Made by a program: the position numbers and the translations under genes
Shown here: in pieces, positions 1 through 64,000 of the stretch
Layout: every line of letters starts with the position of its first letter
Numbering within the stretch: the first letter of the stretch is position 1
The notes under the pieces: generated by a model
What the model saw: only the letters and a program-made list of their open reading frames with translations
Database searches by the model: none
Told to the model about the DNA's origin: nothing
From: Alistipes sp. dk3624
Lineage (GTDB): Bacteria > Bacteroidota > Bacteroidia > Bacteroidales > Rikenellaceae
DNA: 64,000 nt
Assembly: GCF_009557455.1 (NCBI RefSeq)
Contig: NZ_CP045651.1
Location: 682,001 to 746,000 of the forward strand
Reading direction: 5' to 3'

Positions 1-2
1 GC

Positions 3-353
3 ACCGGACTGTACCGCCGCAAAAGCGACGGACTGCTCAAAATGTTCGACCTGGCGGCGGATATGGTGAAAAACGTTATTTTTGCGATGAACTGCAGCGA
101 CGAACGGCTGGCGCGCGAAGTGATCCGCAGCGACGACCGCGTGGACGAATGGTGGCGGCGGATTTCCGGCGAGTTGAAAAGCACGGGAACCCAGCGGACG
201 CTGACGGCCGAAGAGATGGAAGGGATGCTGTCGGTTTTCGGCATCGCGAACAACCTCGAACGCATCGGCGACCAGGCGACGAACATCGCCGAGGCGGTGA
301 TTTTCGTTACCGAAGGGAAAGACATCAAGCACACGGACAAAAACCTGTTGTAA
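3..353 (+). CDS. phoU: PhoU family phosphate-signalling protein (C-terminal part)
   Basis: The window opens inside this gene; the frame is open from base 3, so the true start lies to the left. The visible 116 residues are the last helical bundle of PhoU: the segment NLERIGDQATNIAEAV (about 37 residues before the stop) is the conserved metal-binding signature of the family. PhoU couples the Pst phosphate transporter to the PhoR kinase and represses the Pho response when phosphate is plentiful. The stop is 2 bases before the response regulator, so it is very probably co-transcribed with the two genes that follow; a pst operon is expected just outside the left edge (inference). Confidence 0.93.
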   Translation, partial: TGLYRRKSDGLLKMFDLAADMVKNVIFAMNCSDERLAREVIRSDDRVDEWWRRISGELKSTGTQRTLTAEEMEGMLSVFGIANNLERIGDQATNIAEAVIFVTEGKDIKHTDKNLL

Positions 354-355
354 AA

Positions 356-1039
356 ATGGCAAAACGCGAGAAAATACTGGTCGTGGACGACGAACAGGAT
401 CTGTGCGAGATCCTGCGCTTCAACCTCGAATGCGAAGGGTTCGCCGTCGAAACGGCCGAATCGGCCGAGCAGGCCCTGAAAATGCTGCCGGACGGCTACG
501 ACCTGATCCTGCTGGACGTGATGATGGAAGGGATGTCGGGATTCCGGATGGCAGAAAAGGTGCGCAAGGAGCAGAAACTGCAAGTTCCGATCGTCTTCCT
601 GACGGCCAAGGACACCGAAAACGACCTGCTCACCGGATTCAGCCTCGGAGGGGACGACTACATTCCGAAACCGTTCTCGATCAAGGAAGTGACGGCCCGC
701 GTAAAGGCCGTGCTGAAACGGAGCGCCGCAGCGCCGGCCGATACGAACCGTACGATCGAACTGGGCGAACTGACGATCGATCCCGAAACCAAGAGCGCGA
801 CGCTCGGCAACGAACACATCCTGCTGACCAAAAAGGAGTTCGAAATCCTTATGACGCTGGCGCGGACTCCGAACAAGGTTTTTTCGCGGGAGGATATTCT
901 CGAACGCGTCTGGAAAAAGGAGTCCTACGTGCTCGAACGCACCGTAGACGTGCACATCACACGGCTGCGCAAAAAACTGGGAACGTTCGGCGAACGCCTG
1001 ACGAACCGTTCCGGATATGGATACTGCATCGAATTTTAA
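356..1039 (+). CDS. PhoB/OmpR-type response regulator
   Basis: 227-residue DNA-binding response regulator. Receiver domain at residues 1-120 with acidic pair D11/D12, phosphoacceptor D54 (LLDVMM), switch T83 and K105 (PKPF). A winged-helix OmpR/PhoB output domain fills residues 130-227 and ends in the typical RTVDVHITRLRKKL helix and GYGY hairpin. The ATG at 356 is 2 bases after the phoU stop and gives the standard KILVVDDE N terminus; the frame is open further upstream but nothing there looks like receiver sequence. Its kinase follows directly. Given phoU upstream, a phosphate-starvation regulator is the likely role (inference from order). Confidence 0.93.
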   Translation: MAKREKILVVDDEQDLCEILRFNLECEGFAVETAESAEQALKMLPDGYDLILLDVMMEGMSGFRMAEKVRKEQKLQVPIVFLTAKDTENDLLTGFSLGGDDYIPKPFSIKEVTARVKAVLKRSAAAPADTNRTIELGELTIDPETKSATLGNEHILLTKKEFEILMTLARTPNKVFSREDILERVWKKESYVLERTVDVHITRLRKKLGTFGERLTNRSGYGYCIEF

Positions 1040-1058
1040 CCCGATAACCGATACCGCC

Positions 1059-2819
1059 ATGATGCGCCTGAGCTATCGAAAAAAACTGTTTTTTTACTTC
1101 CTGATCGTATTCGCCGTTTTCGCGGCGATCGTCGTCTTCGTCCAGCAAAACCGCGAACGAACCTTCAGAAACGACGAGTTCAAACGGGGAATGGACGTTT
1201 ACGCGACGCTGATCTCGAAATACATCGCCGAAAACCATCTGACCGCTCCGGATTCGATGTCCCGGCTTGACAGCCTGCTGCCGCTGCTGCCCCGGGATCT
1301 GCGGATAAGCATCATCGACCGGCGCGGCAACGTGCTGTTCGACAACGGCTCCGACGGAAAACCGATCGTCGAGAACCACCTGTCGCGGCCCGAAATCGCC
1401 CAAGCGCTGATCCGCGGCGGCGGAAGCCACATTCGGCACTCGGCAACCACCGGAAAAACTTATTATTACTATGCGCGGCTGTTCGGCAACGATTTCGTCC
1501 GGGTGGCGCTGCCTTACGACAACGCGGCGAAACTGAGCCTGAAAGCGGACGATTTCTTTCTTTATTTCATGTTGCTGCTTTTCTTTGTCGCGCTGATCTC
1601 GTTGCTGTACCTGTCCGACCGTTTCGGCAAGGCGGTCAGCGGATTGCGCGACTTTCTGGTCTCGACCGAGAACAACCGTCCCGATTTCGACAAGGTCAGA
1701 TTCCCGGATACCGAACTCGGCGAGATAGGCAACCGCATCGTCACCAATTACCGGCTGCTGCGCGAAAGCCGCAACCTGCTCGATACGGAACGTGAAAAAC
1801 TGATCCGCCACTTCCACTATTCGGACGAGGGAATCTGCATCTTTTCGCCGGACGGAGACAAAATTTATGCGAACTCGCACTTCATACAGCACCTCAACAC
1901 GATCCTCGACGAACCGACCTCCGACGCGACCGCAATTCTCCGGGCCAAAGATTTCGGCGACCTGCGCGAATTCCTGCAACGGCACCGGCCGGTCAACCCG
2001 CAGTCGGCCTCGATCCCGATCTACGAAACCAAGCTTACCCGGGAAGGCCGTCATTTCGCCGTCCGGCTGCTGATTTTCAACGACAACAGTTTCGAAATCA
2101 CGCTCGATAACATCACCGCGCAGGAGAAAAACCGGCTGCTGAAACAGGAGATGACCAACAACATCGCGCACGAACTGAAAACCCCCGTCACCAGCATCCG
2201 GGGATACCTCGAAACCCTGCTGCAACAGCACGAGATCAGTCCGGACAAACAGCGCTTCTTTCTCGACCGGGCTTATACCCAGGCATTGAGACTGTCCGAC
2301 CTGATCCGCGACGTCGCGCTGATCACCAAGATCGAAGAGGCGACCGACTTGTTCGAGCGCAAACCGGTCGACCTGAAACAGGTCGTCGAAGAGGTGATCG
2401 CCGACCATAAAAATACGCTGGACGCTCACCGCGTGCAGATCGTCGACCGCATCGGCCGCGGAACGACGGTCGAAGGAAACCACACGCTGCTTTACTCGAT
2501 CTTCTGGAACCTGACCGACAATGCGGTCAATTACGCCGGCGAAGGCGTCACGATCACGATCGAGCAATACGCCGAGGACGACGATTTCTACTACTTCTCG
2601 TTCCACGACAACGGCTGCGGCGTACCGGAGGCCGATCTGGAAAAAATATTCGTCCGTTTCTACCGGGTCGACGAAGGTCGGAGTCGCAAAAACGGAGGAT
2701 CGGGACTCGGACTGTCGATCGTCCGCAACTCGGTATTGTACCACAAAGGACGCATCTCGGCCAAAAACCGGAAAGAAGGGGGACTCGAATTCCTGTTCTC
2801 GCTGGCCAAAAAGAGCTGA
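1059..2819 (+). CDS. PhoR-like sensor histidine kinase
   Basis: 586-residue membrane sensor. A first membrane segment lies at about residues 10-30, a periplasmic region of about 135 residues follows, and a second membrane segment is near residues 168-188. A PAS-like region comes next, then the dimerisation/phosphoacceptor domain with H371 in NIAHELKTP and an ATPase domain with N box NLTDNAVNYA, G1 DNGCGVPE, F box FVRFYRVDEG and G2 GGSGLGLSIV. All catalytic motifs are intact. I prefer the ATG at 1059: an in-frame ATG at 1017 would overlap the regulator by 23 bases and add 14 residues before the membrane segment. A strong terminator follows at 2838. Confidence 0.92.
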   Translation: MMRLSYRKKLFFYFLIVFAVFAAIVVFVQQNRERTFRNDEFKRGMDVYATLISKYIAENHLTAPDSMSRLDSLLPLLPRDLRISIIDRRGNVLFDNGSDGKPIVENHLSRPEIAQALIRGGGSHIRHSATTGKTYYYYARLFGNDFVRVALPYDNAAKLSLKADDFFLYFMLLLFFVALISLLYLSDRFGKAVSGLRDFLVSTENNRPDFDKVRFPDTELGEIGNRIVTNYRLLRESRNLLDTEREKLIRHFHYSDEGICIFSPDGDKIYANSHFIQHLNTILDEPTSDATAILRAKDFGDLREFLQRHRPVNPQSASIPIYETKLTREGRHFAVRLLIFNDNSFEITLDNITAQEKNRLLKQEMTNNIAHELKTPVTSIRGYLETLLQQHEISPDKQRFFLDRAYTQALRLSDLIRDVALITKIEEATDLFERKPVDLKQVVEEVIADHKNTLDAHRVQIVDRIGRGTTVEGNHTLLYSIFWNLTDNAVNYAGEGVTITIEQYAEDDDFYYFSFHDNGCGVPEADLEKIFVRFYRVDEGRSRKNGGSGLGLSIVRNSVLYHKGRISAKNRKEGGLEFLFSLAKKS

Positions 2820-2837
2820 CCGAAACGCGCTTCCGCC

Positions 2838-2882
2838 AAACGCTCCCGTTGCGAAGAAACTGTTCGCAACGGGAGCGTTTTC
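2838..2882. terminator. Strong bidirectional hairpin terminator
   Basis: A perfect 18-bp inverted repeat (2838-2855 with 2863-2880) around a 7-base loop, with A-rich and T-rich flanks. It sits between the convergent phoR-like gene and the GH43 gene and can end transcription from both sides. Confidence 0.85.
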
Positions 2883-2941
2883 ATAAGATATATTCCGGCC
2901 GAATACGCCGGTTGCCGGACAGAGGTCGTCCGTCGAAAAAA

Positions 2942-4609
2942 TTACCGCCGCGCGCCGAATTCCAGCCAATCGACCCGAACATCCCCGCTGCCGGGCTTCG
3001 TCTTCAGAAAGATATAGAACGCATCCTTCCCGTCGCGGGTTACGGAAGCCGGGGCTTCGACCTTCTTCCATTCGCCGTCGGTATTCGGCAGATCGACGGC
3101 GGCGATCAACTCCCCGTCCGCAGAGCCCCGGCGAATTTCGAGCGACCCGCCGGCGGCTTCGGTGCAGACGCTCATGCCGACTGTCGAAATTTCCGGTGAG
3201 AAATCCATAAAACGGTATCCGATCCACTGTCCCGGCTCGTTGTAAAAAGTGTACGGATAACCGACATACCGGAAAACATACGGATTGGCGGTCGGCTCGC
3301 GCCGCGTCACCAGCCTGCGGTCGTTACGGCCGCCCGAATAGACGACCCCGCTGGAGCTGCGGATCCGTTCGCCCGGTACGAAACAGCCCTTTACGCCGGA
3401 CGAAGTCGGCTCGGCCCGCCGGATCGTCCCGTCATCGTCGAATTCGATCCGGTCGAGGCAGGCGGCACGGGTCAGACCGAGCTCCGACACCGGCATATGG
3501 TACGACACGTACCACTGTCCGTCGAACGGTTCGATCGAGCCGTGTATGTTTCCGGAAGCCGGATAATCGTAATTGGTAACGATCACGCCGCGGTAGGTAT
3601 ACGGGCCGAGCGGATTTTCGGCCGTCATATACCCCATCAGCGTCGGAACCGCGCCGTCGCGTTCGATATTGCCTTTATTCTGAATATAGATGTAATAGTA
3701 AATGCCGTTGCGTTTCCGCAGCGAAGGCCCTTCGAACGGCTCGTCGCCGACCGGCATATACTGCGTCACGTCGCGGCAGGTTTCGGGCATCACCCGCGAG
3801 TAGTCCGACGGGTCGAGCCGGCAGATAAAGAATTTCGGACTCGCCAGGTACACCTTGCCGTCATCGTCGACCAGTACGCCCGGATCGATCTGCGGGATGG
3901 GCTCGCCGTTCAGCGTTACGAGTCGGACGTTGCCGAAAGGCCCTGTCGGGCTCGTCCCCTCGGCGATATACACCGGCTGGCCGTTGCCGCAAAACAGCAG
4001 GTAATACTTGTCTTTTTCGGTCGGGCTTTTGAAGACGTCCGGCGCCCACAGCCGCCGCGTATTTCCGCGGATCTCCGCCGGAATACTGTCGATCGAGATG
4101 CTGACGCCCGCGTCCGTCCAGTGGATCAGGTCGTCGGAATAGATCACATGGTAGTCGGTCGAACAGAAATCCCGTTCGCCGTTCGGCAGAAAACCGTTCG
4201 TCACGTCCCGCGACCCGAAAATATACATCCGTCCGTCGAAAACGTGCGGCTCGCCGTCGGCGATAAACAGTCCCCACGTCGGCGGCAGGATCGGATTCTG
4301 TCCCTCGTAACCGACCGACACGATGCATTCGGCTTTCGAACCGGCCGCTGAAGCCGTAATTACGGCATCGCCTTTCGAAACGCCGGTCACCACGCCGCTC
4401 CGGGAAACCGTCGCCACCTTTTCATCGCTCGACGTCCACTGCACGCCGCCGGCAGGAGCCTCCGCCAGGCGGATTTTCATCTTATCCCCGCTGTCGATCA
4501 TAAACGCCGCCTTGTCCAGACGGATTCCGCCGCCCGCAGCGCCGCTGCATACGCCCGCTCCGAAAACGAACGAAAAGAGCGTCAGCGACCACAAAAAAAA
4601 CCTTTTCAT
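2942..4609 (-). CDS. Secreted glycoside hydrolase family 43 protein with Big_2 domain
   Basis: 555 residues with a Sec signal peptide (about 1-23). Residues about 28-100 are a bacterial Ig-like (Big_2) domain, recognisable by WTSSDEKVATVS and GVVTGVSKGDAVITA. Residues about 108-400 form a GH43-type five-bladed propeller: ADGEPHVFDGRMYIFGS carries the likely catalytic base near D118, QIDPGVLVDDDG the pKa-modulating Asp near 239, and FEGPSL the general acid Glu near 292. The C-terminal 150 residues look like a carbohydrate-binding jelly roll ending in DVRVDWLEFG. GH43 members remove arabinose or xylose from plant polysaccharides; substrate cannot be read here. It is monocistronic with its own promoter and has no SusC/SusD neighbours, so it is not part of a classical PUL. 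Confidence 0.88.
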   Translation of the reverse strand: MKRFFLWSLTLFSFVFGAGVCSGAAGGGIRLDKAAFMIDSGDKMKIRLAEAPAGGVQWTSSDEKVATVSRSGVVTGVSKGDAVITASAAGSKAECIVSVGYEGQNPILPPTWGLFIADGEPHVFDGRMYIFGSRDVTNGFLPNGERDFCSTDYHVIYSDDLIHWTDAGVSISIDSIPAEIRGNTRRLWAPDVFKSPTEKDKYYLLFCGNGQPVYIAEGTSPTGPFGNVRLVTLNGEPIPQIDPGVLVDDDGKVYLASPKFFICRLDPSDYSRVMPETCRDVTQYMPVGDEPFEGPSLRKRNGIYYYIYIQNKGNIERDGAVPTLMGYMTAENPLGPYTYRGVIVTNYDYPASGNIHGSIEPFDGQWYVSYHMPVSELGLTRAACLDRIEFDDDGTIRRAEPTSSGVKGCFVPGERIRSSSGVVYSGGRNDRRLVTRREPTANPYVFRYVGYPYTFYNEPGQWIGYRFMDFSPEISTVGMSVCTEAAGGSLEIRRGSADGELIAAVDLPNTDGEWKKVEAPASVTRDGKDAFYIFLKTKPGSGDVRVDWLEFGARR

Positions 4610-4658
4610 AAACGATAGAATAACGTTAGAACGCCCGATGCGTCCGACCGGGTACTTT

Positions 4659-4690
4659 CAAATATAACTAAAAGAAATTTTTCCGGCAAT
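4659..4690 (-). promoter_or_regulatory. Bacteroidota-type promoter of the GH43 gene
   Basis: On the minus strand, -7 box TATATTTG (4666-4659) and -33 TTG (4689-4687) are separated by 20 bases, matching the Bacteroidota consensus TTTG-N19-21-TAnnTTTG. It would give a leader of about 40 bases before the GH43 ATG. Confidence 0.7.
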
Positions 4691-4973
4691 TCCGCCGGCC
4701 GCCTTACCGCTCCGTTTTTACGCGAAGAACCCCGGTCGCAACACCCGCAACGGCCTCGGTTCAAAAGCGAAAAGGCCCGAGAAAGCAATATAGGTCTGAT
4801 TCTTGCAACAGACCGGACGACGATTTCGGAAACCTGAAATACGGTAAGTCGCGCCGTTTGCCGGCTGCCGGCACATATTCCGGCCCGTTTGCGTAGAGCC
4901 CGGAAACACACAGATTCAAAGCATTCATTATAAATACATTGAACGATTTATCCACAAAAAAACAGCGTTGAAA
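4691..4973. other. Intergenic stretch without a recognised feature
   Basis: Spacer between two divergent promoters. Short open frames on the minus strand (about 60-100 codons) have no recognisable domain and no promoter of their own. The right part becomes AT-rich. I see no RNA gene or repeat. Confidence 0.5.
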
Positions 4974-5004
4974 TTTGCAAGGTTCGTATTTATTCCTACA
5001 TTTG
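4974..5004 (+). promoter_or_regulatory. Promoter of the tetR-exporter operon
   Basis: TTTG at 4974-4977 and TACATTTG at 4997-5004 are separated by exactly 19 bases, a full match to the Bacteroidota consensus. The tetR ATG is 37 bases downstream, and the following six genes are closely spaced, so this is probably the operon promoter and the site of autoregulation (inference). Confidence 0.8.
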
Positions 5005-5041
5005 CGGTATTAATAGATATATTAAATTAAACTATTAACAC

Positions 5042-5680
5042 ATGAAACAGACGGAAAAAACGGCGAAAAACGAAACCGAACCGATGGAACAGGCGATCCT
5101 GCGGGCGGCCGAACGGCTGTTCCTCGACAAAGGGTTCGCACTGACCTCAACGACCGAGATCGCCCGGGAAGCGGGCTGCAACCAGGCGCTCGTTCATTAC
5201 TATTTCCGCACGAAAGAGAACCTTTTCGAGAAAATTTTCGAACAGAAAATACGGATGCTGATCTCGAACATATTTTCGATCGACCGGGAAGGCGGAACTT
5301 TCGAAGAGAAACTGCGGCGCAAAATCGAAGCGCATTTCGAAATCCTGAAAAAGAATCCGAAAATCCCCTTTCTGGTCATCAACGAGATCACGACGAACCC
5401 GGAACGGATCGCATCGCTGCGCGACAGCATCGGCGAACTGCCGCTGAGCGTTTACGCTACATTCGAACAAGATCTGCAAAAAGAGATCGCGCAGGGACGA
5501 GTCCGCGAAACCAATGCGCTCGACCTGATGTTCAGCGCGCTGTCGCTGAATCTCGCCACGTTCCTGGTCCGACCGGTACTGCAGAACATTCTCGGCCTGA
5601 CGGACGAAGCGATGGACGGCTTCCTCGAGCACCGCAAAGAGGAGAACGTGAAAATCATCCTGCAAAGCCTCAAGCCGTAA
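5042..5680 (+). CDS. TetR family transcriptional regulator
   Basis: 212 residues. N-terminal TetR helix-turn-helix at about residues 16-62: AILRAAERLFLDKGF, then TSTTEIAREAGCNQALVHYYF and the adjoining KENLFEKIFE helix. The C-terminal 140 residues are a ligand-binding helical bundle with no recognisable specificity. It lies 26 bases upstream of the TolC gene and heads the exporter operon, as CecR does for ybhGFSR in enterobacteria. Likely role: repressor that releases the operon on binding a toxic compound exported by the pump (inference from context). Confidence 0.9.
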   Translation: MKQTEKTAKNETEPMEQAILRAAERLFLDKGFALTSTTEIAREAGCNQALVHYYFRTKENLFEKIFEQKIRMLISNIFSIDREGGTFEEKLRRKIEAHFEILKKNPKIPFLVINEITTNPERIASLRDSIGELPLSVYATFEQDLQKEIAQGRVRETNALDLMFSALSLNLATFLVRPVLQNILGLTDEAMDGFLEHRKEENVKIILQSLKP

Positions 5681-5706
5681 AACATCGGAAAACCTTCACT
5701 TCACTC

Positions 5707-6987
5707 ATGCATAAATTCAGTAAAACGATGAAAATAATCCGATCCATCCTGCTGCTGGCCGTCGGTTTCGGAACTTTGCCGGCACAGGCGCAACTGACCA
5801 TCGACGCCTGCCAGCAGAAAGCGCAGGCCAACTATCCGCTCGTGGCCCAGTACGGACTGATCCGACAATCGGAACAGTACGACCTGGAAAACGCCAACAA
5901 AGGCTACCTGCCTCAGTTGTCGCTGTCGGCCAAAGCCTCTTACCAGACCGACGTGACGAAAATCCCGTTCTCGTTGCCGGGCATCGACATCCCGACCCTC
6001 AGCAAAGACCAGTATCAGGTCGTAGCCGAGGTGAACCAGGTAATCTGGGACGGCGGGAACATCCGTGCGAAAAAACAGAATGTCAAAGCGTCCGCCGAAG
6101 TCGACCTGCAACAGCAGCAGGTCGATATGTACGCGATCCGCGAACGGGTCAATTCGCTGTTCTTCGGCATTCTACTGACCGAGGAACAACTGGAACTGAA
6201 CCGGCTGTACGACGAGGAGCTCGAACGCAACTACCGCAAAATAAGCAGCTTCATCGAGAACGGGGTCGCCAACCAAGCCGACCTCGACGCGGTGCAGGTC
6301 GAACAGCTCTCGAACCGACAGCAGCGCGTCTCGCTAGAAGCGACCAACCGCGCGTACCGGCAGATGCTGGGAGCCTTCATCGGCGAAAACGCCGACAGCG
6401 CCGAACTGATCTGCCCGGAAGTCGGAAGCGAGCCGGCGCCTACCGACGTGAACCGTCCGGAGCTGCGCCTGCTCGACGCCCGCAACACGCTGCTGGACGC
6501 CCAACTGAAACAGTTGAACGCCCGGAACCGCCCGACCCTCGGTCTGTTCGTACAGGGAGCCTACGGCAAACCGGGACTGAACATGCTGCAAGACAAATTC
6601 AAAGCATTCGCGATCGGCGGCGTGCGGTTTTCATGGAATTTCGGCAATTATTACACGCATAAAAGCGACGCGGCCAAGATAGACGTCGCGCGCAACGCGC
6701 TCCGCACACAACGCGAAACGTTCCTGTTCAATACGAACCAGCAGGTCGAATCCTCGCAAAGCGAACTCGAAAAATACCGCCGCACGCTCTCCGACGACGA
6801 CCGGATCGTAGCGCTGCGCGACAATATCAAACGCGCGTCGGAGGCGAAGGTCGCGGAGGGCACGATGAGCGTTACCGACTACATGCAGGAAGTAACCAAA
6901 GCCGAAACGGCGCGGCAGAACCGCGCGTTGCACCGGATGCAACTGATCATGACGACATACAACCTGAAAAATATAACCAACAACTGA
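5707..6987 (+). CDS. TolC family outer membrane efflux protein
   Basis: 426 residues, signal peptide ending near PAQAQ, then the two OEP repeats that build the TolC barrel and periplasmic helices. Typical segments include LTIDACQQKAQANYP near the N terminus and VNSLFFGILLTEEQLELNR in the first helical hairpin. The ATG at 5728 (MKIIRSILL) would give a cleaner signal peptide than the one at 5707; the choice is open. It forms the outer membrane duct for the membrane-fusion protein and ABC components that follow. The stop at 6987 is 1 base before the next ATG, so coupling is likely. Confidence 0.92.
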   Translation: MHKFSKTMKIIRSILLLAVGFGTLPAQAQLTIDACQQKAQANYPLVAQYGLIRQSEQYDLENANKGYLPQLSLSAKASYQTDVTKIPFSLPGIDIPTLSKDQYQVVAEVNQVIWDGGNIRAKKQNVKASAEVDLQQQQVDMYAIRERVNSLFFGILLTEEQLELNRLYDEELERNYRKISSFIENGVANQADLDAVQVEQLSNRQQRVSLEATNRAYRQMLGAFIGENADSAELICPEVGSEPAPTDVNRPELRLLDARNTLLDAQLKQLNARNRPTLGLFVQGAYGKPGLNMLQDKFKAFAIGGVRFSWNFGNYYTHKSDAAKIDVARNALRTQRETFLFNTNQQVESSQSELEKYRRTLSDDDRIVALRDNIKRASEAKVAEGTMSVTDYMQEVTKAETARQNRALHRMQLIMTTYNLKNITNN

Positions 6988-6988
6988 T

Positions 6989-7882
6989 ATGAAACGATTT
7001 CTGATTCTCGCGCTTTGCGCCGGGGCGACGGCCTGCGGCGGCAATAAAAACGGTTACGACGCCTCCGGGACGTTCGAGGCGACCGAAGTGATCGTATCCT
7101 CGGAAGCCAACGGACGAATTACTTCGTTCGGCGTGGAAGAAGGCCGGCGGCTCGCGGCCGGACAAACCGTCGGCACGGTCGACAGCGTCCAGCTCTACCT
7201 GAAAAAGCTGCAACTCCAAAAACAGCTCGGGGCGACGCGCAGCCGCACGTCCGACATCGGCAAACAGATCGCCGCCACGCAACAGCAGATCGCCACGCAG
7301 CAGCGCGAAAAACGGCGCGTCGAAAACCTGCTGAAAGCCGACGCCGCGAACACCAAACAACTGGACGATATCGACGCGCAGATCGCCGTACTCGAAAAAC
7401 AGCTCGCAGCGCAGCTCTCGACGCTCGAAAACAGCAACCGCGGCGTCAACGAAGAGAGCTCGGCCATCGAAATCCAGGTGGCTCAGATCGAAGACCAGCT
7501 CGCCAAATGCCGCATCGTAAACCCGATCGACGGGACGGTACTGGTCAAATACGCCGAAACGGGCGAAGTGACCGCCCAAGGCAAACCGCTGTTCAAGATC
7601 GCCGACGTCGATCGCATGGAACTCCGCGCCTACATCACATCGGGCCAACTGACAGGCCTGAAACTCGGCGACAGGGTGCGCGTGTTCGCCGATTCGGGCG
7701 ACAAAGGCAGCCGCGAATACGACGGCGAAGTGATCTGGATCTCGGACAAAGCCGAGTTCACGCCGAAAACGATCCAGACCCGCGACGAACGCGCGAACCT
7801 GGTCTATCCGGTCAAAATCGCCGTCCACAACGACGGCCTGCTGAAAATCGGCATGTACGCCGACGTCAAATTCTCCGAATAA
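6989..7882 (+). CDS. HlyD/YbhG-like membrane fusion lipoprotein
   Basis: 297 residues. The N terminus MKRFLILALCAGATAC looks like a lipoprotein signal with C16 as the acylated residue, so the protein is probably anchored by lipid. A lipoyl-like half motif (ASGTFEATEVIVSSEANG) is followed by a long Gln/Lys-rich coiled coil (about 65-150), the second lipoyl half (NPIDGTVLVKYAETGEVT) and a beta-barrel domain (about 205-297). This is the adaptor linking the inner-membrane ABC complex to TolC. It resembles E. coli YbhG in length and layout. Its stop overlaps the start of the first ATPase by one base. Confidence 0.9.
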   Translation: MKRFLILALCAGATACGGNKNGYDASGTFEATEVIVSSEANGRITSFGVEEGRRLAAGQTVGTVDSVQLYLKKLQLQKQLGATRSRTSDIGKQIAATQQQIATQQREKRRVENLLKADAANTKQLDDIDAQIAVLEKQLAAQLSTLENSNRGVNEESSAIEIQVAQIEDQLAKCRIVNPIDGTVLVKYAETGEVTAQGKPLFKIADVDRMELRAYITSGQLTGLKLGDRVRVFADSGDKGSREYDGEVIWISDKAEFTPKTIQTRDERANLVYPVKIAVHNDGLLKIGMYADVKFSE

Positions 7883-8796
7883 TGGCTTCCGCAGTAACCA
7901 TACGCGACCTCACGAAAAGCTACGGGCGCATCGAAGCGCTGCGCGGAGTGAGCTTCGATGCGCAACGCGGCGAGATCTTCGGAATTATCGGCCCAGACGG
8001 GGCCGGCAAGACGACACTGTTCCGCATCCTGACGACGTTGCTGCTGCCCGACAGCGGCCGGGCGACGGTCGACGGACTCGACGTGGCGGCCGACTACAAA
8101 CAGATCCGGCGGCGGGTCGGTTACATGCCGGGACGGTTCTCGCTGTACCAGGACATGAGCGTCGAAGAGAACCTGCGCTTTTTCGCAACGCTTTTCGGGA
8201 CGACCATCGAGGCGAACTACGACCTGATCCGCGACATTTACAGTCAGATCGAACCGTTCCGCACGCGGCGGGCCGGAGCGCTTTCGGGCGGGATGAAGCA
8301 GAAACTAGCGCTCAGTTGCGCGCTGATCCACAAACCGTCGATATTGTTCCTCGACGAGCCGACGACCGGCGTCGACCCGGTATCGCGCAAGGAACTGTGG
8401 GAGATGCTCGCCAAACTGCGCTGCCAGGGCATCACGATCCTCGTATCGACGCCCTATATGGACGAGGCGTCGCGCTGCGACCGGATCGCGCTGATCCGCG
8501 GCGGCCGGTTCCTCGATATAGACACGCCGAAACGCATCATCGAAAAATTCGGAGAGCGGCTGTGGGCCGTATCGGGCGACCGGATGCCGGCCATGCTGAA
8601 AACGCTGCGCCGTCATCCGCAGATCACCTCAGCCTTCGCGTTCGGCGACACGCACCACGCGACGCCCGACGCGACGCTGACCGAAAAGCAACTGGCCGCT
8701 TACCTGACCGCGGAAGGATACCGCAATCTGCGGATCGAGGCGATCGAACCGGGTATCGAAGATTGTTACATGAAACTGGACCGTACCAATGAATGA
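7882..8796 (+). CDS. ABC transporter ATPase (first half of a YbhF-like pair)
   Basis: 304 residues. Walker A GPDGAGKTT (about 36-44), signature LSGGMKQK, Walker B ILFLDEPTTGVDP and an H-loop region in which the usual His appears replaced: LVSTPYMDEA has Pro-Tyr where many ABC ATPases have TH-Tyr. The ATG overlaps the HlyD stop by one base; the open frame further upstream is only antiphase shadow of hlyD. In E. coli YbhF two ATPase domains are fused in one chain; here they are two overlapping genes. Drives export through the ABC-2 permeases below. Confidence 0.92.
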   Translation: MASAVTIRDLTKSYGRIEALRGVSFDAQRGEIFGIIGPDGAGKTTLFRILTTLLLPDSGRATVDGLDVAADYKQIRRRVGYMPGRFSLYQDMSVEENLRFFATLFGTTIEANYDLIRDIYSQIEPFRTRRAGALSGGMKQKLALSCALIHKPSILFLDEPTTGVDPVSRKELWEMLAKLRCQGITILVSTPYMDEASRCDRIALIRGGRFLDIDTPKRIIEKFGERLWAVSGDRMPAMLKTLRRHPQITSAFAFGDTHHATPDATLTEKQLAAYLTAEGYRNLRIEAIEPGIEDCYMKLDRTNE

Positions 8797-9529
8797 TAAA
8801 GTAATCGAAACGAAAGGACTGACCAAGCGGTTCGGCAGCTTCACGGCGGTCGACCACATCAGTTTCGAGGTCGGGCGCGGCGAGATCTTCGGATTCCTCG
8901 GCGCGAACGGCGCCGGCAAAACGACCGCAATGCGGATGCTGTGCGGCCTGAGCCGCCCGACCGAGGGCGGCGGTACGGTCGCCGGGTTCGACATCGTGCG
9001 CCAAAGCGAGCAGATCAAACGCAACATCGGCTACATGAGCCAGCGCTTTTCGCTGTACGAAGACCTGAAAGTGTGGGAAAACATCCGGCTGTTCGGCGGC
9101 ATCTACGGCATGGGAAGCCGGCAGATCGCCGAAAAGACCGACCGGGTGCTGCGCCGGCTCGGATTCGCCGAAGAACGCAACACGCTGGTGAGCGCACTGC
9201 CGCTCGGCTGGAAGCAGAAACTGGCTTTCTCGGTAGCGATCTTCCACGAGCCGCGCATCGTCTTCCTCGACGAGCCGACCGGAGGGGTCGATCCGGCTAC
9301 GCGGCGGCAGTTCTGGGAGCTGATCTACGACGCGTCGGAACGGGGCATCACGGTTTTCGTCACGACGCACTACATGGACGAGGCGGAGTACTGCAACCGC
9401 GTCTCGATCATGGTCGACGGGGCGATCCGGGCGCTGGATACTCCGGCCAACCTGAAACGAACTTTCGACGCGCCGAATATGGACGAGGTGTTCCACCGCC
9501 TCGCCCGCGAAGCTAAACGGGGAGAATAA
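8789..9529 (+). CDS. ABC transporter ATPase (second half of a YbhF-like pair)
   Basis: 246 residues, overlapping the preceding ATPase gene by 8 bases. Walker A GANGAGKTT and Walker B IVFLDEPTGGVDPATRR are canonical and the H-loop TTHYMDEAEYC is present, but the ABC signature reads LPLGWKQK instead of LSGGQ. From memory the second domain of YbhF-type proteins has the same kind of substitution, so the two ATPases probably form an asymmetric heterodimer with one canonical and one degenerate signature. It pairs with the permeases encoded immediately downstream. Confidence 0.92.
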   Translation: MNDKVIETKGLTKRFGSFTAVDHISFEVGRGEIFGFLGANGAGKTTAMRMLCGLSRPTEGGGTVAGFDIVRQSEQIKRNIGYMSQRFSLYEDLKVWENIRLFGGIYGMGSRQIAEKTDRVLRRLGFAEERNTLVSALPLGWKQKLAFSVAIFHEPRIVFLDEPTGGVDPATRRQFWELIYDASERGITVFVTTHYMDEAEYCNRVSIMVDGAIRALDTPANLKRTFDAPNMDEVFHRLAREAKRGE

Positions 9530-9533
9530 CGCC

Positions 9534-10640
9534 ATGAAACAATTTCTGTCTTTCGTCTATAAAGAGTTCTGCCACATCCTGCGCGACAGCCGCACGGTGC
9601 TGATTCTGCTGGTAATGCCGATCGTGCAGATCATCCTGTTCGGATTCGCTATCTCGACAGACGTCAACAACGTCCGGCTGGCCGTCTACGACCCGTCGAA
9701 CGATGACGCCACACGGCGGATCGTAGAGCGTTTCGACGCAAACCGCTACTTCTCGTTGGTCGAAACGCTCCGCACCCCGCAACAGATCGAGGAAGCGTTC
9801 CGTTCGAACCGGGCCGACCTCGCGCTGGTCTTCGAGGAGAATTTCCAACAAAACCTGCTGCACGGCGGAACGGGGAACGTCCAGTTGATCTGCGACGGAA
9901 CCGACCCGAACACCGCGACGCTGGTGACAAGTTACGCATCGAACATCCTGGCCGCATACCAGGCCGAGCTTTCGGCCGGCACCCCCGCCCCGCTACAAAT
10001 CGTTCCGGAAGTGAAACTGCTGTACAATCCGCAGATGAAAGGGGCGTACAACTTCGTGCCGGGCGTGATGGGTATGATCCTGATGCTGATCTGCGCGATG
10101 ATGACGGCCATTTCGATCGTTCGCGAAAAAGAGCGCGGAACGATGGAAGTGCTGCTCGTGTCGCCGATGCGACCGATCTACATCATCCTCGCCAAAGCCG
10201 TCCCCTACCTCGCGCTGTCGGCCGTAAACCTGGCGACGATCATTCTCGTAGCGGTTTACATCCTGCAGGTTCCGGTAGCGGGCAGCCTGTTCTGGCTGTC
10301 GGTGATCTCACTGCTGTTCGTCATCACGGCACTGGCGCTCGGATTGCTGATCTCGACACTCGTCAAAACGCAGGTAGCCGCGATGCTCGCTTCGGGGATG
10401 GTGCTGATGATGCCCACCACGCTGCTCTCGGGCATGATGTTTCCGATCGAAAGTATGCCGGGCGTATTACAGGGACTGTCGGCCGTTATCCCGGCGCGCT
10501 GGTACATCGAAGCGGTCAAAAAAGTGATGATCGAAGGACTCGGCATCACCTACGCGCTCAAAGAGGTGGCGATCCTCAGCGCAATGGCCGTCGTGCTGGT
10601 CGTCGTAAGTCTTAAGAAATTCAAATACAGACTCGAATAG
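9534..10640 (+). CDS. ABC-2 type permease (YbhS-like)
   Basis: 368 residues. One membrane helix near residues 20-40 (LILLVMPIVQIILFGFAIS), a periplasmic domain of about 130 residues, then five hydrophobic segments in the C-terminal half. SIVREKERGTMEVLLVSP is the conserved ABC-2 cytoplasmic loop that contacts the ATPase. It starts 4 bases after the second ATPase gene and is followed by its sister permease after 2 bases; the two probably form a heterodimeric channel. Confidence 0.92.
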   Translation: MKQFLSFVYKEFCHILRDSRTVLILLVMPIVQIILFGFAISTDVNNVRLAVYDPSNDDATRRIVERFDANRYFSLVETLRTPQQIEEAFRSNRADLALVFEENFQQNLLHGGTGNVQLICDGTDPNTATLVTSYASNILAAYQAELSAGTPAPLQIVPEVKLLYNPQMKGAYNFVPGVMGMILMLICAMMTAISIVREKERGTMEVLLVSPMRPIYIILAKAVPYLALSAVNLATIILVAVYILQVPVAGSLFWLSVISLLFVITALALGLLISTLVKTQVAAMLASGMVLMMPTTLLSGMMFPIESMPGVLQGLSAVIPARWYIEAVKKVMIEGLGITYALKEVAILSAMAVVLVVVSLKKFKYRLE

Positions 10641-10642
10641 CC

Positions 10643-11755
10643 ATGTTGAAATACCTGATCGAAAAAGAGTTCAAACAGATCCGCCGCAACTCGTTCCTGC
10701 CCCGGCTGATCTTGTTCATGCCGTGCCTGACAATGCTGGTACTGCCGTGGGCGGCCAGTATGGAGGTACGCAACATCAACCTGGCCGTCGTCGACAACGA
10801 TCGCTCGGCCTACTCCGGGCGACTGACCGAAAAAGCCTCGGCGTCGGCCTATTTCAACCTCGTCGACGTCGCGTCCTCGTACGAAGAAGCGATGAAAGGC
10901 GTCGAATCGGGACAAACCGACATCATCCTCGAAATCCCGGAAAAATTCGAACGCAGGCTGACTACCGAAGGCGCCGCGCAGGTGCTCATTGCGGCCAATG
11001 CGGTCAACGGAACGAAGGGGGGGCTGGGCAGTTCGTACCTCACGGCCATCGTGAACGACTTCTCGGCCGACTTGCGCAACGAAACCGCCGCGCAGTCTCG
11101 GATTTCGGCCGCGCCGGCCGTTCGGATCACCCCGCAGTACAAGTTCAACCCGCATTTGAATTACCAAGTCTATATGGTTCCGGCGCTCATGGTAATGCTG
11201 CTGACGATCGTCTGCGGATTCATGCCGGCGCTGAACATCGTCAGCGAAAAAGAGATCGGGACGATCGAACAGATCAACGTGTCGCCGGTCGGCAAATTCC
11301 AGTTCATCCTCGCCAAGTTGATTCCGTATTGGGTAATCGGATTCGTCGTGCTGTCGATCAGTTTCGTATTGGCATGGCTCGTCTACGGGCTCGTACCGGC
11401 GGGCAACCTGCTGACGATCTACGCCGGGATGGCGCTGTACGTGCTGACCGTGTCGGGCCTCGGCCTGCTCGTATCGAACACTTCCGACACGATGCAGCAG
11501 GCAATGTTCGTGATGTTCTTTTTCATGATCGTGCTGATTCTGATGAGCGGACTGTTCACCCCGATCAGTAGCATGCCGGGCTGGGCGCAAAAGATCACGC
11601 TGTTCAATCCGCTGCGGTACTTCATCCAGATCATGCGAATGATTTACCTCAAAGGGAGCGGATTCGCCGATCTGCTGACGCAGTTCTCAGCGCTGGCCGT
11701 CTTCACGGTGACGATCAACTTATGGGCCGTGCTGAGCTACCGCAAAAACCGGTAA
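10643..11755 (+). CDS. ABC-2 type permease (YbhR-like)
   Basis: 370 residues, same architecture as its upstream neighbour: N-terminal membrane helix, a long periplasmic domain, then a five-helix C-terminal part with the coupling loop NIVSEKEIGTIEQINVSP. Last gene of the tetR-tolC-hlyD-ABC operon. E. coli YbhFSR has been described as a drug and Na+/H+ exporter; substrate in this organism is unknown. Confidence 0.92.
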   Translation: MLKYLIEKEFKQIRRNSFLPRLILFMPCLTMLVLPWAASMEVRNINLAVVDNDRSAYSGRLTEKASASAYFNLVDVASSYEEAMKGVESGQTDIILEIPEKFERRLTTEGAAQVLIAANAVNGTKGGLGSSYLTAIVNDFSADLRNETAAQSRISAAPAVRITPQYKFNPHLNYQVYMVPALMVMLLTIVCGFMPALNIVSEKEIGTIEQINVSPVGKFQFILAKLIPYWVIGFVVLSISFVLAWLVYGLVPAGNLLTIYAGMALYVLTVSGLGLLVSNTSDTMQQAMFVMFFFMIVLILMSGLFTPISSMPGWAQKITLFNPLRYFIQIMRMIYLKGSGFADLLTQFSALAVFTVTINLWAVLSYRKNR

Positions 11756-11774
11756 ACAGAAAAGTCGGCCGACG

Positions 11775-11805
11775 CTTGCAGTTCCCTCGCGGATTGCTAA
11801 ATTTG
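11775..11805 (+). promoter_or_regulatory. Promoter of the PfkB kinase gene
   Basis: CTTG at 11775-11778 and TAAATTTG at 11798-11805 with 19 bases between them. The -7 box ends only 5 bases before the ATG at 11811, so the transcript would be leaderless or nearly so. Confidence 0.7.
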
Positions 11806-11810
11806 CAGGT

Positions 11811-12689
11811 ATGAAACAGACATTCACCATAGCAGGCGTCGGGGAACTCCTGTGGGACCTGCTGCCTTCGGGCAAGCAACTGGGCGGAGCGACGCTCAAC
11901 TTCGCATTCCATGCGGCGCAGTTCGGCTGCCGGTCGGCAGTCGTCAGCGCGGTCGGCAACGATCCGTATGGCCTCCAAATTCTCGAAAAGCTCCAGGAAG
12001 CTCAGCTCGGCACCGCATACGTACAGCAAAACGACTATCCGACCGGCACCGTCGACGTGCGGCTCGACGCGCGGGGCGTTCCGTCGTACACGATCCACAA
12101 GCCGGTAGCCTGGGATTTCATCGCATGGAACGAAGGACTCGAACGACTGGCTCCGCAGTTGGACGCCGTATGTTTCGGTACGCTCGGGCAACGCGGCGAA
12201 ACGTCCGCCGCGACGATCCGAAAACTGCTGTCGCATGTGAATAAGCAGTGTCTCAAAGTGTTCGACATCAACCTGCGGCAGGATTTTTACAGCGAAGAGA
12301 CCGTCCGCGCCTCGCTCGAACAGGCCGACATCCTGAAACTGAACGAGGACGAACTGCCCGTCGTGGCGGGGATGCTGTCGCTGCACGGGGATGCCGACAG
12401 CCAACTGGAACAACTCCGACAACGCTACGACCTGCGGTACATCGTCTACACGCTCGGCAGCCGGGGCAGCCGGGTGACGGCCCCGGACGACTTTTCCGTC
12501 ATGGAAACTGCAAAGGTCGAAGTCGCCGACACGGTCGGCGCAGGCGACTCGTTCACCGCCGCCTTCGTCGCAGGCATCCTGCAGGGCCGGCCGCTACACG
12601 AAGCGCACCGTCGGGCGACCGAAACCGCCGCCTTCGTCTGTACTCAGGCAGGCGGCACGCCCGTGCTGCCCGATTCGCTGATATACTGA
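11811..12689 (+). CDS. PfkB family carbohydrate kinase (fructokinase-like)
   Basis: 292 residues with ribokinase fold. IAGVGELLWDLLPSGKQLGG is the N-terminal PfkB signature and substrate-binding region of fructokinase-like members; the C-terminal motif DTVGAGDSFTAAF (about 240-252) carries the catalytic Asp and anion hole. Catalyses ATP-dependent phosphorylation of a hexose, most likely fructose, in the cytoplasm. Single gene with its own promoter and a terminator downstream; no sugar transporter nearby. Confidence 0.88.
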   Translation: MKQTFTIAGVGELLWDLLPSGKQLGGATLNFAFHAAQFGCRSAVVSAVGNDPYGLQILEKLQEAQLGTAYVQQNDYPTGTVDVRLDARGVPSYTIHKPVAWDFIAWNEGLERLAPQLDAVCFGTLGQRGETSAATIRKLLSHVNKQCLKVFDINLRQDFYSEETVRASLEQADILKLNEDELPVVAGMLSLHGDADSQLEQLRQRYDLRYIVYTLGSRGSRVTAPDDFSVMETAKVEVADTVGAGDSFTAAFVAGILQGRPLHEAHRRATETAAFVCTQAGGTPVLPDSLIY

Positions 12690-12714
12690 CAAAACGAGAT
12701 TTCCGACCGGAAAT

Positions 12715-12755
12715 CCGAAAGGGGCCGCATCCGATCCGAATGCGGCCTCTTTCGG
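12715..12755. terminator. Hairpin terminator between convergent pfkB-like and cydB genes
   Basis: A 16-bp inverted repeat (12715-12730 with 12740-12755) with one G-U pair and a 9-base loop. It lacks a long T tract, so strength is uncertain, but it is placed between two convergent genes. Confidence 0.6.
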
Positions 12756-12787
12756 GTATCAGCGATCCGGGCCGAACGGCCCGCAAA

Positions 12788-13942
12788 TCAATACAGATGG
12801 TCGCCCTCCTCTTGCAGTTCCTGTTCGGAGATGCGTTTACGGCCCATCGCGCGCCATACGTACCAGATGTACCCCGCCACGAACGGGACGAGTATCGACA
12901 CGATCGCCATCACGTAAAGCGTGAACCGGCTCGAAGAACTGTTGTAGATCGTCAACGAACTCTGCAGGTCGGTGAGCGACGGATAATAGGCCGTATGGTT
13001 GTATCCGGCGGTCAGCAGCAGCGCGAGCACCGTCAGTACGGTTCCCGCTCCGGCAGGCCAAATCCCGCAGCGACACCCTCTGAAAATACCGACTCCGATA
13101 CCCCATAGCACCCCGACCACGCCGGCCAGCAGTGCGACGAGCACCAGCGGCATGGCCAGCAGGTTGTGCAGGTATTTGTACGGCTCGACGGAAATCACGC
13201 CGGAGACGGGATCGACCGCTGCGCCTTCCGACAGCAGCAGCAACAGCAGAAACGGCAGGAAGAACAACAGGAAAAGCCCCGCATTCCACTTCAGGTAACG
13301 CCGCGATCGCGCGAAAATCGTTTCGTCGTCGATGCTGTTCATAAAATAGAGCAGGCCGAGCACCCGCGACAAGAACAGCACCGCCAAGCCGAGCAGGATG
13401 TTGCGCGGATCGGCCAGCGCATCCAACCCGTACCAGGAAGTGGACCAACGCGAAATCGTATTGAAACCTTCCAGATTGCCGAAGTTGGCGCGGTCGACCG
13501 TGAACGGAGCGCCGGTGAACAGCGTCGCCACGGCCGTTCCGAGTAGGAAGGCTCCGAGCACGCCGTTAATCAGCAGGAACCAGTTGTAAGTTTTCTCGCC
13601 AAGGAAATTGGACGGTTTGCGCCGGAATTCATAGGCTACCGCCTGGATTACGAAAACCAACAGGATCAACATCCACACGTAGAACGCGCCGCCGAAACTC
13701 GTGCTGTAAAACAGCGGGAACGATGCGAAGAACGCGCCGCCGAACGTGACCAGCGTCGTGAAAGTCAACTCCCATTTACGTCCCAGCGTGTTGACGATCA
13801 GGTTGCGTTCCGTATCGGTACGCCCGATCAGGTAGAGCATCCCTTGGCCGCCCTGCACGAACAGCAGAAACACCAGCAGCGCGCCGAGCAACGAAATGAT
13901 AAACCACCAGTAGTGTTGCAGAAAAATATATACCGTATCCAT
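12788..13942 (-). CDS. cydB: Cytochrome bd quinol oxidase subunit II
   Basis: 384 residues with about nine membrane segments. The N-terminal YWWFIISLLGALLVFLLFVQ and GGQGMLY are typical of CydB, and the C terminus ends in a cytoplasmic KRISEQELQEE tail. Non-heme subunit of the bd oxidase, required for assembly and stability. It lies 14 bases downstream of cydA in the same operon. In strict anaerobes of the gut this oxidase removes trace oxygen and supports growth in nanomolar oxygen. Confidence 0.95.
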   Translation of the reverse strand: MDTVYIFLQHYWWFIISLLGALLVFLLFVQGGQGMLYLIGRTDTERNLIVNTLGRKWELTFTTLVTFGGAFFASFPLFYSTSFGGAFYVWMLILLVFVIQAVAYEFRRKPSNFLGEKTYNWFLLINGVLGAFLLGTAVATLFTGAPFTVDRANFGNLEGFNTISRWSTSWYGLDALADPRNILLGLAVLFLSRVLGLLYFMNSIDDETIFARSRRYLKWNAGLFLLFFLPFLLLLLLSEGAAVDPVSGVISVEPYKYLHNLLAMPLVLVALLAGVVGVLWGIGVGIFRGCRCGIWPAGAGTVLTVLALLLTAGYNHTAYYPSLTDLQSSLTIYNSSSSRFTLYVMAIVSILVPFVAGYIWYVWRAMGRKRISEQELQEEGDHLY

Positions 13943-13956
13943 AAAATCGCTCTTTT

Positions 13957-15573
13957 TTATTCCGTCAATTCGTTTTCGGCCGCCGTTTCCGCCGGTTTAG
14001 GCCCGATTTTGATCTGCCTGAACATGATCATCAGTTCGGCGATCAACAGCACCGTAAACAGTGCGAGGAAGATAAAGAAGGTCGCCTTGACCGGCCCCGG
14101 AGCGATATCCGACACCGACGCAGAAACAGGCAGCAAATCCTGGATCGTCCACGGCTGCCGACCGACCTCCGCGACGATCCATCCGGAAACCGAAGCCAAA
14201 TAGGCCAGCGGAACCGACCACATCATCACGCGGAACCACCACCGCCTGTCGTACAGTTCCTTCCGGTACACGAAGAAAAGCACCCCGGCGAAAAACAGAA
14301 TGAAATAGACGCCCAGCATGAACATAACGCGGAACGAATAGAACACCAGCGGCACATTCGGAATCACGTCCGTCTGATTTTTCAGGTATGCGTAACCGAG
14401 ATATTTCAGTTCCCAGCTACAAAACCTGGCCCCCTCTTCCGTCTGAGGATCGAATCGGGCCTTGTAACGGGCTTTGGCGACCGCATCGCCCCCGGCCATG
14501 ACCTCCCGATAATCTTCAATGGCCCGCACAGCCTCCCGCCCGGCTTCCATCTTCACGCCGACCGGAGTGATCAACGGATCGAAATTGCCGTATACAAGGT
14601 CATTAATGCCCGGGACATAGGCATCCGCATCCCGAAAACTCAGCAGCGACAGCATCTTGGGGATCTCCAGTTTGAAATAAAAAGCGCTTTCGTTGGACAT
14701 GATCAGCTCCCGGTCGTTCACTTCCGGACGCAATATCCCGAACGCGACCAGTCCGGCTTCTTTCTTACCGTCGTAGAGCGCTTCCATCGCCGCCAGTTTC
14801 ATCGGTTGCGTCCGGGCCACCTGTACGGCCGATCCGTCGCCGGTCATCGCCAACAATAGAGAAGCGGACAGGCCGAACCACGAAGCGATCGCCATGCTTT
14901 TGCGGGCCATCTTCCGCTCGCGTTTTTTCAACAGGAACCAGGCGCTGATACCGATAACCACCGCGGCGGCCACCACATAACCCGAAGTCACCGTATGAAA
15001 AAACTTGTTAATCGCCACCGGAGAAAACAGCACATCCCAGAACGAGGTCATCTCCTGGCGGGCCGTTTCGGGGTTGAAGGCCGTTCCGACCGGATACTGC
15101 ATCCACGCGTTGGCCACCAGAATCCACAACGCCGACAGGTTCGCGCCGATGGCCGTCAGCCAGGTCGCCGTAAGGTGAAAACCTCTGGACACCTTATTCC
15201 AGCCGAAAAACATCACGGCGATGAACGTACTTTCCAGAAAAAAGGCCATAATTCCTTCGATTGCCAGCGGCGCTCCGAAAATATCGCCGACGAAATAGGA
15301 GTAATTCGACCAGTTCGTCCCGAACTCGAATTCGAGGATCAGTCCGGTGGCCACGCCGATCGCGAAATTGATCCCGAAAATGCGCATCCAAAACTTGACC
15401 GTCCGTTTCCAGAACGGATCGCCGGTACGGTAGTAAACGGTCTCCATGATGGCGCAGATGAAACCCAGCCCGAGGGTCAGCGGCACGAACAGCCAATGGT
15501 AGATGGCCGTCATCGCAAACTGGGCCCGCGACCAATCCACCACCTCCGCCAACTCATTTGCAGTAAGAATCAT
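13957..15573 (-). CDS. cydA: Cytochrome bd quinol oxidase subunit I
   Basis: 538 residues with about nine membrane helices. The N-terminal WSRAQFAMTAIYHWLFVPLT carries the His expected to ligate high-spin heme, and the GRQPWTIQDLLP motif marks the conserved C-terminal helix found in quinol-type CydA. Oxidises quinol and reduces oxygen to water without proton pumping. The spacing order DUF4492-cydA-cydB is common in Bacteroidota. The region between helices 6 and 7 holds the quinol loop (SNESAFYFKLEIPKMLSLLS and following), followed by a variable insert. Confidence 0.96.
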   Translation of the reverse strand: MILTANELAEVVDWSRAQFAMTAIYHWLFVPLTLGLGFICAIMETVYYRTGDPFWKRTVKFWMRIFGINFAIGVATGLILEFEFGTNWSNYSYFVGDIFGAPLAIEGIMAFFLESTFIAVMFFGWNKVSRGFHLTATWLTAIGANLSALWILVANAWMQYPVGTAFNPETARQEMTSFWDVLFSPVAINKFFHTVTSGYVVAAAVVIGISAWFLLKKRERKMARKSMAIASWFGLSASLLLAMTGDGSAVQVARTQPMKLAAMEALYDGKKEAGLVAFGILRPEVNDRELIMSNESAFYFKLEIPKMLSLLSFRDADAYVPGINDLVYGNFDPLITPVGVKMEAGREAVRAIEDYREVMAGGDAVAKARYKARFDPQTEEGARFCSWELKYLGYAYLKNQTDVIPNVPLVFYSFRVMFMLGVYFILFFAGVLFFVYRKELYDRRWWFRVMMWSVPLAYLASVSGWIVAEVGRQPWTIQDLLPVSASVSDIAPGPVKATFFIFLALFTVLLIAELMIMFRQIKIGPKPAETAAENELTE

Positions 15574-15577
15574 AATA

Positions 15578-15799
15578 TCAATGATTTGTATTCAACAATC
15601 GTTCCATCATATACTCGCTCCGCTCCCGGTCGGTGTCGAATTTCCCCATCACGTCCGGGAAAAAGAACAGCCGCAGGATCGCGAACATGATAAACAGCTT
15701 GACGAGGATCACCGCCCACAATGTCCGCCCCAGGCTGGTCATCTCGCGAAAACCATCCCGGTAGAAACGGAAAATACGAACGAACACGTTGCGGCTCAT
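15578..15799 (-). CDS. DUF4492 small membrane protein, first gene of the cyd operon
   Basis: 73 residues with one membrane helix (about 27-47, LWAVILVKLFIMFAILRLFFF) after a basic N terminus with FYRDGFREM. This matches the DUF4492 family, repeatedly found directly before cydA in Bacteroidota. It is 4 bases upstream of cydA. Size and position recall the small bd-oxidase accessory subunits (CydX/CydH), but sequence similarity to those is not evident; an accessory role is inference. Confidence 0.85.
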   Translation of the reverse strand: MSRNVFVRIFRFYRDGFREMTSLGRTLWAVILVKLFIMFAILRLFFFPDVMGKFDTDRERSEYMMERLLNTNH

Positions 15800-15830
15800 G
15801 ACGTCTTTGTCTATACGGTTTACCGAAAGT

Positions 15831-15866
15831 CAAATATATGAATTATTTCGAAATTTCCTATCTTTG
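15831..15866. promoter_or_regulatory. Overlapping divergent promoter region (cyd operon and HAD gene)
   Basis: Minus-strand -7 box TATATTTG (15838-15831) for the DUF4492-cydAB operon and plus-strand -7 box TATCTTTG (15859-15866) for the HAD gene lie only 20 bases apart. The -33 elements are poor on both sides. The two promoters must compete for polymerase if both are active. Confidence 0.55.
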
Positions 15867-15889
15867 TCCGGTAACAGCGAATAATCCAA

Positions 15890-16528
15890 ATGAAAAAGAT
15901 AAGAACCATCATATTCGACCTGGGCGGCGTACTGATCAATTACAGCATCGAAGCGACCGTCCGCAAATTCGAACAGATCGGCTGTATGAACGCCGCCGAA
16001 TTCATCAATCCGTACAAACAGTCCGGCGTGCTGCTGCAACTCGAACGCGGGGAGATCCGCCCCGAAGATTTCCACGACGCGATCATCCGGGAAATCGGAC
16101 GCCCGGTCGACCCGCAGGCGATCGACGACGCGCTGTGCAGTTTCCTGCTCGACCTGCCGCAGTACAAGCTCGACATGCTGCTCGACCTGCGCCGGCAGGG
16201 CTACCGGGTCTTCATGCTCAGCAATACGAACCCGATCATGATGCGCTTCATGATGGAACACCGCTTCAAACAACAGGGGCTGACCATCGACGCCTATTTC
16301 GACCGGTTGTTCCTCTCTTACCGGATGAAGCTGGTGAAACCGTATCCGGAGATTTACCGGAAAATGATCGACGAATCGGGTATCCTACCTGCCGAAAGCC
16401 TGTTCATCGACGACTCCGAAGCCAACATCCGAACGGCCGCTTCGCTGGGATTCAACACCTACCTGGCCGCACAGCACGAAGACTTCCGAAATCTGTTTTC
16501 GCAATACGAACCGTTTACCGAAAAATAA
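15890..16528 (+). CDS. HAD superfamily phosphatase (subfamily IA)
   Basis: 212 residues. Motif I FDLGGVLINY with nucleophile D at residue 10, motif II MLSNTN, motif III K..KPYPEIY and motif IV FIDDSEANI are all present. The Gly two residues after the nucleophile (DLG) is the YihX-like variant, known from sugar-phosphate phosphatases such as alpha-glucose-1-phosphatase. Substrate cannot be stated. The lipoprotein gene follows after 5 bases, so they are probably co-transcribed. Confidence 0.88.
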   Translation: MKKIRTIIFDLGGVLINYSIEATVRKFEQIGCMNAAEFINPYKQSGVLLQLERGEIRPEDFHDAIIREIGRPVDPQAIDDALCSFLLDLPQYKLDMLLDLRRQGYRVFMLSNTNPIMMRFMMEHRFKQQGLTIDAYFDRLFLSYRMKLVKPYPEIYRKMIDESGILPAESLFIDDSEANIRTAASLGFNTYLAAQHEDFRNLFSQYEPFTEK

Positions 16529-16533
16529 AAGTT

Positions 16534-17415
16534 ATGAAAAAGCGCATTTCCCTTGCGGCGGTTGCCGTAGCGGCTGTCGCCTGCTCGTCCGCAGAAAAAA
16601 CGCCGACAACGCCCGTTCTCACCGATAAGATCGTATTCTGCGAAGCCACGCTGCCGCTGGACGGCAAACTGCTGGTCGGCAGCTTCGGCTCCGACGAGTT
16701 CAATCCGCTGAACACCGAGGGTAAAGGCTATATCCTCGAATTCACCGACACGGTTTCGCGGGTGCTGATTCCGGCCGACGGCACGCTGTCGGCGCCCAAG
16801 GGACTGCTCGTAAAAGACGATTACCTGTTCATCGCCGACGTCGGCAAAATGGCGGTCTACAACCTCGCCGCGCCGAACGAGAAGCCGAAAATCGTTCCGT
16901 TCCCCGAAGGCGAACTGTTTGTCAACGACATGGCCCTGCACGGGAACACCCTTTACGTGACGGTGACCAACACCGGCAGCATCTACGCGCTGAACGTCGC
17001 CCGGCCGTCGCAGCTCGACACCGCGGGACTGAAACCCTACGTGACGGTACCCGGAGCGAACGGGATCGTCATCCGGGGCGACACGATGTATATCGCATCG
17101 TATCCGCCGGACGGCGTCACCACGCAGGATAACGTGATCTACCGCATCGACAACATATCCACTCCGGTAGCCACCAAGTTGTTCGACCGTCCGGGACAGT
17201 ACGACGGCCTCGCGCTGAGCGGCGACGGGAGCCGCCTGTATTTCACCAATTGGGTCGATTCGGAAGTCGGCTATTACGATCTCGGAACGGGAAAGACCGA
17301 ACTGTTGACTCCGGGCGTCGGAATCGAAGGGCCGGCCCGGCTGTCGACCGACGGCAAAAAACTGTACGTTCCCGATCTTCCGGGCAGTAAAGTAGTCGAG
17401 ATAGACATCCGTTAA
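16534..17415 (+). CDS. SMP-30/gluconolactonase-like propeller lipoprotein
   Basis: 293 residues. Lipoprotein signal with C17 (AAVAVAAVACSS). The rest is a repeated beta-propeller: segments such as LLVKDDYLFIADVGKMAVYNL, GNTLYVTVTNTGSIYALNV and GSRLYFTNWVDSEVGYYDL give the blade pattern of SMP-30/NHL-like proteins. The start at 16534 is set by the lipobox; the longer open frame upstream is a shadow of the HAD gene. Cell-envelope location likely; ligand or substrate unknown. Confidence 0.8.
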   Translation: MKKRISLAAVAVAAVACSSAEKTPTTPVLTDKIVFCEATLPLDGKLLVGSFGSDEFNPLNTEGKGYILEFTDTVSRVLIPADGTLSAPKGLLVKDDYLFIADVGKMAVYNLAAPNEKPKIVPFPEGELFVNDMALHGNTLYVTVTNTGSIYALNVARPSQLDTAGLKPYVTVPGANGIVIRGDTMYIASYPPDGVTTQDNVIYRIDNISTPVATKLFDRPGQYDGLALSGDGSRLYFTNWVDSEVGYYDLGTGKTELLTPGVGIEGPARLSTDGKKLYVPDLPGSKVVEIDIR

Positions 17416-17437
17416 CGATCTCCGTACGAAAAACGAC

Positions 17438-17480
17438 GCAGGCATCCGGCATCCGCCGCGAAACGCCTGCGTTTTTTACG
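17438..17480 (+). terminator. Rho-independent terminator after the propeller lipoprotein
   Basis: An 8-bp GC-rich stem (17438-17445 with 17467-17474) with a 21-base loop, followed by six T. Plausible end of the HAD-propeller transcript. Confidence 0.6.
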
Positions 17481-17608
17481 TTTGCGCTTTCCGGAACGAA
17501 TGTTCCGGCCCGCCGGCCCGCAGAACCGTATCCCGCATATGAAACGGAAATTCCGCCGGCCGGAGAAAAGTCCGTTTTTAAATTTATTAAATTAATGCCG
17601 AAATATTT

Positions 17609-17639
17609 TTTGCATCAAAAACTTTTTTTTATACCTTTA
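17609..17639 (+). promoter_or_regulatory. Promoter of the periplasmic sugar-oxidation operon
   Basis: TTTG at 17609-17612 and TACCTTTA at 17632-17639 with 19 bases between (last base of the -7 box differs from consensus). The leader to the ATG at 17735 is about 90 bases long. The rest of the 17481-17734 gap is AT-rich and holds nothing else I can name. Confidence 0.65.
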
Positions 17640-17734
17640 CACAACTATATGTATATAGGTTAAAGGCCTGATAGTTTCAACGACCCGACTTAACTTGCTA
17701 ACTTTAAAACAAAACCTAAATATTTGAAACCATT

Positions 17735-18607
17735 ATGGACAGAAGAGAATTCCTCAAGAAATCAATGTTGCTGACCGCCGGAGCCATGGTCGGCGGTTCC
17801 CTGTTTCCCGAAGCGACCCTGTCGGCCGCCCAAAGCGGAAGCGCCGCCGGGAAGAAAAAAACGATCGGGCTCCAGCTCTATTCGATCGGGGGCGATATGG
17901 GCAAAGACGCCGCCGGATCGTTGAAAAAAATATCGGACATGGGTTATTCGACCGCCGAAACCGCTTCATACGGAGACGGTAAATTCTACGGCCGCACGCC
18001 CGCCGAATTCCGCAAGATGGCCGAAGACGTCGGCATCCGGGTCACCGGAGCGCACCTCGGCCGCGGATACGACGCCGGATGGGAAGACTGGTGGAAGCAG
18101 GCTTGCGACGCGCAGGCTGCCGTCGGCGGCAAGTACATCGTACTGCCGGGCATCGATTTCGGGAAGACGGAAGCCGATCTGAAAAGAACCTGCGAATACT
18201 TCGACAAGGTGGGAGCCATCGCCAATGCCGCCGGCTTGAAATTCGGCTACCACAATCACGCCCACGAATTCAACAAACAGGACGGATACGTGATCGAGAA
18301 CTACCTGCTCGAACATACCGATCCCGAGAAAGTGATGTTCGAACTGGACGTTTACTGGGCCAGCAAGGGCGGCGTCAACCCGTCGGCTTACATCCAGAAA
18401 TACGCAGGGCGTTTCCCGCTGTTGCACATCAAGGACGACAATGTCATCGGAGCCAGCCAGACCATCGACTTCGAAGCGATCTTCAATGCCGCCTACAAAC
18501 AGGGGCTCGAAGCTTACTACGTGGAGATCGAAGCCAACGACATCCCGCCGATGGAGTGCGCCGAAAAGAGCGCCGAATACCTCAGCGCAGCTAAATTCGT
18601 TAAATAA
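17735..18607 (+). CDS. Exported sugar isomerase/epimerase-like TIM-barrel protein
   Basis: 290 residues with a Tat leader: DRREFLKKS then a hydrophobic stretch ending near LSAAQ. The mature part is an AP-endonuclease-2-like TIM barrel with metal-ligand segments EIE-type at the end (YYVEIEAND), HNHAHEF and LHIKDDN. Family members are isomerases, epimerases or hydratases of keto sugars. In Bacteroides a related gene beside DUF1080 and Gfo/Idh/MocA genes acts on 3-keto-sugar products (literature recalled: hydratase step). First gene of a three-gene operon whose products all carry export signals. Confidence 0.85.
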   Translation: MDRREFLKKSMLLTAGAMVGGSLFPEATLSAAQSGSAAGKKKTIGLQLYSIGGDMGKDAAGSLKKISDMGYSTAETASYGDGKFYGRTPAEFRKMAEDVGIRVTGAHLGRGYDAGWEDWWKQACDAQAAVGGKYIVLPGIDFGKTEADLKRTCEYFDKVGAIANAAGLKFGYHNHAHEFNKQDGYVIENYLLEHTDPEKVMFELDVYWASKGGVNPSAYIQKYAGRFPLLHIKDDNVIGASQTIDFEAIFNAAYKQGLEAYYVEIEANDIPPMECAEKSAEYLSAAKFVK

Positions 18608-18643
18608 CCGACATAACCAACCAAACTAAAACCTTTATATCTT

Positions 18644-20116
18644 ATGGCAGAAAAAATATCCCGGAGAGACTTTTTGCGCACGAGCGCAGTCGGCCTGGCC
18701 GGACTGACCATCGTTCCGAGTTCCGTTTTCGGTAAAGCGGCCGGACAAACCGCCCCGAGCGACAAACTGAACATCGCGGCCGTCGGTATCGGCGGCATGG
18801 GCGCAGCCAACCTGTCGAACATGGAAACGGAGAACATCGTGGCCCTGTGCGACGTGGACTGGCAATATGCGAAAGGAACTTTCGACCGCTATTCGAAAGC
18901 CAAACGGTACTGGGATTACCGTAAGATGCTCGACGACATGGGCAAGAGCATCGACGCCGTGCTGGTGGCTACCGCCGACCACACCCACTGTATCGTCGCC
19001 GCCGAAGCCATGACCCTCGGCAAGCACGTTTACGTACAGAAACCGCTGACCCATTCGGTTTACGAATCGCGTCTGCTGACCAAACTGGCCAAGAAATACA
19101 AAGTAGCTACGCAGATGGGTAATCAGGGCGCGTCGGGAGCCGGCGTACGCCAGGTCTGCGACTGGATCTGGAACGGCGAGATCGGCGAAGTGACCCGCGT
19201 GGACACCTTCACCGACCGTCCGATCTGGCCGCAGGGGCTGATGCGCCCGAGCGAAGTGGATCAAATTCCCGAAACGCTGAACTGGGATCTGTTCATCGGA
19301 CCGGCTCAGATGCGTCCGTACAACAAAATCTATACCCCGTGGAACTGGCGCGGTTGGTGGGATTTCGGCACCGGAGCCCTCGGCGACATGGCCTGCCACA
19401 TCCTGCACCCGGTATTCAAAGGTCTGCAGTTGGGTTATCCCGACCGCGTACAGGGCAGTTCGACGGCCCTGCTGACCGATTGCGCCCCGAACGCCCAGAT
19501 GGTGAAATACGTTTTCCCGGCCCGTGCGAAAAAAGAGAAAGTCAACATGCCCGAAGTGGAAGTAACCTGGTACGACGGCGGTCTGACCCCGCCGCGTCCG
19601 GCAGGCGTACCGGCAGGCAAATCGCTGAACGACAGCGGCGGCGGCGCTATCTTCTACGGAACGAAAGATACGCTGATCTGCGGTTGCTACGGCGTGAACC
19701 CGTGGCTGGTATCCGGCCGCAAACCGGAAGTTCCGAAGATGAACCGCGAAATCACCGCCAGCCACGAACAGGACTGGATCCGCGCCTGCAAAGAGAATCC
19801 TCAATCGCGCGTACAGACCTCGTCCGACTTCAGCGAAGCGGGTCCGTTCAACGAAATGGTCGTAATGGGCGTGCTGGCAGTACGTCTGCAGGGTCTGAAC
19901 CGCGAACTGGAATGGGACGGCGAAAAGATGAAGTTCAAGAACATCGGCGCGAACGAAACGATGCAGATCATGATCGAAGACGGGTTCACGATCCACAACG
20001 GGCACCCGACCTTCAACAAACGCTACACCGATCCGTTCAACGCGAAAGAGTTTGCAGAACAGATGATCAAGCACAATTACCGCGACGGCTGGGAACTGCC
20101 GGCCATGCCCAAGTAA
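18644..20116 (+). CDS. Exported Gfo/Idh/MocA family oxidoreductase
   Basis: 490 residues. A twin-arginine leader ISRRDFLRTSAVGLAGL fits export of a folded, cofactor-loaded enzyme. The Rossmann fold starts at about residue 45 with AAVGIGGMGAANL, ALCDVDW follows, and VQKPLTHS is the EKP-type motif with the conserved catalytic-region Lys. C-terminal part is the alpha/beta substrate domain with WNWRGWWDFGTGALGDMACH. Members with a Tat leader keep NAD(H) tightly bound and oxidise or reduce sugars in the periplasm. It probably produces the 3-keto sugar used by the neighbours (inference). Confidence 0.9.
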   Translation: MAEKISRRDFLRTSAVGLAGLTIVPSSVFGKAAGQTAPSDKLNIAAVGIGGMGAANLSNMETENIVALCDVDWQYAKGTFDRYSKAKRYWDYRKMLDDMGKSIDAVLVATADHTHCIVAAEAMTLGKHVYVQKPLTHSVYESRLLTKLAKKYKVATQMGNQGASGAGVRQVCDWIWNGEIGEVTRVDTFTDRPIWPQGLMRPSEVDQIPETLNWDLFIGPAQMRPYNKIYTPWNWRGWWDFGTGALGDMACHILHPVFKGLQLGYPDRVQGSSTALLTDCAPNAQMVKYVFPARAKKEKVNMPEVEVTWYDGGLTPPRPAGVPAGKSLNDSGGGAIFYGTKDTLICGCYGVNPWLVSGRKPEVPKMNREITASHEQDWIRACKENPQSRVQTSSDFSEAGPFNEMVVMGVLAVRLQGLNRELEWDGEKMKFKNIGANETMQIMIEDGFTIHNGHPTFNKRYTDPFNAKEFAEQMIKHNYRDGWELPAMPK

Positions 20117-20152
20117 TCAACGAATTATTAATTAATACACGAAGACAAGAAA

Positions 20153-20944
20153 ATGAAACGATTAATGTGTGCTATCAGTTGCATGGCCGTTGCCGCAATG
20201 GCAGCTTCCTGCGTATCGAATCCGAATAAGAAAGCCGCGGCCGACAGCACGGCCACAGCCCAGACTGCCGATGTAGAAGAAGGCTTCGTTGCCATCTTCG
20301 ACGGCAAAACGTTCGACGGATGGCGCGGCTACAACCGTACCGACGTGCCCTCGGCATGGACCATCGAAGACGGCTGCATCAAGATCAACGAGTCGGGCAT
20401 GGGCGAAGCCGGTGCCAAGGACGGAGGCGATATCATTTTCGCCAACAAGAAGTTCAAGAACTTCGAACTGGCATTCGACTGGAAAGTCGATAAGGGAGCA
20501 AACAGCGGCGTTTTCTACCTGGCTCAGGAGATTCCGAACCAACCGATTTACATCTCCGCTCCGGAATACCAGGTGTTGGACAACGAGAACCATCCCGACG
20601 CCAAATTAGGCGTCGACGGCAACCGCCAGTCCGCTTCGCTGTACGACATGATCCCTGCGAAACCGCAGAACTCGAAACCGTTCGGCGAATGGAATACGGC
20701 CAAAATCCTCGTATATGACGGAACCGTGGCTCACTTCCAGAACGGCACGCAGGTCGTGGAATACCACTTGTGGACCCCGAAATGGAAAGAGATGCTCGAC
20801 AACAGCAAATTCAGCAAGGACAAATGGCCGGAAGCCTACGAACTGCTGCTGAACTGCGGCGGTGAAAACCACGAAGGATACATCGGTCTGCAGGATCACG
20901 GCAACAACGTATGGTTCCGCAACATCCGCGTTAAGGAACTGTAA
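20153..20944 (+). CDS. DUF1080 (3-keto-disaccharide hydrolase family) lipoprotein
   Basis: 263 residues. Lipoprotein signal with C20 (AAMAASCVSN). The DUF1080 concanavalin-like fold begins with FVAIFDGKTFDGWRGY and includes DFELAFDWKV-type strands (here NFELAFDWKVDKGANSGVFY) and a closing GYIGLQDHGNNVWFRNIRVKEL-type strand. The family cleaves 3-keto glycosides, by hydrolysis or elimination. It follows the oxidoreductase by 36 bases and ends at a strong terminator. Confidence 0.9.
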   Translation: MKRLMCAISCMAVAAMAASCVSNPNKKAAADSTATAQTADVEEGFVAIFDGKTFDGWRGYNRTDVPSAWTIEDGCIKINESGMGEAGAKDGGDIIFANKKFKNFELAFDWKVDKGANSGVFYLAQEIPNQPIYISAPEYQVLDNENHPDAKLGVDGNRQSASLYDMIPAKPQNSKPFGEWNTAKILVYDGTVAHFQNGTQVVEYHLWTPKWKEMLDNSKFSKDKWPEAYELLLNCGGENHEGYIGLQDHGNNVWFRNIRVKEL

Positions 20945-20991
20945 AATCGTCCGCAACCGGCGAAAATTCCGTCGGACTTCGCATATTCGAA

Positions 20992-21026
20992 AACCGGAAC
21001 AGTATAGATTACTGTTCCGGTTTTTT
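20992..21026 (+). terminator. Strong Rho-independent terminator of the sugar-oxidation operon
   Basis: A perfect 13-bp stem (20992-21004 with 21010-21022) around a 5-base loop and a run of six T at 21021-21026. Confidence 0.9.
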
Positions 21027-21214
21027 ATTCCGGTAATAAACAAACCGTTCCTATTTGCGGAAAATTATCGAAAAAGACACGGACGCCCCCTTTCCGCATT
21101 TTTTAAAATGCAAAAAAAATCATTACTTTGCTATATTAAACGATACTTTCTATCCGACTGATATCGCCGACAGACAGGAAGATACCGTTCATTGCTATTT
21201 TAACTCGGACGATA

Positions 21215-24200
21215 ATGCGTATAAGAATATATCTGCTGCTGTGTATTGCGTTGTTGACAGGCGATTGCATACACGGCTCCGCTCGCTCGAAAGACGGTAT
21301 CCTGGTCATCAGCTCCTATTCCCCGCTGAAAGAAAACGGCAACCACGTCATCGCGTCCCTGGTCGGCGCGCTCCGGGAAGAAACCGACAGGAACCTGTTC
21401 GTCGAATACATGGATTGTGAAAATTCGCCCGAACTGGCGGAGTGGAAATCATGGATGAACTCGATGTTCAGGGCGCACGACGAAACGCCCGAAGCGGTCG
21501 TGATCCTCGGCGGGGAAGCATGGACGACCTATCGGGAATGCGTCCCCGATACCTGGCGCGACGTTCCGGTCGTCCTGGGATTGGTAAAAAGAGGGTACAT
21601 CGATTACGTAGCCCGGGAGAAAAAGAAAATAACCGATATACGGCAGATCTCCCCCATCGATTCGACGTTCGACGGTTTCCGGGTGACGGGTTATTATTAC
21701 GCCGATTATTTCAACGAGAACATCGATTTTATCAAACGGTTGCAACCCGAGGTCACCCGCATCGCATTTTGCTATGACGACCGTTACGCGCACGATTTTT
21801 TCGAACCGTACCTGTCGCAACTGGTCGCCTCCCACCCGCCGCTCGAACTGGATTACCTGGTCGGCAGCCGGCTGTCGACCCAGGAACTGCTGAAAAGTAT
21901 CTTCGCGATGGACAGCAGCTACGCGTTGCTGACCGGAGGATGGTACACCGACCGGAACCGTTACCCGCACGCCTATTCGATGCTTCACAACGAACTGACC
22001 CGACATTCGACAAAAAACATGTACCAACTGCAGGAGCAGGATCTGACGGAGGCCAACTACATCGGGGGCTACTTCGTTTCCGGCAAAGAACTCGGCCGGG
22101 ACATCGCCGGACTGACCTACAGCGTACTGACCGAAGGGATCGAAAACAGCCCGGCATTCGGCCCCACCCCGTCGTCGCCCCGGCATCACGTCAATTACAA
22201 AACGCTCCTCAAAATGGGGATCGATCCGTCGCGGCTCCCCGCCGACACGGTACTGCACAACACCGACCCCACGCTGTTGGAGAGATATCCGGTCGAAGTC
22301 GCTCTCGTCTGCTGTCTATTGCTGCTACTGACCGCCAGCGCGATCTTCGCGCTGGTCTACCGCAGAAAACGCGAGCAACAATACAAAAAAAACTCGCAGA
22401 AGATGCAGCACCTGCTGGGATCGATGCCCAACATGGTCGTCATCTTCGACCGGGAGATGAACATCGTCGATATCCTCAATCCCGACCGGGTCATCATGCT
22501 CGGCAAGACGGTCGACGAACTGAAAGGCAACAACCTATACCGTCTGCAAGAAAACTTTCCGACATTTTCCGAAGCGGCGGACACATTGATTTCCCATGTA
22601 ACTTCGACGGAAAAAACGAAACAGGCCCGCGATTTCAGTTACGAAGTCACCACGACCCGGAACAAAACGCTGTACTTCGAGGCCCGTTCCGTACCGTTCG
22701 AAGACCGCAAGGTGCTGCTTTTCGTCCACGATACGACGACACGGGTCGCGGCCGAGAAAAAAGCGGTCATGCTGAAAGATTTCCTGCAGTCGATTATCCA
22801 CAGCCTTCCGGTCGGCGTATCCGTAAAGGACGCCAACGACCAATTCCGCTACCTGTTCTACAACAAAAAAGCGAACGACTTCTACAAAGAGGAGAAGGAG
22901 GTCAAGCTGGGTAAGAACGATTACGAACTAGACAGCCCGGTAGCCCGGCAATACCGCGAAGAGGACGAAAAAGCGCTGGAAAGCGAAACGCCGCTGGTGT
23001 TCGATCGGGTTATGTACGATAAAGAGACGAAATCCTACCGGTTCGGCGTCGCAACCAAATCGAGGCTGATCCGCGACGACGGTTCGCGGTATATCATCAC
23101 GACCATCGCGGATATGACCGACCTGCATAAAAAGGAGACCGAACTGGACAACATCCGCAACGAACTCTCGATCGCCCTTGATGCGGGATCGCTGTCCGCA
23201 TGGATTTACGATGTGGAGGAGGCGAAATTCATGTCGCTGTACAGCAACACGCTTTCCGACGGTTCGCCCAATCCGGACGTCATTCAACACATGGCGCATC
23301 CGGAAAGCCGCGCCGACCTCGACCAATTCATGGAAGCCCTGCTTTCGGGCAGGGAGCCGAAGCGCCGGGGCGTATTCCGTTTCATGCGCAACGGACAGTA
23401 CGGATGGTACGAAACGTACGCCATCGCCCAGAAATCACCCCGTACGGGACGCGTCGTGCGGATCGTCGGAACCGAACGGAACATCAGCGACGAAATCGAG
23501 CAGCAACAGAAAAAAGAGGAGTCCCGGCTCCAATTGGAGCTGGCATTCGACGCCGCGGGCATTACGCCGTGGTCTTACGACGTCGAGAACGACGAATTTA
23601 CCTCTCCGAGCGATAAATCGGTACTGTACGGACACCGGTATTCGTTGCAGGAAGCCGTGCAGGTGCTGATGCCCGACGACCGCAGGGCCTCTTTCCTCGA
23701 AGCGATCGGGCACCTGATCGACGGCACGACGCAGGCGATCGACGCCGTTTTCCTGTTCAAGCAGGCCTCCGGAAAGCAAGAGTGGTCTCAGATCGCCGCC
23801 AAAGCCTTCAAACGCGATTCGAACGGACGGGCCCGGAAAATCGTCGGAACCCGGAAGTACATCACCGAATCGTTCGAAGCGGAAAAAAAGTTGAAAGCCT
23901 ACAACTTCAAATCGGATCTGGCAATCAAATCGAGCGGCATCGTCCAGTGGGATTACGACGTCCAGACCGGCATCATCTCTTCGCCGAACCAAAATGCATT
24001 CTTGCGCGACGGCCTGCCGATCGGAACTTATCTGAAACTGATCCACCCGGAAGATGCGAACCGCTTCAAAGAAGCCCTGCAAGGTATGATCGAGCGGGGA
24101 GACGAAACGATTCACCACCAAATCAGAATCAATATCCAACAGGAAGGCGGATATCGTTGGGCGGATATTCACGGCGTAGCTTTCGAACGCGACCCGAACG

Positions 24201-24997
24201 GACGGATCACCAAGATAACCGGGCTGCGGCGCGATATCACCGACCTGAAAAACATGACGCACGAGTTGATCGTTCTGCGCGACAGGGCCGAGGAAGCGAA
24301 CCGTCTCAAAACGGCGTTCCTCGCCAACATGAGTCACGAGATACGCACTCCGCTGAACGCGATCGTCGGTTTTTCGAACCTGATCGCCCAAACGCGGAAT
24401 CCCGAAGAGATCGCCGAATTCTGCAAAATTATCGAAACGAACAACGAACTGTTGCTGCAATTGATCAACGATATCCTCGACCTGTCGAAAATCGAAGCCG
24501 GACAGCTCGAGTTCGTCTACTCGGACATCGACATGAACGAACTGTTCCGGAACCTGGAGCAAATTTACCTTTTCCGACTCAAAGGAACGGTGCAATTGAT
24601 CTGCAACCTGCCCGAACGAACGTTCGTCACCCATTCGGAAAGGAACCGGCTCACGCAGGTCGTGTCGAACTTCCTGAGCAACGCCTGTAAGTTCACGACG
24701 GAAGGATCGATCACGATGGGATACGAATGCTCCGACGGTCTCATCCGTTGTTTCGTCACGGATACGGGCAAGGGCATCGCCCCGGAAAATCTTCCTCACG
24801 TATTCGAACGGTTCGCCAAGTTCGACGCTTTCATTCAGGGAACGGGATTGGGGCTTTCTATCTGTAAAACGATCATCGACAAACTGGGAGGCGAAATCGG
24901 CGTCGAATCCGAGGAGGGAAAAGGGACGACTTTCTGGTTTACGATTCCGCCCCGGCCGCCCGAAGGCGGAGACCCGGAAACGATCGCGGATCTCTGA
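21215..24997 (+). CDS. Large multi-PAS sensor histidine kinase with substrate-binding-like periplasmic domain
   Basis: 1260 residues. Signal segment 1-22, then a periplasmic domain of about 330 residues (28-350) that resembles ABC substrate-binding proteins: ILVISSYSPLKENG at its start and YIGGYFVSGKELGRDIAGL near its end. A single membrane helix at 361-382 is followed by about five PAS-like segments (395-1010), several with PAC-type ends such as RKIVGTRKYIT and ITKITGLRRDITDL. The HisKA domain has H1041 in NMSHEIRTPLNAIVGF; the ATPase has N box NFLSNACKF, G1 DTGKGIAPENL and G2 GTGLGLSICK. There is no receiver or AraC domain, and no regulator gene adjacent, so the partner is elsewhere. Adjacency to the sugar-oxidation operon suggests, but does not show, that it senses a related ligand. 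Confidence 0.87.
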   Translation: MRIRIYLLLCIALLTGDCIHGSARSKDGILVISSYSPLKENGNHVIASLVGALREETDRNLFVEYMDCENSPELAEWKSWMNSMFRAHDETPEAVVILGGEAWTTYRECVPDTWRDVPVVLGLVKRGYIDYVAREKKKITDIRQISPIDSTFDGFRVTGYYYADYFNENIDFIKRLQPEVTRIAFCYDDRYAHDFFEPYLSQLVASHPPLELDYLVGSRLSTQELLKSIFAMDSSYALLTGGWYTDRNRYPHAYSMLHNELTRHSTKNMYQLQEQDLTEANYIGGYFVSGKELGRDIAGLTYSVLTEGIENSPAFGPTPSSPRHHVNYKTLLKMGIDPSRLPADTVLHNTDPTLLERYPVEVALVCCLLLLLTASAIFALVYRRKREQQYKKNSQKMQHLLGSMPNMVVIFDREMNIVDILNPDRVIMLGKTVDELKGNNLYRLQENFPTFSEAADTLISHVTSTEKTKQARDFSYEVTTTRNKTLYFEARSVPFEDRKVLLFVHDTTTRVAAEKKAVMLKDFLQSIIHSLPVGVSVKDANDQFRYLFYNKKANDFYKEEKEVKLGKNDYELDSPVARQYREEDEKALESETPLVFDRVMYDKETKSYRFGVATKSRLIRDDGSRYIITTIADMTDLHKKETELDNIRNELSIALDAGSLSAWIYDVEEAKFMSLYSNTLSDGSPNPDVIQHMAHPESRADLDQFMEALLSGREPKRRGVFRFMRNGQYGWYETYAIAQKSPRTGRVVRIVGTERNISDEIEQQQKKEESRLQLELAFDAAGITPWSYDVENDEFTSPSDKSVLYGHRYSLQEAVQVLMPDDRRASFLEAIGHLIDGTTQAIDAVFLFKQASGKQEWSQIAAKAFKRDSNGRARKIVGTRKYITESFEAEKKLKAYNFKSDLAIKSSGIVQWDYDVQTGIISSPNQNAFLRDGLPIGTYLKLIHPEDANRFKEALQGMIERGDETIHHQIRINIQQEGGYRWADIHGVAFERDPNGRITKITGLRRDITDLKNMTHELIVLRDRAEEANRLKTAFLANMSHEIRTPLNAIVGFSNLIAQTRNPEEIAEFCKIIETNNELLLQLINDILDLSKIEAGQLEFVYSDIDMNELFRNLEQIYLFRLKGTVQLICNLPERTFVTHSERNRLTQVVSNFLSNACKFTTEGSITMGYECSDGLIRCFVTDTGKGIAPENLPHVFERFAKFDAFIQGTGLGLSICKTIIDKLGGEIGVESEEGKGTTFWFTIPPRPPEGGDPETIADL

Positions 24998-25128
24998 CCG
25001 GTCAAAAATACGAACCCCGGCCGATTTTTCCGGCGGAACCGATTTATGGTATGAAAATAGCAGTTTTGCGACTGTAATGTTTCGGCGGCCCGGCCGCCCA
25101 ACGAATAAACGACATAAAAAACAATACG

Positions 25129-26076
25129 ATGGAAAAAATTGCCAAACGACTGACCGATCTGATCGGCAACACTCCGCTGCTCGAACTGAACCAATACGGC
25201 AGCAAACACGACCTTCCCGCCCGGATCATTGCAAAACTCGAATATTTCAATCCGGCCGGCAGCGTGAAAGACCGCATAGCGTTGGCCATGATCGACGACG
25301 CAGAGAAAAAAGGCCTGCTCAAACCGGGCAGCGTCATCATCGAGCCGACCAGCGGCAACACCGGAGTCGGCCTGGCGCTCGTCTCCGCCGTTCGCAAATA
25401 CCGATTGATCCTGACGATGCCCGACACGATGAGCGTCGAACGCAGAAACCTGCTGAAAGCCCTTGGCGCGGAGATCGTCCTGACGCCAGGGGCCGAAGGC
25501 ATGAAAGGAGCCATCGCAAAAGCCGAAGCGCTGAAAGCGGAGCATCCGGGGGCGATCATCCTGCAACAATTCGAAAACCCGGCCAATCCGGCTGTCCACG
25601 TCGCCACGACCGGCAAAGAGATCTGGCGCGACACGGACGGAAAGGTAGACCTGTTCGTCGCCGGAGTCGGAACGGGCGGAACCGTCAGCGGTGTCGGGAA
25701 AGCGTTGAAGAAGCACAATCCGGCCGTCCGGATCGTGGCGGTCGAACCGCAGGACTCACCGGTACTCTCCGGCGGAAAGCCCGGCCCGCACAAAATACAG
25801 GGCATCGGGGCCGGATTCGTCCCCAAAATTTACGATGCTGGCGTAGTGGATGAAATAATCCCCGTAAGCAACGACGATGCGATCCGCACCAGCCGCGAGC
25901 TGGCCGCCGAAGAAGGACTGCTCGTCGGCATATCGGCCGGAGCGGCGGCGGCGGCGGCGACGCAACTCGCTCTGCGGCCCGAAAACAAAGGGAAAAACAT
26001 CGTCGTCCTGCTGCCGGACACCGGCGAACGCTACCTGTCGACCCTACTCTACGCATTCGACGAATATCCGCTGTAA
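25129..26076 (+). CDS. cysK: Cysteine synthase A (O-acetylserine sulfhydrylase)
   Basis: 315 residues of fold-type II PLP enzyme. Schiff-base K47 in NPAGSVKDR, substrate loop [11 protein letters not shown]-phosphate loop [11 protein letters not shown] and C-terminal [10 protein letters not shown] are all present. Makes cysteine from O-acetylserine and sulfide in the cytoplasm. Monocistronic, without visible S-box or T-box leader. The residue pattern fits CysK rather than cystathionine beta-synthase, which would carry extra domains. Confidence 0.95.
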
Positions 26077-26134
26077 AACACGGCTGACGCCGGCTCTGGC
26101 CAGGAGTTCGAAAAAAGATTCCGCCGCCTTTCCG

Positions 26135-26485
26135 GAACGCCTTAAAATTGATGTAACAGCCTAATAAATAGGGCTGTTACATTTTTTATAATAGGACGAG
26201 GTAACGAAAAAGCAACGGTTCTATTTTCCGTGTTTTGCTTTTGGATTCACACTATCAAACAACTGATAATAAGGCAATAAAACACTTCGAGAACAGCAAA
26301 TTCTGGAGCTCTTCTATTCAGTTCAGACCTTAATCATATTTTTCTCCAATGCTTCCGGCTTTAGTAGCTTGCTGTGCAGTACCGATTTACAAACGACGAA
26401 CAGTCTCTATGAAAAGTGTAGTTTATCATAAAACAGGTGAAAATTCCGCATCCGTCCAGTCATCTCCTCTCGGAGCGAAATAAAC
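26135..26485. repeat. Dispersed repeat, copy 1 (split by about 200 bp)
   Basis: Two segments, 26135-26245 and 26449-26485, match 47048-47151 and 47152-47188, where they are contiguous. The first begins with an 11-bp perfect inverted repeat (26151-26161 with 26172-26182) followed by T6, so it also works as a terminator for cysK. Read on the minus strand the shared part encodes a short broken frame (VYFA..RGDDWTD... and FRYLVLL). The inserted 26246-26448 has stops in all frames and no recognised content. Remnant of a gene or element; identity unknown. Confidence 0.7.
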
Positions 26486-26637
26486 CTTCCATTATGTATT
26501 AAGTATCTACGATGATTTTTTGTTCGTTTTCATTTGTATTTGTTTTACGCAATAGCGTCAGTAAAACGTCAGTAATAAAAAAATAAGAATAAAAAAACAG
26601 GTTAGAAACCTAATCTAACCTGTTGATTTTTAACTTG
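26486..26637. other. AT-rich spacer before tRNA-Pro
   Basis: No gene. A short minus-strand frame (LLTLLRKTNTNENEQK) ends at a stop. An inverted repeat (caggttag...ctaacctg, about 26598-26623) directly 3' of the tRNA on the minus strand is a likely tRNA terminator. Confidence 0.45.
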
Positions 26638-26712
26638 TCGGGGTGAAAGGATTCGAACCTTCGACCACACGCCCCCCAGACGTGTACTCTAACCGGGCTG
26701 AGCTACACCCCG
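26638..26712 (-). tRNA. tRNA-Pro (anticodon GGG)
   Basis: Minus-strand cloverleaf: acceptor arms cggggtg (26712-26706) and caccccg (26645-26639) pair over 7 bp, with discriminator A at 26638. D arm GTAGCTCAGCCCGGTTAGAG, anticodon stem cacgt/gcgtg around CTGGGGG with anticodon GGG after U33, and T arm GAAGGTTCGAATCCTTTC. CCA is not encoded. Confidence 0.92.
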
Positions 26713-26911
26713 TAGCCGTAAAAGCAGTGCAAATGTAGCATAAAAAAGTCATTCTGCAAAACTTTTACACGTCATTTTCCACGGCAGGCGTTTTCAAACG
26801 TTCCACAAATAGATTAAAAGTCATTTCCCCCTTATCCGAGATCTCCACGGCTTCACTTCCCGACGCCGAACCGACCGGCCGTAGCGTAAATACGATATAG
26901 AAACGATGCTT
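26713..26911 (-). other. Open in-frame extension after the DUF1573 stop
   Basis: Directly after the TAA of the DUF1573 gene (26914-26912) the same frame stays open for 48 codons to the TAA at 26767-26765, with protein-like content (FYIVFTLRPVG, ISDKGEMTFNLFVERL). It has no start codon near its beginning. A gene remnant or a lost longer C terminus; I do not call it a gene. Confidence 0.35.
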
Positions 26912-27313
26912 TTATTTGTTCTGTCCGAATCCTTTTACCGATATCCTGACAGGCAGATCGTACCCCTCCGCAATCAAATCGGCCTCCTGCTCGAAGTGCC
27001 CCGGAACGACCGGGTGTACGCGCAAACGCACCGAAGCCGTATCGCCGGGAGCCAGCGGACGGGGACGCAGACTCACTACCGACAGGCAGCCGCAGGTCGT
27101 TTCGATCCGGTCGATCTGCAAAGGCTCCGTACCGGCGTTTCTGTAAACCACGTTAAACACGGTATCCCGGCTGATCGGGAACTTCCCCAAGTCGATCAAC
27201 GTATCGGTTTCGATCTCCGGAGACGCGGACGCCGCACCGTTCCCGCATCCCGGCCAGCCCAGACACACCCCGGCAAGCCCCAAAAGAGAACATGCGATTT
27301 TCACCGTTTTCAT
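26912..27313 (-). CDS. DUF1573 domain lipoprotein
   Basis: 133 residues. Lipoprotein-type signal with a Cys at residue 23 (GLAGVCLGWPGCGN). The mature part is one DUF1573 Ig-like domain: IDLGKFPISRDTVFNVVYRNAGTEPLQI then TTCGCLSV, the family signature, and PGDTASVRLRV. Function of the family is unknown; in Bacteroidota such proteins are envelope-located. Last gene of the NVEALA-propeller operon; its ATG overlaps the upstream stop by one base (TGATG). Confidence 0.85.
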   Translation of the reverse strand: MKTVKIACSLLGLAGVCLGWPGCGNGAASASPEIETDTLIDLGKFPISRDTVFNVVYRNAGTEPLQIDRIETTCGCLSVVSLRPRPLAPGDTASVRLRVHPVVPGHFEQEADLIAEGYDLPVRISVKGFGQNK

Positions 27314-28536
27314 CAGATACTGTCCAAAGGATAATAAACGATAACCGGATTGTCGTTCTCTTCGGTCGAATCAACGATCTCGCGGATCCGGGGATCGGAA
27401 TAAATCGGGTCGTCGTCCATCTTCGCCCGGTCGATCCCCGCAATCTCGTAAGCGGGGATGCAACTTACCAACGCATTCTCGGTAGCCGTGCAAAAAGTTT
27501 TCCGCCCGGGATAAAACAGACTGCTCCCCCACGTCCCCGCCGGGGAGTAATGAATGGCCCGGCGGGTCTTCAGATCCCAAATCAGGTAATTGACGGCATG
27601 GAATGTAATCTCTTTCAATTCGTTATTCAAATAATACGTTCCTGTTCCTCGATAGATGTGATATTCCGCACAACCGAACTTCTCGGTCAACCAGACCCGT
27701 TCGATTCCGCTGGAATAACCTTTTTTTTGAGCCTTACTGACCACTTCCGGATAATAATCATAGGGACCGCCATCGTCAATCGCCTTTTGAGGGAACGCTT
27801 GTTTACCGGTCTGTATTACATACAAAGGGTCTACGCGTCCGTCGTGCCACGTGTATAATGTATCGTTCAGGACGGAAGTCATCAAGAACATACCGTTGTT
27901 TTTAGCCATCGACGGTTGCGCTACTCCGCATGACGTCGCACCTGTCACCCGATAAGGCAACGCATAATCCCGAAACGCGTAATTACCCGCCTTAAATACC
28001 CCGTATTCATTAGGATAATCCTGAGCATTCGTGAATAGTACGACCAGGTTCTGATCGTCGGCCAGAGACATATCCTTGATAAAATCCATCTCCTCGGCAT
28101 AACCGACCTTTTCGAGCAATTTTCCATCGAAGCCGTAACGGAAAATCTTTTTACGCAAAATATCATATACGCCTATAAACTCGCCTTGACCGTCGACATA
28201 GAAAGCCCCCATACTCAACTGTTCTTGGGGACCTCTGCCGATCTGCCCGATCCGATTTCTAAATGCGCCGGTCGAATCGAAAACCAAAATACGTTTGTCA
28301 TCCTGAACGACAATAAAGTTTTTATGGACGACAACCTTTTGGATTTGACCGATCAGACAATCGTCCGAGGTCTCTAATTTCACAAATCTCCATCTATCGG
28401 GAAGACTGTCTTTCAAAAACGGATTTTTTACCGGACAATCTTTCGTACGGAAGATCGTCACCCCGGAAAGAACCCGATCGTTCGGTTGACTACATCCTAC
28501 TGCTAATAATATTAAAACCAATACGGCATACTTCAC
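27313..28536 (-). CDS. Six-bladed beta-propeller lipoprotein, copy B
   Basis: 407 residues if started at the GTG at 28536 (MKYAVLVLILLAVGCSQ, acylated C15). This start gives exactly the length of paralogue A (407) and the same lipobox position; an ATG at 28581 would add 15 residues. Blade segments include VVHKNFIVVQDDKRILVFD, FRNRIGQIGRGPQEQL and FIGVYDILRKKIFRYGFDG, the pattern of Bacteroidota six-bladed propellers that travel with NVEALA peptides. The last about 145 residues are nearly identical to paralogue A while the N-terminal half has diverged. Outer-surface or periplasmic location; ligand unknown. Confidence 0.85.
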   Translation of the reverse strand: MKYAVLVLILLAVGCSQPNDRVLSGVTIFRTKDCPVKNPFLKDSLPDRWRFVKLETSDDCLIGQIQKVVVHKNFIVVQDDKRILVFDSTGAFRNRIGQIGRGPQEQLSMGAFYVDGQGEFIGVYDILRKKIFRYGFDGKLLEKVGYAEEMDFIKDMSLADDQNLVVLFTNAQDYPNEYGVFKAGNYAFRDYALPYRVTGATSCGVAQPSMAKNNGMFLMTSVLNDTLYTWHDGRVDPLYVIQTGKQAFPQKAIDDGGPYDYYPEVVSKAQKKGYSSGIERVWLTEKFGCAEYHIYRGTGTYYLNNELKEITFHAVNYLIWDLKTRRAIHYSPAGTWGSSLFYPGRKTFCTATENALVSCIPAYEIAGIDRAKMDDDPIYSDPRIREIVDSTEENDNPVIVYYPLDSI

Positions 28537-28577
28537 AATAACAATCTCTTTTAATTTAGAGTTTCCGACCAACTCGG

Positions 28578-28616
28578 TCATTCTTCAAAAAAACATGCGA
28601 TTTTCACCGTTTTCAT
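28578..28616 (-). pseudogene. Remnant of a duplicated DUF1573 start
   Basis: Directly after the stop of propeller A, 24 bases identical to the start of the DUF1573 gene (MKTVKIAC) are followed by FFEE and a stop. It shows that the duplicated unit was a propeller gene plus the first bases of its downstream neighbour. Confidence 0.75.
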
Positions 28617-29839
28617 CAGATACTGTCCAAAGGATAATAAACGATAACCGGATTGTCGTTCTCTTCGGTCGAATCAACGATCTCGCGGATCCGGGAATCG
28701 GAATAAATCGGGTCGCCGTCCATCTTCGCCCGGTCGATCCCCGCAATCTCGTAAGCGGGGATGCAACTCACCAACTCATTTTCGGTAGCCGTGCAAAAAT
28801 TTTTTTGGCCGGGATAAAACAAGTTGATGCCCCACGTCCCCGCCGGGGAGTAATGAATGGCCCGATGGGTCTTCAGATCCCAAATCAGATAATTGACGGC
28901 ATGAAATATCATTTCGTGCAATTGGTTATTCATATAAAATGACCCTGTCCCTCGATAGATGTGATATTCCACACAACCGAACTTCTCGGTCAACCAGACC
29001 CGTTCAATTCCGCTGGAATAACCTTCCCGTTGGGCTTTGTCAACCACTTTCTGATAGCAGGTGTAAGGCCCTCCGTTATCTATCAGTTTCTGCGGAATCG
29101 TTTTTTTGCCTGTTTTAACCAACAGCGAAGGCACCAGTTTTCCCTGCGAAAAAGCGTACAGAGTATCCGACAAAACGGCTGTGACCATAAGAGTCGCGTC
29201 GTTTTTACCGAAAGAGGGTCTCGCCACGTCGGATGCTATTTCACTCATGACACGAAAAGGCAATGCGTAAGAACGGAACGCATAGTTCCGTTCTTTGAAA
29301 ACCGCATATTCATTGGGATAATCATTGGCATTCCTGAATTGAACGACTACATGCTTATCGTCGGCTTTGCATAAATCCGCAATAAAATCCAACTCTTTAT
29401 CGCAATCGACCTTCTCGATCAAATCGCCGTCGAAAGCATAACGGAAAATTTTGTGCAGCAAAGCATCGTAAATACCTACGAATTCCCGTTCTTTATCCAC
29501 ATAAAAAGCGTCGATACTCAACTGTTCTTTGGGGCCTCTTCCTTTTTGCCCGATCCGATTTCGGAATACTCCCGCGGAATCGAAGACGAAAACATGCTGA
29601 TCATCCTGAATAAAGATAAGATCCTTACAAATAGCAACTTTTTTGATCTGCCCGATAAGGCAGCTATCGCTGGTTTCAAGCTTTACGAAACGCCATTTAT
29701 GCGGAACGCTGTCTTTCAGAAAAGGATTTTTAACAGGACATTCTGCTACATCAATAACGCTGACCTCCAATAAGCCTGTTTTTACTGAATCATTACATCC
29801 GAGTAAAAACAGGCTCACGATGATAAGAAATTGTTTCAT
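28616..29839 (-). CDS. Six-bladed beta-propeller lipoprotein, copy A
   Basis: 407 residues, lipoprotein signal MKQFLIIVSLFLLGC with acylated C15. The mature N terminus shares CPVKNPFLKDS with copy B; blades show the same VFVFDSAGVFRNRIGQKGRGP pattern (quoted in part). It follows the NVEALA gene by 11 bases and is clearly the operon's second gene. Tandem paralogue of copy B. Confidence 0.86.
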   Translation of the reverse strand: MKQFLIIVSLFLLGCNDSVKTGLLEVSVIDVAECPVKNPFLKDSVPHKWRFVKLETSDSCLIGQIKKVAICKDLIFIQDDQHVFVFDSAGVFRNRIGQKGRGPKEQLSIDAFYVDKEREFVGIYDALLHKIFRYAFDGDLIEKVDCDKELDFIADLCKADDKHVVVQFRNANDYPNEYAVFKERNYAFRSYALPFRVMSEIASDVARPSFGKNDATLMVTAVLSDTLYAFSQGKLVPSLLVKTGKKTIPQKLIDNGGPYTCYQKVVDKAQREGYSSGIERVWLTEKFGCVEYHIYRGTGSFYMNNQLHEMIFHAVNYLIWDLKTHRAIHYSPAGTWGINLFYPGQKNFCTATENELVSCIPAYEIAGIDRAKMDGDPIYSDSRIREIVDSTEENDNPVIVYYPLDSI

Positions 29840-29850
29840 TAATTTATGAA

Positions 29851-30228
29851 TTATAATTCCTGTATTACACTCAAATGTGATTTAGCACAGCAGTTATTGT
29901 CTTTAGAAGGACATATCCCATAACGCACTGTCTTAGTAACACCGACTTCTCCACCTCCAGAGATGGGAAAATCTATTCCTCCAATAGTAACGACAATTGT
30001 TCCACCTGTACTTAAGGAAGTAGTTACTCTCGTGGGCTCGGAATAATTTTCCACGGCATCACGCACGTATGTAAAGATATCACAATCATCCACCCCTTCA
30101 TCTCCACTCAACGCTTCGACATTGGCAAGCAGCAGATCCGAAGAAGCGGAATTGCCCTCAAAATAAACGGTCGCAGAAAAAGCGACAACGCCGGCAGCCA
30201 TAACGGCAAAGAGTAAATTCTTTTTCAT
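29851..30228 (-). CDS. NVEALA family secreted peptide precursor
   Basis: 125 residues. N-terminal signal-like segment (MKKNLLFAVMAAGVVAFSAT) and, at residues 36-41, NVEALS, a one-residue variant of the NVEALA motif that names the family, reached through DLLLANVEAL. The remaining about 84 residues hold four Cys (49, 106, 113, 114), three of them in the C-terminal GICPSKDNNCC. In known families the motif precedes a small Cys-containing mature peptide; cleavage there is inference. First gene of the operon with its own promoter; two propeller lipoproteins and a DUF1573 protein follow. Confidence 0.85.
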   Translation of the reverse strand: MKKNLLFAVMAAGVVAFSATVYFEGNSASSDLLLANVEALSGDEGVDDCDIFTYVRDAVENYSEPTRVTTSLSTGGTIVVTIGGIDFPISGGGEVGVTKTVRYGICPSKDNNCCAKSHLSVIQEL

Positions 30229-30280
30229 TTTTGTAAAATTTAAGATTATTGAATAAGGTAAAATATCGTATTTATACTAT

Positions 30281-30311
30281 CAAATATAGCATTGAAATAT
30301 TTCTTGAACAA
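30281..30311 (-). promoter_or_regulatory. Promoter of the NVEALA-propeller operon
   Basis: Minus-strand TTG (30311-30309) and TATATTTG (30288-30281) with 20 bases between. Leader of about 45 bases to the NVEALA ATG. Confidence 0.72.
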
Positions 30312-30320
30312 TATTTTGTC

Positions 30321-30375
30321 AACAAAAATCGCATAAAAGGCTTTTTTCTATCAAGAAAAAAGCCTTTTATGCGAT
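30321..30375 (-). terminator. Very strong hairpin terminator after the glycyl radical enzyme
   Basis: Perfect 22-bp inverted repeat (30328-30349 with 30354-30375), 4-base loop, followed on the minus strand by five T. It separates the glycyl radical enzyme gene from the NVEALA promoter, which begins only 10 bases further on. Confidence 0.85.
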
Positions 30376-30475
30376 TTACACTCAGTCTCTTCGACGGAAT
30401 ATTTTTGACCCAACACCTAAAACGATACGAATCAACAACATACCGTTTTCAATCGCCGCTCACAAACATCGCCCG

Positions 30476-32728
30476 TTACACGATCTGCTGCGTCCGCTGG
30501 ATAACCATGTCCTGCCACTCTTTGCAGAGCGTCGTGAAACGGGCCGACCATCCGGCTACGCGCACCGGTAGGTTCGGGTACTTCTCCGGGTGCATCTGCG
30601 CGTCGATCAGCGTCGCCGAATCGACTACGTCGATGTGCATGTAGAAACCGCCCTTCTCGCGGAACGTCTTGGCCAGCGCGACCAGCGCGGCGATCCCGTT
30701 CTCGTCCTTGACCGAATCGGGCAGGACTTTCAGTTCGACCGTAGCGCCGTTCGGACAGCGGGTGAAATCGAGTTTGCAGTACGAATTCAGCACGGCCGTC
30801 GGCCCCTTGCGGTCGCTGCCGGGCGTCGGCGAACAGTTCGTCGCCAGGATATCCCCGACGCGACTGCCTTCGGGCGTCGCCCGTCGCGCCATCCGCCAGT
30901 CGATCTCGCGGCCGAACGTACTGATCCCGCACGGACGTTTCAGTCCGTTGCGCTCCTTGACCCGGCCGACGATCGAGGTATAGTCGTCAAACACCCGTTT
31001 CATCATATCGTCGGCCTCGGCGTGGTCGTTGCCGTAGAACGTAAAACGGTTCTGCACCAGTCGCCGCAGGCCCTCGTTGCCCTCCCAGTTGTGACGAAGG
31101 ATATTGACGAAATGGTTCAGCCCGATGTAATTTTCTTCGAAGACCAGCTTTTTCAGCACCAGCAGGCTGTTGGCCGTATCGCTGACTCCGCCGTAGTGGA
31201 TGCCGTTGACCGTATATTTCGGGCCGCGCTCGTAATAACCGCGTCCCTTCTCGATGCATCCTTCGACGAACATCGACACCAGCGGATTGGGGTTGTTCGG
31301 ATCGTTCCAACTGCCGTCCAGCGCTTTTTGCAGATTGTCGATCTCCCGGCCGAGTTCCGACGTAAAACGGCCGTAGACCGTTTCGAAATCGTCCGCTTCG
31401 AGCGGAACGTCCTTATCGAGGTTCAGTGCGCGGAACAACGGCTGCATCATGTCGCAAGGCGAATAGATGAACGCCGTCTTGCCCGGAATGATCGCTTCCC
31501 AGCAACCGTCGTTGGTAAACTCGCGGGCTTCTTCGAGCGGATAGCCGAACTGCACCAACCCGTCGATCACGGTATTCTCGTTGTACATCGAAACGATCCC
31601 GCCGCCGAAACGTTGCACCTCGGCAATCCGGCGGAACAGTTTCTCGGGCGTATGATCGCCGATACGCACGGCGATCGGATAATCGCTGATATGCAACTCT
31701 TCGACGACATCCAGGACGAGGTAGGTAATCGGATTGGTCACTTCGTTCCCGTCCTTGTCGATCCCGCCGAGGATAATGTTCTGATAGAACTGGGCATCCC
31801 CCGAACCGTTGAATTCGCCGATCCACTCGGTTCCTTTGATCCAAAAATGGGCGATCAGTTCGCGGGCTTCGTCCAGCGTGATCTTCCCTTTCTGCAGGTC
31901 GGCCTCCAGATAAGGCCACAACATCTGGTCGAAACGCCCGATCCCCGACCAGTTGCCCATCAACCGGTGAAAAGCGTACAGCGACCATAGCGACTGCACC
32001 GCTTCGCGGAAGTTACGCGGCGGATTCTCGGGGACGTTTTCGAGCGTATCGATGATATTCTGGTAAAACCGGCGTTCGCTGTCCGGCGCATTCCCTTTCA
32101 TCTCCTTGAGCAGAGCGATGTTGCGCTGCTGCCACAGCGCAGCGGCATCGAGAGTCATCAGCATGGATTCGAGCAGGTCGGTTCCGTGCGAATCCAGCCC
32201 GCCCCGGCTCAGCCGTTCGTCGATCTCGGCCCGTAGCCCCTTATACCCCTGATGCAACACTTTGGCGAATCCGACGGTAGTATGGCTGACCGAGCCCATG
32301 TTCAGCGCCGGAATGCGGTGTTGCGCCGCTTCGCGCAGCGTGGCCGACCCGACGATCAGTTCGCCCGGCAGAATACGCAACGGAGCATTCCGCGCCACGC
32401 TCAGAGCCGCATAGCCGTATTTGCGGTTATTCGACAATTTTTCATCGCGCCCTTCGGGAAATTCCCAGTCGACGGTAGGCATGTTGCGGCCGTGCTGACC
32501 GGACAGCCCCATTTGCGCCAAGTGGTGCGTGATATCGCTGAGACGTTTCGGCGATTCGGGATGCCACGCCTGCCCCCAGTTATAGAGATGTTCGCCCGGT
32601 TCGGACAAGGCTTTCGCCGGCGCGCTTCCGGCAAACACTTTTTCATTGAGTCCCACAAACAGGGCGCACAATCCGAGCGACGAGCGTTTCAGAAATTCGC
32701 TTCGCGAAATGCGTTCTTGATTGTTCAT
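30476..32728 (-). CDS. Glycyl radical enzyme (PFL/diol-dehydratase superfamily) with a Tat-like leader
   Basis: 750 residues. Both catalytic hallmarks are present: thiyl-radical C409 with E411 in DGCWE, and the glycyl radical loop RVAGWSARF with G726. Length and the GCxE pair fit the dehydratase/lyase branch rather than classical PFL (which has CC). Unusually, residues 6-34 look like an export leader: ISRSEFLKRSSLGLCALFVG resembles a Tat signal whose second Arg is Ser (compare SRRDFL and DRREFL in the Tat proteins at 17.7-20.1 kb). Glycyl radical enzymes are normally cytoplasmic and need a radical-SAM activase; none is encoded in this window. Monocistronic. Substrate unknown. Confidence 0.85.
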   Translation of the reverse strand: MNNQERISRSEFLKRSSLGLCALFVGLNEKVFAGSAPAKALSEPGEHLYNWGQAWHPESPKRLSDITHHLAQMGLSGQHGRNMPTVDWEFPEGRDEKLSNNRKYGYAALSVARNAPLRILPGELIVGSATLREAAQHRIPALNMGSVSHTTVGFAKVLHQGYKGLRAEIDERLSRGGLDSHGTDLLESMLMTLDAAALWQQRNIALLKEMKGNAPDSERRFYQNIIDTLENVPENPPRNFREAVQSLWSLYAFHRLMGNWSGIGRFDQMLWPYLEADLQKGKITLDEARELIAHFWIKGTEWIGEFNGSGDAQFYQNIILGGIDKDGNEVTNPITYLVLDVVEELHISDYPIAVRIGDHTPEKLFRRIAEVQRFGGGIVSMYNENTVIDGLVQFGYPLEEAREFTNDGCWEAIIPGKTAFIYSPCDMMQPLFRALNLDKDVPLEADDFETVYGRFTSELGREIDNLQKALDGSWNDPNNPNPLVSMFVEGCIEKGRGYYERGPKYTVNGIHYGGVSDTANSLLVLKKLVFEENYIGLNHFVNILRHNWEGNEGLRRLVQNRFTFYGNDHAEADDMMKRVFDDYTSIVGRVKERNGLKRPCGISTFGREIDWRMARRATPEGSRVGDILATNCSPTPGSDRKGPTAVLNSYCKLDFTRCPNGATVELKVLPDSVKDENGIAALVALAKTFREKGGFYMHIDVVDSATLIDAQMHPEKYPNLPVRVAGWSARFTTLCKEWQDMVIQRTQQIV

Positions 32729-32808
32729 CGTATTTCAGGTTTATAGGTTTTAGCGTCAATTCTTACGCGGCAATTCCCGCCCCCATTCAAACGCACACCG
32801 CCTTTTGG

Positions 32809-32839
32809 CGAAGTTAATAATTAAAATACGGAAATGCAA
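32809..32839 (-). promoter_or_regulatory. Probable promoter of the glycyl radical enzyme gene
   Basis: Minus-strand TTG (32839-32837) and TAACTTCG (32816-32809) with 20 bases between; one mismatch in the -7 box. Leader of about 75 bases. Confidence 0.5.
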
Positions 32840-32959
32840 TACATTATTCCGTCTCCGTCCGATCTTTTTCCGGGGCGGACCGCCCGTCTCCCACAGCTTC
32901 TTCCTGCACAGATCGCGCGGCCGGCCGCACTCCCGTCCCTGCCCCGCGACTTCTCCGGC

Positions 32960-33008
32960 CGAAAACGGAAAGCGGAGAAAACTTCCGCATGGAAATTTTC
33001 TCCGCTTT
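32960..33008 (-). terminator. Terminator of the hsp20 gene
   Basis: Perfect 14-bp stem (32967-32980 with 32995-33008), 14-base loop, then a short T run on the minus strand, 24 bases after the hsp20 stop. Confidence 0.75.
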
Positions 33009-33031
33009 CGGTACAGGGAAACCGCCGGCCG

Positions 33032-33460
33032 TTATTTGACGGCGATCTCCTTCACCTTCTTCGCTTCGACGGCTTCCTGTTTTTTCGGAATGTCGATGGT
33101 CAGCACGCCGTTCTGCACTTTCGCGTCGATCTTATCTTTTTCGACGTTCTCCGGCAGGATCATCACCTGCTGGAAACGACTGTACGAAAATTCGCGACGC
33201 AGGTACCTGCCCTTCTTGTCCTCGTCCTTGTGTTCTTCTTTTTTCTCCATCGAAACGACCAACTGGTTATCGGCGTCGATTTTCACCGAAAAATCATCCT
33301 TGGTCATTCCCGGCGCAGCCAGTTCGACTTTATAATCCGTGTCCGATTCGATGATGTTGATGGCCGGCGAAGCGCTGTTGGCTTTTTCGATCCATTCGTT
33401 CCCGAAGAAATCGTTGAAAATTCCCGGTAACCAATTCTGAGATTTTTTTACAGGCATCAT
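33032..33460 (-). CDS. Hsp20/alpha-crystallin small heat-shock protein
   Basis: 142 residues. Alpha-crystallin domain at about residues 33-130: YKVELAAPGMTKDDFSVKID opens it, and VQNGVLTIDIPKK is the conserved GVL motif; the short C-terminal tail lacks a clear IxI/V. ATP-independent holdase that binds unfolding proteins. A GGGAGG Shine-Dalgarno sits about 8 bases before the ATG, which is rare among genes here and suggests strong translation. Monocistronic. Confidence 0.93.
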   Translation of the reverse strand: MMPVKKSQNWLPGIFNDFFGNEWIEKANSASPAINIIESDTDYKVELAAPGMTKDDFSVKIDADNQLVVSMEKKEEHKDEDKKGRYLRREFSYSRFQQVMILPENVEKDKIDAKVQNGVLTIDIPKKQEAVEAKKVKEIAVK

Positions 33461-33575
33461 AGTTTTGTCCTCCCAAATATTTTAAATTATTAAACATTCT
33501 TTTAAACCTTACCCGGGCTCTCTCTTCCCGGTTCCGGAAAGAAAATACTCAAAATATATGCCACGCATACCAAAC

Positions 33576-33615
33576 AAAAAGCCACAGGACGCTGCCCGAA
33601 CGGCTATGTCCTGTG
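33576..33615 (-). terminator. Probable terminator of mutS
   Basis: Stem of 8 bp (33583-33590 with 33608-33615), loop of 17 bases, then GCTTTTTG on the minus strand. Confidence 0.55.
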
Positions 33616-33659
33616 ACTCTGTAAATTAAAAAAAACGAATGCCCGGCGCCGGAATCCAA

Positions 33660-33676
33660 ACAAGTTGTCAACTTGT
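33660..33676. other. 17-base palindrome (8 + 1 + 8)
   Basis: acaagttg-t-caacttgt between mutS and hsp20. Perfectly symmetric, so a possible operator or small hairpin. The next 45 bases hold another short repeat (gaaaaaatg / cattttttc at 33688-33718). No known regulator site is recognised. Confidence 0.4.
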
Positions 33677-33760
33677 CACGCATCTATGAAAAAATGTCCG
33701 GAACAATGTCATTTTTTCACTGACAATCAACTAATTGCCAACAACATCATGTCATACAAA

Positions 33761-36400
33761 TCAAATCCCCGTAATTTTTTTAATCTCACTCAGTTTATTG
33801 AGCGCTTCGAGCGGCGTCAGCGAATTGATATCCAGCCCCCGGATCTCGTCCCGGATTTGCTTGAGCACCGGATCGTCCAACTGGAACATACTGAGCTGTA
33901 TGCCGTTGCTTCCATACTGGGCGACCGTGGGAGCTTTCTTCTTATTGTCCTTGAGCTTGCCCCGGTGGGCCGACTCCATATCGTTCAGTATCCGGGCTGC
34001 CCGCTCGGTCACCTGCCCCGGCATCCCGGCCATTTTCGCCACATGGATACCGAACGAGTGCTCCGTACCGCCGCGCACCAGTTTCCGCAGGAAGATCACC
34101 TTGCGGTTCACCTCTTTGACCGACACGTTGTAGTTTTTCACCCGTTCGTACAACTCTTCCATCTCGTTCAGTTCGTGATAGTGCGTCGCGAACAGCGTCT
34201 TCGCCCGCGCCGTCGGATGCTGGTGAATGTACTCGACCATCGCCCAGGCGATCGAGATCCCGTCGTAGGTACTCGTCCCGCGTCCGATCTCGTCGAGCAG
34301 CACCAGGCTGCGCTCCGAAATATTATTCAGGATGCTGGCCGACTCGAGCATCTCGACCATGAACGTCGATTCGCCCTGCGAAATGTTGTCCGAAGCGCCC
34401 ACCCGCGTGAAGATCTTGTCCACGATCCCGATACGGGCCTCTTTCGCCGGCACGTAGCATCCCATCTGCGCCATCAGTACGATCAGCGCCGTCTGCCGCA
34501 GCAACGCCGACTTACCGGACATGTTGGGGCCGGTAATGATGATGATCTGCTGCGACGAGTCGTCGAGCAGCACGTCGTTCGGAACGTACTCCTCGCCCAC
34601 TTTCATCAGCGTCTCGATCACCGGGTGACGCCCTTCGCGGATGTCGAGAACCGACGAATCGTTGACATCGGGCCGGCAATAGTTCCGTTCGACGGCCAGC
34701 GACGCGAATGACAGCAGGCAGTCGATCCGCGCGATCGCCGAAGCGTTTACCTGGATCTGCGCGGTATACTGCGCCAGTTCGGCCAGCAGCGCCGCAAACA
34801 ACTCCTGCTCAAGCACCAGGATACGGCTCTCGGCTCCGAGAATCTTCTCCTCGTACTCCTTGAGTTCCGACGTGATATAGCGTTCGGCTCCGGTCAGCGT
34901 CTGCTTGCGTATCCACGATTGCGGCACCTTGTCCTTGTGGGTATTGCGCACTTCGATGTAGTAACCGAACACGTTGTTGAAGCTGATCTTCAGCGACGGG
35001 ATGCCGGTCGCTTCGCTCTCGCGCTGCTGGATACCGGCGAGAATCTCTTTACCGTGCGCCGCGACGTTACGCAGGTCGTCCAGCTCGATGTTGACGCCCG
35101 AAGCGATGACGCCCCCCTTCTGGATCTGGTTCGACGGATCGGGATAGACCTCCCGCTCGATCCGGTCGCGCACCTGCAGGCACAGGTCGAGCTTGTCGGC
35201 CAGCTCCCGCAACGGCTCCGCCCCGGAGCGTTCCAGCGTATTTTTGATCTTTTCGACGGCAAAAAGGGCATTTTTGAGCTGCACCACCTCGCGCGGGGTC
35301 ACCCTCCCTACGGCGATCCGCGAGATGATCCGTTCCAGATCTCCGACCACGCCGACGGCTCCGGCAAGCGTTTCGCGCAGCGCGGCGTCGCCGATAAACA
35401 GCGACACGATGTCCAGCCGGCGGTTGATCTGCCGCAGATCCTTCAGCGGCAGCGATATCCAGCGACGCAACATCCGCGCGCCCATCGGCGACGAAGTCCG
35501 GTCGAGCACATCGAACAGCGAACGGCCCTCCTCGCCGCCGTTGGCCGAAAACAGTTCGAGATTCCGAATCGAAAACTTGTCGATCCACACGAAGCGGTCC
35601 TCGTCGATCCGCGCGATGGACGATATGTGTTTGGTATCGCGGTGCTCGGTAAATTCGAGGTAATAAAGAATGGCTCCTGCCGCCACGATGGCTTCCGGCA
35701 TCCGGTCGATGCCGAATCCCTTCAGCGAAGCGGTGCCGAACTGGGTTTGCAACTTCTCCCTGCCGGCATCTTCGGCGAACATCCACGGGTCGAGCCGGTA
35801 GGTATAGTACCGCGATCCGAAAGCTTCCGTAAATTCGGCTTCGCACCCTTTCTGGTAAATGATCTCTTTCGGCGACAGGTTGGCCAACAGTTTGTCGACA
35901 TACTTGTCGTCGCCTTCGGCCGCATAAAATTCGCCGGTCGAAATATCCAGAAACGCCACGCCGGTGCGCTTCTTACCGAAAAAAACCGATGCGAGAAAAG
36001 TATTTTCCTTGCAGTTCAACACGTTGTCGCTATACGACACGCCCGGCGTAACCAATTCGATCACGCCGCGCTTGACGATCTTCTTCGTGGTTTTCGGGTC
36101 CTCGAGCTGCTCGCAAATCGCTACCCGTTCGCCGGCGCGCACCAATTTCGGCAGGTAGGTGTCGATGGCATGGTACGGAAACCCGGCCAGTTCGACGAAC
36201 GAAGCCGAGCCGTTGGCCCGGCGCGTCAACGTAATGCCCAGTATCCGGCTGGCCCGGATCGCATCCTCGCCGAAAGTTTCATAAAAATCGCCCACCCGGA
36301 ACAGCAGGATGGCGTCGCCGTGCACCGCTTTCACGCCGTAGTACTGTTTCATCAGCGGCGTCTCGACGTATTTGGTCTCTTTGGTTTTCTCTTTTGCCAA
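33761..36400 (-). CDS. mutS: DNA mismatch repair protein MutS
   Basis: 879 residues, full length for MutS1. The N-terminal mismatch-binding domain has the FYETFGEDA motif (GDFYE.F with the Phe and Glu that read the mismatch: RVGDFYETF). Walker [10 protein letters not shown] lies near residue 620, the Walker B/ABC region reads [16 protein letters not shown], and FATHYHELN is the H-loop. Recognises mismatches as a dimer and recruits MutL. The RecD-like gene is 43 bases upstream on the same strand. Confidence 0.97.
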
Positions 36401-36443
36401 GGTTCTTCTATATTTTATTGGATCGATCGGACGGTAAAATTAG

Positions 36444-37865
36444 CTATTTTCCGTCAAAAAATCGCTCGTCGAAATTGATAAAGTACAATTTTTCGGTCGC
36501 CCGTGTGATCGCCGTATAGAGCCACCGCAGCAGGTCGCGACTGATCTGTTCGTCGCCGAACAGCATTTTATCGACGAAAACGCAGCGCCACTGCCCGCCC
36601 TGCGCCTTGTGACACGTCACCGCATAGGCGAACTTCACTTGCATCGCATTGAAGTAAGGATTCTCGCGCACCTGTTTATAGCGCTTCGCCTTCGACGGAA
36701 CGTCGGCGTAATCCTCCGCTACCGCGAAAAACAACCGGCTGCCCTGCTCGCGCGTCAGCGACGGAGAATCGCTGCCGAGCGTGTCGAGCAAAATCTTACA
36801 CTCCAGTTCCAGATCGTCGTAATCCGGGAACGACAACCGGGCCTGCGCGAAACGGAACCCGTAAAAATCTTCGAACTTGCGGATGCGTCTCAGCAGCGCG
36901 GTATCCCCGTTGGCGATAAAATCGACGCTGCACTCCTCCTCGCGTCCGGTATAGTGGTAATTGTTTTTGACCACCATCAGCATATCGCCCGAACCGATCT
37001 CTTCCTCGGCGAACAGTACGTGCCGGCGGATCGCCTCGTTAAAACGGTTGGCCCGTTTATTCGACCGCGTGATGACGATCGTCTCTTCCATGCCGTACCT
37101 GTCGTAAGCGCCCTGGATCGCCTCAAGGATATCCCCGCCGTCGACGGCCTCCACATCGTCGAACGAAGTGTCGAAAAGCGGAATATCGATAATCCCGGCT
37201 TCCAGCATACACCTCACGAGCGTTGCATTGAACAGAATGCCGGAATCGGCCTCCTGCCGCACCACGTCGTCCAGCAGAGCGGCTTCGGCCGTCCCGTACA
37301 CGCTCATTTTCTGCGGATCGAGCGCCGGACTGCCGTCGTGACCCACCGGGGGCAACTGCGCGCTGTCGCCGACGACGATCAGCCGGCAGTCGCAGCCCTT
37401 GCGGATGTAGGCGATCAGGTCTTCGAGCAACTGCCCGGAGCCGAATATCGAACCGTCGGACGAATAATTGGACAGCATCGACGCCTCGTCGACGATAAAT
37501 ACGGCCCCCTTCTCTTTATTATAGTCGAGCGAAAAGGAAGCGTCCTCGGAAGCCAGCGATTTCTGCCGGTAAATCTTCTTATGGATGGTGTAGGCTTTCG
37601 CTCCGGCGTAACGGCTCATCACCTTGGCAGCCCGCCCCGTAGGCGCCAGCAGGATCGTCCTGACCCGAAGTCCGGACAAAGTTTTCACCAACGCGGCGAT
37701 CAGCGAAGTCTTTCCCGTTCCGGCGTATCCGTTCAGGATAAAAATCCGATCCTGCGCATCGCCGCAGAGGAACCCGCCGAGGCGATCGATCGCATTTTTC
37801 TGCGCGGGAGTTGGCTCGAATGCGAAATTCTCGTAAATTTGGGAGGCGATATGTTCTGCTAACAT
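36444..37865 (-). CDS. RecD-like ATP-dependent DNA helicase (superfamily 1B)
   Basis: 473 residues. Walker A GYAGTGKTS at 46-54, motif Ia LAPTGRAAKVM, Walker B FIVDEASML, GDSAQLPPVG (motif III), and VTCHKAQGGQW, LYTAITRA near the C terminus (motifs V and VI). This is the compact RecD2/Dda-like form without RecBC; such helicases act in recombination or replication restart. Encoded just upstream of mutS; they could be co-transcribed. Confidence 0.9.
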   Translation of the reverse strand: MLAEHIASQIYENFAFEPTPAQKNAIDRLGGFLCGDAQDRIFILNGYAGTGKTSLIAALVKTLSGLRVRTILLAPTGRAAKVMSRYAGAKAYTIHKKIYRQKSLASEDASFSLDYNKEKGAVFIVDEASMLSNYSSDGSIFGSGQLLEDLIAYIRKGCDCRLIVVGDSAQLPPVGHDGSPALDPQKMSVYGTAEAALLDDVVRQEADSGILFNATLVRCMLEAGIIDIPLFDTSFDDVEAVDGGDILEAIQGAYDRYGMEETIVITRSNKRANRFNEAIRRHVLFAEEEIGSGDMLMVVKNNYHYTGREEECSVDFIANGDTALLRRIRKFEDFYGFRFAQARLSFPDYDDLELECKILLDTLGSDSPSLTREQGSRLFFAVAEDYADVPSKAKRYKQVRENPYFNAMQVKFAYAVTCHKAQGGQWRCVFVDKMLFGDEQISRDLLRWLYTAITRATEKLYFINFDERFFDGK

Positions 37866-38041
37866 GGGCGTTATTGAGTTGCGGACGACACAACGGCCGG
37901 AGTATCCGGACTTTCGGACAACGGCCGGCCGACCGTTACAAATTTACGTCAATATTTCCGGGGTTGAAAACGATTTTTCCGGATTTATTCCGGCGGCACA
38001 GTCGAAAACCGGTATTTTAAAACGATGAAATTACACGAACG

Positions 38042-38806
38042 ATGGAAACGACCGACGCGCCCGACAGGCTGCTGATCCAGTTTTCGGACGGAAGGTTCGC
38101 CTTCTGCCCGGTGTCCGGCGGAAAGATCGGAACGCTGGCGTCCTGCCCGCTGCCGCACGGCGAAGAACAGGCCGACGCGCTGCGGTCGCTGCTGCGACAG
38201 AAAGCGCTGCAATGCCCGGAAGGCGGGGCGACCGTATTGTACGACACCGACCGGGTTTGCCTGATCCCGGCCGAATATTACCGGGAGGAAGACGCCGAGC
38301 GGTACATGACCCTGTCCGGCATTCCAGGCGAAGCGGAACGCCGCACGGTCGCCACCGCGCCGCGCGACGGGAAGATCGCGCTGATAAGCATCGCACGCAC
38401 AATATACGACTGCCTGCATTCGGCTTACGGAGATCGGCTCGCTTATACGCATCCGCTGCTCGAAAGCGCTGTCCGGCACGCCCGGAAACCGCTGCTTGCG
38501 GCGGCGCTGACCCGCAGCTTCGTTCACCTGTCGGCCTACGACGGGGAGCTGTTATTCGCCGAAACCCTGCCGCGCCACAGCGATGCCGACCTGCTTTATT
38601 ACCTCGGCGCCCTGACAAAAATATATGCCGGAACGAATTTCCGGATCGAAATTTCCGGGACGGACGCCCCTCAACTGCGCCGCGCCGCGGCCCGTTATTT
38701 CCGCCGTACGCGGCTTTTCCGCCCGTCCGTAAACCGATCCGTCGCAGGCAGCGAAAACGTATGCGACTTCACCCATCTGATCCGTCTGAACCATGAGAAT
38801 CATTAG
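38042..38806 (+). CDS. DUF3822 family protein
   Basis: 254 residues of the Bacteroidota-specific DUF3822 family, recognisable by its position before rsmD and by an ASKHA-like layout (LLIQFSDGRFAFCPV near the start, LTRSFVHLSAYDGELLF in the middle, FYLGAL-type ILYYLGALTKIY segment). No catalytic residues can be named. The rsmD ATG lies inside the last 14 bases of this gene, so the two are translationally coupled. Confidence 0.78.
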   Translation: METTDAPDRLLIQFSDGRFAFCPVSGGKIGTLASCPLPHGEEQADALRSLLRQKALQCPEGGATVLYDTDRVCLIPAEYYREEDAERYMTLSGIPGEAERRTVATAPRDGKIALISIARTIYDCLHSAYGDRLAYTHPLLESAVRHARKPLLAAALTRSFVHLSAYDGELLFAETLPRHSDADLLYYLGALTKIYAGTNFRIEISGTDAPQLRRAAARYFRRTRLFRPSVNRSVAGSENVCDFTHLIRLNHENH

Positions 38807-39329
38807 CGGCATCCACCGGGGCCGGGTTATCCAGCCTCCCAAGAACTTGCGCGCGCGGCCTACCACCGATTTCGCCAAGGAGAACCTTTTCAACGTACTG
38901 AACAGCCACCTGGAGATCGAAGGACTCGACGTACTGGATCTTTTTTCGGGAACCGGTTCGATCAGCTACGAATTCGCCTCGCGCGGAGCGGCTTCCGTCG
39001 TATCGGTCGAAATCAACGCCGTGCACCACCAATATATCCGCAACACGGCCAAAAGTTTCGGTTTTACGAATATCCATCCGGTAAAAGCCAATGCGTTTCT
39101 TTACCTGAAAAGCTGCGCCAAACAGTTCGACATCATCTTCGCCGATCCGCCTTACGACATCGAAGGGAGCGAGACGATCCCCGCCGCCGTCTTCGACCGG
39201 CACCTGCTCAGGGAGGGGGGATGGCTGATCCTGGAGCACTCTAAGAACCTGGATGTAAGCCGTTATCCGGGCTTCGCGGAGAGCCGCAGTTACGGGAGCG
39301 TACATTTTTCGATTTTCAAACGCGACTGA
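38793..39329 (+). CDS. rsmD: 16S rRNA (guanine966-N2)-methyltransferase
   Basis: 178 residues. N-terminal MRIISGIHRGRVIQPPK is the RsmD signature, SAM motif I DLFSGTGSISYE and catalytic motif IV FADPPYD are intact. Methylates G966 of 16S rRNA during 30S assembly. Overlaps DUF3822 by 14 bases. Confidence 0.95.
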   Translation: MRIISGIHRGRVIQPPKNLRARPTTDFAKENLFNVLNSHLEIEGLDVLDLFSGTGSISYEFASRGAASVVSVEINAVHHQYIRNTAKSFGFTNIHPVKANAFLYLKSCAKQFDIIFADPPYDIEGSETIPAAVFDRHLLREGGWLILEHSKNLDVSRYPGFAESRSYGSVHFSIFKRD

Positions 39330-39366
39330 CGGCTGGCTGAAAAATTCCTGATTTTTTTCGAAAAAT

Positions 39367-39397
39367 TTTGGAGAATCGAAAAATTACATTACATTTG
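39367..39397 (+). promoter_or_regulatory. Promoter of tRNA-Asp
   Basis: TTTG at 39367-39370 and TACATTTG at 39390-39397 with 19 bases between, a perfect Bacteroidota consensus. The tRNA 5' end is 35 bases downstream. Confidence 0.82.
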
Positions 39398-39432
39398 CAA
39401 CGCAATCAGGGAACAAGATTGCACATCAGTAC

Positions 39433-39506
39433 GGTGTGGTAGTTCAGCTGGTTAGAATGCCTGCCTGTCACGCAGGAGGTCGCGAGTTCGAGTCTCGTCC
39501 ATACCG
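39433..39506 (+). tRNA. tRNA-Asp (anticodon GTC)
   Basis: Acceptor ggtgtgg pairs with ccatacc (39499-39505), discriminator G39506. Anticodon stem cctgc/gcagg around the loop CTGTCAC with GTC, T arm CGCGAGTTCGAGTCTCG. CCA is not encoded. Confidence 0.95.
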
Positions 39507-39540
39507 CAAAAAGTGTCCTTACGGGGCGCTTTTTGTTTTT
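39507..39540 (+). terminator. Terminator after tRNA-Asp
   Basis: 12-bp stem with two G-U pairs (39507-39518 with 39524-39535), 5-base loop, T-rich tail. Confidence 0.75.
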
Positions 39541-39670
39541 ATTTCTGTCGTAAATATTCTGACATAGAGTTTTAAAGACAAGTTACGACTCCCTAAATTC
39601 CCGGCTCCGCAAAAAGGAAGAATCCCTGTAAAATCATTATAATTTGTTTCTGATTTCTACTTAGAAGCCT
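39541..39670. other. Short AT-rich spacer
   Basis: Nothing recognisable between the tRNA terminator and the ferritin terminator. Confidence 0.4.
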
Positions 39671-39710
39671 AAAACCGCGAAGAGGAATCCAGCAGTGGAT
39701 TCCTCTTCGC
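39671..39710 (-). terminator. Terminator of the ferritin-like gene
   Basis: Perfect 15-bp inverted repeat (39677-39691 with 39696-39710) with a 4-base loop and a T4 run on the minus strand, 23 bases after the stop. Confidence 0.85.
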
Positions 39711-39732
39711 AACAGATATCAACGACGCATCG

Positions 39733-40248
39733 CTATTCGCCGGCAGCGGGAGCCGCCATTTGCGTAGCGACGCTTTTGCTACGCTCGATGGATTGCAGCG
39801 CCAGGTAATTGTCCCCGTATTTTTCGAGGTTATCGATCTCCGTTTCGTACTGGTCGAGGTGCACCTCTTCCTCGCCGACCAGGGCTTCGAACATTTTCTT
39901 GGTCACCGAATCGGCGTTCGCCCCGCACTCGTTGGCCCAGTTGTTATAATCGTCCACGCTGCCGGTTTCCATTTCAGCCGCTTTTTTCAGCATCTCCTTC
40001 ACGCAGTGGATTTTTTCGACCGAACCGGACGGGGTCATCTCCACCTCTCCTTTGAGGAACAGAATCCGTTCGGCCAGGCGTTCCACATGCAGCATTTCGT
40101 GGATCGCAGTGCGTTTGAACAGATTGGAAAGCAGGTCGTACCCGTAATCGTCGCAACGGAAGTGAAAATACATATACTGGTTTACAGCCAACAGTTCGTC
40201 GGACACGGCTTTGTTCAGCAATTCGATGCTTTTTTCTTTTTTACTCAT
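39733..40248 (-). CDS. Bacterioferritin-like ferritin family protein
   Basis: 171 residues from the ATG at 40248; a TTG two codons upstream is less likely. Four-helix ferritin fold with diiron ligands in E-x(n)-E..H pairs: LLAVNQYMYFHF on helix A, AIHEMLHVERLAERI on helix B, MFEALVGEEEVHLDQYETEI on helix D. The AVNQYM / EMLHVERLAERI pattern is that of bacterioferritin. A heme Met at the classical position is not obvious. Stores iron and detoxifies peroxide. Own promoter and terminator. Confidence 0.88.
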   Translation of the reverse strand: MSKKEKSIELLNKAVSDELLAVNQYMYFHFRCDDYGYDLLSNLFKRTAIHEMLHVERLAERILFLKGEVEMTPSGSVEKIHCVKEMLKKAAEMETGSVDDYNNWANECGANADSVTKKMFEALVGEEEVHLDQYETEIDNLEKYGDNYLALQSIERSKSVATQMAAPAAGE

Positions 40249-40279
40249 AATCAATAATTTTTACATTGAAACATAATTC

Positions 40280-40311
40280 TAAAAGTACGGGTTTCCCATC
40301 AGAATAACAAA
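40280..40311 (-). promoter_or_regulatory. Promoter of the ferritin-like gene
   Basis: Minus-strand TTTG (40311-40308) and TACTTTTA (40287-40280) with 20 bases between. About 30 bases of leader. Confidence 0.68.
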
Positions 40312-40537
40312 TTTTTCAGCACTTTTAACGTCCGGAACGATCCGTTTCCGTCAAAAACCTCCGAAATACGCATTTTACGCCTTCCGCATCCGGAAATATT
40401 CCGAAAAATACAGATGCAAAAAACCTGAGACGGACTCTTCGGAAAAAATCCGGGTACAAAAAAAACGGAATGGGCGGACGGTTTATCCGATAATTTTTTT
40501 TACCTTTATCCTTATCTATCGAACATTCGAACCCTTA

Positions 40538-42382
40538 ATGAACCGAACTATGAATACCCGTACTTTCCGTTTCGCGCACGGCGCCGACCGCACTGCGCGA
40601 TTAATTTTGTCGCTCTGCACCGTCCTGTGGCTGTCGTCCTGCTCGCAGCGCGAAGGACTGCAAATCACGGCCAATGTTCAACAAATCGACATGGGACGCA
40701 CCGTGCAGATCGAAGCGAGCTACACGCCTTCGCAGGGCGATTCCGTCCGGGAAGTGATTCTGATGCCATACGTCAACGGACGCAGGTGGGGATCGCACGA
40801 ATTTCCGGACAGCAACGGCAGGGCGCTGTTGCTGCTGCCGTTGCCAAACGTCGGCACGGCCGAAATCGAGGTGGTGGCCGTACCGCGCGACACGTCGCTG
40901 TGGTGCGGGCTGAAAGATTACAGGCCCTACCTGACCGGCAGGCCGATGCCGAACGCCGGACTGCATTCCAATAAAATCGACGTCGACGTCCGCCGCCGCG
41001 ACATTCCGCAGCGACCGGAACATCCGACCGCATTCGTATCGCAATGGGAGCCGTGGTTCGCTCCGGGCAGCATGTGGACGACGGCTCAGGCCGTTCCGCT
41101 GGTCGGCTTTTACGACTTTACCGATCCCGACGTGATCCGTCAGCACCTGCTGTGGCTGATGGATTCGGGCGCCGACGCCGTGTTGTTCGACTGGTCGAAC
41201 CATATCTGGGATTGCAAGCACTGGGACGAACGCGGCGACGGAGTGAACGCCATCGTGCACAACACCGAACTGGCGCTCGAAGTGATGGCCGACATGCGCG
41301 ACGAGGGTCTTCCCGTTCCGCAGGCGATCATCATGCCGGGCCTGAGCAACGGCCCCCCGGCGACGATGGAAGCGCTGAACGAAGAGCTGAACTGGATCTA
41401 CCAATACATGGTGCGCAATCCCCGTTTCAAAGGATTGTGGTACGAATACGACGGAAAACCGTTGACCGTCATTCTGGATACGGGAGCCATGGGCGTCAAG
41501 GAGGGCAAGACCGAAACGGCCTTCCGCGTTCCGTTTTTCAAGCAGACGCTCGGATGGACGGCCGAACAGATCGACGACCTGCGCCGACGAAATCCTCCGG
41601 TAGACAGCTCGCGCTTTACGATCCGCTGGATGTCGTCGCAAAACCAACTGACCGGACACGATAAGTTGGGGTATTGGAGCTGGATGGACGGTTCGCTGAA
41701 ACCGACCGTGACCTATAAAGGGGACGTGGCCGAATGCACGACGGTCAATCCGGCCTGTTTCGCCGAAAACGGCTGGAAGGCGCCCGAAGCATGGGGCCGC
41801 CGGGACGGATGGACATACCTCGAATCGTTCAAAACCGCCCTCGAACACCGTCCGCGCATGGTAATGTTGCACCAATTCAACGAATTTACCGGTCAGGGAT
41901 CGCACGGGTACGGGCCGGACAAGGATATTTTCGTGGACAGTTACAGCGTCGAATACAGCGACGATTACGAACCGGTATCGCTGACGGCCCCCGGATTCCG
42001 CGGCGACAACGGCGGATGGGGTTTCTATTACCTGAACCTGACCCGGGCGCTGGTCGATATCTACAACGGGCAGGCGGACGATGTTACCGTCATGGCCGTA
42101 GCGCCCGTTCACTGTAAGGACGGGAAAATATCGGTACACTGGACGACCGTCGGCGTGCAGCCCGAAAGTTTCACCGTAGCCATCGACGGGCAGACGGTCG
42201 AGACGGCGGCGGGCGGAACGGGCGTTTCGCTCTCCAGCGAAGGACTGACCCCGGGCGACCACCTGCTGACCGTTACGGCCAACGGAGTCGGCACCCGCTA
42301 CGCGCTGTCCCCTTACGATCTGGATACGCCGTCCGCGGAACCGATGCCCGTAGAAGTAAGCAAAAAATTCAGGGTCGAATAG
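40538..42382 (+). CDS. Exported GH71/GH99-like glycoside hydrolase lipoprotein
   Basis: 614 residues with a lipoprotein-type signal (LILSLCTVLWLSSCSQ, Cys near residue 35). An N-terminal Ig-like region (about 40-150) precedes a TIM-barrel-like domain (about 165-500) with features of the GH71/99 clan: VSQWEPWFAPGSMW, GADAVLFDWSNHIWDCKHW, LWYEYDGKPL and LHQFNEFTGQ. A short beta domain closes the protein (DGKISVHWTTVGVQPESFTV). Catalytic residues cannot be fixed by eye. An alternate ATG at 40550 exists. No SusCD or other PUL genes adjoin. Alternative: an unclassified alpha/beta-barrel lipoprotein. Confidence 0.62.
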   Translation: MNRTMNTRTFRFAHGADRTARLILSLCTVLWLSSCSQREGLQITANVQQIDMGRTVQIEASYTPSQGDSVREVILMPYVNGRRWGSHEFPDSNGRALLLLPLPNVGTAEIEVVAVPRDTSLWCGLKDYRPYLTGRPMPNAGLHSNKIDVDVRRRDIPQRPEHPTAFVSQWEPWFAPGSMWTTAQAVPLVGFYDFTDPDVIRQHLLWLMDSGADAVLFDWSNHIWDCKHWDERGDGVNAIVHNTELALEVMADMRDEGLPVPQAIIMPGLSNGPPATMEALNEELNWIYQYMVRNPRFKGLWYEYDGKPLTVILDTGAMGVKEGKTETAFRVPFFKQTLGWTAEQIDDLRRRNPPVDSSRFTIRWMSSQNQLTGHDKLGYWSWMDGSLKPTVTYKGDVAECTTVNPACFAENGWKAPEAWGRRDGWTYLESFKTALEHRPRMVMLHQFNEFTGQGSHGYGPDKDIFVDSYSVEYSDDYEPVSLTAPGFRGDNGGWGFYYLNLTRALVDIYNGQADDVTVMAVAPVHCKDGKISVHWTTVGVQPESFTVAIDGQTVETAAGGTGVSLSSEGLTPGDHLLTVTANGVGTRYALSPYDLDTPSAEPMPVEVSKKFRVE

Positions 42383-42400
42383 ACACGAACGGCGCGCGGC

Positions 42401-42431
42401 TTTCGTCGTATCGGCTTTTTTTGTATTTTTG
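42401..42431 (+). promoter_or_regulatory. Promoter of the LysM gene
   Basis: TTTC at 42401-42404 and TATTTTTG at 42424-42431 with 19 bases between. The ATG follows 20 bases later. Confidence 0.65.
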
Positions 42432-42451
42432 CGGGTAACTTTGAACCTGGG

Positions 42452-44254
42452 ATGAAAAAGATATTGCTGTTTATCGTTTGCTGGATAGTGGCCGCGGCTA
42501 CCGTTCAGGCACAAAATCAAACGCAGAAATCGACGAGCATCGTCACGATCGGCGGAGAGAGCTACTACGTACACACCGTAAAACCGGGAGACACGTTCTA
42601 CTCGCTCTGTAAAGTGTACGACACCGACGAAGACTCCATCCGGGCGAGCAACCCGCACGTCGCCGACGGTCTGCAGGCCGACCAGGTAATCAAGATCCCG
42701 GTCGTCAAAGCGTCCGAGAAACCGCTTTCCGACCGTAAAAGGAAACGTCTGTTCGATATCCATACCGTCAACCAGGGCGAAACCGCCTACTCGATCGCCA
42801 AACGCTACGGCGTAGGACTCGACGTACTGATGGAAGACAACGAAGGTTTCGACCCGGCGCACCTGTCGATCGGCCAGCAAATCAACATCCGCAAGGCGAG
42901 CCAGGGCAAAAGCGACACCGAAGAGATCGAGGAGCAGATCGAATCCTACAAAGACGCGCTGAACAGCGTATCCGACCGTTTCACCCACCACGTCGTGGAA
43001 AAAGGCGAAACGCTCTATTCGCTCGGCAAACGCTTCGGTCTGCCGGTCGATTCGATCGCGGCCTACAACGAACCGATCCTGAAAGACGGACTGAAAGAGG
43101 GAAGCATCCTGCGTGTCCCGATCCCGCAGCAAGGAACCGACCGACCGGTACGGGATTCCCTGCCGCAGCATCCGGGAACGGAACCGGCAACGGAAAGCGC
43201 ATCGATCAGGCCGGTCGACGTAACCGGCGTCATTAAAGTGGCCATGTTGCTCCCGCTGAAAGGAGCCGGCGTGTCGGGACGCCAGTTCCTGGAATTTTAC
43301 CAGGGAGCGCTGCTGGCCCTCGAAGAACTGAAAACCTCGGGCATTTCGGTCAAAGTCGACCTGTTCAATACCGGCAAATCGGCCGCCGAAACAGCCGAAA
43401 TCCTGCAACAGCCCGAACTGCAAAACGCCAACCTGATCATCGGCCCGGTCTACGACGAATGTTTTCCGCCGGTCGCGGCATTCGCCGCACAGCACGGCAT
43501 TCCGGTCGTATCGCCGCTGGCCGTCGTGGAAAGCGTCGACAGTCCGTTGCTGTTCCAGGCCGCGCCGGGGCCTTCGGTCAAGAACGACAAGCTGCGTAAC
43601 GAATTCGCGGGAGACAAAAATGTCATCGTGATTTCTGCGACCGGTAACGATTCGGAATTCGCGGCCGAGATACAGCCGTTGATCCCGCAGGGAGCGCACC
43701 GCTTCAACTATGTCAAAGGCATGGGCGGAACGGCCCTCGAAGGGTTGCTCAGCGGAGAAAAAGAAAACGTGATCGTCGTGCTGGCTTCGGATGAAACGAA
43801 TATCGACGGAATTCTGGCTTACGTCAGTTCGGTGCAAAACAGCCTGACTTCGCGAAGCATTAAGAATCCGGCGATCCGGGTTATCGGGAGTTCGCGCTGG
43901 GCCCGGCTGCAGAATATCGAAAGAAACCTGTTCTTCAAGCTGAACCTGCGCTATGTCACCTCTTATCATGCAGACCGGGGCAACGAACGGGTACTCAATT
44001 TCGACCGCCGTTACGTATCGGCTTTCAATTCGCTTCCGAGCCTGTACGCATACCGGGGGTACGACATCGCGAAACTTTTCATCGGCGGCATCAAAATGCA
44101 CGGGGCCGACTTCGCGTCGTTCCTGAACCGTGCCGAACTGCCGCTGCTGCAAACGCCCTATCGCTTCGTTCAGAAAAGCCCCGGACACAAATACGAGAAC
44201 GACGAGTGGGCGCTCGTTTGCTACAATAACAATTACACGATCGAAGTCAAATAG
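42452..44254 (+). CDS. LysM-repeat protein fused to a periplasmic-binding-protein domain
   Basis: 600 residues. Signal peptide 1-20 (ATVQAQ). Three LysM domains at about 39-83 (HTVKPGDTFYSLCKVYD), 102-147 (HTVNQGETAYSIAKRYG) and 178-225 (HVVEKGETLYSLGKRFG) bind peptidoglycan. From about 261 a type I periplasmic binding fold follows: IKVAMLLPLKGAG, FYQGALLALEEL, NLIIGPVYDECFPPVAAFA and PVVSPLA. Such LysM-PBP fusions are widespread in Bacteroidota but have no assigned function; a wall-anchored sensor or amidase activator (as LpoA, which shares the PBP fold) is conceivable (inference). Confidence 0.88.
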   Translation: MKKILLFIVCWIVAAATVQAQNQTQKSTSIVTIGGESYYVHTVKPGDTFYSLCKVYDTDEDSIRASNPHVADGLQADQVIKIPVVKASEKPLSDRKRKRLFDIHTVNQGETAYSIAKRYGVGLDVLMEDNEGFDPAHLSIGQQINIRKASQGKSDTEEIEEQIESYKDALNSVSDRFTHHVVEKGETLYSLGKRFGLPVDSIAAYNEPILKDGLKEGSILRVPIPQQGTDRPVRDSLPQHPGTEPATESASIRPVDVTGVIKVAMLLPLKGAGVSGRQFLEFYQGALLALEELKTSGISVKVDLFNTGKSAAETAEILQQPELQNANLIIGPVYDECFPPVAAFAAQHGIPVVSPLAVVESVDSPLLFQAAPGPSVKNDKLRNEFAGDKNVIVISATGNDSEFAAEIQPLIPQGAHRFNYVKGMGGTALEGLLSGEKENVIVVLASDETNIDGILAYVSSVQNSLTSRSIKNPAIRVIGSSRWARLQNIERNLFFKLNLRYVTSYHADRGNERVLNFDRRYVSAFNSLPSLYAYRGYDIAKLFIGGIKMHGADFASFLNRAELPLLQTPYRFVQKSPGHKYENDEWALVCYNNNYTIEVK

Positions 44255-44288
44255 TTTGTCGGCGAACTAAAGCGATCCCCGGACAGTA

Positions 44289-44341
44289 CCGACAAATCGC
44301 CCATCCGCCGAGGGCCCCTCGGCGGATGGGCGATTTGTCGG
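44289..44341. terminator. 25-bp perfect hairpin
   Basis: 44289-44313 pairs perfectly with 44317-44341 around a 3-base loop. It follows the LysM gene by 34 bases but lacks a T tract and ends only 10 bases before TATCTTTG (44352-44359), the probable -7 box of the next gene. Works as terminator or processing structure; a role in regulating the next gene is possible. Confidence 0.65.
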
Positions 44342-44383
44342 ATTATTGTGCTATCTTTGGCGATCAATCAAACCAATCGTATC

Positions 44384-45898
44384 ATGCGCATCACACTCCT
44401 GCTGCTCTCCGCCTTGCTGATCTGCTCCTGTTCCCGGCAAGCGGATCCCTGGCAAACCGGCCGCGTCGTAATCGCCGGCAAAATTCGTCATTTCGACGAA
44501 CATCCCGACCGTAAGGACATCGGATTCGGATTCAACGGCCTGCTGAAACAGAGCGGCCAGAATACGCTGAAAGTATCGGCGGACGCAGAAGGCGCCTTTC
44601 GCATGGAAACCCTGCTGGGCTACCCGCAGGAAGTGCTGATGAACTACCGGCAGACCCACCGCCTGTGCCTCGCTCCGGGCGACAGCCTCTACATCGAACT
44701 CGACGCCCGCATCTGGAACGATACGATCCGCGACGGAACAGTTCCGGAGTCTGTCATCACGTTCGCCGGAAACGAACGCGCGGCGGCGCTGAACCGGGAT
44801 ATGGCCGATCTACAGCAATATTACCAACCGCTGCGGCTGAAATACACGGGTGAAAACAGCATGGAACAGGCCATCCGCAAATATTCGCCGGAAGAGTTCG
44901 AAACCTTCGCCGATAGCAAAGAGCGGGAATACCGCGACGTATGGAACCGGTTCCGCAAAGAGCACCGTCCCGTCAAAGAGCTGAACGCATGGGTGGAAGA
45001 CATGCTGCGATACGGAACGTGGCAGGCAAAATTGACTTACGCCAACATTTGTCAGGTGATCAAACAGCAAAATCCGGAAGCCCAGGCGCCGGAACTGCCG
45101 AAGAATTTCATTCGCTTTGTAAAAAGCTACGATCCCGACGATAACCGGATCGTCACGATGGAGCACGCCGCCTTCCTGGATATGTACAATCAATACCTGC
45201 TTGAGTCGATCTACCGCGAAATGGACGACAATCCGGCAATCAAATCCGACGACGACGCGCTGCAATTCCTGCAAAAGCGTCTGGGAGAGAAAACGTCTGG
45301 ATTCACCGAAGAGTTGATCCGCTGCCGGTTTTACCTCGAGATGCTGCCCAACGCACCGACCGATATCCTGAACAGATACATCGCGCCGGAACAATTCGCC
45401 AACGCCTACATGCGCGAAAAAATGCAGGCCGCCAACGACGAACTGAACGCTGTGTTGAACAGAGAACCCGCCGAAGGAACGCAACTGATCGAACCCGACT
45501 CGACGATCCGCGGGAACCTGTTCGAATCGATCGTCGCCGACCACGCGGGCAAGGTCGTTTACGTCGATTTCTGGGCACCGTGGTGCGGACCGTGCATGGC
45601 CGAAATGCCGTTCTCGCTGGAACTACAGCAACACTACCAGAATAAGAACGTCGTTTTCGTATTCCTCTGCGGACAATGCCCGAACGATCAGTGGCGCAGG
45701 ACGGTTCTCGCCGAAAAGCTGACCGGAATCCACTACAAGCCGACTTCGGAGCAGATCAACGAACTTTATACGCAATTCGGAATCGAAGGAATTCCGCACT
45801 ATATGCTAGTCGACAGGAATGGGAAAATCGTTTCCCACAACGCACCGCGTCCCAGCGAGAAGGACCGGATCGTCGAAGAAATCGATAAACTGTTGTAA
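44384..45898 (+). CDS. TlpA-like thioredoxin-domain lipoprotein
   Basis: 504 residues from the ATG at 44384, which places a lipoprotein-type signal (LLLLSALLICSCSRQ) at the N terminus; an upstream in-frame start would bury it. Residues about 25-375 are a Bacteroidota-specific helical region of the kind found before TlpA domains. The C-terminal thioredoxin fold has VYVDFWAPWCGPCMAEMP with the CxxC at about 400-403 and a cis-Pro segment GIPHYMLVD. Periplasmic thiol-disulfide exchange, most likely reducing. The phosphoesterase gene starts 20 bases later. Confidence 0.88.
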   Translation: MRITLLLLSALLICSCSRQADPWQTGRVVIAGKIRHFDEHPDRKDIGFGFNGLLKQSGQNTLKVSADAEGAFRMETLLGYPQEVLMNYRQTHRLCLAPGDSLYIELDARIWNDTIRDGTVPESVITFAGNERAAALNRDMADLQQYYQPLRLKYTGENSMEQAIRKYSPEEFETFADSKEREYRDVWNRFRKEHRPVKELNAWVEDMLRYGTWQAKLTYANICQVIKQQNPEAQAPELPKNFIRFVKSYDPDDNRIVTMEHAAFLDMYNQYLLESIYREMDDNPAIKSDDDALQFLQKRLGEKTSGFTEELIRCRFYLEMLPNAPTDILNRYIAPEQFANAYMREKMQAANDELNAVLNREPAEGTQLIEPDSTIRGNLFESIVADHAGKVVYVDFWAPWCGPCMAEMPFSLELQQHYQNKNVVFVFLCGQCPNDQWRRTVLAEKLTGIHYKPTSEQINELYTQFGIEGIPHYMLVDRNGKIVSHNAPRPSEKDRIVEEIDKLL

Positions 45899-45918
45899 AA
45901 CCAGCCCCCATCGCAGCG

Positions 45919-46986
45919 ATGAGAAAACTGATTATCCTGCTGATCCTGGCCTGTCTGAACGGGCCGTTCGCCGCCGCGCAGAATCCCGAACCGGTAGCGC
46001 TGAGCGACAGCAGTTCATGGTGCATGGTATTGATACCCGATCCGCAAACCTACACCAAATTCGATTACAACCACCCGACGTTCGAACTGATGATGCACTG
46101 GATCAAGCAGAACAAGCGACGTCTGAACATCCGGCTGGTGCTCTGCACCGGCGACCTGGTCGAACAGAACCAACGTACCGTACCGGACGGAGTAAACGGC
46201 AACCTGCCCTCGGACAAACAGTGGCAGTTCGTCTCGGATGCGTTCGGCATCCTCGACGACGTGGTACCGTACATCTTGTGCACCGGTAACCACGATCACG
46301 GTTTCGACCGGGCCGAGAACCGTTACAGCCAACTGAACTCGTTCTTCCCCGCCAACCGGAAGAGCCTGTACACCGGCCTGTTGAAAGGTATGTTCAAAAA
46401 CGAAGCGGGCATCCCGACGCTCGAAAACGCCTGGTACGAATTCCAGGCGCCCGGCGGCGACCGGTTTCTGATCGTCTCGCTGGAATTCAATCCGCGGGCA
46501 GCCGTCGTAGCGGAAGCCAAAGCGCTGGCAAACAAGCCCGAATACAGCGAACACAAAGTCATATACCTGACACATAGTTACATGGACTCAAAAGGCAGGC
46601 GGATCGAAAAAGAAGGTTACAAAATAACGGACGTAACCTGCGGGAAAGCCCTGTGGGAAAAACTGATCGAACCGTCGGCCAATTCGTCGATGGTACTTTG
46701 CGGCCACGTGGTAGACGAAATGTCGCACCGGGGCCACGTAGGTTTCCGTACGGATAAGAACCGGGCCGGGCGCACGGTCAACCAGATGATGTTCAACGCG
46801 CAGGCCGAAGGGGGCGGCTGGCACGGCAACGGGGGCGACGGCTGGCTACGGATACTCGAATTCCATCCGGACGGCAAAACGGTGACCGTTCACACGTTCT
46901 CGCCGCTGTTCGCCGTCTCGCCGTCGACGGTCGGCCTGTCGCTGCGCACGGAACCTTACGACCATTTTTCGTTCTCGCTCGAATAA
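45919..46986 (+). CDS. Secreted calcineurin-like metallophosphoesterase
   Basis: 355 residues with signal peptide (1-21, FAAAQN). Metal-binding motifs in order: PDPQTY (D41, with Q43 in place of the usual His, as in the PDTQ subgroup), CTGDLVEQN, CTGNHDHG, LTHSY and LCGHVVDE. Dinuclear metal site is therefore complete. Periplasmic phosphoesterase; substrate unknown. Likely co-transcribed with the TlpA-like gene. Confidence 0.88.
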   Translation: MRKLIILLILACLNGPFAAAQNPEPVALSDSSSWCMVLIPDPQTYTKFDYNHPTFELMMHWIKQNKRRLNIRLVLCTGDLVEQNQRTVPDGVNGNLPSDKQWQFVSDAFGILDDVVPYILCTGNHDHGFDRAENRYSQLNSFFPANRKSLYTGLLKGMFKNEAGIPTLENAWYEFQAPGGDRFLIVSLEFNPRAAVVAEAKALANKPEYSEHKVIYLTHSYMDSKGRRIEKEGYKITDVTCGKALWEKLIEPSANSSMVLCGHVVDEMSHRGHVGFRTDKNRAGRTVNQMMFNAQAEGGGWHGNGGDGWLRILEFHPDGKTVTVHTFSPLFAVSPSTVGLSLRTEPYDHFSFSLE

Positions 46987-47047
46987 GCCCGGCCGCAGCT
47001 TCCGGCAAAACGGCCTTACCCGGAATGTAAAAGCCCGTCTCGTCATC

Positions 47048-47188
47048 GAACGCCTTTAGATTAATGTAACAGTCTAATAAATAGGGACGTTACATTTTTT
47101 GTAATAGGACGAGGTAACGAAACGGCAACGATTCTATTTCTGCCTTTTGCTCATCCGTCCAGTCATCTCCTCTCAGAGCGAAATAAAC
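47048..47188. repeat. Dispersed repeat, copy 2 (uninterrupted)
   Basis: Matches copy 1 at 26135-26245 and 26449-26485 without the 200-bp interruption. On the minus strand a frame of about 55 codons without start codon reads ...FAVCCLANVYFALRGD, then DWTDEQKAEIESLPFRY and LVLLQKM before a stop at 47092-47090. This is probably the end of an old gene; family not recognised. Confidence 0.7.
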
Positions 47189-47802
47189 ATTGGCAAGACA
47201 ACAAACCGCAAAGATAACAACGACCTGCCAACCCGCGTCAATGATAAGGCATTAACCGGAATCGACCTTTCTCCAGAGTAAGGCTCATCTTTGTCATCCT
47301 CGCTCAGGAAATCCTTATCGCCTGCCCCTGTATGAACTCGCAAAAATGTCAAGCCCATATCAGGTCGAAGCGCCCTGTCTTTCCCTGAAAAAATTGGCTC
47401 ATAAACTGTAAAGATTATAAATTTGAATAGCTAAGACATCAGAGTATGGAATAAATCCGAGCTTGCATTGGTCTTCGAGACCGGGAGCAATGTTCCGCCC
47501 CCATACTCTTTACATCAGAATCCGGATGGTTCGTTGGGCTTTAACGAAGCTGAGCAGAAAAAAGAAAACTGGAGCCATTGGAACAAAGCATGTTCGACGG
47601 GAAATATGAAACCTACGAGATAAAAAACAGGTAGATGCCTTTTGAAAGAAGATATATGACTAATCCGATACAAACACTCCCTTGTAATACAATGAAAAGC
47701 AACCAATAACAAAAAACGCCAGCGGCCCACCTGAAAGGACAACAATAAATTAGTCACAACTAAAAACGCTGTTTGAAAATGGGTATTTTAAAATCAGCGT
47801 AG
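47189..47802. other. Decayed intergenic region
   Basis: About 600 bases with only short frames on both strands (for example 61 and 80 codons on the minus strand) and no recognisable domain. Base composition is intermediate between the GC-rich left and AT-rich right parts. Confidence 0.45.
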
Positions 47803-47931
47803 ACGGCAAACATACTCGCCGGAAAGCATCTCTCCCCGTTCGAATGGTCGGAAAACGGCGGCTACGTTATCGCCAAATCCTGCGAATACATCCGGGTCAA
47901 GCACTATCTGGAAGACATCTGTCGCAAGTGA
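47803..47931 (+). pseudogene. Fragment of an unidentified gene (C-terminal end)
   Basis: An open stretch of 42 codons after a stop, without start, with protein-like content (GKHLSPFEWSENGGYVIAKS, then YIRVKHYLEDICRK) and a normal stop. Looks like the 3' end of a lost gene. No family recognised. Confidence 0.4.
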
Positions 47932-47956
47932 AAGAACACTATATAGTCATAAATGC

Positions 47957-47994
47957 AAAAAGCTTATAAAACCCGTAGATTTTATAAGCTTTAA
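47957..47994. terminator. Hairpin terminator
   Basis: 13-bp perfect stem (47959-47971 with 47980-47992), 8-base loop. Lies just past the 3' end of the broken surface-protein gene (minus strand). Confidence 0.7.
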
Positions 47995-48016
47995 TAAGAT
48001 GGGAACAACCGTATGA

Positions 48017-49616
48017 TTATTGATTTTTTATCATATTATGATCTTGGACGGCACCGACTTCGGTCGAAATTTCGCCCTAGCCTCCGGCCGTAGCGTTGAC
48101 GCCAGTCTGTATCTTGACAAAATCGATAAAATCAAGACGAATCGGTTTTCCGTCGCAGGTAACGGCATCGCTTATTCTCAGGCGACTAGCAACCCAGCCT
48201 GCATTTGGATTCCCATCGTTGACAAACATATCGATCAGGCTGTAATTATCAACATACCCCCAGCCTAAATCCCTGCTCTCCCAGTATCCTGAAGTAGATG
48301 ACTGCTCTGTAGCCGATGGCAGGCGAAAGCCGACCAACGTATAACTTTCGGTATCGATCCAACGCGGATATAACGTAGGCGGATAATGACTGTGAATGTA
48401 GTCTACTTTACCGGTATTGCCTAAATTATCTTACCATATAATCGGCTCGTAGATTCTTCCTTTACAGTAGGTTACAGCGTAATCCCGGACATATCCTTCC
48501 GCCTCGTAAAGACTTCCCTTAAGTTCGCACCAAGTGTCGTTTGGCTCTCCATCGCCATTTTCATCCTGCATCACCCATACGATACCGGGCTCAGACCAAC
48601 CCGGAAACTGATTCCCTTTAATCGCCAGGTCGTATGCGCCGCTATTTTCGACGCTATGATCGAATCCGACCATCAGATATCCGCCCCAAGCACCGAGTGA
48701 CGCTCCGAATTCGGTTGAACCGGGATGGTCGTAGATGAAAGCATTGACCGCCGCTTGGTTCGCAAAAGGGATTACGGTTTCACTATTACCGCGATTGACG
48801 TGTTGGGCTGGCGCCAGAAGGAAAAAATAACCATGATCCGCCGTAGCCTTACTGGTAGCGGTAATCGGCCTGGGCTGAACCGGAGGATAAACATTAACCG
48901 TAAACGTCTTTTTTCGCTCGATATACTGGTTTTTCATCGTAACAGTTACCGGATGTGTCCCCTGTGTTTCTGGTTTGTAGGCAAACAGGCACTCATGCCC
49001 GGTTTGCACAATCTCATCACTGCCGTCTACCTGCCATGAATAGGTGGCATCGAAAGCATTCTTAATCCAATAAGAGCGTATAAAAGCCGTACGTCCAATC
49101 GTTAAGTTGAATGTTTCTGTTTCCCACATCCATTCGAACGGCATCTCTTCCGAAGTGCAGACCTTGACATTGAATTTTAACACCCCTTCACCGTCAGCAT
49201 TTTTAGCAATAAGCACCACTTCATACATACCGATTTTCGACGAGTTGAATATGAAATCTTTTTGATCACTTTTTTTCTCTCCGTACACCGTCCACGTATA
49301 TTCGGTGTTTTCGGAATTGATTACCTCGGGTTTGAGTTCCAGATCGACGCCTACAGGAACAATATACCCTTCTTCCGGAACCGCCAGTAAAATTTTTGGG
49401 GAAAGCAAAGACACTATATCCACCTGTATCTCCAATTCGTCCGAGCCGTAATCTGTCGTAATCGAAAAGTCAATATAGAATGTGAAAGAATCATTCCCGG
49501 CTTCGTAAGTATATGTTTTATCGCGGCCCACTGTCTTCCCATCAATTCGCCAGAAGTACACGGCATCGTTACCGGCATACTCGACGATCGGTTCAATTGT
49601 AATCGATTGGCCGGTT
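48017..49616 (-). pseudogene. Broken PKD-type cell surface protein gene
   Basis: One reading frame of about 530 codons with the pattern of Bacteroidota PKD/Ig-like surface proteins: YTWTVYGEKKS and YSWQVDGSDEIVQTGHECLF modules, then VWVMQDENGDGEPNDTWCEL and VRDYAVTYC, and a C-terminal part with LRISDAVTCDGKPIRLDFID and FVKIQTGVNA. Two in-frame stops break it: TAA at 48433-48431 (where relatives read W-K-D-N, so AAA/AAG to TAA) and TAG at 48079-48077, after which the frame goes on to a TAA at 48019-48017. The 5' end stops at a TGA near 49617 without start codon or signal peptide. A decaying gene. Confidence 0.72.
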
Positions 49617-49996
49617 TTTCAAAAAAAGCACATGTCCACTAATTTGGGTTACAGTACGAACCAAAAAACTCAGAAATGTGGGCTAATTTAGGAATGTAGA
49701 ACTCCAGGTAAATCAGTAATTATCTTAAAATGAACGGAAGGGACAGATGAGAGTGAATTTTCCACATTACCAACTATTCCGTAGATTTTTAGAAGAAAAC
49801 GGTACAAATAATGGTATTTTCAAGTTCGAATGTGTATTTTCGCAAACATATTCACCTAATAAATAGGTCAACTAAGAGCAAAATATTTATCATTCAACTA
49901 TAACGTAGTCGAAGGCGATGAATCAAAAGGATACTCTTTCATATCTACGTCTGACTAAATCTGTTAAAGCGTTTTGTGACGAAGTTTTTTATTAGT
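49617..49996. other. Boundary region between GC-rich and AT-rich DNA
   Basis: Contains the abrupt change of composition. A small inverted repeat acctaataaataggt (49854-49868) shares a 12-base core with both dispersed repeats. No integrase, transposase or convincing promoter is visible. Confidence 0.45.
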
Positions 49997-52822
49997 ATGA
50001 TAACTAAATATCACGCGAAGTATTACGCAAACTTGCTTACACAAAAAGCTGTGGGCGGTGAACTATCTTCAATCTCGCAATCACTAATGAGTGCGTCTGT
50101 TGACATCAATCCACATCAGATTGATGCAGCACTCTTTGCATTCAAATCACCACTATCCAAAGGTATCGTTTTAGCTGATGAAGTCGGTTTAGGAAAGACT
50201 ATCGAGGCAGGTTTGGTCATTTGCCAATATTGGGCTATAGGCAAACGAAAGATTATAATTGTTTGTCCTGCTGCATTAAGAAAACAATGGAGTACAGAAT
50301 TGATAGATAAATTTGGTATTGACAATATTATCCTTGACACCAAGAACTACAATGAAGCCATCAAGAACGGCAGATCTCCATATTCAAAGAATAAGGCAAT
50401 TATTTGTTCCTATAATTTTGTGGCTCGTAAAAAGGATGAAATATTGATGCATGGTTTCGATATATCAATCATTGATGAAGCTCACAAACTGAGAAATGTT
50501 TATCGCCAATCAAGCAAAACATCTCATGCAGTTCGTGATGCTCTCACAACAACAAAGAAGTTGTTGCTTACAGCTACACCCTTCCAAAACTCATTACTGG
50601 AGCTTTATGGTTTGACAAGCATAATTGATGATCATATTTTTGGTAGCGAGAAATCATTTAGAAGTGAATACGGTTCTGGAGAAAATAATACCGACCTTCG
50701 TGCACGATTGTCTACGATGTATAAACGTACATTGAGACGTGATGTAAAAGAATATATCAATTATACAAATAGATTACCACTGACACAGAAGTTCGACTCA
50801 ACTGATGCTGAATATGAGTTATATCGAGCTATTTCTGATTTTCTCAGAAGAAACGATATCTACTCAGTTCCTGCACAGCAGAAGAAGTTGACTACAATGA
50901 TAATCCGTAAGATATTGGCTTCTTCAACTTTTGCTCTTATAAGTACATTGACCAATATAAAATCACGTCTTGAAAAGATGCTCGAAACGGCATCTATGCT
51001 CTTATTTACAGCAGAGGATTTGATAGACGATGATGAAGAAATAGATTTGTATGTTGATGATAACGAAGATATATCAGCCGAGGAAGAGGATGCGATTGAC
51101 ATTGATAAACTAAAGGCTGAGATTGAGCTATTACAATCATTTATCAACAAAGCCAAACAGATAAAGCAAGATTCCAAATCAGAAGCTCTTCTTCAAGCAT
51201 TGGATAAATCATTTGAGATGCAAGCCAAAGAAGGTGCTTCACGAAAGGCATTGATATTTACTGAATCTACAAAGACACAGGCATATCTGAAAGAATATCT
51301 TGAAGCGAATGGCTACGAAGGTAAAATCGTATTGTTCAATGGTCGTGGTTCTGACTCTAAAACAACACAAATATATAAAAACTGGCGCGAAGCTAATCCT
51401 TCAAAAGTTAGTGGCATCAAATCTGCTGACCGAAGAATGGCATTAGTAGATTATTTTAGAGAATCGGCAGATATTATGATTGCAACAGAGGCTGCTGGCG
51501 AAGGTCTTAATCTTCAGTTCTGTTCTCTTGTTGTAAACTACGATTTACCGTGGAATCCTCAGAGAATTGAACAGCGCATTGGTCGTTGCCACCGTTATGG
51601 TCAAAAACATGATGTTGTTGTTGTCAACTTCGTAAATATCAGGAATTACGCAGATGTGCGTGTATTCAATATCCTTAACGAGAAATTCAACCTTTTTGAT
51701 GATATATTCGGCGCTTCTGATGAAATTCTCGGTAAGGCAGACGCTATCGACTTTGAAACTCGCATTTGGGAAATCTATCAGCAATGTAGAACTGAAGAAG
51801 AAATCAATGAAGCATTCGATCGTCTTCAAACTGATATGCAGGTTGAGATAGACGAACGCATGAAAGATACTCGCCATCAAATTTTGGAAAACTTTGATAT
51901 TGACGTGCAAGAACATCTTCGTGTAGCAAAAGATGAAGCAAGTACTTTCTTAAATAGATATGAACATATTCTTTGGGAATTAACAAAGTATGTGCTTGAT
52001 GGCAAAGCTAAATTCGATGATAAACAACATTCTTTCGTTCTCAAAAAGTCGGTTGCGAATTGCGCGTGCGGTAAATATGATTTACTCTCACAACTGCGAG
52101 ATGGTGCTCCGTATCGACTTTCTCACCCTTTAGCTCAATATGTCCTCGGCAAAGCTATGGTTTTAGATACAGACAACTGCAACAGTGAAATCGTATTCAA
52201 CAATAAAGACACTGGTATAAACGTAGTACTGCCTGAATATCTTAGATGCCAATCAGGCTATTTGGTTTTATCAAAGCTTCAAATTTCATCATTTGAAGAC
52301 GAACAATATTGCTTGTTTACTGCATTCACTGAGGATGGCAAGTTTTTGACACAAGAAGAAGCCGAAAAACTATTCCTCTGCGGTGGAACTGAAAAGATGA
52401 ATATCGAAATACCCGATACCATTGTTTCTCGACTGGATGCTAATTCAAAACAGCACATCGTAACAACAACAAAGAATGTGGATAACAGAAATCTTTCATT
52501 CTTCAAAGAGGAAGAAGACAGAATCTATCGTTGGGAACGTGATGTTATTGATGGTATTGAGCAAGAACTTGATATGGTAAAACGTAATATACGTGAGACA
52601 GAAAGACTTGCTCGCCAAGCTGAAAATATAGAAGAACGTATCAGCTTTGAAGCTAAAGCAGAGGACTTGCGCCGTCAGAAGCGTAGAAAGCGTAATGAAC
52701 TTGAAAATAGGGAAGATGAAATATCTGTTCGTAGAAAAGAGCTCGTTGCTGAACTTGAGAGAAAAATGATTCAAACAACTTCATCAGACAATCTATTTAT
52801 TGTTCGTTGGAGTACTAACTAA
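49997..52822 (+). CDS. SNF2/HepA-like DEAD/DEAH helicase, first gene of a type III-like restriction operon
   Basis: 941 residues from the ATG at 49997 (MITKYHAKYYANLL); an upstream GTG in frame is less likely. Superfamily 2 helicase: ADEVGLGKTIEAG (Walker A, near 60), SIIDEAHKLRN (Walker B, near 158), LLLTATPFQNS (motif III), and EQRIGRCHRYGQKHDV (motif VI, near 523). The C terminus (about 850-935) is a long charged coiled coil. The SNF2/RapA type translocates on double-stranded DNA. AT-rich, unlike the flanking chromosome, so acquired by transfer. Stop is 15 bases before the methyltransferase. The SNF2-methylase pairing recalls DISARM class 1, but drmA/B/C are absent. Confidence 0.88.
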   Translation: MITKYHAKYYANLLTQKAVGGELSSISQSLMSASVDINPHQIDAALFAFKSPLSKGIVLADEVGLGKTIEAGLVICQYWAIGKRKIIIVCPAALRKQWSTELIDKFGIDNIILDTKNYNEAIKNGRSPYSKNKAIICSYNFVARKKDEILMHGFDISIIDEAHKLRNVYRQSSKTSHAVRDALTTTKKLLLTATPFQNSLLELYGLTSIIDDHIFGSEKSFRSEYGSGENNTDLRARLSTMYKRTLRRDVKEYINYTNRLPLTQKFDSTDAEYELYRAISDFLRRNDIYSVPAQQKKLTTMIIRKILASSTFALISTLTNIKSRLEKMLETASMLLFTAEDLIDDDEEIDLYVDDNEDISAEEEDAIDIDKLKAEIELLQSFINKAKQIKQDSKSEALLQALDKSFEMQAKEGASRKALIFTESTKTQAYLKEYLEANGYEGKIVLFNGRGSDSKTTQIYKNWREANPSKVSGIKSADRRMALVDYFRESADIMIATEAAGEGLNLQFCSLVVNYDLPWNPQRIEQRIGRCHRYGQKHDVVVVNFVNIRNYADVRVFNILNEKFNLFDDIFGASDEILGKADAIDFETRIWEIYQQCRTEEEINEAFDRLQTDMQVEIDERMKDTRHQILENFDIDVQEHLRVAKDEASTFLNRYEHILWELTKYVLDGKAKFDDKQHSFVLKKSVANCACGKYDLLSQLRDGAPYRLSHPLAQYVLGKAMVLDTDNCNSEIVFNNKDTGINVVLPEYLRCQSGYLVLSKLQISSFEDEQYCLFTAFTEDGKFLTQEEAEKLFLCGGTEKMNIEIPDTIVSRLDANSKQHIVTTTKNVDNRNLSFFKEEEDRIYRWERDVIDGIEQELDMVKRNIRETERLARQAENIEERISFEAKAEDLRRQKRRKRNELENREDEISVRRKELVAELERKMIQTTSSDNLFIVRWSTN

Positions 52823-52837
52823 TTAATAAATAACATA

Positions 52838-55800
52838 ATGAATGAATATCAGAAGCGCTTCGTCGCATTATTGAAAACTATATTTGAGTTAGATAAGTCT
52901 GACCTTGATTTCGGTATTTACAGAATCATCAATATTCGTCAACGTGAGATTGTTGATTACTTCGAGAATCGTCTACCCAAGAAAATACAAGAGATTCTCG
53001 CCCCATTTGCAAATGAAAAGACTGATGAAATCAAGCAAAAGTTGGCTAAGATAGAGTCGGATGTTGAATCAATGGGTATGACTATTGATGCTCTTCAAGA
53101 CAATACTCCCAAAAAGCAAGAATATATTGCTTTGCAGAAACAATTATCTCAAGGTTCAGATATGTCAGCACTCGAAAGCGACGTCTATTCTGCACTATAT
53201 TCATTCTTTAATCGTTACTACGACGAAGGAGATTTTATCTCTAAACGTCGTTATAAAGAAGGTGTCTATGCCATTCCTTATGAAGGTGAAGAAGTAAAAC
53301 TGTATTGGGCTAACCAAGACCAGTATTACATCAAGACTGCTGAAAACTTCAAGGATTATTCGTTTGTTACAAAGGAAGGGATAAATGTTCATTTTCGCTT
53401 GGTTGATGCTACAATCGAGCAGAACAATAATAAGGAAACTGACGATTCTAAACGTGCGTTCATGCTGTATACAGAAAATGATGAGCGGCCTGAATTGAAG
53501 ACATTCGAATGGAATGCTGAATCGAAGGAACTAATCATTCGCTTTATCTTTGACATACCTGCAGACAAAAAGAAGAACTATGTTGATGATAACTATGCAA
53601 AAATTCGTGAATATATTATTGGTGTACCTGAATTGATGATGCCATTGATGTACCAAACATCAACAGACCCAAAGAAACCTGTAACTTTGATTCAGAAACA
53701 TCTTAACGGATATGTAGCAAAGAACACATTCGATTATTTCATTCATAAGGATTTAGGTGGATTTCTCACACGTGAACTTGACTTCTTTATCAAGAACGAA
53801 GTAATGCATCTCGATGACCTTGACACAGATGACGAAGTACGTGCAGAAAGTTATCTTGCAAAGGTGCGTGCGGTAAAACGTATCGGTAAGGAGATAATCA
53901 CATTCTTGGCGCAGATAGAGAATTTCCAGCGCAAACTTTGGCTGAAGAAGAAGTTTGTGGTGGAAACAAATTGGTGTATCACCCTCGACCATATTGATGA
54001 ATCGTTCTATCAAGAGATAGCAGATAACAAGCCGCAGATTCAAGAATGGATTGATATGTATGCTATTGATGAAATCAAAGGAGATCTACATACAACAGCA
54101 TTTACAAATCCTCCAAGCATAGATTTTTTGAAGGAGAATCAGAACTTGATTGTTGATACAAAGAATTTTTCAACCACATTCCGAGATCGTCTAATTGCGT
54201 CTATAGATGATATAGATGAGAAAACTAATGGGTTGATGATTAATAGTGATAATTACCAAGCTATCAATTTGCTTCTTCAAGGGAATACTGAAAAAGTAGA
54301 TTGCATTTATATCGATCCTCCCTATAATACAGATGCAAGTAAAATACTTTATAAAAATGGTTATGAACATTCTAGCTGGTTATCATTGATTCATAGTCGT
54401 TTAATTAATAGCAAAGCGCTTTTAAAAGATACTGGAATTATTGAGATGGCTATCGATGACTATGAAATGAGATATTTAAGTTGTTGTTTGGACTCTGTGT
54501 ATGGAGCGAACAACGCTATCTCTAATATTGCGATTTTTACAAATCCAAAAGGGCGAGATCAAGGATTCATAGCTCAAGCTCATGATTATTCAATCATATA
54601 TGCAAAAAACAAACAATATGCTGAAACATATAACTTTATCCTATCTGACGATGAACTGTCAAAGAAATTCTCTAAATCAAAAGGAGGTGAAGCATTAAGG
54701 GAATTGCCACTAAAAAGAACAGGGACAGGAAAATTTAGATATGAAAGACCTTATATGTTTTTCCCTTTCTTTTTTCATCCAGAGACAAAAGAGTTTTTCG
54801 TGATTCCAAAAGATAATTACATTAATATATATAACAAAGATACTGATTCTTTTAACGATGCATATCTTAATGATGTAATAAAATCCTACACAGATAAAGG
54901 ATACTATGCAATTCTCCCTAATAGTGGAAAAGGAGAATTTCTTCGCTGGAGATGGGGATATGATAGTTGCGTAAAAGGTATTTCAAATGGTACTTTATTT
55001 TGCAAAAAAGTAAAGGATGGTTATGCTGTATATCAATATGATTTTGCTGATATTGAAGTAACTCCAAAATCAATTTGGGTGGGAGATAAATACGATGCAT
55101 CTTCGAAAGGCACTAACATTTTGGAAAACATAATACCAAACAATCCTTTCAATTATCCTAAAAGTCTATATACAGTTGAAGACAATATCATTGTTGGTTC
55201 ATCATCCGAAGGACTCGTTTTAGATTTTTTTGCTGGTTCTGGAACAACAGGTCATGCTGTAATTGAATTGAATAGAAGTAATAATTGTAACAGAAAATAT
55301 ATTCTTGTTGAAATGGGGGAGTATTTTAATTCTGTAACCCTTCCACGTATTAAGAAAGTGATATATGGATCAAATTGGAAAGATGGGTATCCAACTGATC
55401 GAATAAGTGGCATATCCCAAATGATGAAATATGTGAAACTTGAAAGCTACGAGGATGCTCTTTCTAATATTACGCTTGAAAATAAAGGCTCATTCTTCGG
55501 ATCCAACTTAGGAGATGAATACCTAATAGGCTATATGCTTGATATGGAATCAAAAGGCAGCTTGCTTAACCTTGAGGCTTTCATCACTCCATTTGAGTAT
55601 AATATGAAGATTACAGAGAAGAATGAATGCAAAGAAAGACAAGTTGATGTCGTTGAAACCTTCAATTACCTTATTGGTCTTTCTGTTCATAGTCAATCTT
55701 CAATCTCCTACTTCTCAACCAAAGAAGCTGTTAATCCTCCATATGAGGGTGCAGTTGATTTGCAAAAAGACCAAAATGGCATATATAGCTTTCGTCAGAT

Positions 55801-56050
55801 AGAAGGAACATTACCAGATGGTCGTAAAGCTCTGATTATATGGCGTAACATTAATCAAGATAATATTCTAACGAGCAATGCTGCACTGGATGCCTATTTT
55901 TCGAAATATCGCATCAATCCTGCCGACCGTGAGTTTGATGTAATATATATCAATGGGGATAACAACCTTGAGAATCTGCGTCTTGACGATGAGCAATGGA
56001 AAGTGGTGCTTATCGAAACAGAATTCAATAAACGAATGTGGGAGGAATAA
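52838..56050 (+). CDS. Large beta-class site-specific DNA methyltransferase (type III Mod-like)
   Basis: 1070 residues. The catalytic motif IV DPPYNTDAS (D near 493) precedes the SAM motif I DFFAGSGTTGHAV (near 800), the order of the beta class to which type III Mod proteins belong; DPPY indicates adenine-N6 methylation. It is far longer than usual Mod (about 600-700): an extra N-terminal region of some 480 residues begins with LDFGIYRIINIRQREIVDYF. The target-recognition part probably lies between the two motifs. Operon partner of the helicase and the Res-like gene (6 bases downstream). Confidence 0.9.
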   Translation: MNEYQKRFVALLKTIFELDKSDLDFGIYRIINIRQREIVDYFENRLPKKIQEILAPFANEKTDEIKQKLAKIESDVESMGMTIDALQDNTPKKQEYIALQKQLSQGSDMSALESDVYSALYSFFNRYYDEGDFISKRRYKEGVYAIPYEGEEVKLYWANQDQYYIKTAENFKDYSFVTKEGINVHFRLVDATIEQNNNKETDDSKRAFMLYTENDERPELKTFEWNAESKELIIRFIFDIPADKKKNYVDDNYAKIREYIIGVPELMMPLMYQTSTDPKKPVTLIQKHLNGYVAKNTFDYFIHKDLGGFLTRELDFFIKNEVMHLDDLDTDDEVRAESYLAKVRAVKRIGKEIITFLAQIENFQRKLWLKKKFVVETNWCITLDHIDESFYQEIADNKPQIQEWIDMYAIDEIKGDLHTTAFTNPPSIDFLKENQNLIVDTKNFSTTFRDRLIASIDDIDEKTNGLMINSDNYQAINLLLQGNTEKVDCIYIDPPYNTDASKILYKNGYEHSSWLSLIHSRLINSKALLKDTGIIEMAIDDYEMRYLSCCLDSVYGANNAISNIAIFTNPKGRDQGFIAQAHDYSIIYAKNKQYAETYNFILSDDELSKKFSKSKGGEALRELPLKRTGTGKFRYERPYMFFPFFFHPETKEFFVIPKDNYINIYNKDTDSFNDAYLNDVIKSYTDKGYYAILPNSGKGEFLRWRWGYDSCVKGISNGTLFCKKVKDGYAVYQYDFADIEVTPKSIWVGDKYDASSKGTNILENIIPNNPFNYPKSLYTVEDNIIVGSSSEGLVLDFFAGSGTTGHAVIELNRSNNCNRKYILVEMGEYFNSVTLPRIKKVIYGSNWKDGYPTDRISGISQMMKYVKLESYEDALSNITLENKGSFFGSNLGDEYLIGYMLDMESKGSLLNLEAFITPFEYNMKITEKNECKERQVDVVETFNYLIGLSVHSQSSISYFSTKEAVNPPYEGAVDLQKDQNGIYSFRQIEGTLPDGRKALIIWRNINQDNILTSNAALDAYFSKYRINPADREFDVIYINGDNNLENLRLDDEQWKVVLIETEFNKRMWEE

Positions 56051-56056
56051 CGAAAT

Positions 56057-59000
56057 ATGGCAAAAAAGAAAAGTTCACCATCAGTCAGCTTTGAAACCTA
56101 TTTGGTTTTATTCCGTTACTTTCTTGGTGAGATAGGCACCACCGAACTGAAAAGTTTGGGTAACAAGCTCAACAGCATTGAATATGAAGGATTGGATGAA
56201 AATGGCAATACTCATTTTCATCACTACATAGCACAGATAGCAAAGATGAAACATTGTAGTATCACAACAGACAAGTTGCGAGAATACGATGAGAGAATCT
56301 GTCGGTATACAAAAGAAATTGGAGAAAACCGTGGTGGAATCAGCCTGAAGTATTTTCAATACATCTCCCTGTTATTCACTGAGATGTATCTCGACAACTA
56401 CTTTGCAGACAGATCAGCCTTCTGCAAGTCGCTTAACGAATTCATTGATAGCGAAAACGCAAGAACATTGGGTGCTCTTGCGATGGAACCATATACCATT
56501 AGCTCAATGAACAAGTTAGCGTATATGTGTGCTACAGGTAGTGGTAAGACACTTTTAATGCACATCAACATAAAGCAATTTATATTCTATTTGAAGCGAG
56601 CAAAACGAATAAACGGCGGTATCGCTATCAATAAAATTATTGTGCTTTCGCCAAATGAAGGAATGAGTAAACAACATTTAAATGAACTTACTCTTTCTGG
56701 AATTAAAGCCACTATCTTCAACAAAGATGGTGGCGGTATGTCTAGCGGACAAAATGAAGGTATTGCCATCATTGATATGAACAAACTCAAGGAAGAAGGC
56801 AAAGTGAAAACCGTATCGGTAGACAGCTTTGAACGCAATAACCTTGTTCTTGTGGATGAAGCCCATCGTGGCATGTCTTCAACAGACGGTGTTTGGTACG
56901 ACTATCGTACACGCTTAAGCGAAGAAGGTTTTGCCTTTGAGTACTCAGCTACATTTAAACAAGCACTGAATGCCACATCTTCAAAAAAGGAAGACAGGCA
57001 GATGGTAGCGGAATATGGCAAGTCTATAATAATGGACTACTCATACAAATATTTCTATGGCGATGGCTATGGAAAAGATTATCGTATCTATAACCTCAGA
57101 GCAGGTATTGATGATAATCACCGTCATTTGTATTTGATAGGTTGTTTGCTTTCCTTCTTCCAACAAGTGAAGTATTCTATTGAAAAACGAACCGAACTGA
57201 TTCCTTTCAATATAGAGAATCCATTATTAGTGTTTGTTGGAAACCGTGTAACGGCATCAACATCAAAAGATGAGTTAAGTGATGTTCAGGAAGTGTTATG
57301 TTTTATCGACAGATTTGTTCGTAACAAACAAGAAAGCATCCGTTGTATAGAGCAAGTGAAGTCAGAAGAAACAGGTCTTGCCGATAAATATGGACGTGAT
57401 CTATTTTCACACGATTTCAATGCGCTAATAGATGTGTATGGCCAATTACCATCAGCGCAAGTGCTATATGAAGATATGCTTCATCTGATATTCAATACCG
57501 ACACTGTTGCCGATGCTCCACGATTGCACATTGAAGCCATAAAGCAAGTGCAAGGCGAAATTGCAATGAAGATTGGCGAATATGGTGATTATTTTGGTGT
57601 GATAAACATTGGAGATACAGCTAATCTTATTAAGGCTTGTGAAGCAAAGGGAATAGTAAGCAGAAGCGAAGAATTCGTTTCTACTTCATTATTCAGTAGC
57701 ATCAACGATAAAGAATCAAAGGTTAGAATACTTATCGGTTCACGAAAGTTTACCGAAGGATGGAACAGCTGGCGTGTGTCTACAATGGGATTGATAAATT
57801 TTGCCAAAGGTGAAGGTTCGCAGGCAATTCAGTTGTTTGGTCGTGGTGTTCGTTTGAAAGGATATAAAGGAATGCTAAAAAGGTCTACATGCCTTGACGA
57901 TACCTCAGTAAAGCCTTTGCGATATATGAATTGCGTAGAAACACTTACCATTTTCGGTGTGAAGGCGCAATATATGGAGGATTTCAAGAAATTCCTTGAA
58001 CAGGAAGGCGCTCCAACCAATGATGATATTATCGAAGTGACTCTGCCGGTAGTCAACCGTTATGATGAAGTGAAGACAAAGAAACTCCGTGTCATAAAAG
58101 TAAAGGACGGGAAGAATTTCAAGAAGCAAGCACGACGTATGGTGCTCGATGTACCCAAAGAAGACTTCATGCGATACCTTGTTCGTAACAAGTCGGTACT
58201 AGATTGCCGAAGCAAGATTCAATCCATTGAATCATCAGGCTCATTAAAAATGAATATTCAGATGATTGATACAAGATTCACGATTCCAGCGTCAACACTT
58301 GCCTTGCTTGATTATTATCGCATTTTTGATGAGATTCAGCAATACAAGAATGAGAAGTCTTATTTCAATATCAGCATTGATAGAAACAAGCTGAAACCTA
58401 TTCTTGAAACAGATGGTTGGTATGAACTAATTATTCCAGAAAAGCAACTTGAAATAGATTCAATTCGCAAAATTGAGTATGCCACAGATTATGCGATTAT
58501 GGCATTAAAGTCTTATATGGACAAATTCTGCAAATTCGAGCAAGAAAGATGGGAAGCACCATTGCTTGAATTCCAAGAAATCTCGGCTACTGACAATAAT
58601 TTTGTAGATGAATATACCTTCACCGTTACACCACAAAATAGCTTAGATACCACTGGTGAAGAATTGGATAAATTCATTGAAGATATAAAATCTATTCTTA
58701 CAGATAATAATGGATTGAACGAATACGAAAAGAAGTTTGACTTCAACAAAAATCTGTGTCTGTTCGATTTCCGTTCTCACTTGTATGCGCCATTGGTGTG
58801 CTTGAAAAAGGGAAATACCAATATACAGATTACCCCTGTCAGTTTGAATGAAGATGAAAAGCTGTTTGTTGATTATCTGAAGGAATTTACAGAGAATAAT
58901 GGTGATGTACTTGAAAACAAATCTCTTTATCTTCTAAGAAATAAAAGTAAGGTGGGTATGGGATTCTTTGTTGCAGGTAATTTCTATCCTGATTATATCT

Positions 59001-59305
59001 TATGGATAGACACACCTGAAAAGCAATATATCACATTTGTCGACCCGAAAGGTTTGCTTCGTATTATGCCTGATGACCCTAAGATTGAATTTTACAAAAC
59101 AATCAAGGATTTGGAAAAGCAGTTAGCACCGACAGCAGGTGATAAGCAGATTGTTCTCAATTCATTTATTATGTCTGCAACAAAATCAGCAGATTTGCAT
59201 GAATGGTGGCATTGGGATAAAACCACAAGAGAGGCACACAATGTCTATACTCTTGATGATGACCAATGTGTTATCAGTATGATAAATAAAATATGCTTTT
59301 TGTAA
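56057..59305 (+). CDS. Type III restriction enzyme Res-like helicase-nuclease
   Basis: 1082 residues. Helicase part: CATGSGKTLLMH (Walker A at 161-165), LVLVDEAHRGM (near 264-268), FEYSATFKQAL (motif III), LFGRGVRLKG (motif VI). The C-terminal nuclease is visible as a PD-(D/E)xK site: NFYPDYILWI (near 977) and TFVDPKGLL (D-P-K near 995). Together with the methyltransferase this gives all activities of a type III restriction system: ATP-driven translocation and cleavage. Last gene of the operon. Confidence 0.9.
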   Translation: MAKKKSSPSVSFETYLVLFRYFLGEIGTTELKSLGNKLNSIEYEGLDENGNTHFHHYIAQIAKMKHCSITTDKLREYDERICRYTKEIGENRGGISLKYFQYISLLFTEMYLDNYFADRSAFCKSLNEFIDSENARTLGALAMEPYTISSMNKLAYMCATGSGKTLLMHINIKQFIFYLKRAKRINGGIAINKIIVLSPNEGMSKQHLNELTLSGIKATIFNKDGGGMSSGQNEGIAIIDMNKLKEEGKVKTVSVDSFERNNLVLVDEAHRGMSSTDGVWYDYRTRLSEEGFAFEYSATFKQALNATSSKKEDRQMVAEYGKSIIMDYSYKYFYGDGYGKDYRIYNLRAGIDDNHRHLYLIGCLLSFFQQVKYSIEKRTELIPFNIENPLLVFVGNRVTASTSKDELSDVQEVLCFIDRFVRNKQESIRCIEQVKSEETGLADKYGRDLFSHDFNALIDVYGQLPSAQVLYEDMLHLIFNTDTVADAPRLHIEAIKQVQGEIAMKIGEYGDYFGVINIGDTANLIKACEAKGIVSRSEEFVSTSLFSSINDKESKVRILIGSRKFTEGWNSWRVSTMGLINFAKGEGSQAIQLFGRGVRLKGYKGMLKRSTCLDDTSVKPLRYMNCVETLTIFGVKAQYMEDFKKFLEQEGAPTNDDIIEVTLPVVNRYDEVKTKKLRVIKVKDGKNFKKQARRMVLDVPKEDFMRYLVRNKSVLDCRSKIQSIESSGSLKMNIQMIDTRFTIPASTLALLDYYRIFDEIQQYKNEKSYFNISIDRNKLKPILETDGWYELIIPEKQLEIDSIRKIEYATDYAIMALKSYMDKFCKFEQERWEAPLLEFQEISATDNNFVDEYTFTVTPQNSLDTTGEELDKFIEDIKSILTDNNGLNEYEKKFDFNKNLCLFDFRSHLYAPLVCLKKGNTNIQITPVSLNEDEKLFVDYLKEFTENNGDVLENKSLYLLRNKSKVGMGFFVAGNFYPDYILWIDTPEKQYITFVDPKGLLRIMPDDPKIEFYKTIKDLEKQLAPTAGDKQIVLNSFIMSATKSADLHEWWHWDKTTREAHNVYTLDDDQCVISMINKICFL

Positions 59306-59358
59306 AGTTAATCAATAAATATATAGTAGATTGCTCATCCTACAAGAAGGTAATTATT

Positions 59359-60186
59359 TTATTCCAACTGCTTTCTATATACCAAATCCAATGTATTCCC
59401 ATCCTTATCTTTCCATTCGTTCCATCCATTGGATGGCCGACCTGTGCAGAAATCGGCGGCGGTACTGGGACTGGAGAAGGTCTTGTCCGAGTCCATCGTC
59501 CAAATGCCGTTATTCAAAGTCGCATATTCTTCGACCATTCTTTCCCTCTTTGCTTTCCATGTAAAAGAGGGGACACAATTATTGGCTACGATGCTGCCCT
59601 TTAATACTGTAAACCCTGCGGAATTATAAAATCCTTTTGCATTACAGCCTCTGGCCTTTGTATAGAACAGATGTTCTTCCTTGGGCTGAGATATTTCAAA
59701 GATGCCACAACCAATGAATAACACAAGGAACTTAATGTCGTCAAAAAATTCATCCATAGCATCCCGCTGATGCTCGGGAAGATTCGGCGCTTTGGGAACC
59801 TGTTTGTTTTCGTTTAGCACGAACGAGTTCGACCGCTTGGCCTCAGCAATCGCACGATATTCCAGATATTGCACGTCGGCTTTGGTCATATCTTCGTCTT
59901 TCGAGACAAAGACAAGTGCTTTTTGCCAAAATGCTTTTTTGCTGTCGTGGTCTTTTACCCGTTCCTTAAAATTCTCGGTCTCTCCGATATAGGCTTGCGG
60001 TTTTGTCGTCTCATCTTCTCCAATCAGGATATAAAACGCCGGCTTGTGCAGTTTCTCCTGCTCGTTCAGATAGGCCAGGTTCGAACGCGGAATCACAAAC
60101 ATCTGACAAATCTTGTTGCTGATAAATGCATACTGCGTCCCCTTTGGATCTCCGTCAATCAAATATGTAGTTACTGTTTTGCCCAT
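59359..60186 (-). CDS. GIY-YIG nuclease domain protein with DUF4357
   Basis: 275 residues. GIY-YIG half-motifs FYILIGED and AYIGETENFKERVKDH (about 50-85) with the catalytic Arg/Glu region following. The C terminus has SPSTAADFCTGRPSNGWNEW, the DUF4357 signature. Family members are found beside type I restriction systems and may nick DNA. Encoded 2 bases after the ATPase gene and convergent with the res-like gene, ending 53 bases from it. Confidence 0.85.
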   Translation of the reverse strand: MGKTVTTYLIDGDPKGTQYAFISNKICQMFVIPRSNLAYLNEQEKLHKPAFYILIGEDETTKPQAYIGETENFKERVKDHDSKKAFWQKALVFVSKDEDMTKADVQYLEYRAIAEAKRSNSFVLNENKQVPKAPNLPEHQRDAMDEFFDDIKFLVLFIGCGIFEISQPKEEHLFYTKARGCNAKGFYNSAGFTVLKGSIVANNCVPSFTWKAKRERMVEEYATLNNGIWTMDSDKTFSSPSTAADFCTGRPSNGWNEWKDKDGNTLDLVYRKQLE

Positions 60187-60188
60187 GG

Positions 60189-62039
60189 CTATAATTTAAA
60201 AATACTAATTAATTGATCCAATACAGGTTTGAATCCATCAAACCATTCGTCTTTAAATTGAGAGTAATGGTTCTCAATATGCTTTTTTATTGCTTCCGTC
60301 GTTTTACCTTGGTCATTGCACCGGAACTCTTTATGTGTATTCTTTTTATGAATATATTCGACTTTTTCTTTATATGATTCCGGTGAAAATAAATCTTCGA
60401 CCATATACGAATCTTTATCTGCTATATTTTTTATACTGGTTTCGTATTCTTTTGCATAATTGTCCTGATAAAATATGGGAATTACTTTCTCAGATTTTAT
60501 ATTGCCAATATTTTTCCACCCCTCCAATCCTCCTTTATCATAATCGAATAGGAAAGCTATTAGTTCTAATCCGTCAACTTGTTTAGATAAAACATCATCA
60601 TACATTGTTTTTGCGTTTCCTGCGCTTCCGGCTGGGATAATAGCAATTTGTTTAAGAGCTTTATATTTAGAATTTCTTTTTGCAAAAATTGAAATAGCCT
60701 TTTCAAGGTATTTTTTATCATAGGGGCCTTCGACAACTAGAATTTTTTTTGTCCCTAATATTAAAGAACCTTCAAAAATGGAAATGCCTCCGCCAGATAA
60801 AAGTGATAATTTTTTGCTCCTCTCCAGATCCTCAATCTTGCCATCTTTCAAATACCGAATATTTTCATCGCAAAGACAATTCACAAATACGGGAGAGTGG
60901 GTTGTAACTATACTATAGCGGTTCTCTGTATTAATCAATTCTTTTAATTCATCTTTTCTTGCAATATGAATGTGTGAATCAGGCTCATCAAAAAGACACA
61001 AACTATTAGGAGCAGAAAGAATATGAATTATGGTATTAGCATTGATTAACTTTTTTTCTCCTTCGCTGAGACCTTCAATGTTTCCCTTATTTATAAATTC
61101 AATGTTTATTCTTTGTATAATTTGATTATCACTTTCTGTTCGGCATTTATATAGACAGTAAAATAGAGTACTAGGCTGATCAATAAAATTAATTTCATTT
61201 ATTGTCGCCCTAAACGATTCGATATTATAAGTAGACTTTTCTTTTAATTTTTCTATAAAACCTTCGATTTCTGTTCCGTCCCACTTCTTTATATTGGTAT
61301 TATTATACTCAAAAGATATTTTGCATTCAGCACCTTTTGTTATTCCTGCAACAAACTTAACAACGTCAATATCCTCAGAATACAGCAGTGTTAATAGAGA
61401 AATATCCCATTCATGCCGACTTATATAAAACATAAATAGAGGAATAAATCCCTGAGTAGCAGTCATTTTGCTGCAATACTTTTCATATATAGGCTTATAA
61501 TATGTTTTCCATAACCTTGTATCTTCCCCACTATATGAAGCAAGGATATTTTTGGGTAAAATATCTAATGTTACTTTATTCCCATTTTTTAATCTACCAT
61601 CAATGATCTCATAAAATTCATTATCATTGATATAGCTAATTCGATATTTAAATGGACATGGGTATTTTCTGAGCCCATCTACCAAGGTGGCAATATGGTA
61701 CAGACTATAAAAAATGGCACTTATGACCTCTAAAACATTACTTTTTCCGGACCCATTTAACCCGATTAGGCAGCAGTATTTGTCAGTTGATTCAAAATCA
61801 ATACATAATTGATGTAGGTTTTTATATTCTCCTATATTAAGAGAATATAATTGGAACCTATCTGGTTTAATGGAATATTTAAACTTCAATTCTGTAACAT
61901 CGTCTATATATCCATCAGCATAATTGGGGACTGTGACTAAATTATATTTATCAAGCCATGAATTAATGTATGCAATATTTCCTGTAGTGCGTTTTTCACA
62001 TCCGAGAGAATTAATTAATTCGCGTTTAGTTATTGGCAC
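60189..62039 (-). CDS. OLD-like ATPase with TOPRIM domain (overcoming lysogenisation defect family)
   Basis: 616 residues. ABC-type ATPase: GLNGSGKSN (93-101), signature LSEGEKK and Walker B CLFDEPDSHIHIA, followed by TTHSPVF (H-loop). The second half is a TOPRIM nuclease-like fold: KKILVVEGPYDKKYL (Glu near 436) and FLFDYDKGG (DxD near 500). This pairing defines the OLD/Gabija-A group of anti-phage nucleases. Strongly AT-rich. Located between hsdS and the GIY-YIG gene on the same strand, so it looks like part of the type I cluster. Confidence 0.87.
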   Translation of the reverse strand: MPITKRELINSLGCEKRTTGNIAYINSWLDKYNLVTVPNYADGYIDDVTELKFKYSIKPDRFQLYSLNIGEYKNLHQLCIDFESTDKYCCLIGLNGSGKSNVLEVISAIFYSLYHIATLVDGLRKYPCPFKYRISYINDNEFYEIIDGRLKNGNKVTLDILPKNILASYSGEDTRLWKTYYKPIYEKYCSKMTATQGFIPLFMFYISRHEWDISLLTLLYSEDIDVVKFVAGITKGAECKISFEYNNTNIKKWDGTEIEGFIEKLKEKSTYNIESFRATINEINFIDQPSTLFYCLYKCRTESDNQIIQRINIEFINKGNIEGLSEGEKKLINANTIIHILSAPNSLCLFDEPDSHIHIARKDELKELINTENRYSIVTTHSPVFVNCLCDENIRYLKDGKIEDLERSKKLSLLSGGGISIFEGSLILGTKKILVVEGPYDKKYLEKAISIFAKRNSKYKALKQIAIIPAGSAGNAKTMYDDVLSKQVDGLELIAFLFDYDKGGLEGWKNIGNIKSEKVIPIFYQDNYAKEYETSIKNIADKDSYMVEDLFSPESYKEKVEYIHKKNTHKEFRCNDQGKTTEAIKKHIENHYSQFKDEWFDGFKPVLDQLISIFKL

Positions 62040-62096
62040 AGGCCGTTTCGTTTTTGAACCTGATTTGCAATATTATTCAATTCGTCACGTGTCATA

Positions 62097-63461
62097 TTAT
62101 TTAAATATTTGGGTCTCAAATCTTTTTTTTGCGGTTGTGTGGGCTATACTAGCCTGCTGTATTAGTGATTGTACCTTTTCTTTCAGAACCTGAATATACT
62201 GTACTATATCATTCTGAATTTCTAAAGGAGGGAATGGTACTAATACTTTTTTTAAATCTTTGTTTGTTATCGCCGGATATAGGGCTCCGGTCATATAAAA
62301 TTCAAATTGATTTATTGCCAAATATGTATGCAAATACTCATACAGGAAATTCAGATTGTAATTCTTGTTAGCTGCGATTACCTGAAAACCTGACGAACAA
62401 ACACAACTATCATATTCAGAAGGAACTATTGCAAATTTCTTCAAGTATGGTCGCGTCGTACCGATAATCAGATCTCCTTCTTTTATAATTTGAGTAGCTC
62501 TGCTTGGCGCTTTATCCGTACTAAGCTCTTCTGCATTGACAATACCACGCAAGGGTTCGACACTTCCTATTTCCACATATCTGAAAGTATTAGAGTCTCG
62601 CACCCATTTTCTATGTATTAGATTATAAGATCCAAGCGTAACTATGGGGTATTTTGTAGTATGGAGCAAGGTTGTTATTGACTGCTCCTGGTTCCAATAA
62701 TCCCATCTGTTTATGTCGGATAAATTTGTGAATTTCAGGTATTTATATTGACATTCTGCAGTCTTATTATTCTCAAGGTTATTACTATCTTTTATGCCGA
62801 TGGCATTTAATAAATACGATTGTATTTTTTGTCGAATTGATTCAATTTGGATGTCTATTTTATTCCCTTCTTCAATTATAGCATTATACTCCTCCACCAA
62901 CTTATTTTGTTCTGCTAGTGAGGGAAGAGGAACCTTTATATCTAAAAACAGAGGTTCCTGCAAATAGTGGCGATTGGTCGTACCATTACTTGCTTGTTCG
63001 CAGAATTCAATAAACTCATTCGTTGTCGTGAGTAATGCTAAATAATGTGGGTTTACTTTTGAATAATCTACATCAAAAGTCCAGAAATTACCTGTTATGA
63101 TTCCTCCATCTAACTCCTCTGGGACAACGCCAAATGCACCGTTACGAGCATCTATCTTGGACAACAGGAATTGTCCCTTGGAAATCACGAATTGATTTTT
63201 TGTGCCAATTTTACTCCCTATAACTGTATCTCGCAGAAAGATTCCACCGTTGCGTACCTTAATGGTGGCACGCTTGTAATATACATCGTCCTGTATTTCA
63301 ATAGCTGTTTTATTACGGGTCAGGAACTCTTTAATCTGAACCAGCGGGTATTTGGTGGTGAATCGGATTTTGGAGTCATTCAGATACTGCACACTCCAGT
63401 TGTAAAGTTGCGATAACTTTACAAAATCCAAATACTTGTATGTGCTTTTACTCTTTAACAT
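62097..63461 (-). CDS. hsdS: Type I restriction-modification specificity subunit HsdS
   Basis: 454 residues with two target-recognition domains and the usual coiled conserved regions. First TRD about 1-170, then the helical spacer LVEEYNAIIEEGNKIDIQIE, second TRD about 235-400 ending in LVPFPPLEIQNDIVQYI, and the terminal coiled coil VLKEKVQSLIQQASIAH. Determines the bipartite DNA target recognised by HsdM and HsdR. A clear Shine-Dalgarno (AAGGAG) lies 3-8 bases before the ATG. The start overlaps hsdM by 7 bases. Confidence 0.93.
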   Translation of the reverse strand: MLKSKSTYKYLDFVKLSQLYNWSVQYLNDSKIRFTTKYPLVQIKEFLTRNKTAIEIQDDVYYKRATIKVRNGGIFLRDTVIGSKIGTKNQFVISKGQFLLSKIDARNGAFGVVPEELDGGIITGNFWTFDVDYSKVNPHYLALLTTTNEFIEFCEQASNGTTNRHYLQEPLFLDIKVPLPSLAEQNKLVEEYNAIIEEGNKIDIQIESIRQKIQSYLLNAIGIKDSNNLENNKTAECQYKYLKFTNLSDINRWDYWNQEQSITTLLHTTKYPIVTLGSYNLIHRKWVRDSNTFRYVEIGSVEPLRGIVNAEELSTDKAPSRATQIIKEGDLIIGTTRPYLKKFAIVPSEYDSCVCSSGFQVIAANKNYNLNFLYEYLHTYLAINQFEFYMTGALYPAITNKDLKKVLVPFPPLEIQNDIVQYIQVLKEKVQSLIQQASIAHTTAKKRFETQIFK

Positions 63462-64000
63462 AACTCCTTCGTATTGCCATCTTGATCGGTTCGAACGACT
63501 TTATTATCGACTATCTCATAGTGAAATTTCAACTCATTTGAGGCCCACATATGATACTTCTTGCGATAAGGCGTAAACTCTTCGAGCAAATCGATTAATT
63601 GATTCTCGCATTCGGCACCGGTTGTCGTAATGCCTGCTTTTTCTACTTGGGCGATGGGGATAGTATAATCAAATTTTTCTTTAACGATCGCCCATATTTC
63701 GGCTGCAATTTTCGTCTCTAACGCACGCCTTTCAGCCCTCTTTGCTTTCTTTTCCTCTGCAGAATTACCCCGTTCCGCCAGGAATGAATCAATCTTATCA
63801 AGTTGCGATTGATACTTGGAGCCTACCTCTTCGGTCGCCGCCTGTTTAATTGCATCGAACTGGGCCCGCTCTTCGGTCGTAAACTTTTTGAAGAATAGTA
63901 AGCTGGGTTTTACCGTAGCCCCAGAGGCCATGAATACGTCTTGCGGGATAGAGGTGATTAAAATTATTTTGGCCATTTCCTCGAAAAGTTCGCGTACAGC
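63455..64000 (-). CDS. hsdM: Type I restriction-modification methyltransferase HsdM (C-terminal part)
   Basis: The frame is open through the right edge, so the start and SAM motifs lie outside. The visible 181 residues contain ITSIPQDVFMASGATVKPSL, typical of the HsdM strand-helix unit after the NPPF motif, and a helical tail with charged linker (SAEEKKAKRAERRALETKI). Partner of hsdS downstream. hsdR is not in the window. Confidence 0.88.
   Translation of the reverse strand, partial: AVRELFEEMAKIILITSIPQDVFMASGATVKPSLLFFKKFTTEERAQFDAIKQAATEEVGSKYQSQLDKIDSFLAERGNSAEEKKAKRAERRALETKIAAEIWAIVKEKFDYTIPIAQVEKAGITTTGAECENQLIDLLEEFTPYRKKYHMWASNELKFHYEIVDNKVVRTDQDGNTKELC

Follow-up and report, generated by a model that had tools for sequence, protein, structure and literature searches.

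Glycyl radical enzymes (GREs) are treated as cytoplasmic because the activase that installs their radical depends on SAM and a reductant. The gene analysed here lies in a 64-kb (64,000-nucleotide) stretch of DNA, referred to as the window, and encodes a GRE whose N terminus resembles a Tat signal with only one of the two usual arginines. This raises the question of whether the enzyme is exported or whether, as the earlier note put it, an Arg-to-Ser change has blocked the export of a formerly exported protein. The comparative evidence, which is drawn from sequences, leans toward export rather than blocked export.

The open reading frame is on the minus strand (30476..32728, 750 aa), the plus strand of the same interval being interrupted by stops. 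Its product, with the N terminus MNNQERISRSEFLKRSSLGLCALFVGLNEKVFAG, matches the Pfam families PFL-like (5.4e-96) and Gly_radical (3.7e-26), and it is the sole PF01228 match in the 3.02-Mb window genome. By alignment, the thiyl Cys409 and Glu411 lie in G408-C-W-E411 (31496..31507, minus strand) and the expected radical site is Gly726 (30551..30553, minus strand); C409-W410-E411 and G726 showed no variation across an 11-sequence alignment. Both GCWE and the loop R-V/I-[AS]-G-W-[SN]-A-R-F were present in all 46 homolog rows checked (44 distinct, with two Clostridial records appearing twice). The earlier claim of a real GRE with intact catalytic residues was thus confirmed by Pfam and alignment. 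An AlphaFold model built with 10 sequences was weak (mean pLDDT 64.4, pTM 0.68), with the active-site stretches and residues 1-57 below pLDDT 50. Two similar six-bladed propeller proteins of the DUF5128 type are encoded in tandem just downstream of the GRE gene (window 27313-30228, minus strand), and a small protein beside them has a weak NVEALA match that is below the NVEALA cut-off.

NCBIfam function cut-offs were not reached by the GRE (best score 348.9 bits vs 678.2), and by these cut-offs it does not belong to the PFL, HypD, CutC, propanesulfonate or decarboxylase families. Among solved structures the best profile matches were 5i2a (1.6e-111) and 1r8w (7.1e-111), the B12-independent 1,2-propanediol/glycerol dehydratases. 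The window GRE shares the C-x-E motif and the glycyl loop with these enzymes but has GCWE rather than GCVE, is shorter and falls in a distinct subfamily, with a leader in its Bacteroidales branch. The trans-4-hydroxy-L-proline dehydratase type GREs of Bacteroidales belong to the same superfamily (33-34% identity) but have an SGCIE motif, and such a leader is absent in those read. A diol-dehydratase-type eliminase is suggested by the C-x-E motif and by the closest relatives, and the GRE may stand for the Bacteroidales members of a dehydratase-type GRE subfamily that has not been described, an assignment that forms part of the best reading given below and shares its probability.

The Tat-like leader covers residues 1-33 (32630..32728, minus strand) as judged from the alignment of relatives, with cleavage after A33 set by eye. 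Within it, the motif scan and ortholog counts define a Tat-like motif with an unpaired Arg9, S8-R-S-E-F-L-K14 (32687..32707, minus strand), which is followed by a hydrophobic stretch from S16 to L27 (32648..32683, minus strand; located by hydrophobicity). A small-residue site follows the hydrophobic stretch in the GRE copies read, which is the layout of a signal peptide. Some GREs are known to carry a microcompartment targeting peptide; this candidate was rejected given the signal-peptide layout of the N terminus. A lipoprotein signal was likewise rejected, since LGLC does not fit the lipobox rule and the Cys in question occurs in 3 of 15 leaders. Codons 2-60 contain no ATG that would skip the leader in the window gene or in its two 80% relatives, only scattered GTG and TTG, and on this basis we rejected an internal start that gives a leaderless form. 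In some of the other orthologs an ATG is found around codons 8-11, immediately ahead of S-R, or at codon 26 or 42.

Orthologs were collected from a GTDB contig scan (10 relatives) and from whole-genome scans of 268, 393, 249 and 249 genomes; the 393 order genomes yielded no new ortholog, and the second set of 249 was largely the same family sample. The pattern S-R-x-[DES]-F-[LI]-[KR] was found in all 15 Bacteroidales orthologs with a readable N terminus (three of them 5' parts of genes divided over contigs), with S, R and F invariant. With 15 of 15 copies carrying it, the leader goes beyond a chance resemblance. The earlier assignment to the dehydratase/lyase branch with a Tat-like leader is supported. 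The residue after the invariant Arg is Ala in nine leaders, Gly in two, Lys in two, Ser in the window and Arg in one, so that paired arginines are absent in 14 of the 15 (R9-S10 in the window), two having RK and one RR. A 23-row tree places all rows with the leader on the same side of one branch (100/100). The RR copy is the sister of the window's family there (92/90, not starred), and an RA group contains both RK copies. Ser10 of the window appears to be one of several states of the second position rather than a lesion.

Homologues without the leader, which the earlier note had named as evidence that would count against export, do exist: all 33 distinct Clostridial homologs are leaderless and start near window residue 57, with 43-48% identity to the window GRE for the five that were aligned. 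The outcome for this refuting condition is mixed, as the leader is universal in the Bacteroidales copies read. Among 29 loci of more distant GREs (8 of which yielded no frame by the test used), 19 Bacteroidales starts were readable and none showed such a leader by eye; one of these distant GREs (L028) has RRIF with no hydrophobic stretch after it. Proteins with the leader also have fewer cysteines on average (10.2 over 11 proteins vs 16.5 over 35 rows), which would fit export, yet this difference is confounded with phylum.

Within the window's family the leader (residues 8-28) is as conserved as the enzyme, while the linker changes fast. Between the window and L012, pS and pN were 0.85 and 0.06 for residues 8-28, 0.56 and 0.34 for the linker (29-58), and 0.73 and 0.13 for the mature part, and other pairs within the family gave the same order of leader, linker and mature change. 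Together with the lack of the second Arg in 14/15 orthologs, this contradicts the earlier description of the leader as degenerate. Between distant orthologs the leader is more variable than the enzyme (window vs L010, pN 0.44 vs 0.20), and over 55 pairs of 11 genes pN/pS was 0.345 for the leader, 0.608 for the linker and 0.262 for the mature part, figures that are rough because synonymous change is near saturation. In one copy (G265; L026 / L060:7338-9533), from a single draft genome, the leader is intact but a frameshift follows right after it, beside a run of C; this frameshift may be an error or real.

Compared with Tat signal peptides (S-R-R-x-F-L-K), all 15 GRE leaders keep S, the first R, F, [LI] and [KR] and have a similarly weak hydrophobic stretch, but the second Arg is replaced in 14. 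The hydrophobicity of the GRE leaders (GRAVY over 12 residues) ranges from 1.32 to 2.01, compared to 1.53-1.99 for 13 RR leaders of the window genome and 2.32-2.94 for eight hand-picked Sec-like leaders. The three leaders of the window's genus go up to 2.01 and so slightly exceed all 13 RR leaders, and the ten non-Rikenellaceae leaders (1.32-1.57) show no compensating hydrophobicity. By GRAVY, hydrophobic compensation for the lost Arg would apply at most to the window's genus, and we rejected it as a general explanation. A Lys or Arg within 9 residues behind the stretch occurs in 14/15 GRE leaders (in L010 it falls behind the likely cleavage site), 9/13 RR leaders and 5/8 Sec-like leaders; given its presence in the Sec-like controls, this feature decides nothing on leader type. 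A pattern scan of the window genome gave 60 matches (30 with the reversed control pattern), 18 of which have an ATG at most 35 codons away in an open frame that spans at least 100 codons; 14 of these are leader-like, and 13 of the 14 have RR, the GRE being the sole exception. The pattern had [DE] after the second position and admitted second residues coded by xGx or xCx only, so that RK leaders are missed. RR leaders near the GRE, which the earlier note had used as its comparison, are present in the window as described (17735-18607, MDRREFLKK; 18644-20116, MAEKISRRDFLRT).

TatC is present in the window genome (6.2e-60) and in 12 of the 15 leader genomes vs 0 of 5 leaderless Clostridial genomes, a comparison in which TatC presence and leader presence are confounded with phylum. 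The three leader genomes with no TatC match (G656, G812 and G772) are draft assemblies, and G656, a draft MAG, is the sole genome with RR. In E. coli TatC a Tyr packs on the second signal Arg. With positions placed by E. coli numbering, all six TatC sequences read retain the Glu opposite the second Arg, and the Tyr, which is next to this Glu, is Thr in five Rikenellaceae TatC (L052, L054, L056, L057 and L058) and kept in L051. A TatC adapted to the unpaired Arg was rejected, since the Glu is kept in 6/6. PMC13323110 describes a salt bridge between the second signal Arg and TatC E103, and together with PMC7317946 it presents Tat as the only known reader of the residues kept in the motif (S, R, F, [LI] and [KR]). 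According to excerpts of Huang and Palmer (PMC5539426), an unpaired Arg works in the Tat system of E. coli if the h-region is more hydrophobic, and section 8 states that replacement of the second Arg by D, E, H, N or Q stops export unless compensated, with A, S and G unmentioned there. The GRE leaders resemble those engineered signals in that one Arg and the rest of the motif are kept, but the extra hydrophobicity is missing in most GRE copies, and within one ortholog family their second residue can be A, S, G, K or R. A natural unpaired-Arg Tat signal was reportedly described by Hinsley et al. in 2001.

An active GRE needs an activase, which the earlier note had regarded as absent. That holds for the 64-kb window, where the motif test found none, but not for the genome: a search found an activase of 300 aa at C1:2201506-2202408, 1.49 Mb from the GRE, the only TIGR02494 protein over the cut-off in the window genome (296 bits). 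It has no leader. The window's family (Rikenellaceae, by named members) was sampled with 268 genomes, in which GRE matches of any kind at 1e-30 occur in 18, this ortholog in five (76-100% identity) and activase matches at 1e-20 in 17. A close activase (49-100% identity) was found in 5/5 genomes with this GRE vs 1/263 without it (one-sided Fisher 5e-10, with the 49% threshold picked after the list was seen); the one genome that has it without this GRE, G184, is 69% complete. In 12 of the 15 leader-bearing loci, at most 1.51 kb separates an activase from the GRE or a GRE fragment, and the three loci where it is distant are those of the window and its two 80% relatives. Within the window's genus, three genomes have the activase placed between exported-looking proteins of 950-963 aa and 563-601 aa (C1:2198643-2204114 in the window genome, L020; L112:6355-11855; L113:5691-11185). 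For the two neighbours in the window genome, Pfam gave no match, and NCBIfam and PDB gave none that was credible.

The reading that we favor, with a probability of about 0.5, is that the Bacteroidales branch gained, at the N terminus, a Tat-like signal that has a single Arg (S-R-x-[DE]-F-L-K) and that this signal is functional. The GRE would fold and gain its glycyl radical in the cytoplasm from the leaderless radical-SAM activase, and Tat would then carry the folded enzyme, still bearing its radical, to the anoxic periplasm. There it would act on a diol- or sugar-like substrate by eliminating water or a different leaving group. This is favored by the leader in all 15 Bacteroidales orthologs with S, R and F invariant, its hydrophobic stretch near that of RR leaders and below that of Sec-like leaders, its slow change within the family, TatC in 12/15 and the close activase in 5/5, as well as by the lack of a leader-skipping ATG, the exported-looking neighbours of the activase and the cited excerpts of PMC5539426. 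Against it stand the second Arg absent in 14/15 when the 13 other leaders of the same type have RR, the ten non-Rikenellaceae leaders that do not compensate by hydrophobicity, the RR genome with no TatC match, the greater variation of the leader than of the enzyme among distant orthologs, and leaderless homologs that are presumably cytoplasmic. A further elaboration, that this is a first exported GRE which travels live through Tat, with the single Arg slowing export so that activation precedes it, is tentative and on balance unlikely. Among the titles and the beginnings of abstracts listed in searches of the open-licence literature, closed journals being outside it, none concerned an exported or Tat-dependent GRE, and PMC5606693 is unrelated to exported GREs. 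If the export signal is true, glycyl radical chemistry would take place at the cell envelope of gut Bacteroidales and Tat would be capable of transporting a protein that bears a stable organic radical. The orthologs also form a natural series in which the second Arg of the Tat motif varies and the rest is held, which allows a direct test of that residue's role.

The main difficulty for this reading comes from a probable partner enzyme. An ortholog of an Fe-alcohol dehydrogenase (ADH; 69-100% identity) is present in all five family carriers of the GRE, adjoins it in four and has no leader in any of them. In the window organism, the ADH is at C1:2851881-2853059 beside the same small gene, near a gene that we take to be mutL-like, and the position in which it was left suggests that the window GRE probably moved. 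The substrate class is probably diol- or sugar-like, and the simplest picture is that the dehydratase would yield a carbonyl which the ADH reduces. Since the ADH is leaderless, either the GRE product must cross the membrane or the GRE is inside, and this tension is the main reason that our confidence in the export reading is limited to one half. The GRE could accordingly stay in the cytoplasm with its activase and the carbonyl-reducing ADH, and the leader could be a membrane-association or regulatory segment with no role in Tat. The second Arg missing in 14/15, the leaderless activase and the wholly leaderless Clostridial homologs are also consistent with such an arrangement, which we consider possible although somewhat improbable. 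The copies read nevertheless have the layout of a signal peptide, the residues that are kept are those which Tat alone is known to read according to the cited portions of PMC7317946 and PMC13323110, and the ten non-family leader genomes have no close ADH (no match in nine, a 41% relative in one).

A compromise, in which the unpaired Arg makes a slow Tat signal and the GRE is divided between cytoplasm and periplasm, would reconcile a conserved leader with a cytoplasmic ADH; the split would be superfluous if either pure reading holds, and we regard it as improbable. Slightly less probable still is export of the unfolded GRE by Sec, after which it could not be activated outside. Excerpts of PMC5539426 and PMC7317946 report that some Tat-type leaders engage Sec, and the Lys/Arg behind the stretch fails to separate the leader types here, but the hydrophobic stretch is below all eight Sec-like controls, and the retention of the catalytic Cys, Glu and Gly in every row is hard to explain for an enzyme that cannot be activated. 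That the leader is a functionless relic of a former Tat leader, the second option of the earlier note, is very improbable: Ser does replace Arg in the window and the G265 ortholog is frameshifted, but the leader is as conserved as the enzyme in the window's family at near-saturated synonymous change, RR is missing in 14/15 across the clade, and the frameshift could be a sequencing error of one draft.

Neighbouring genes were also considered for the substrate. Among 73 of the 162 listed neighbours at 19 Clostridial loci (one of 20 was dropped because its GRE was not picked up), AraC-type regulators occurred 7 times, xylose-isomerase-like barrels 4 times and Gfo/Idh/MocA proteins 4 times, and no decisive partner of the GRE was found among these 73. 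Rhamnosidase-type and other glycosidases are present near the GRE in L015 and L060; since few loci were scanned for glycosidases, a rhamnose link is not claimed. The RR-leader neighbours at window 17735-20116 are a xylose-isomerase-like TIM barrel and a Gfo/Idh/MocA oxidoreductase, families that are also seen near some Clostridial GREs (4/73 each). The leaderless GRE is common in one Clostridial family (74/295 genomes at 1e-120; L174-L203, G909 family sample), the activase adjoins it in 23 of the 33 distinct loci read, and an AraC-type regulator is often located divergently upstream.
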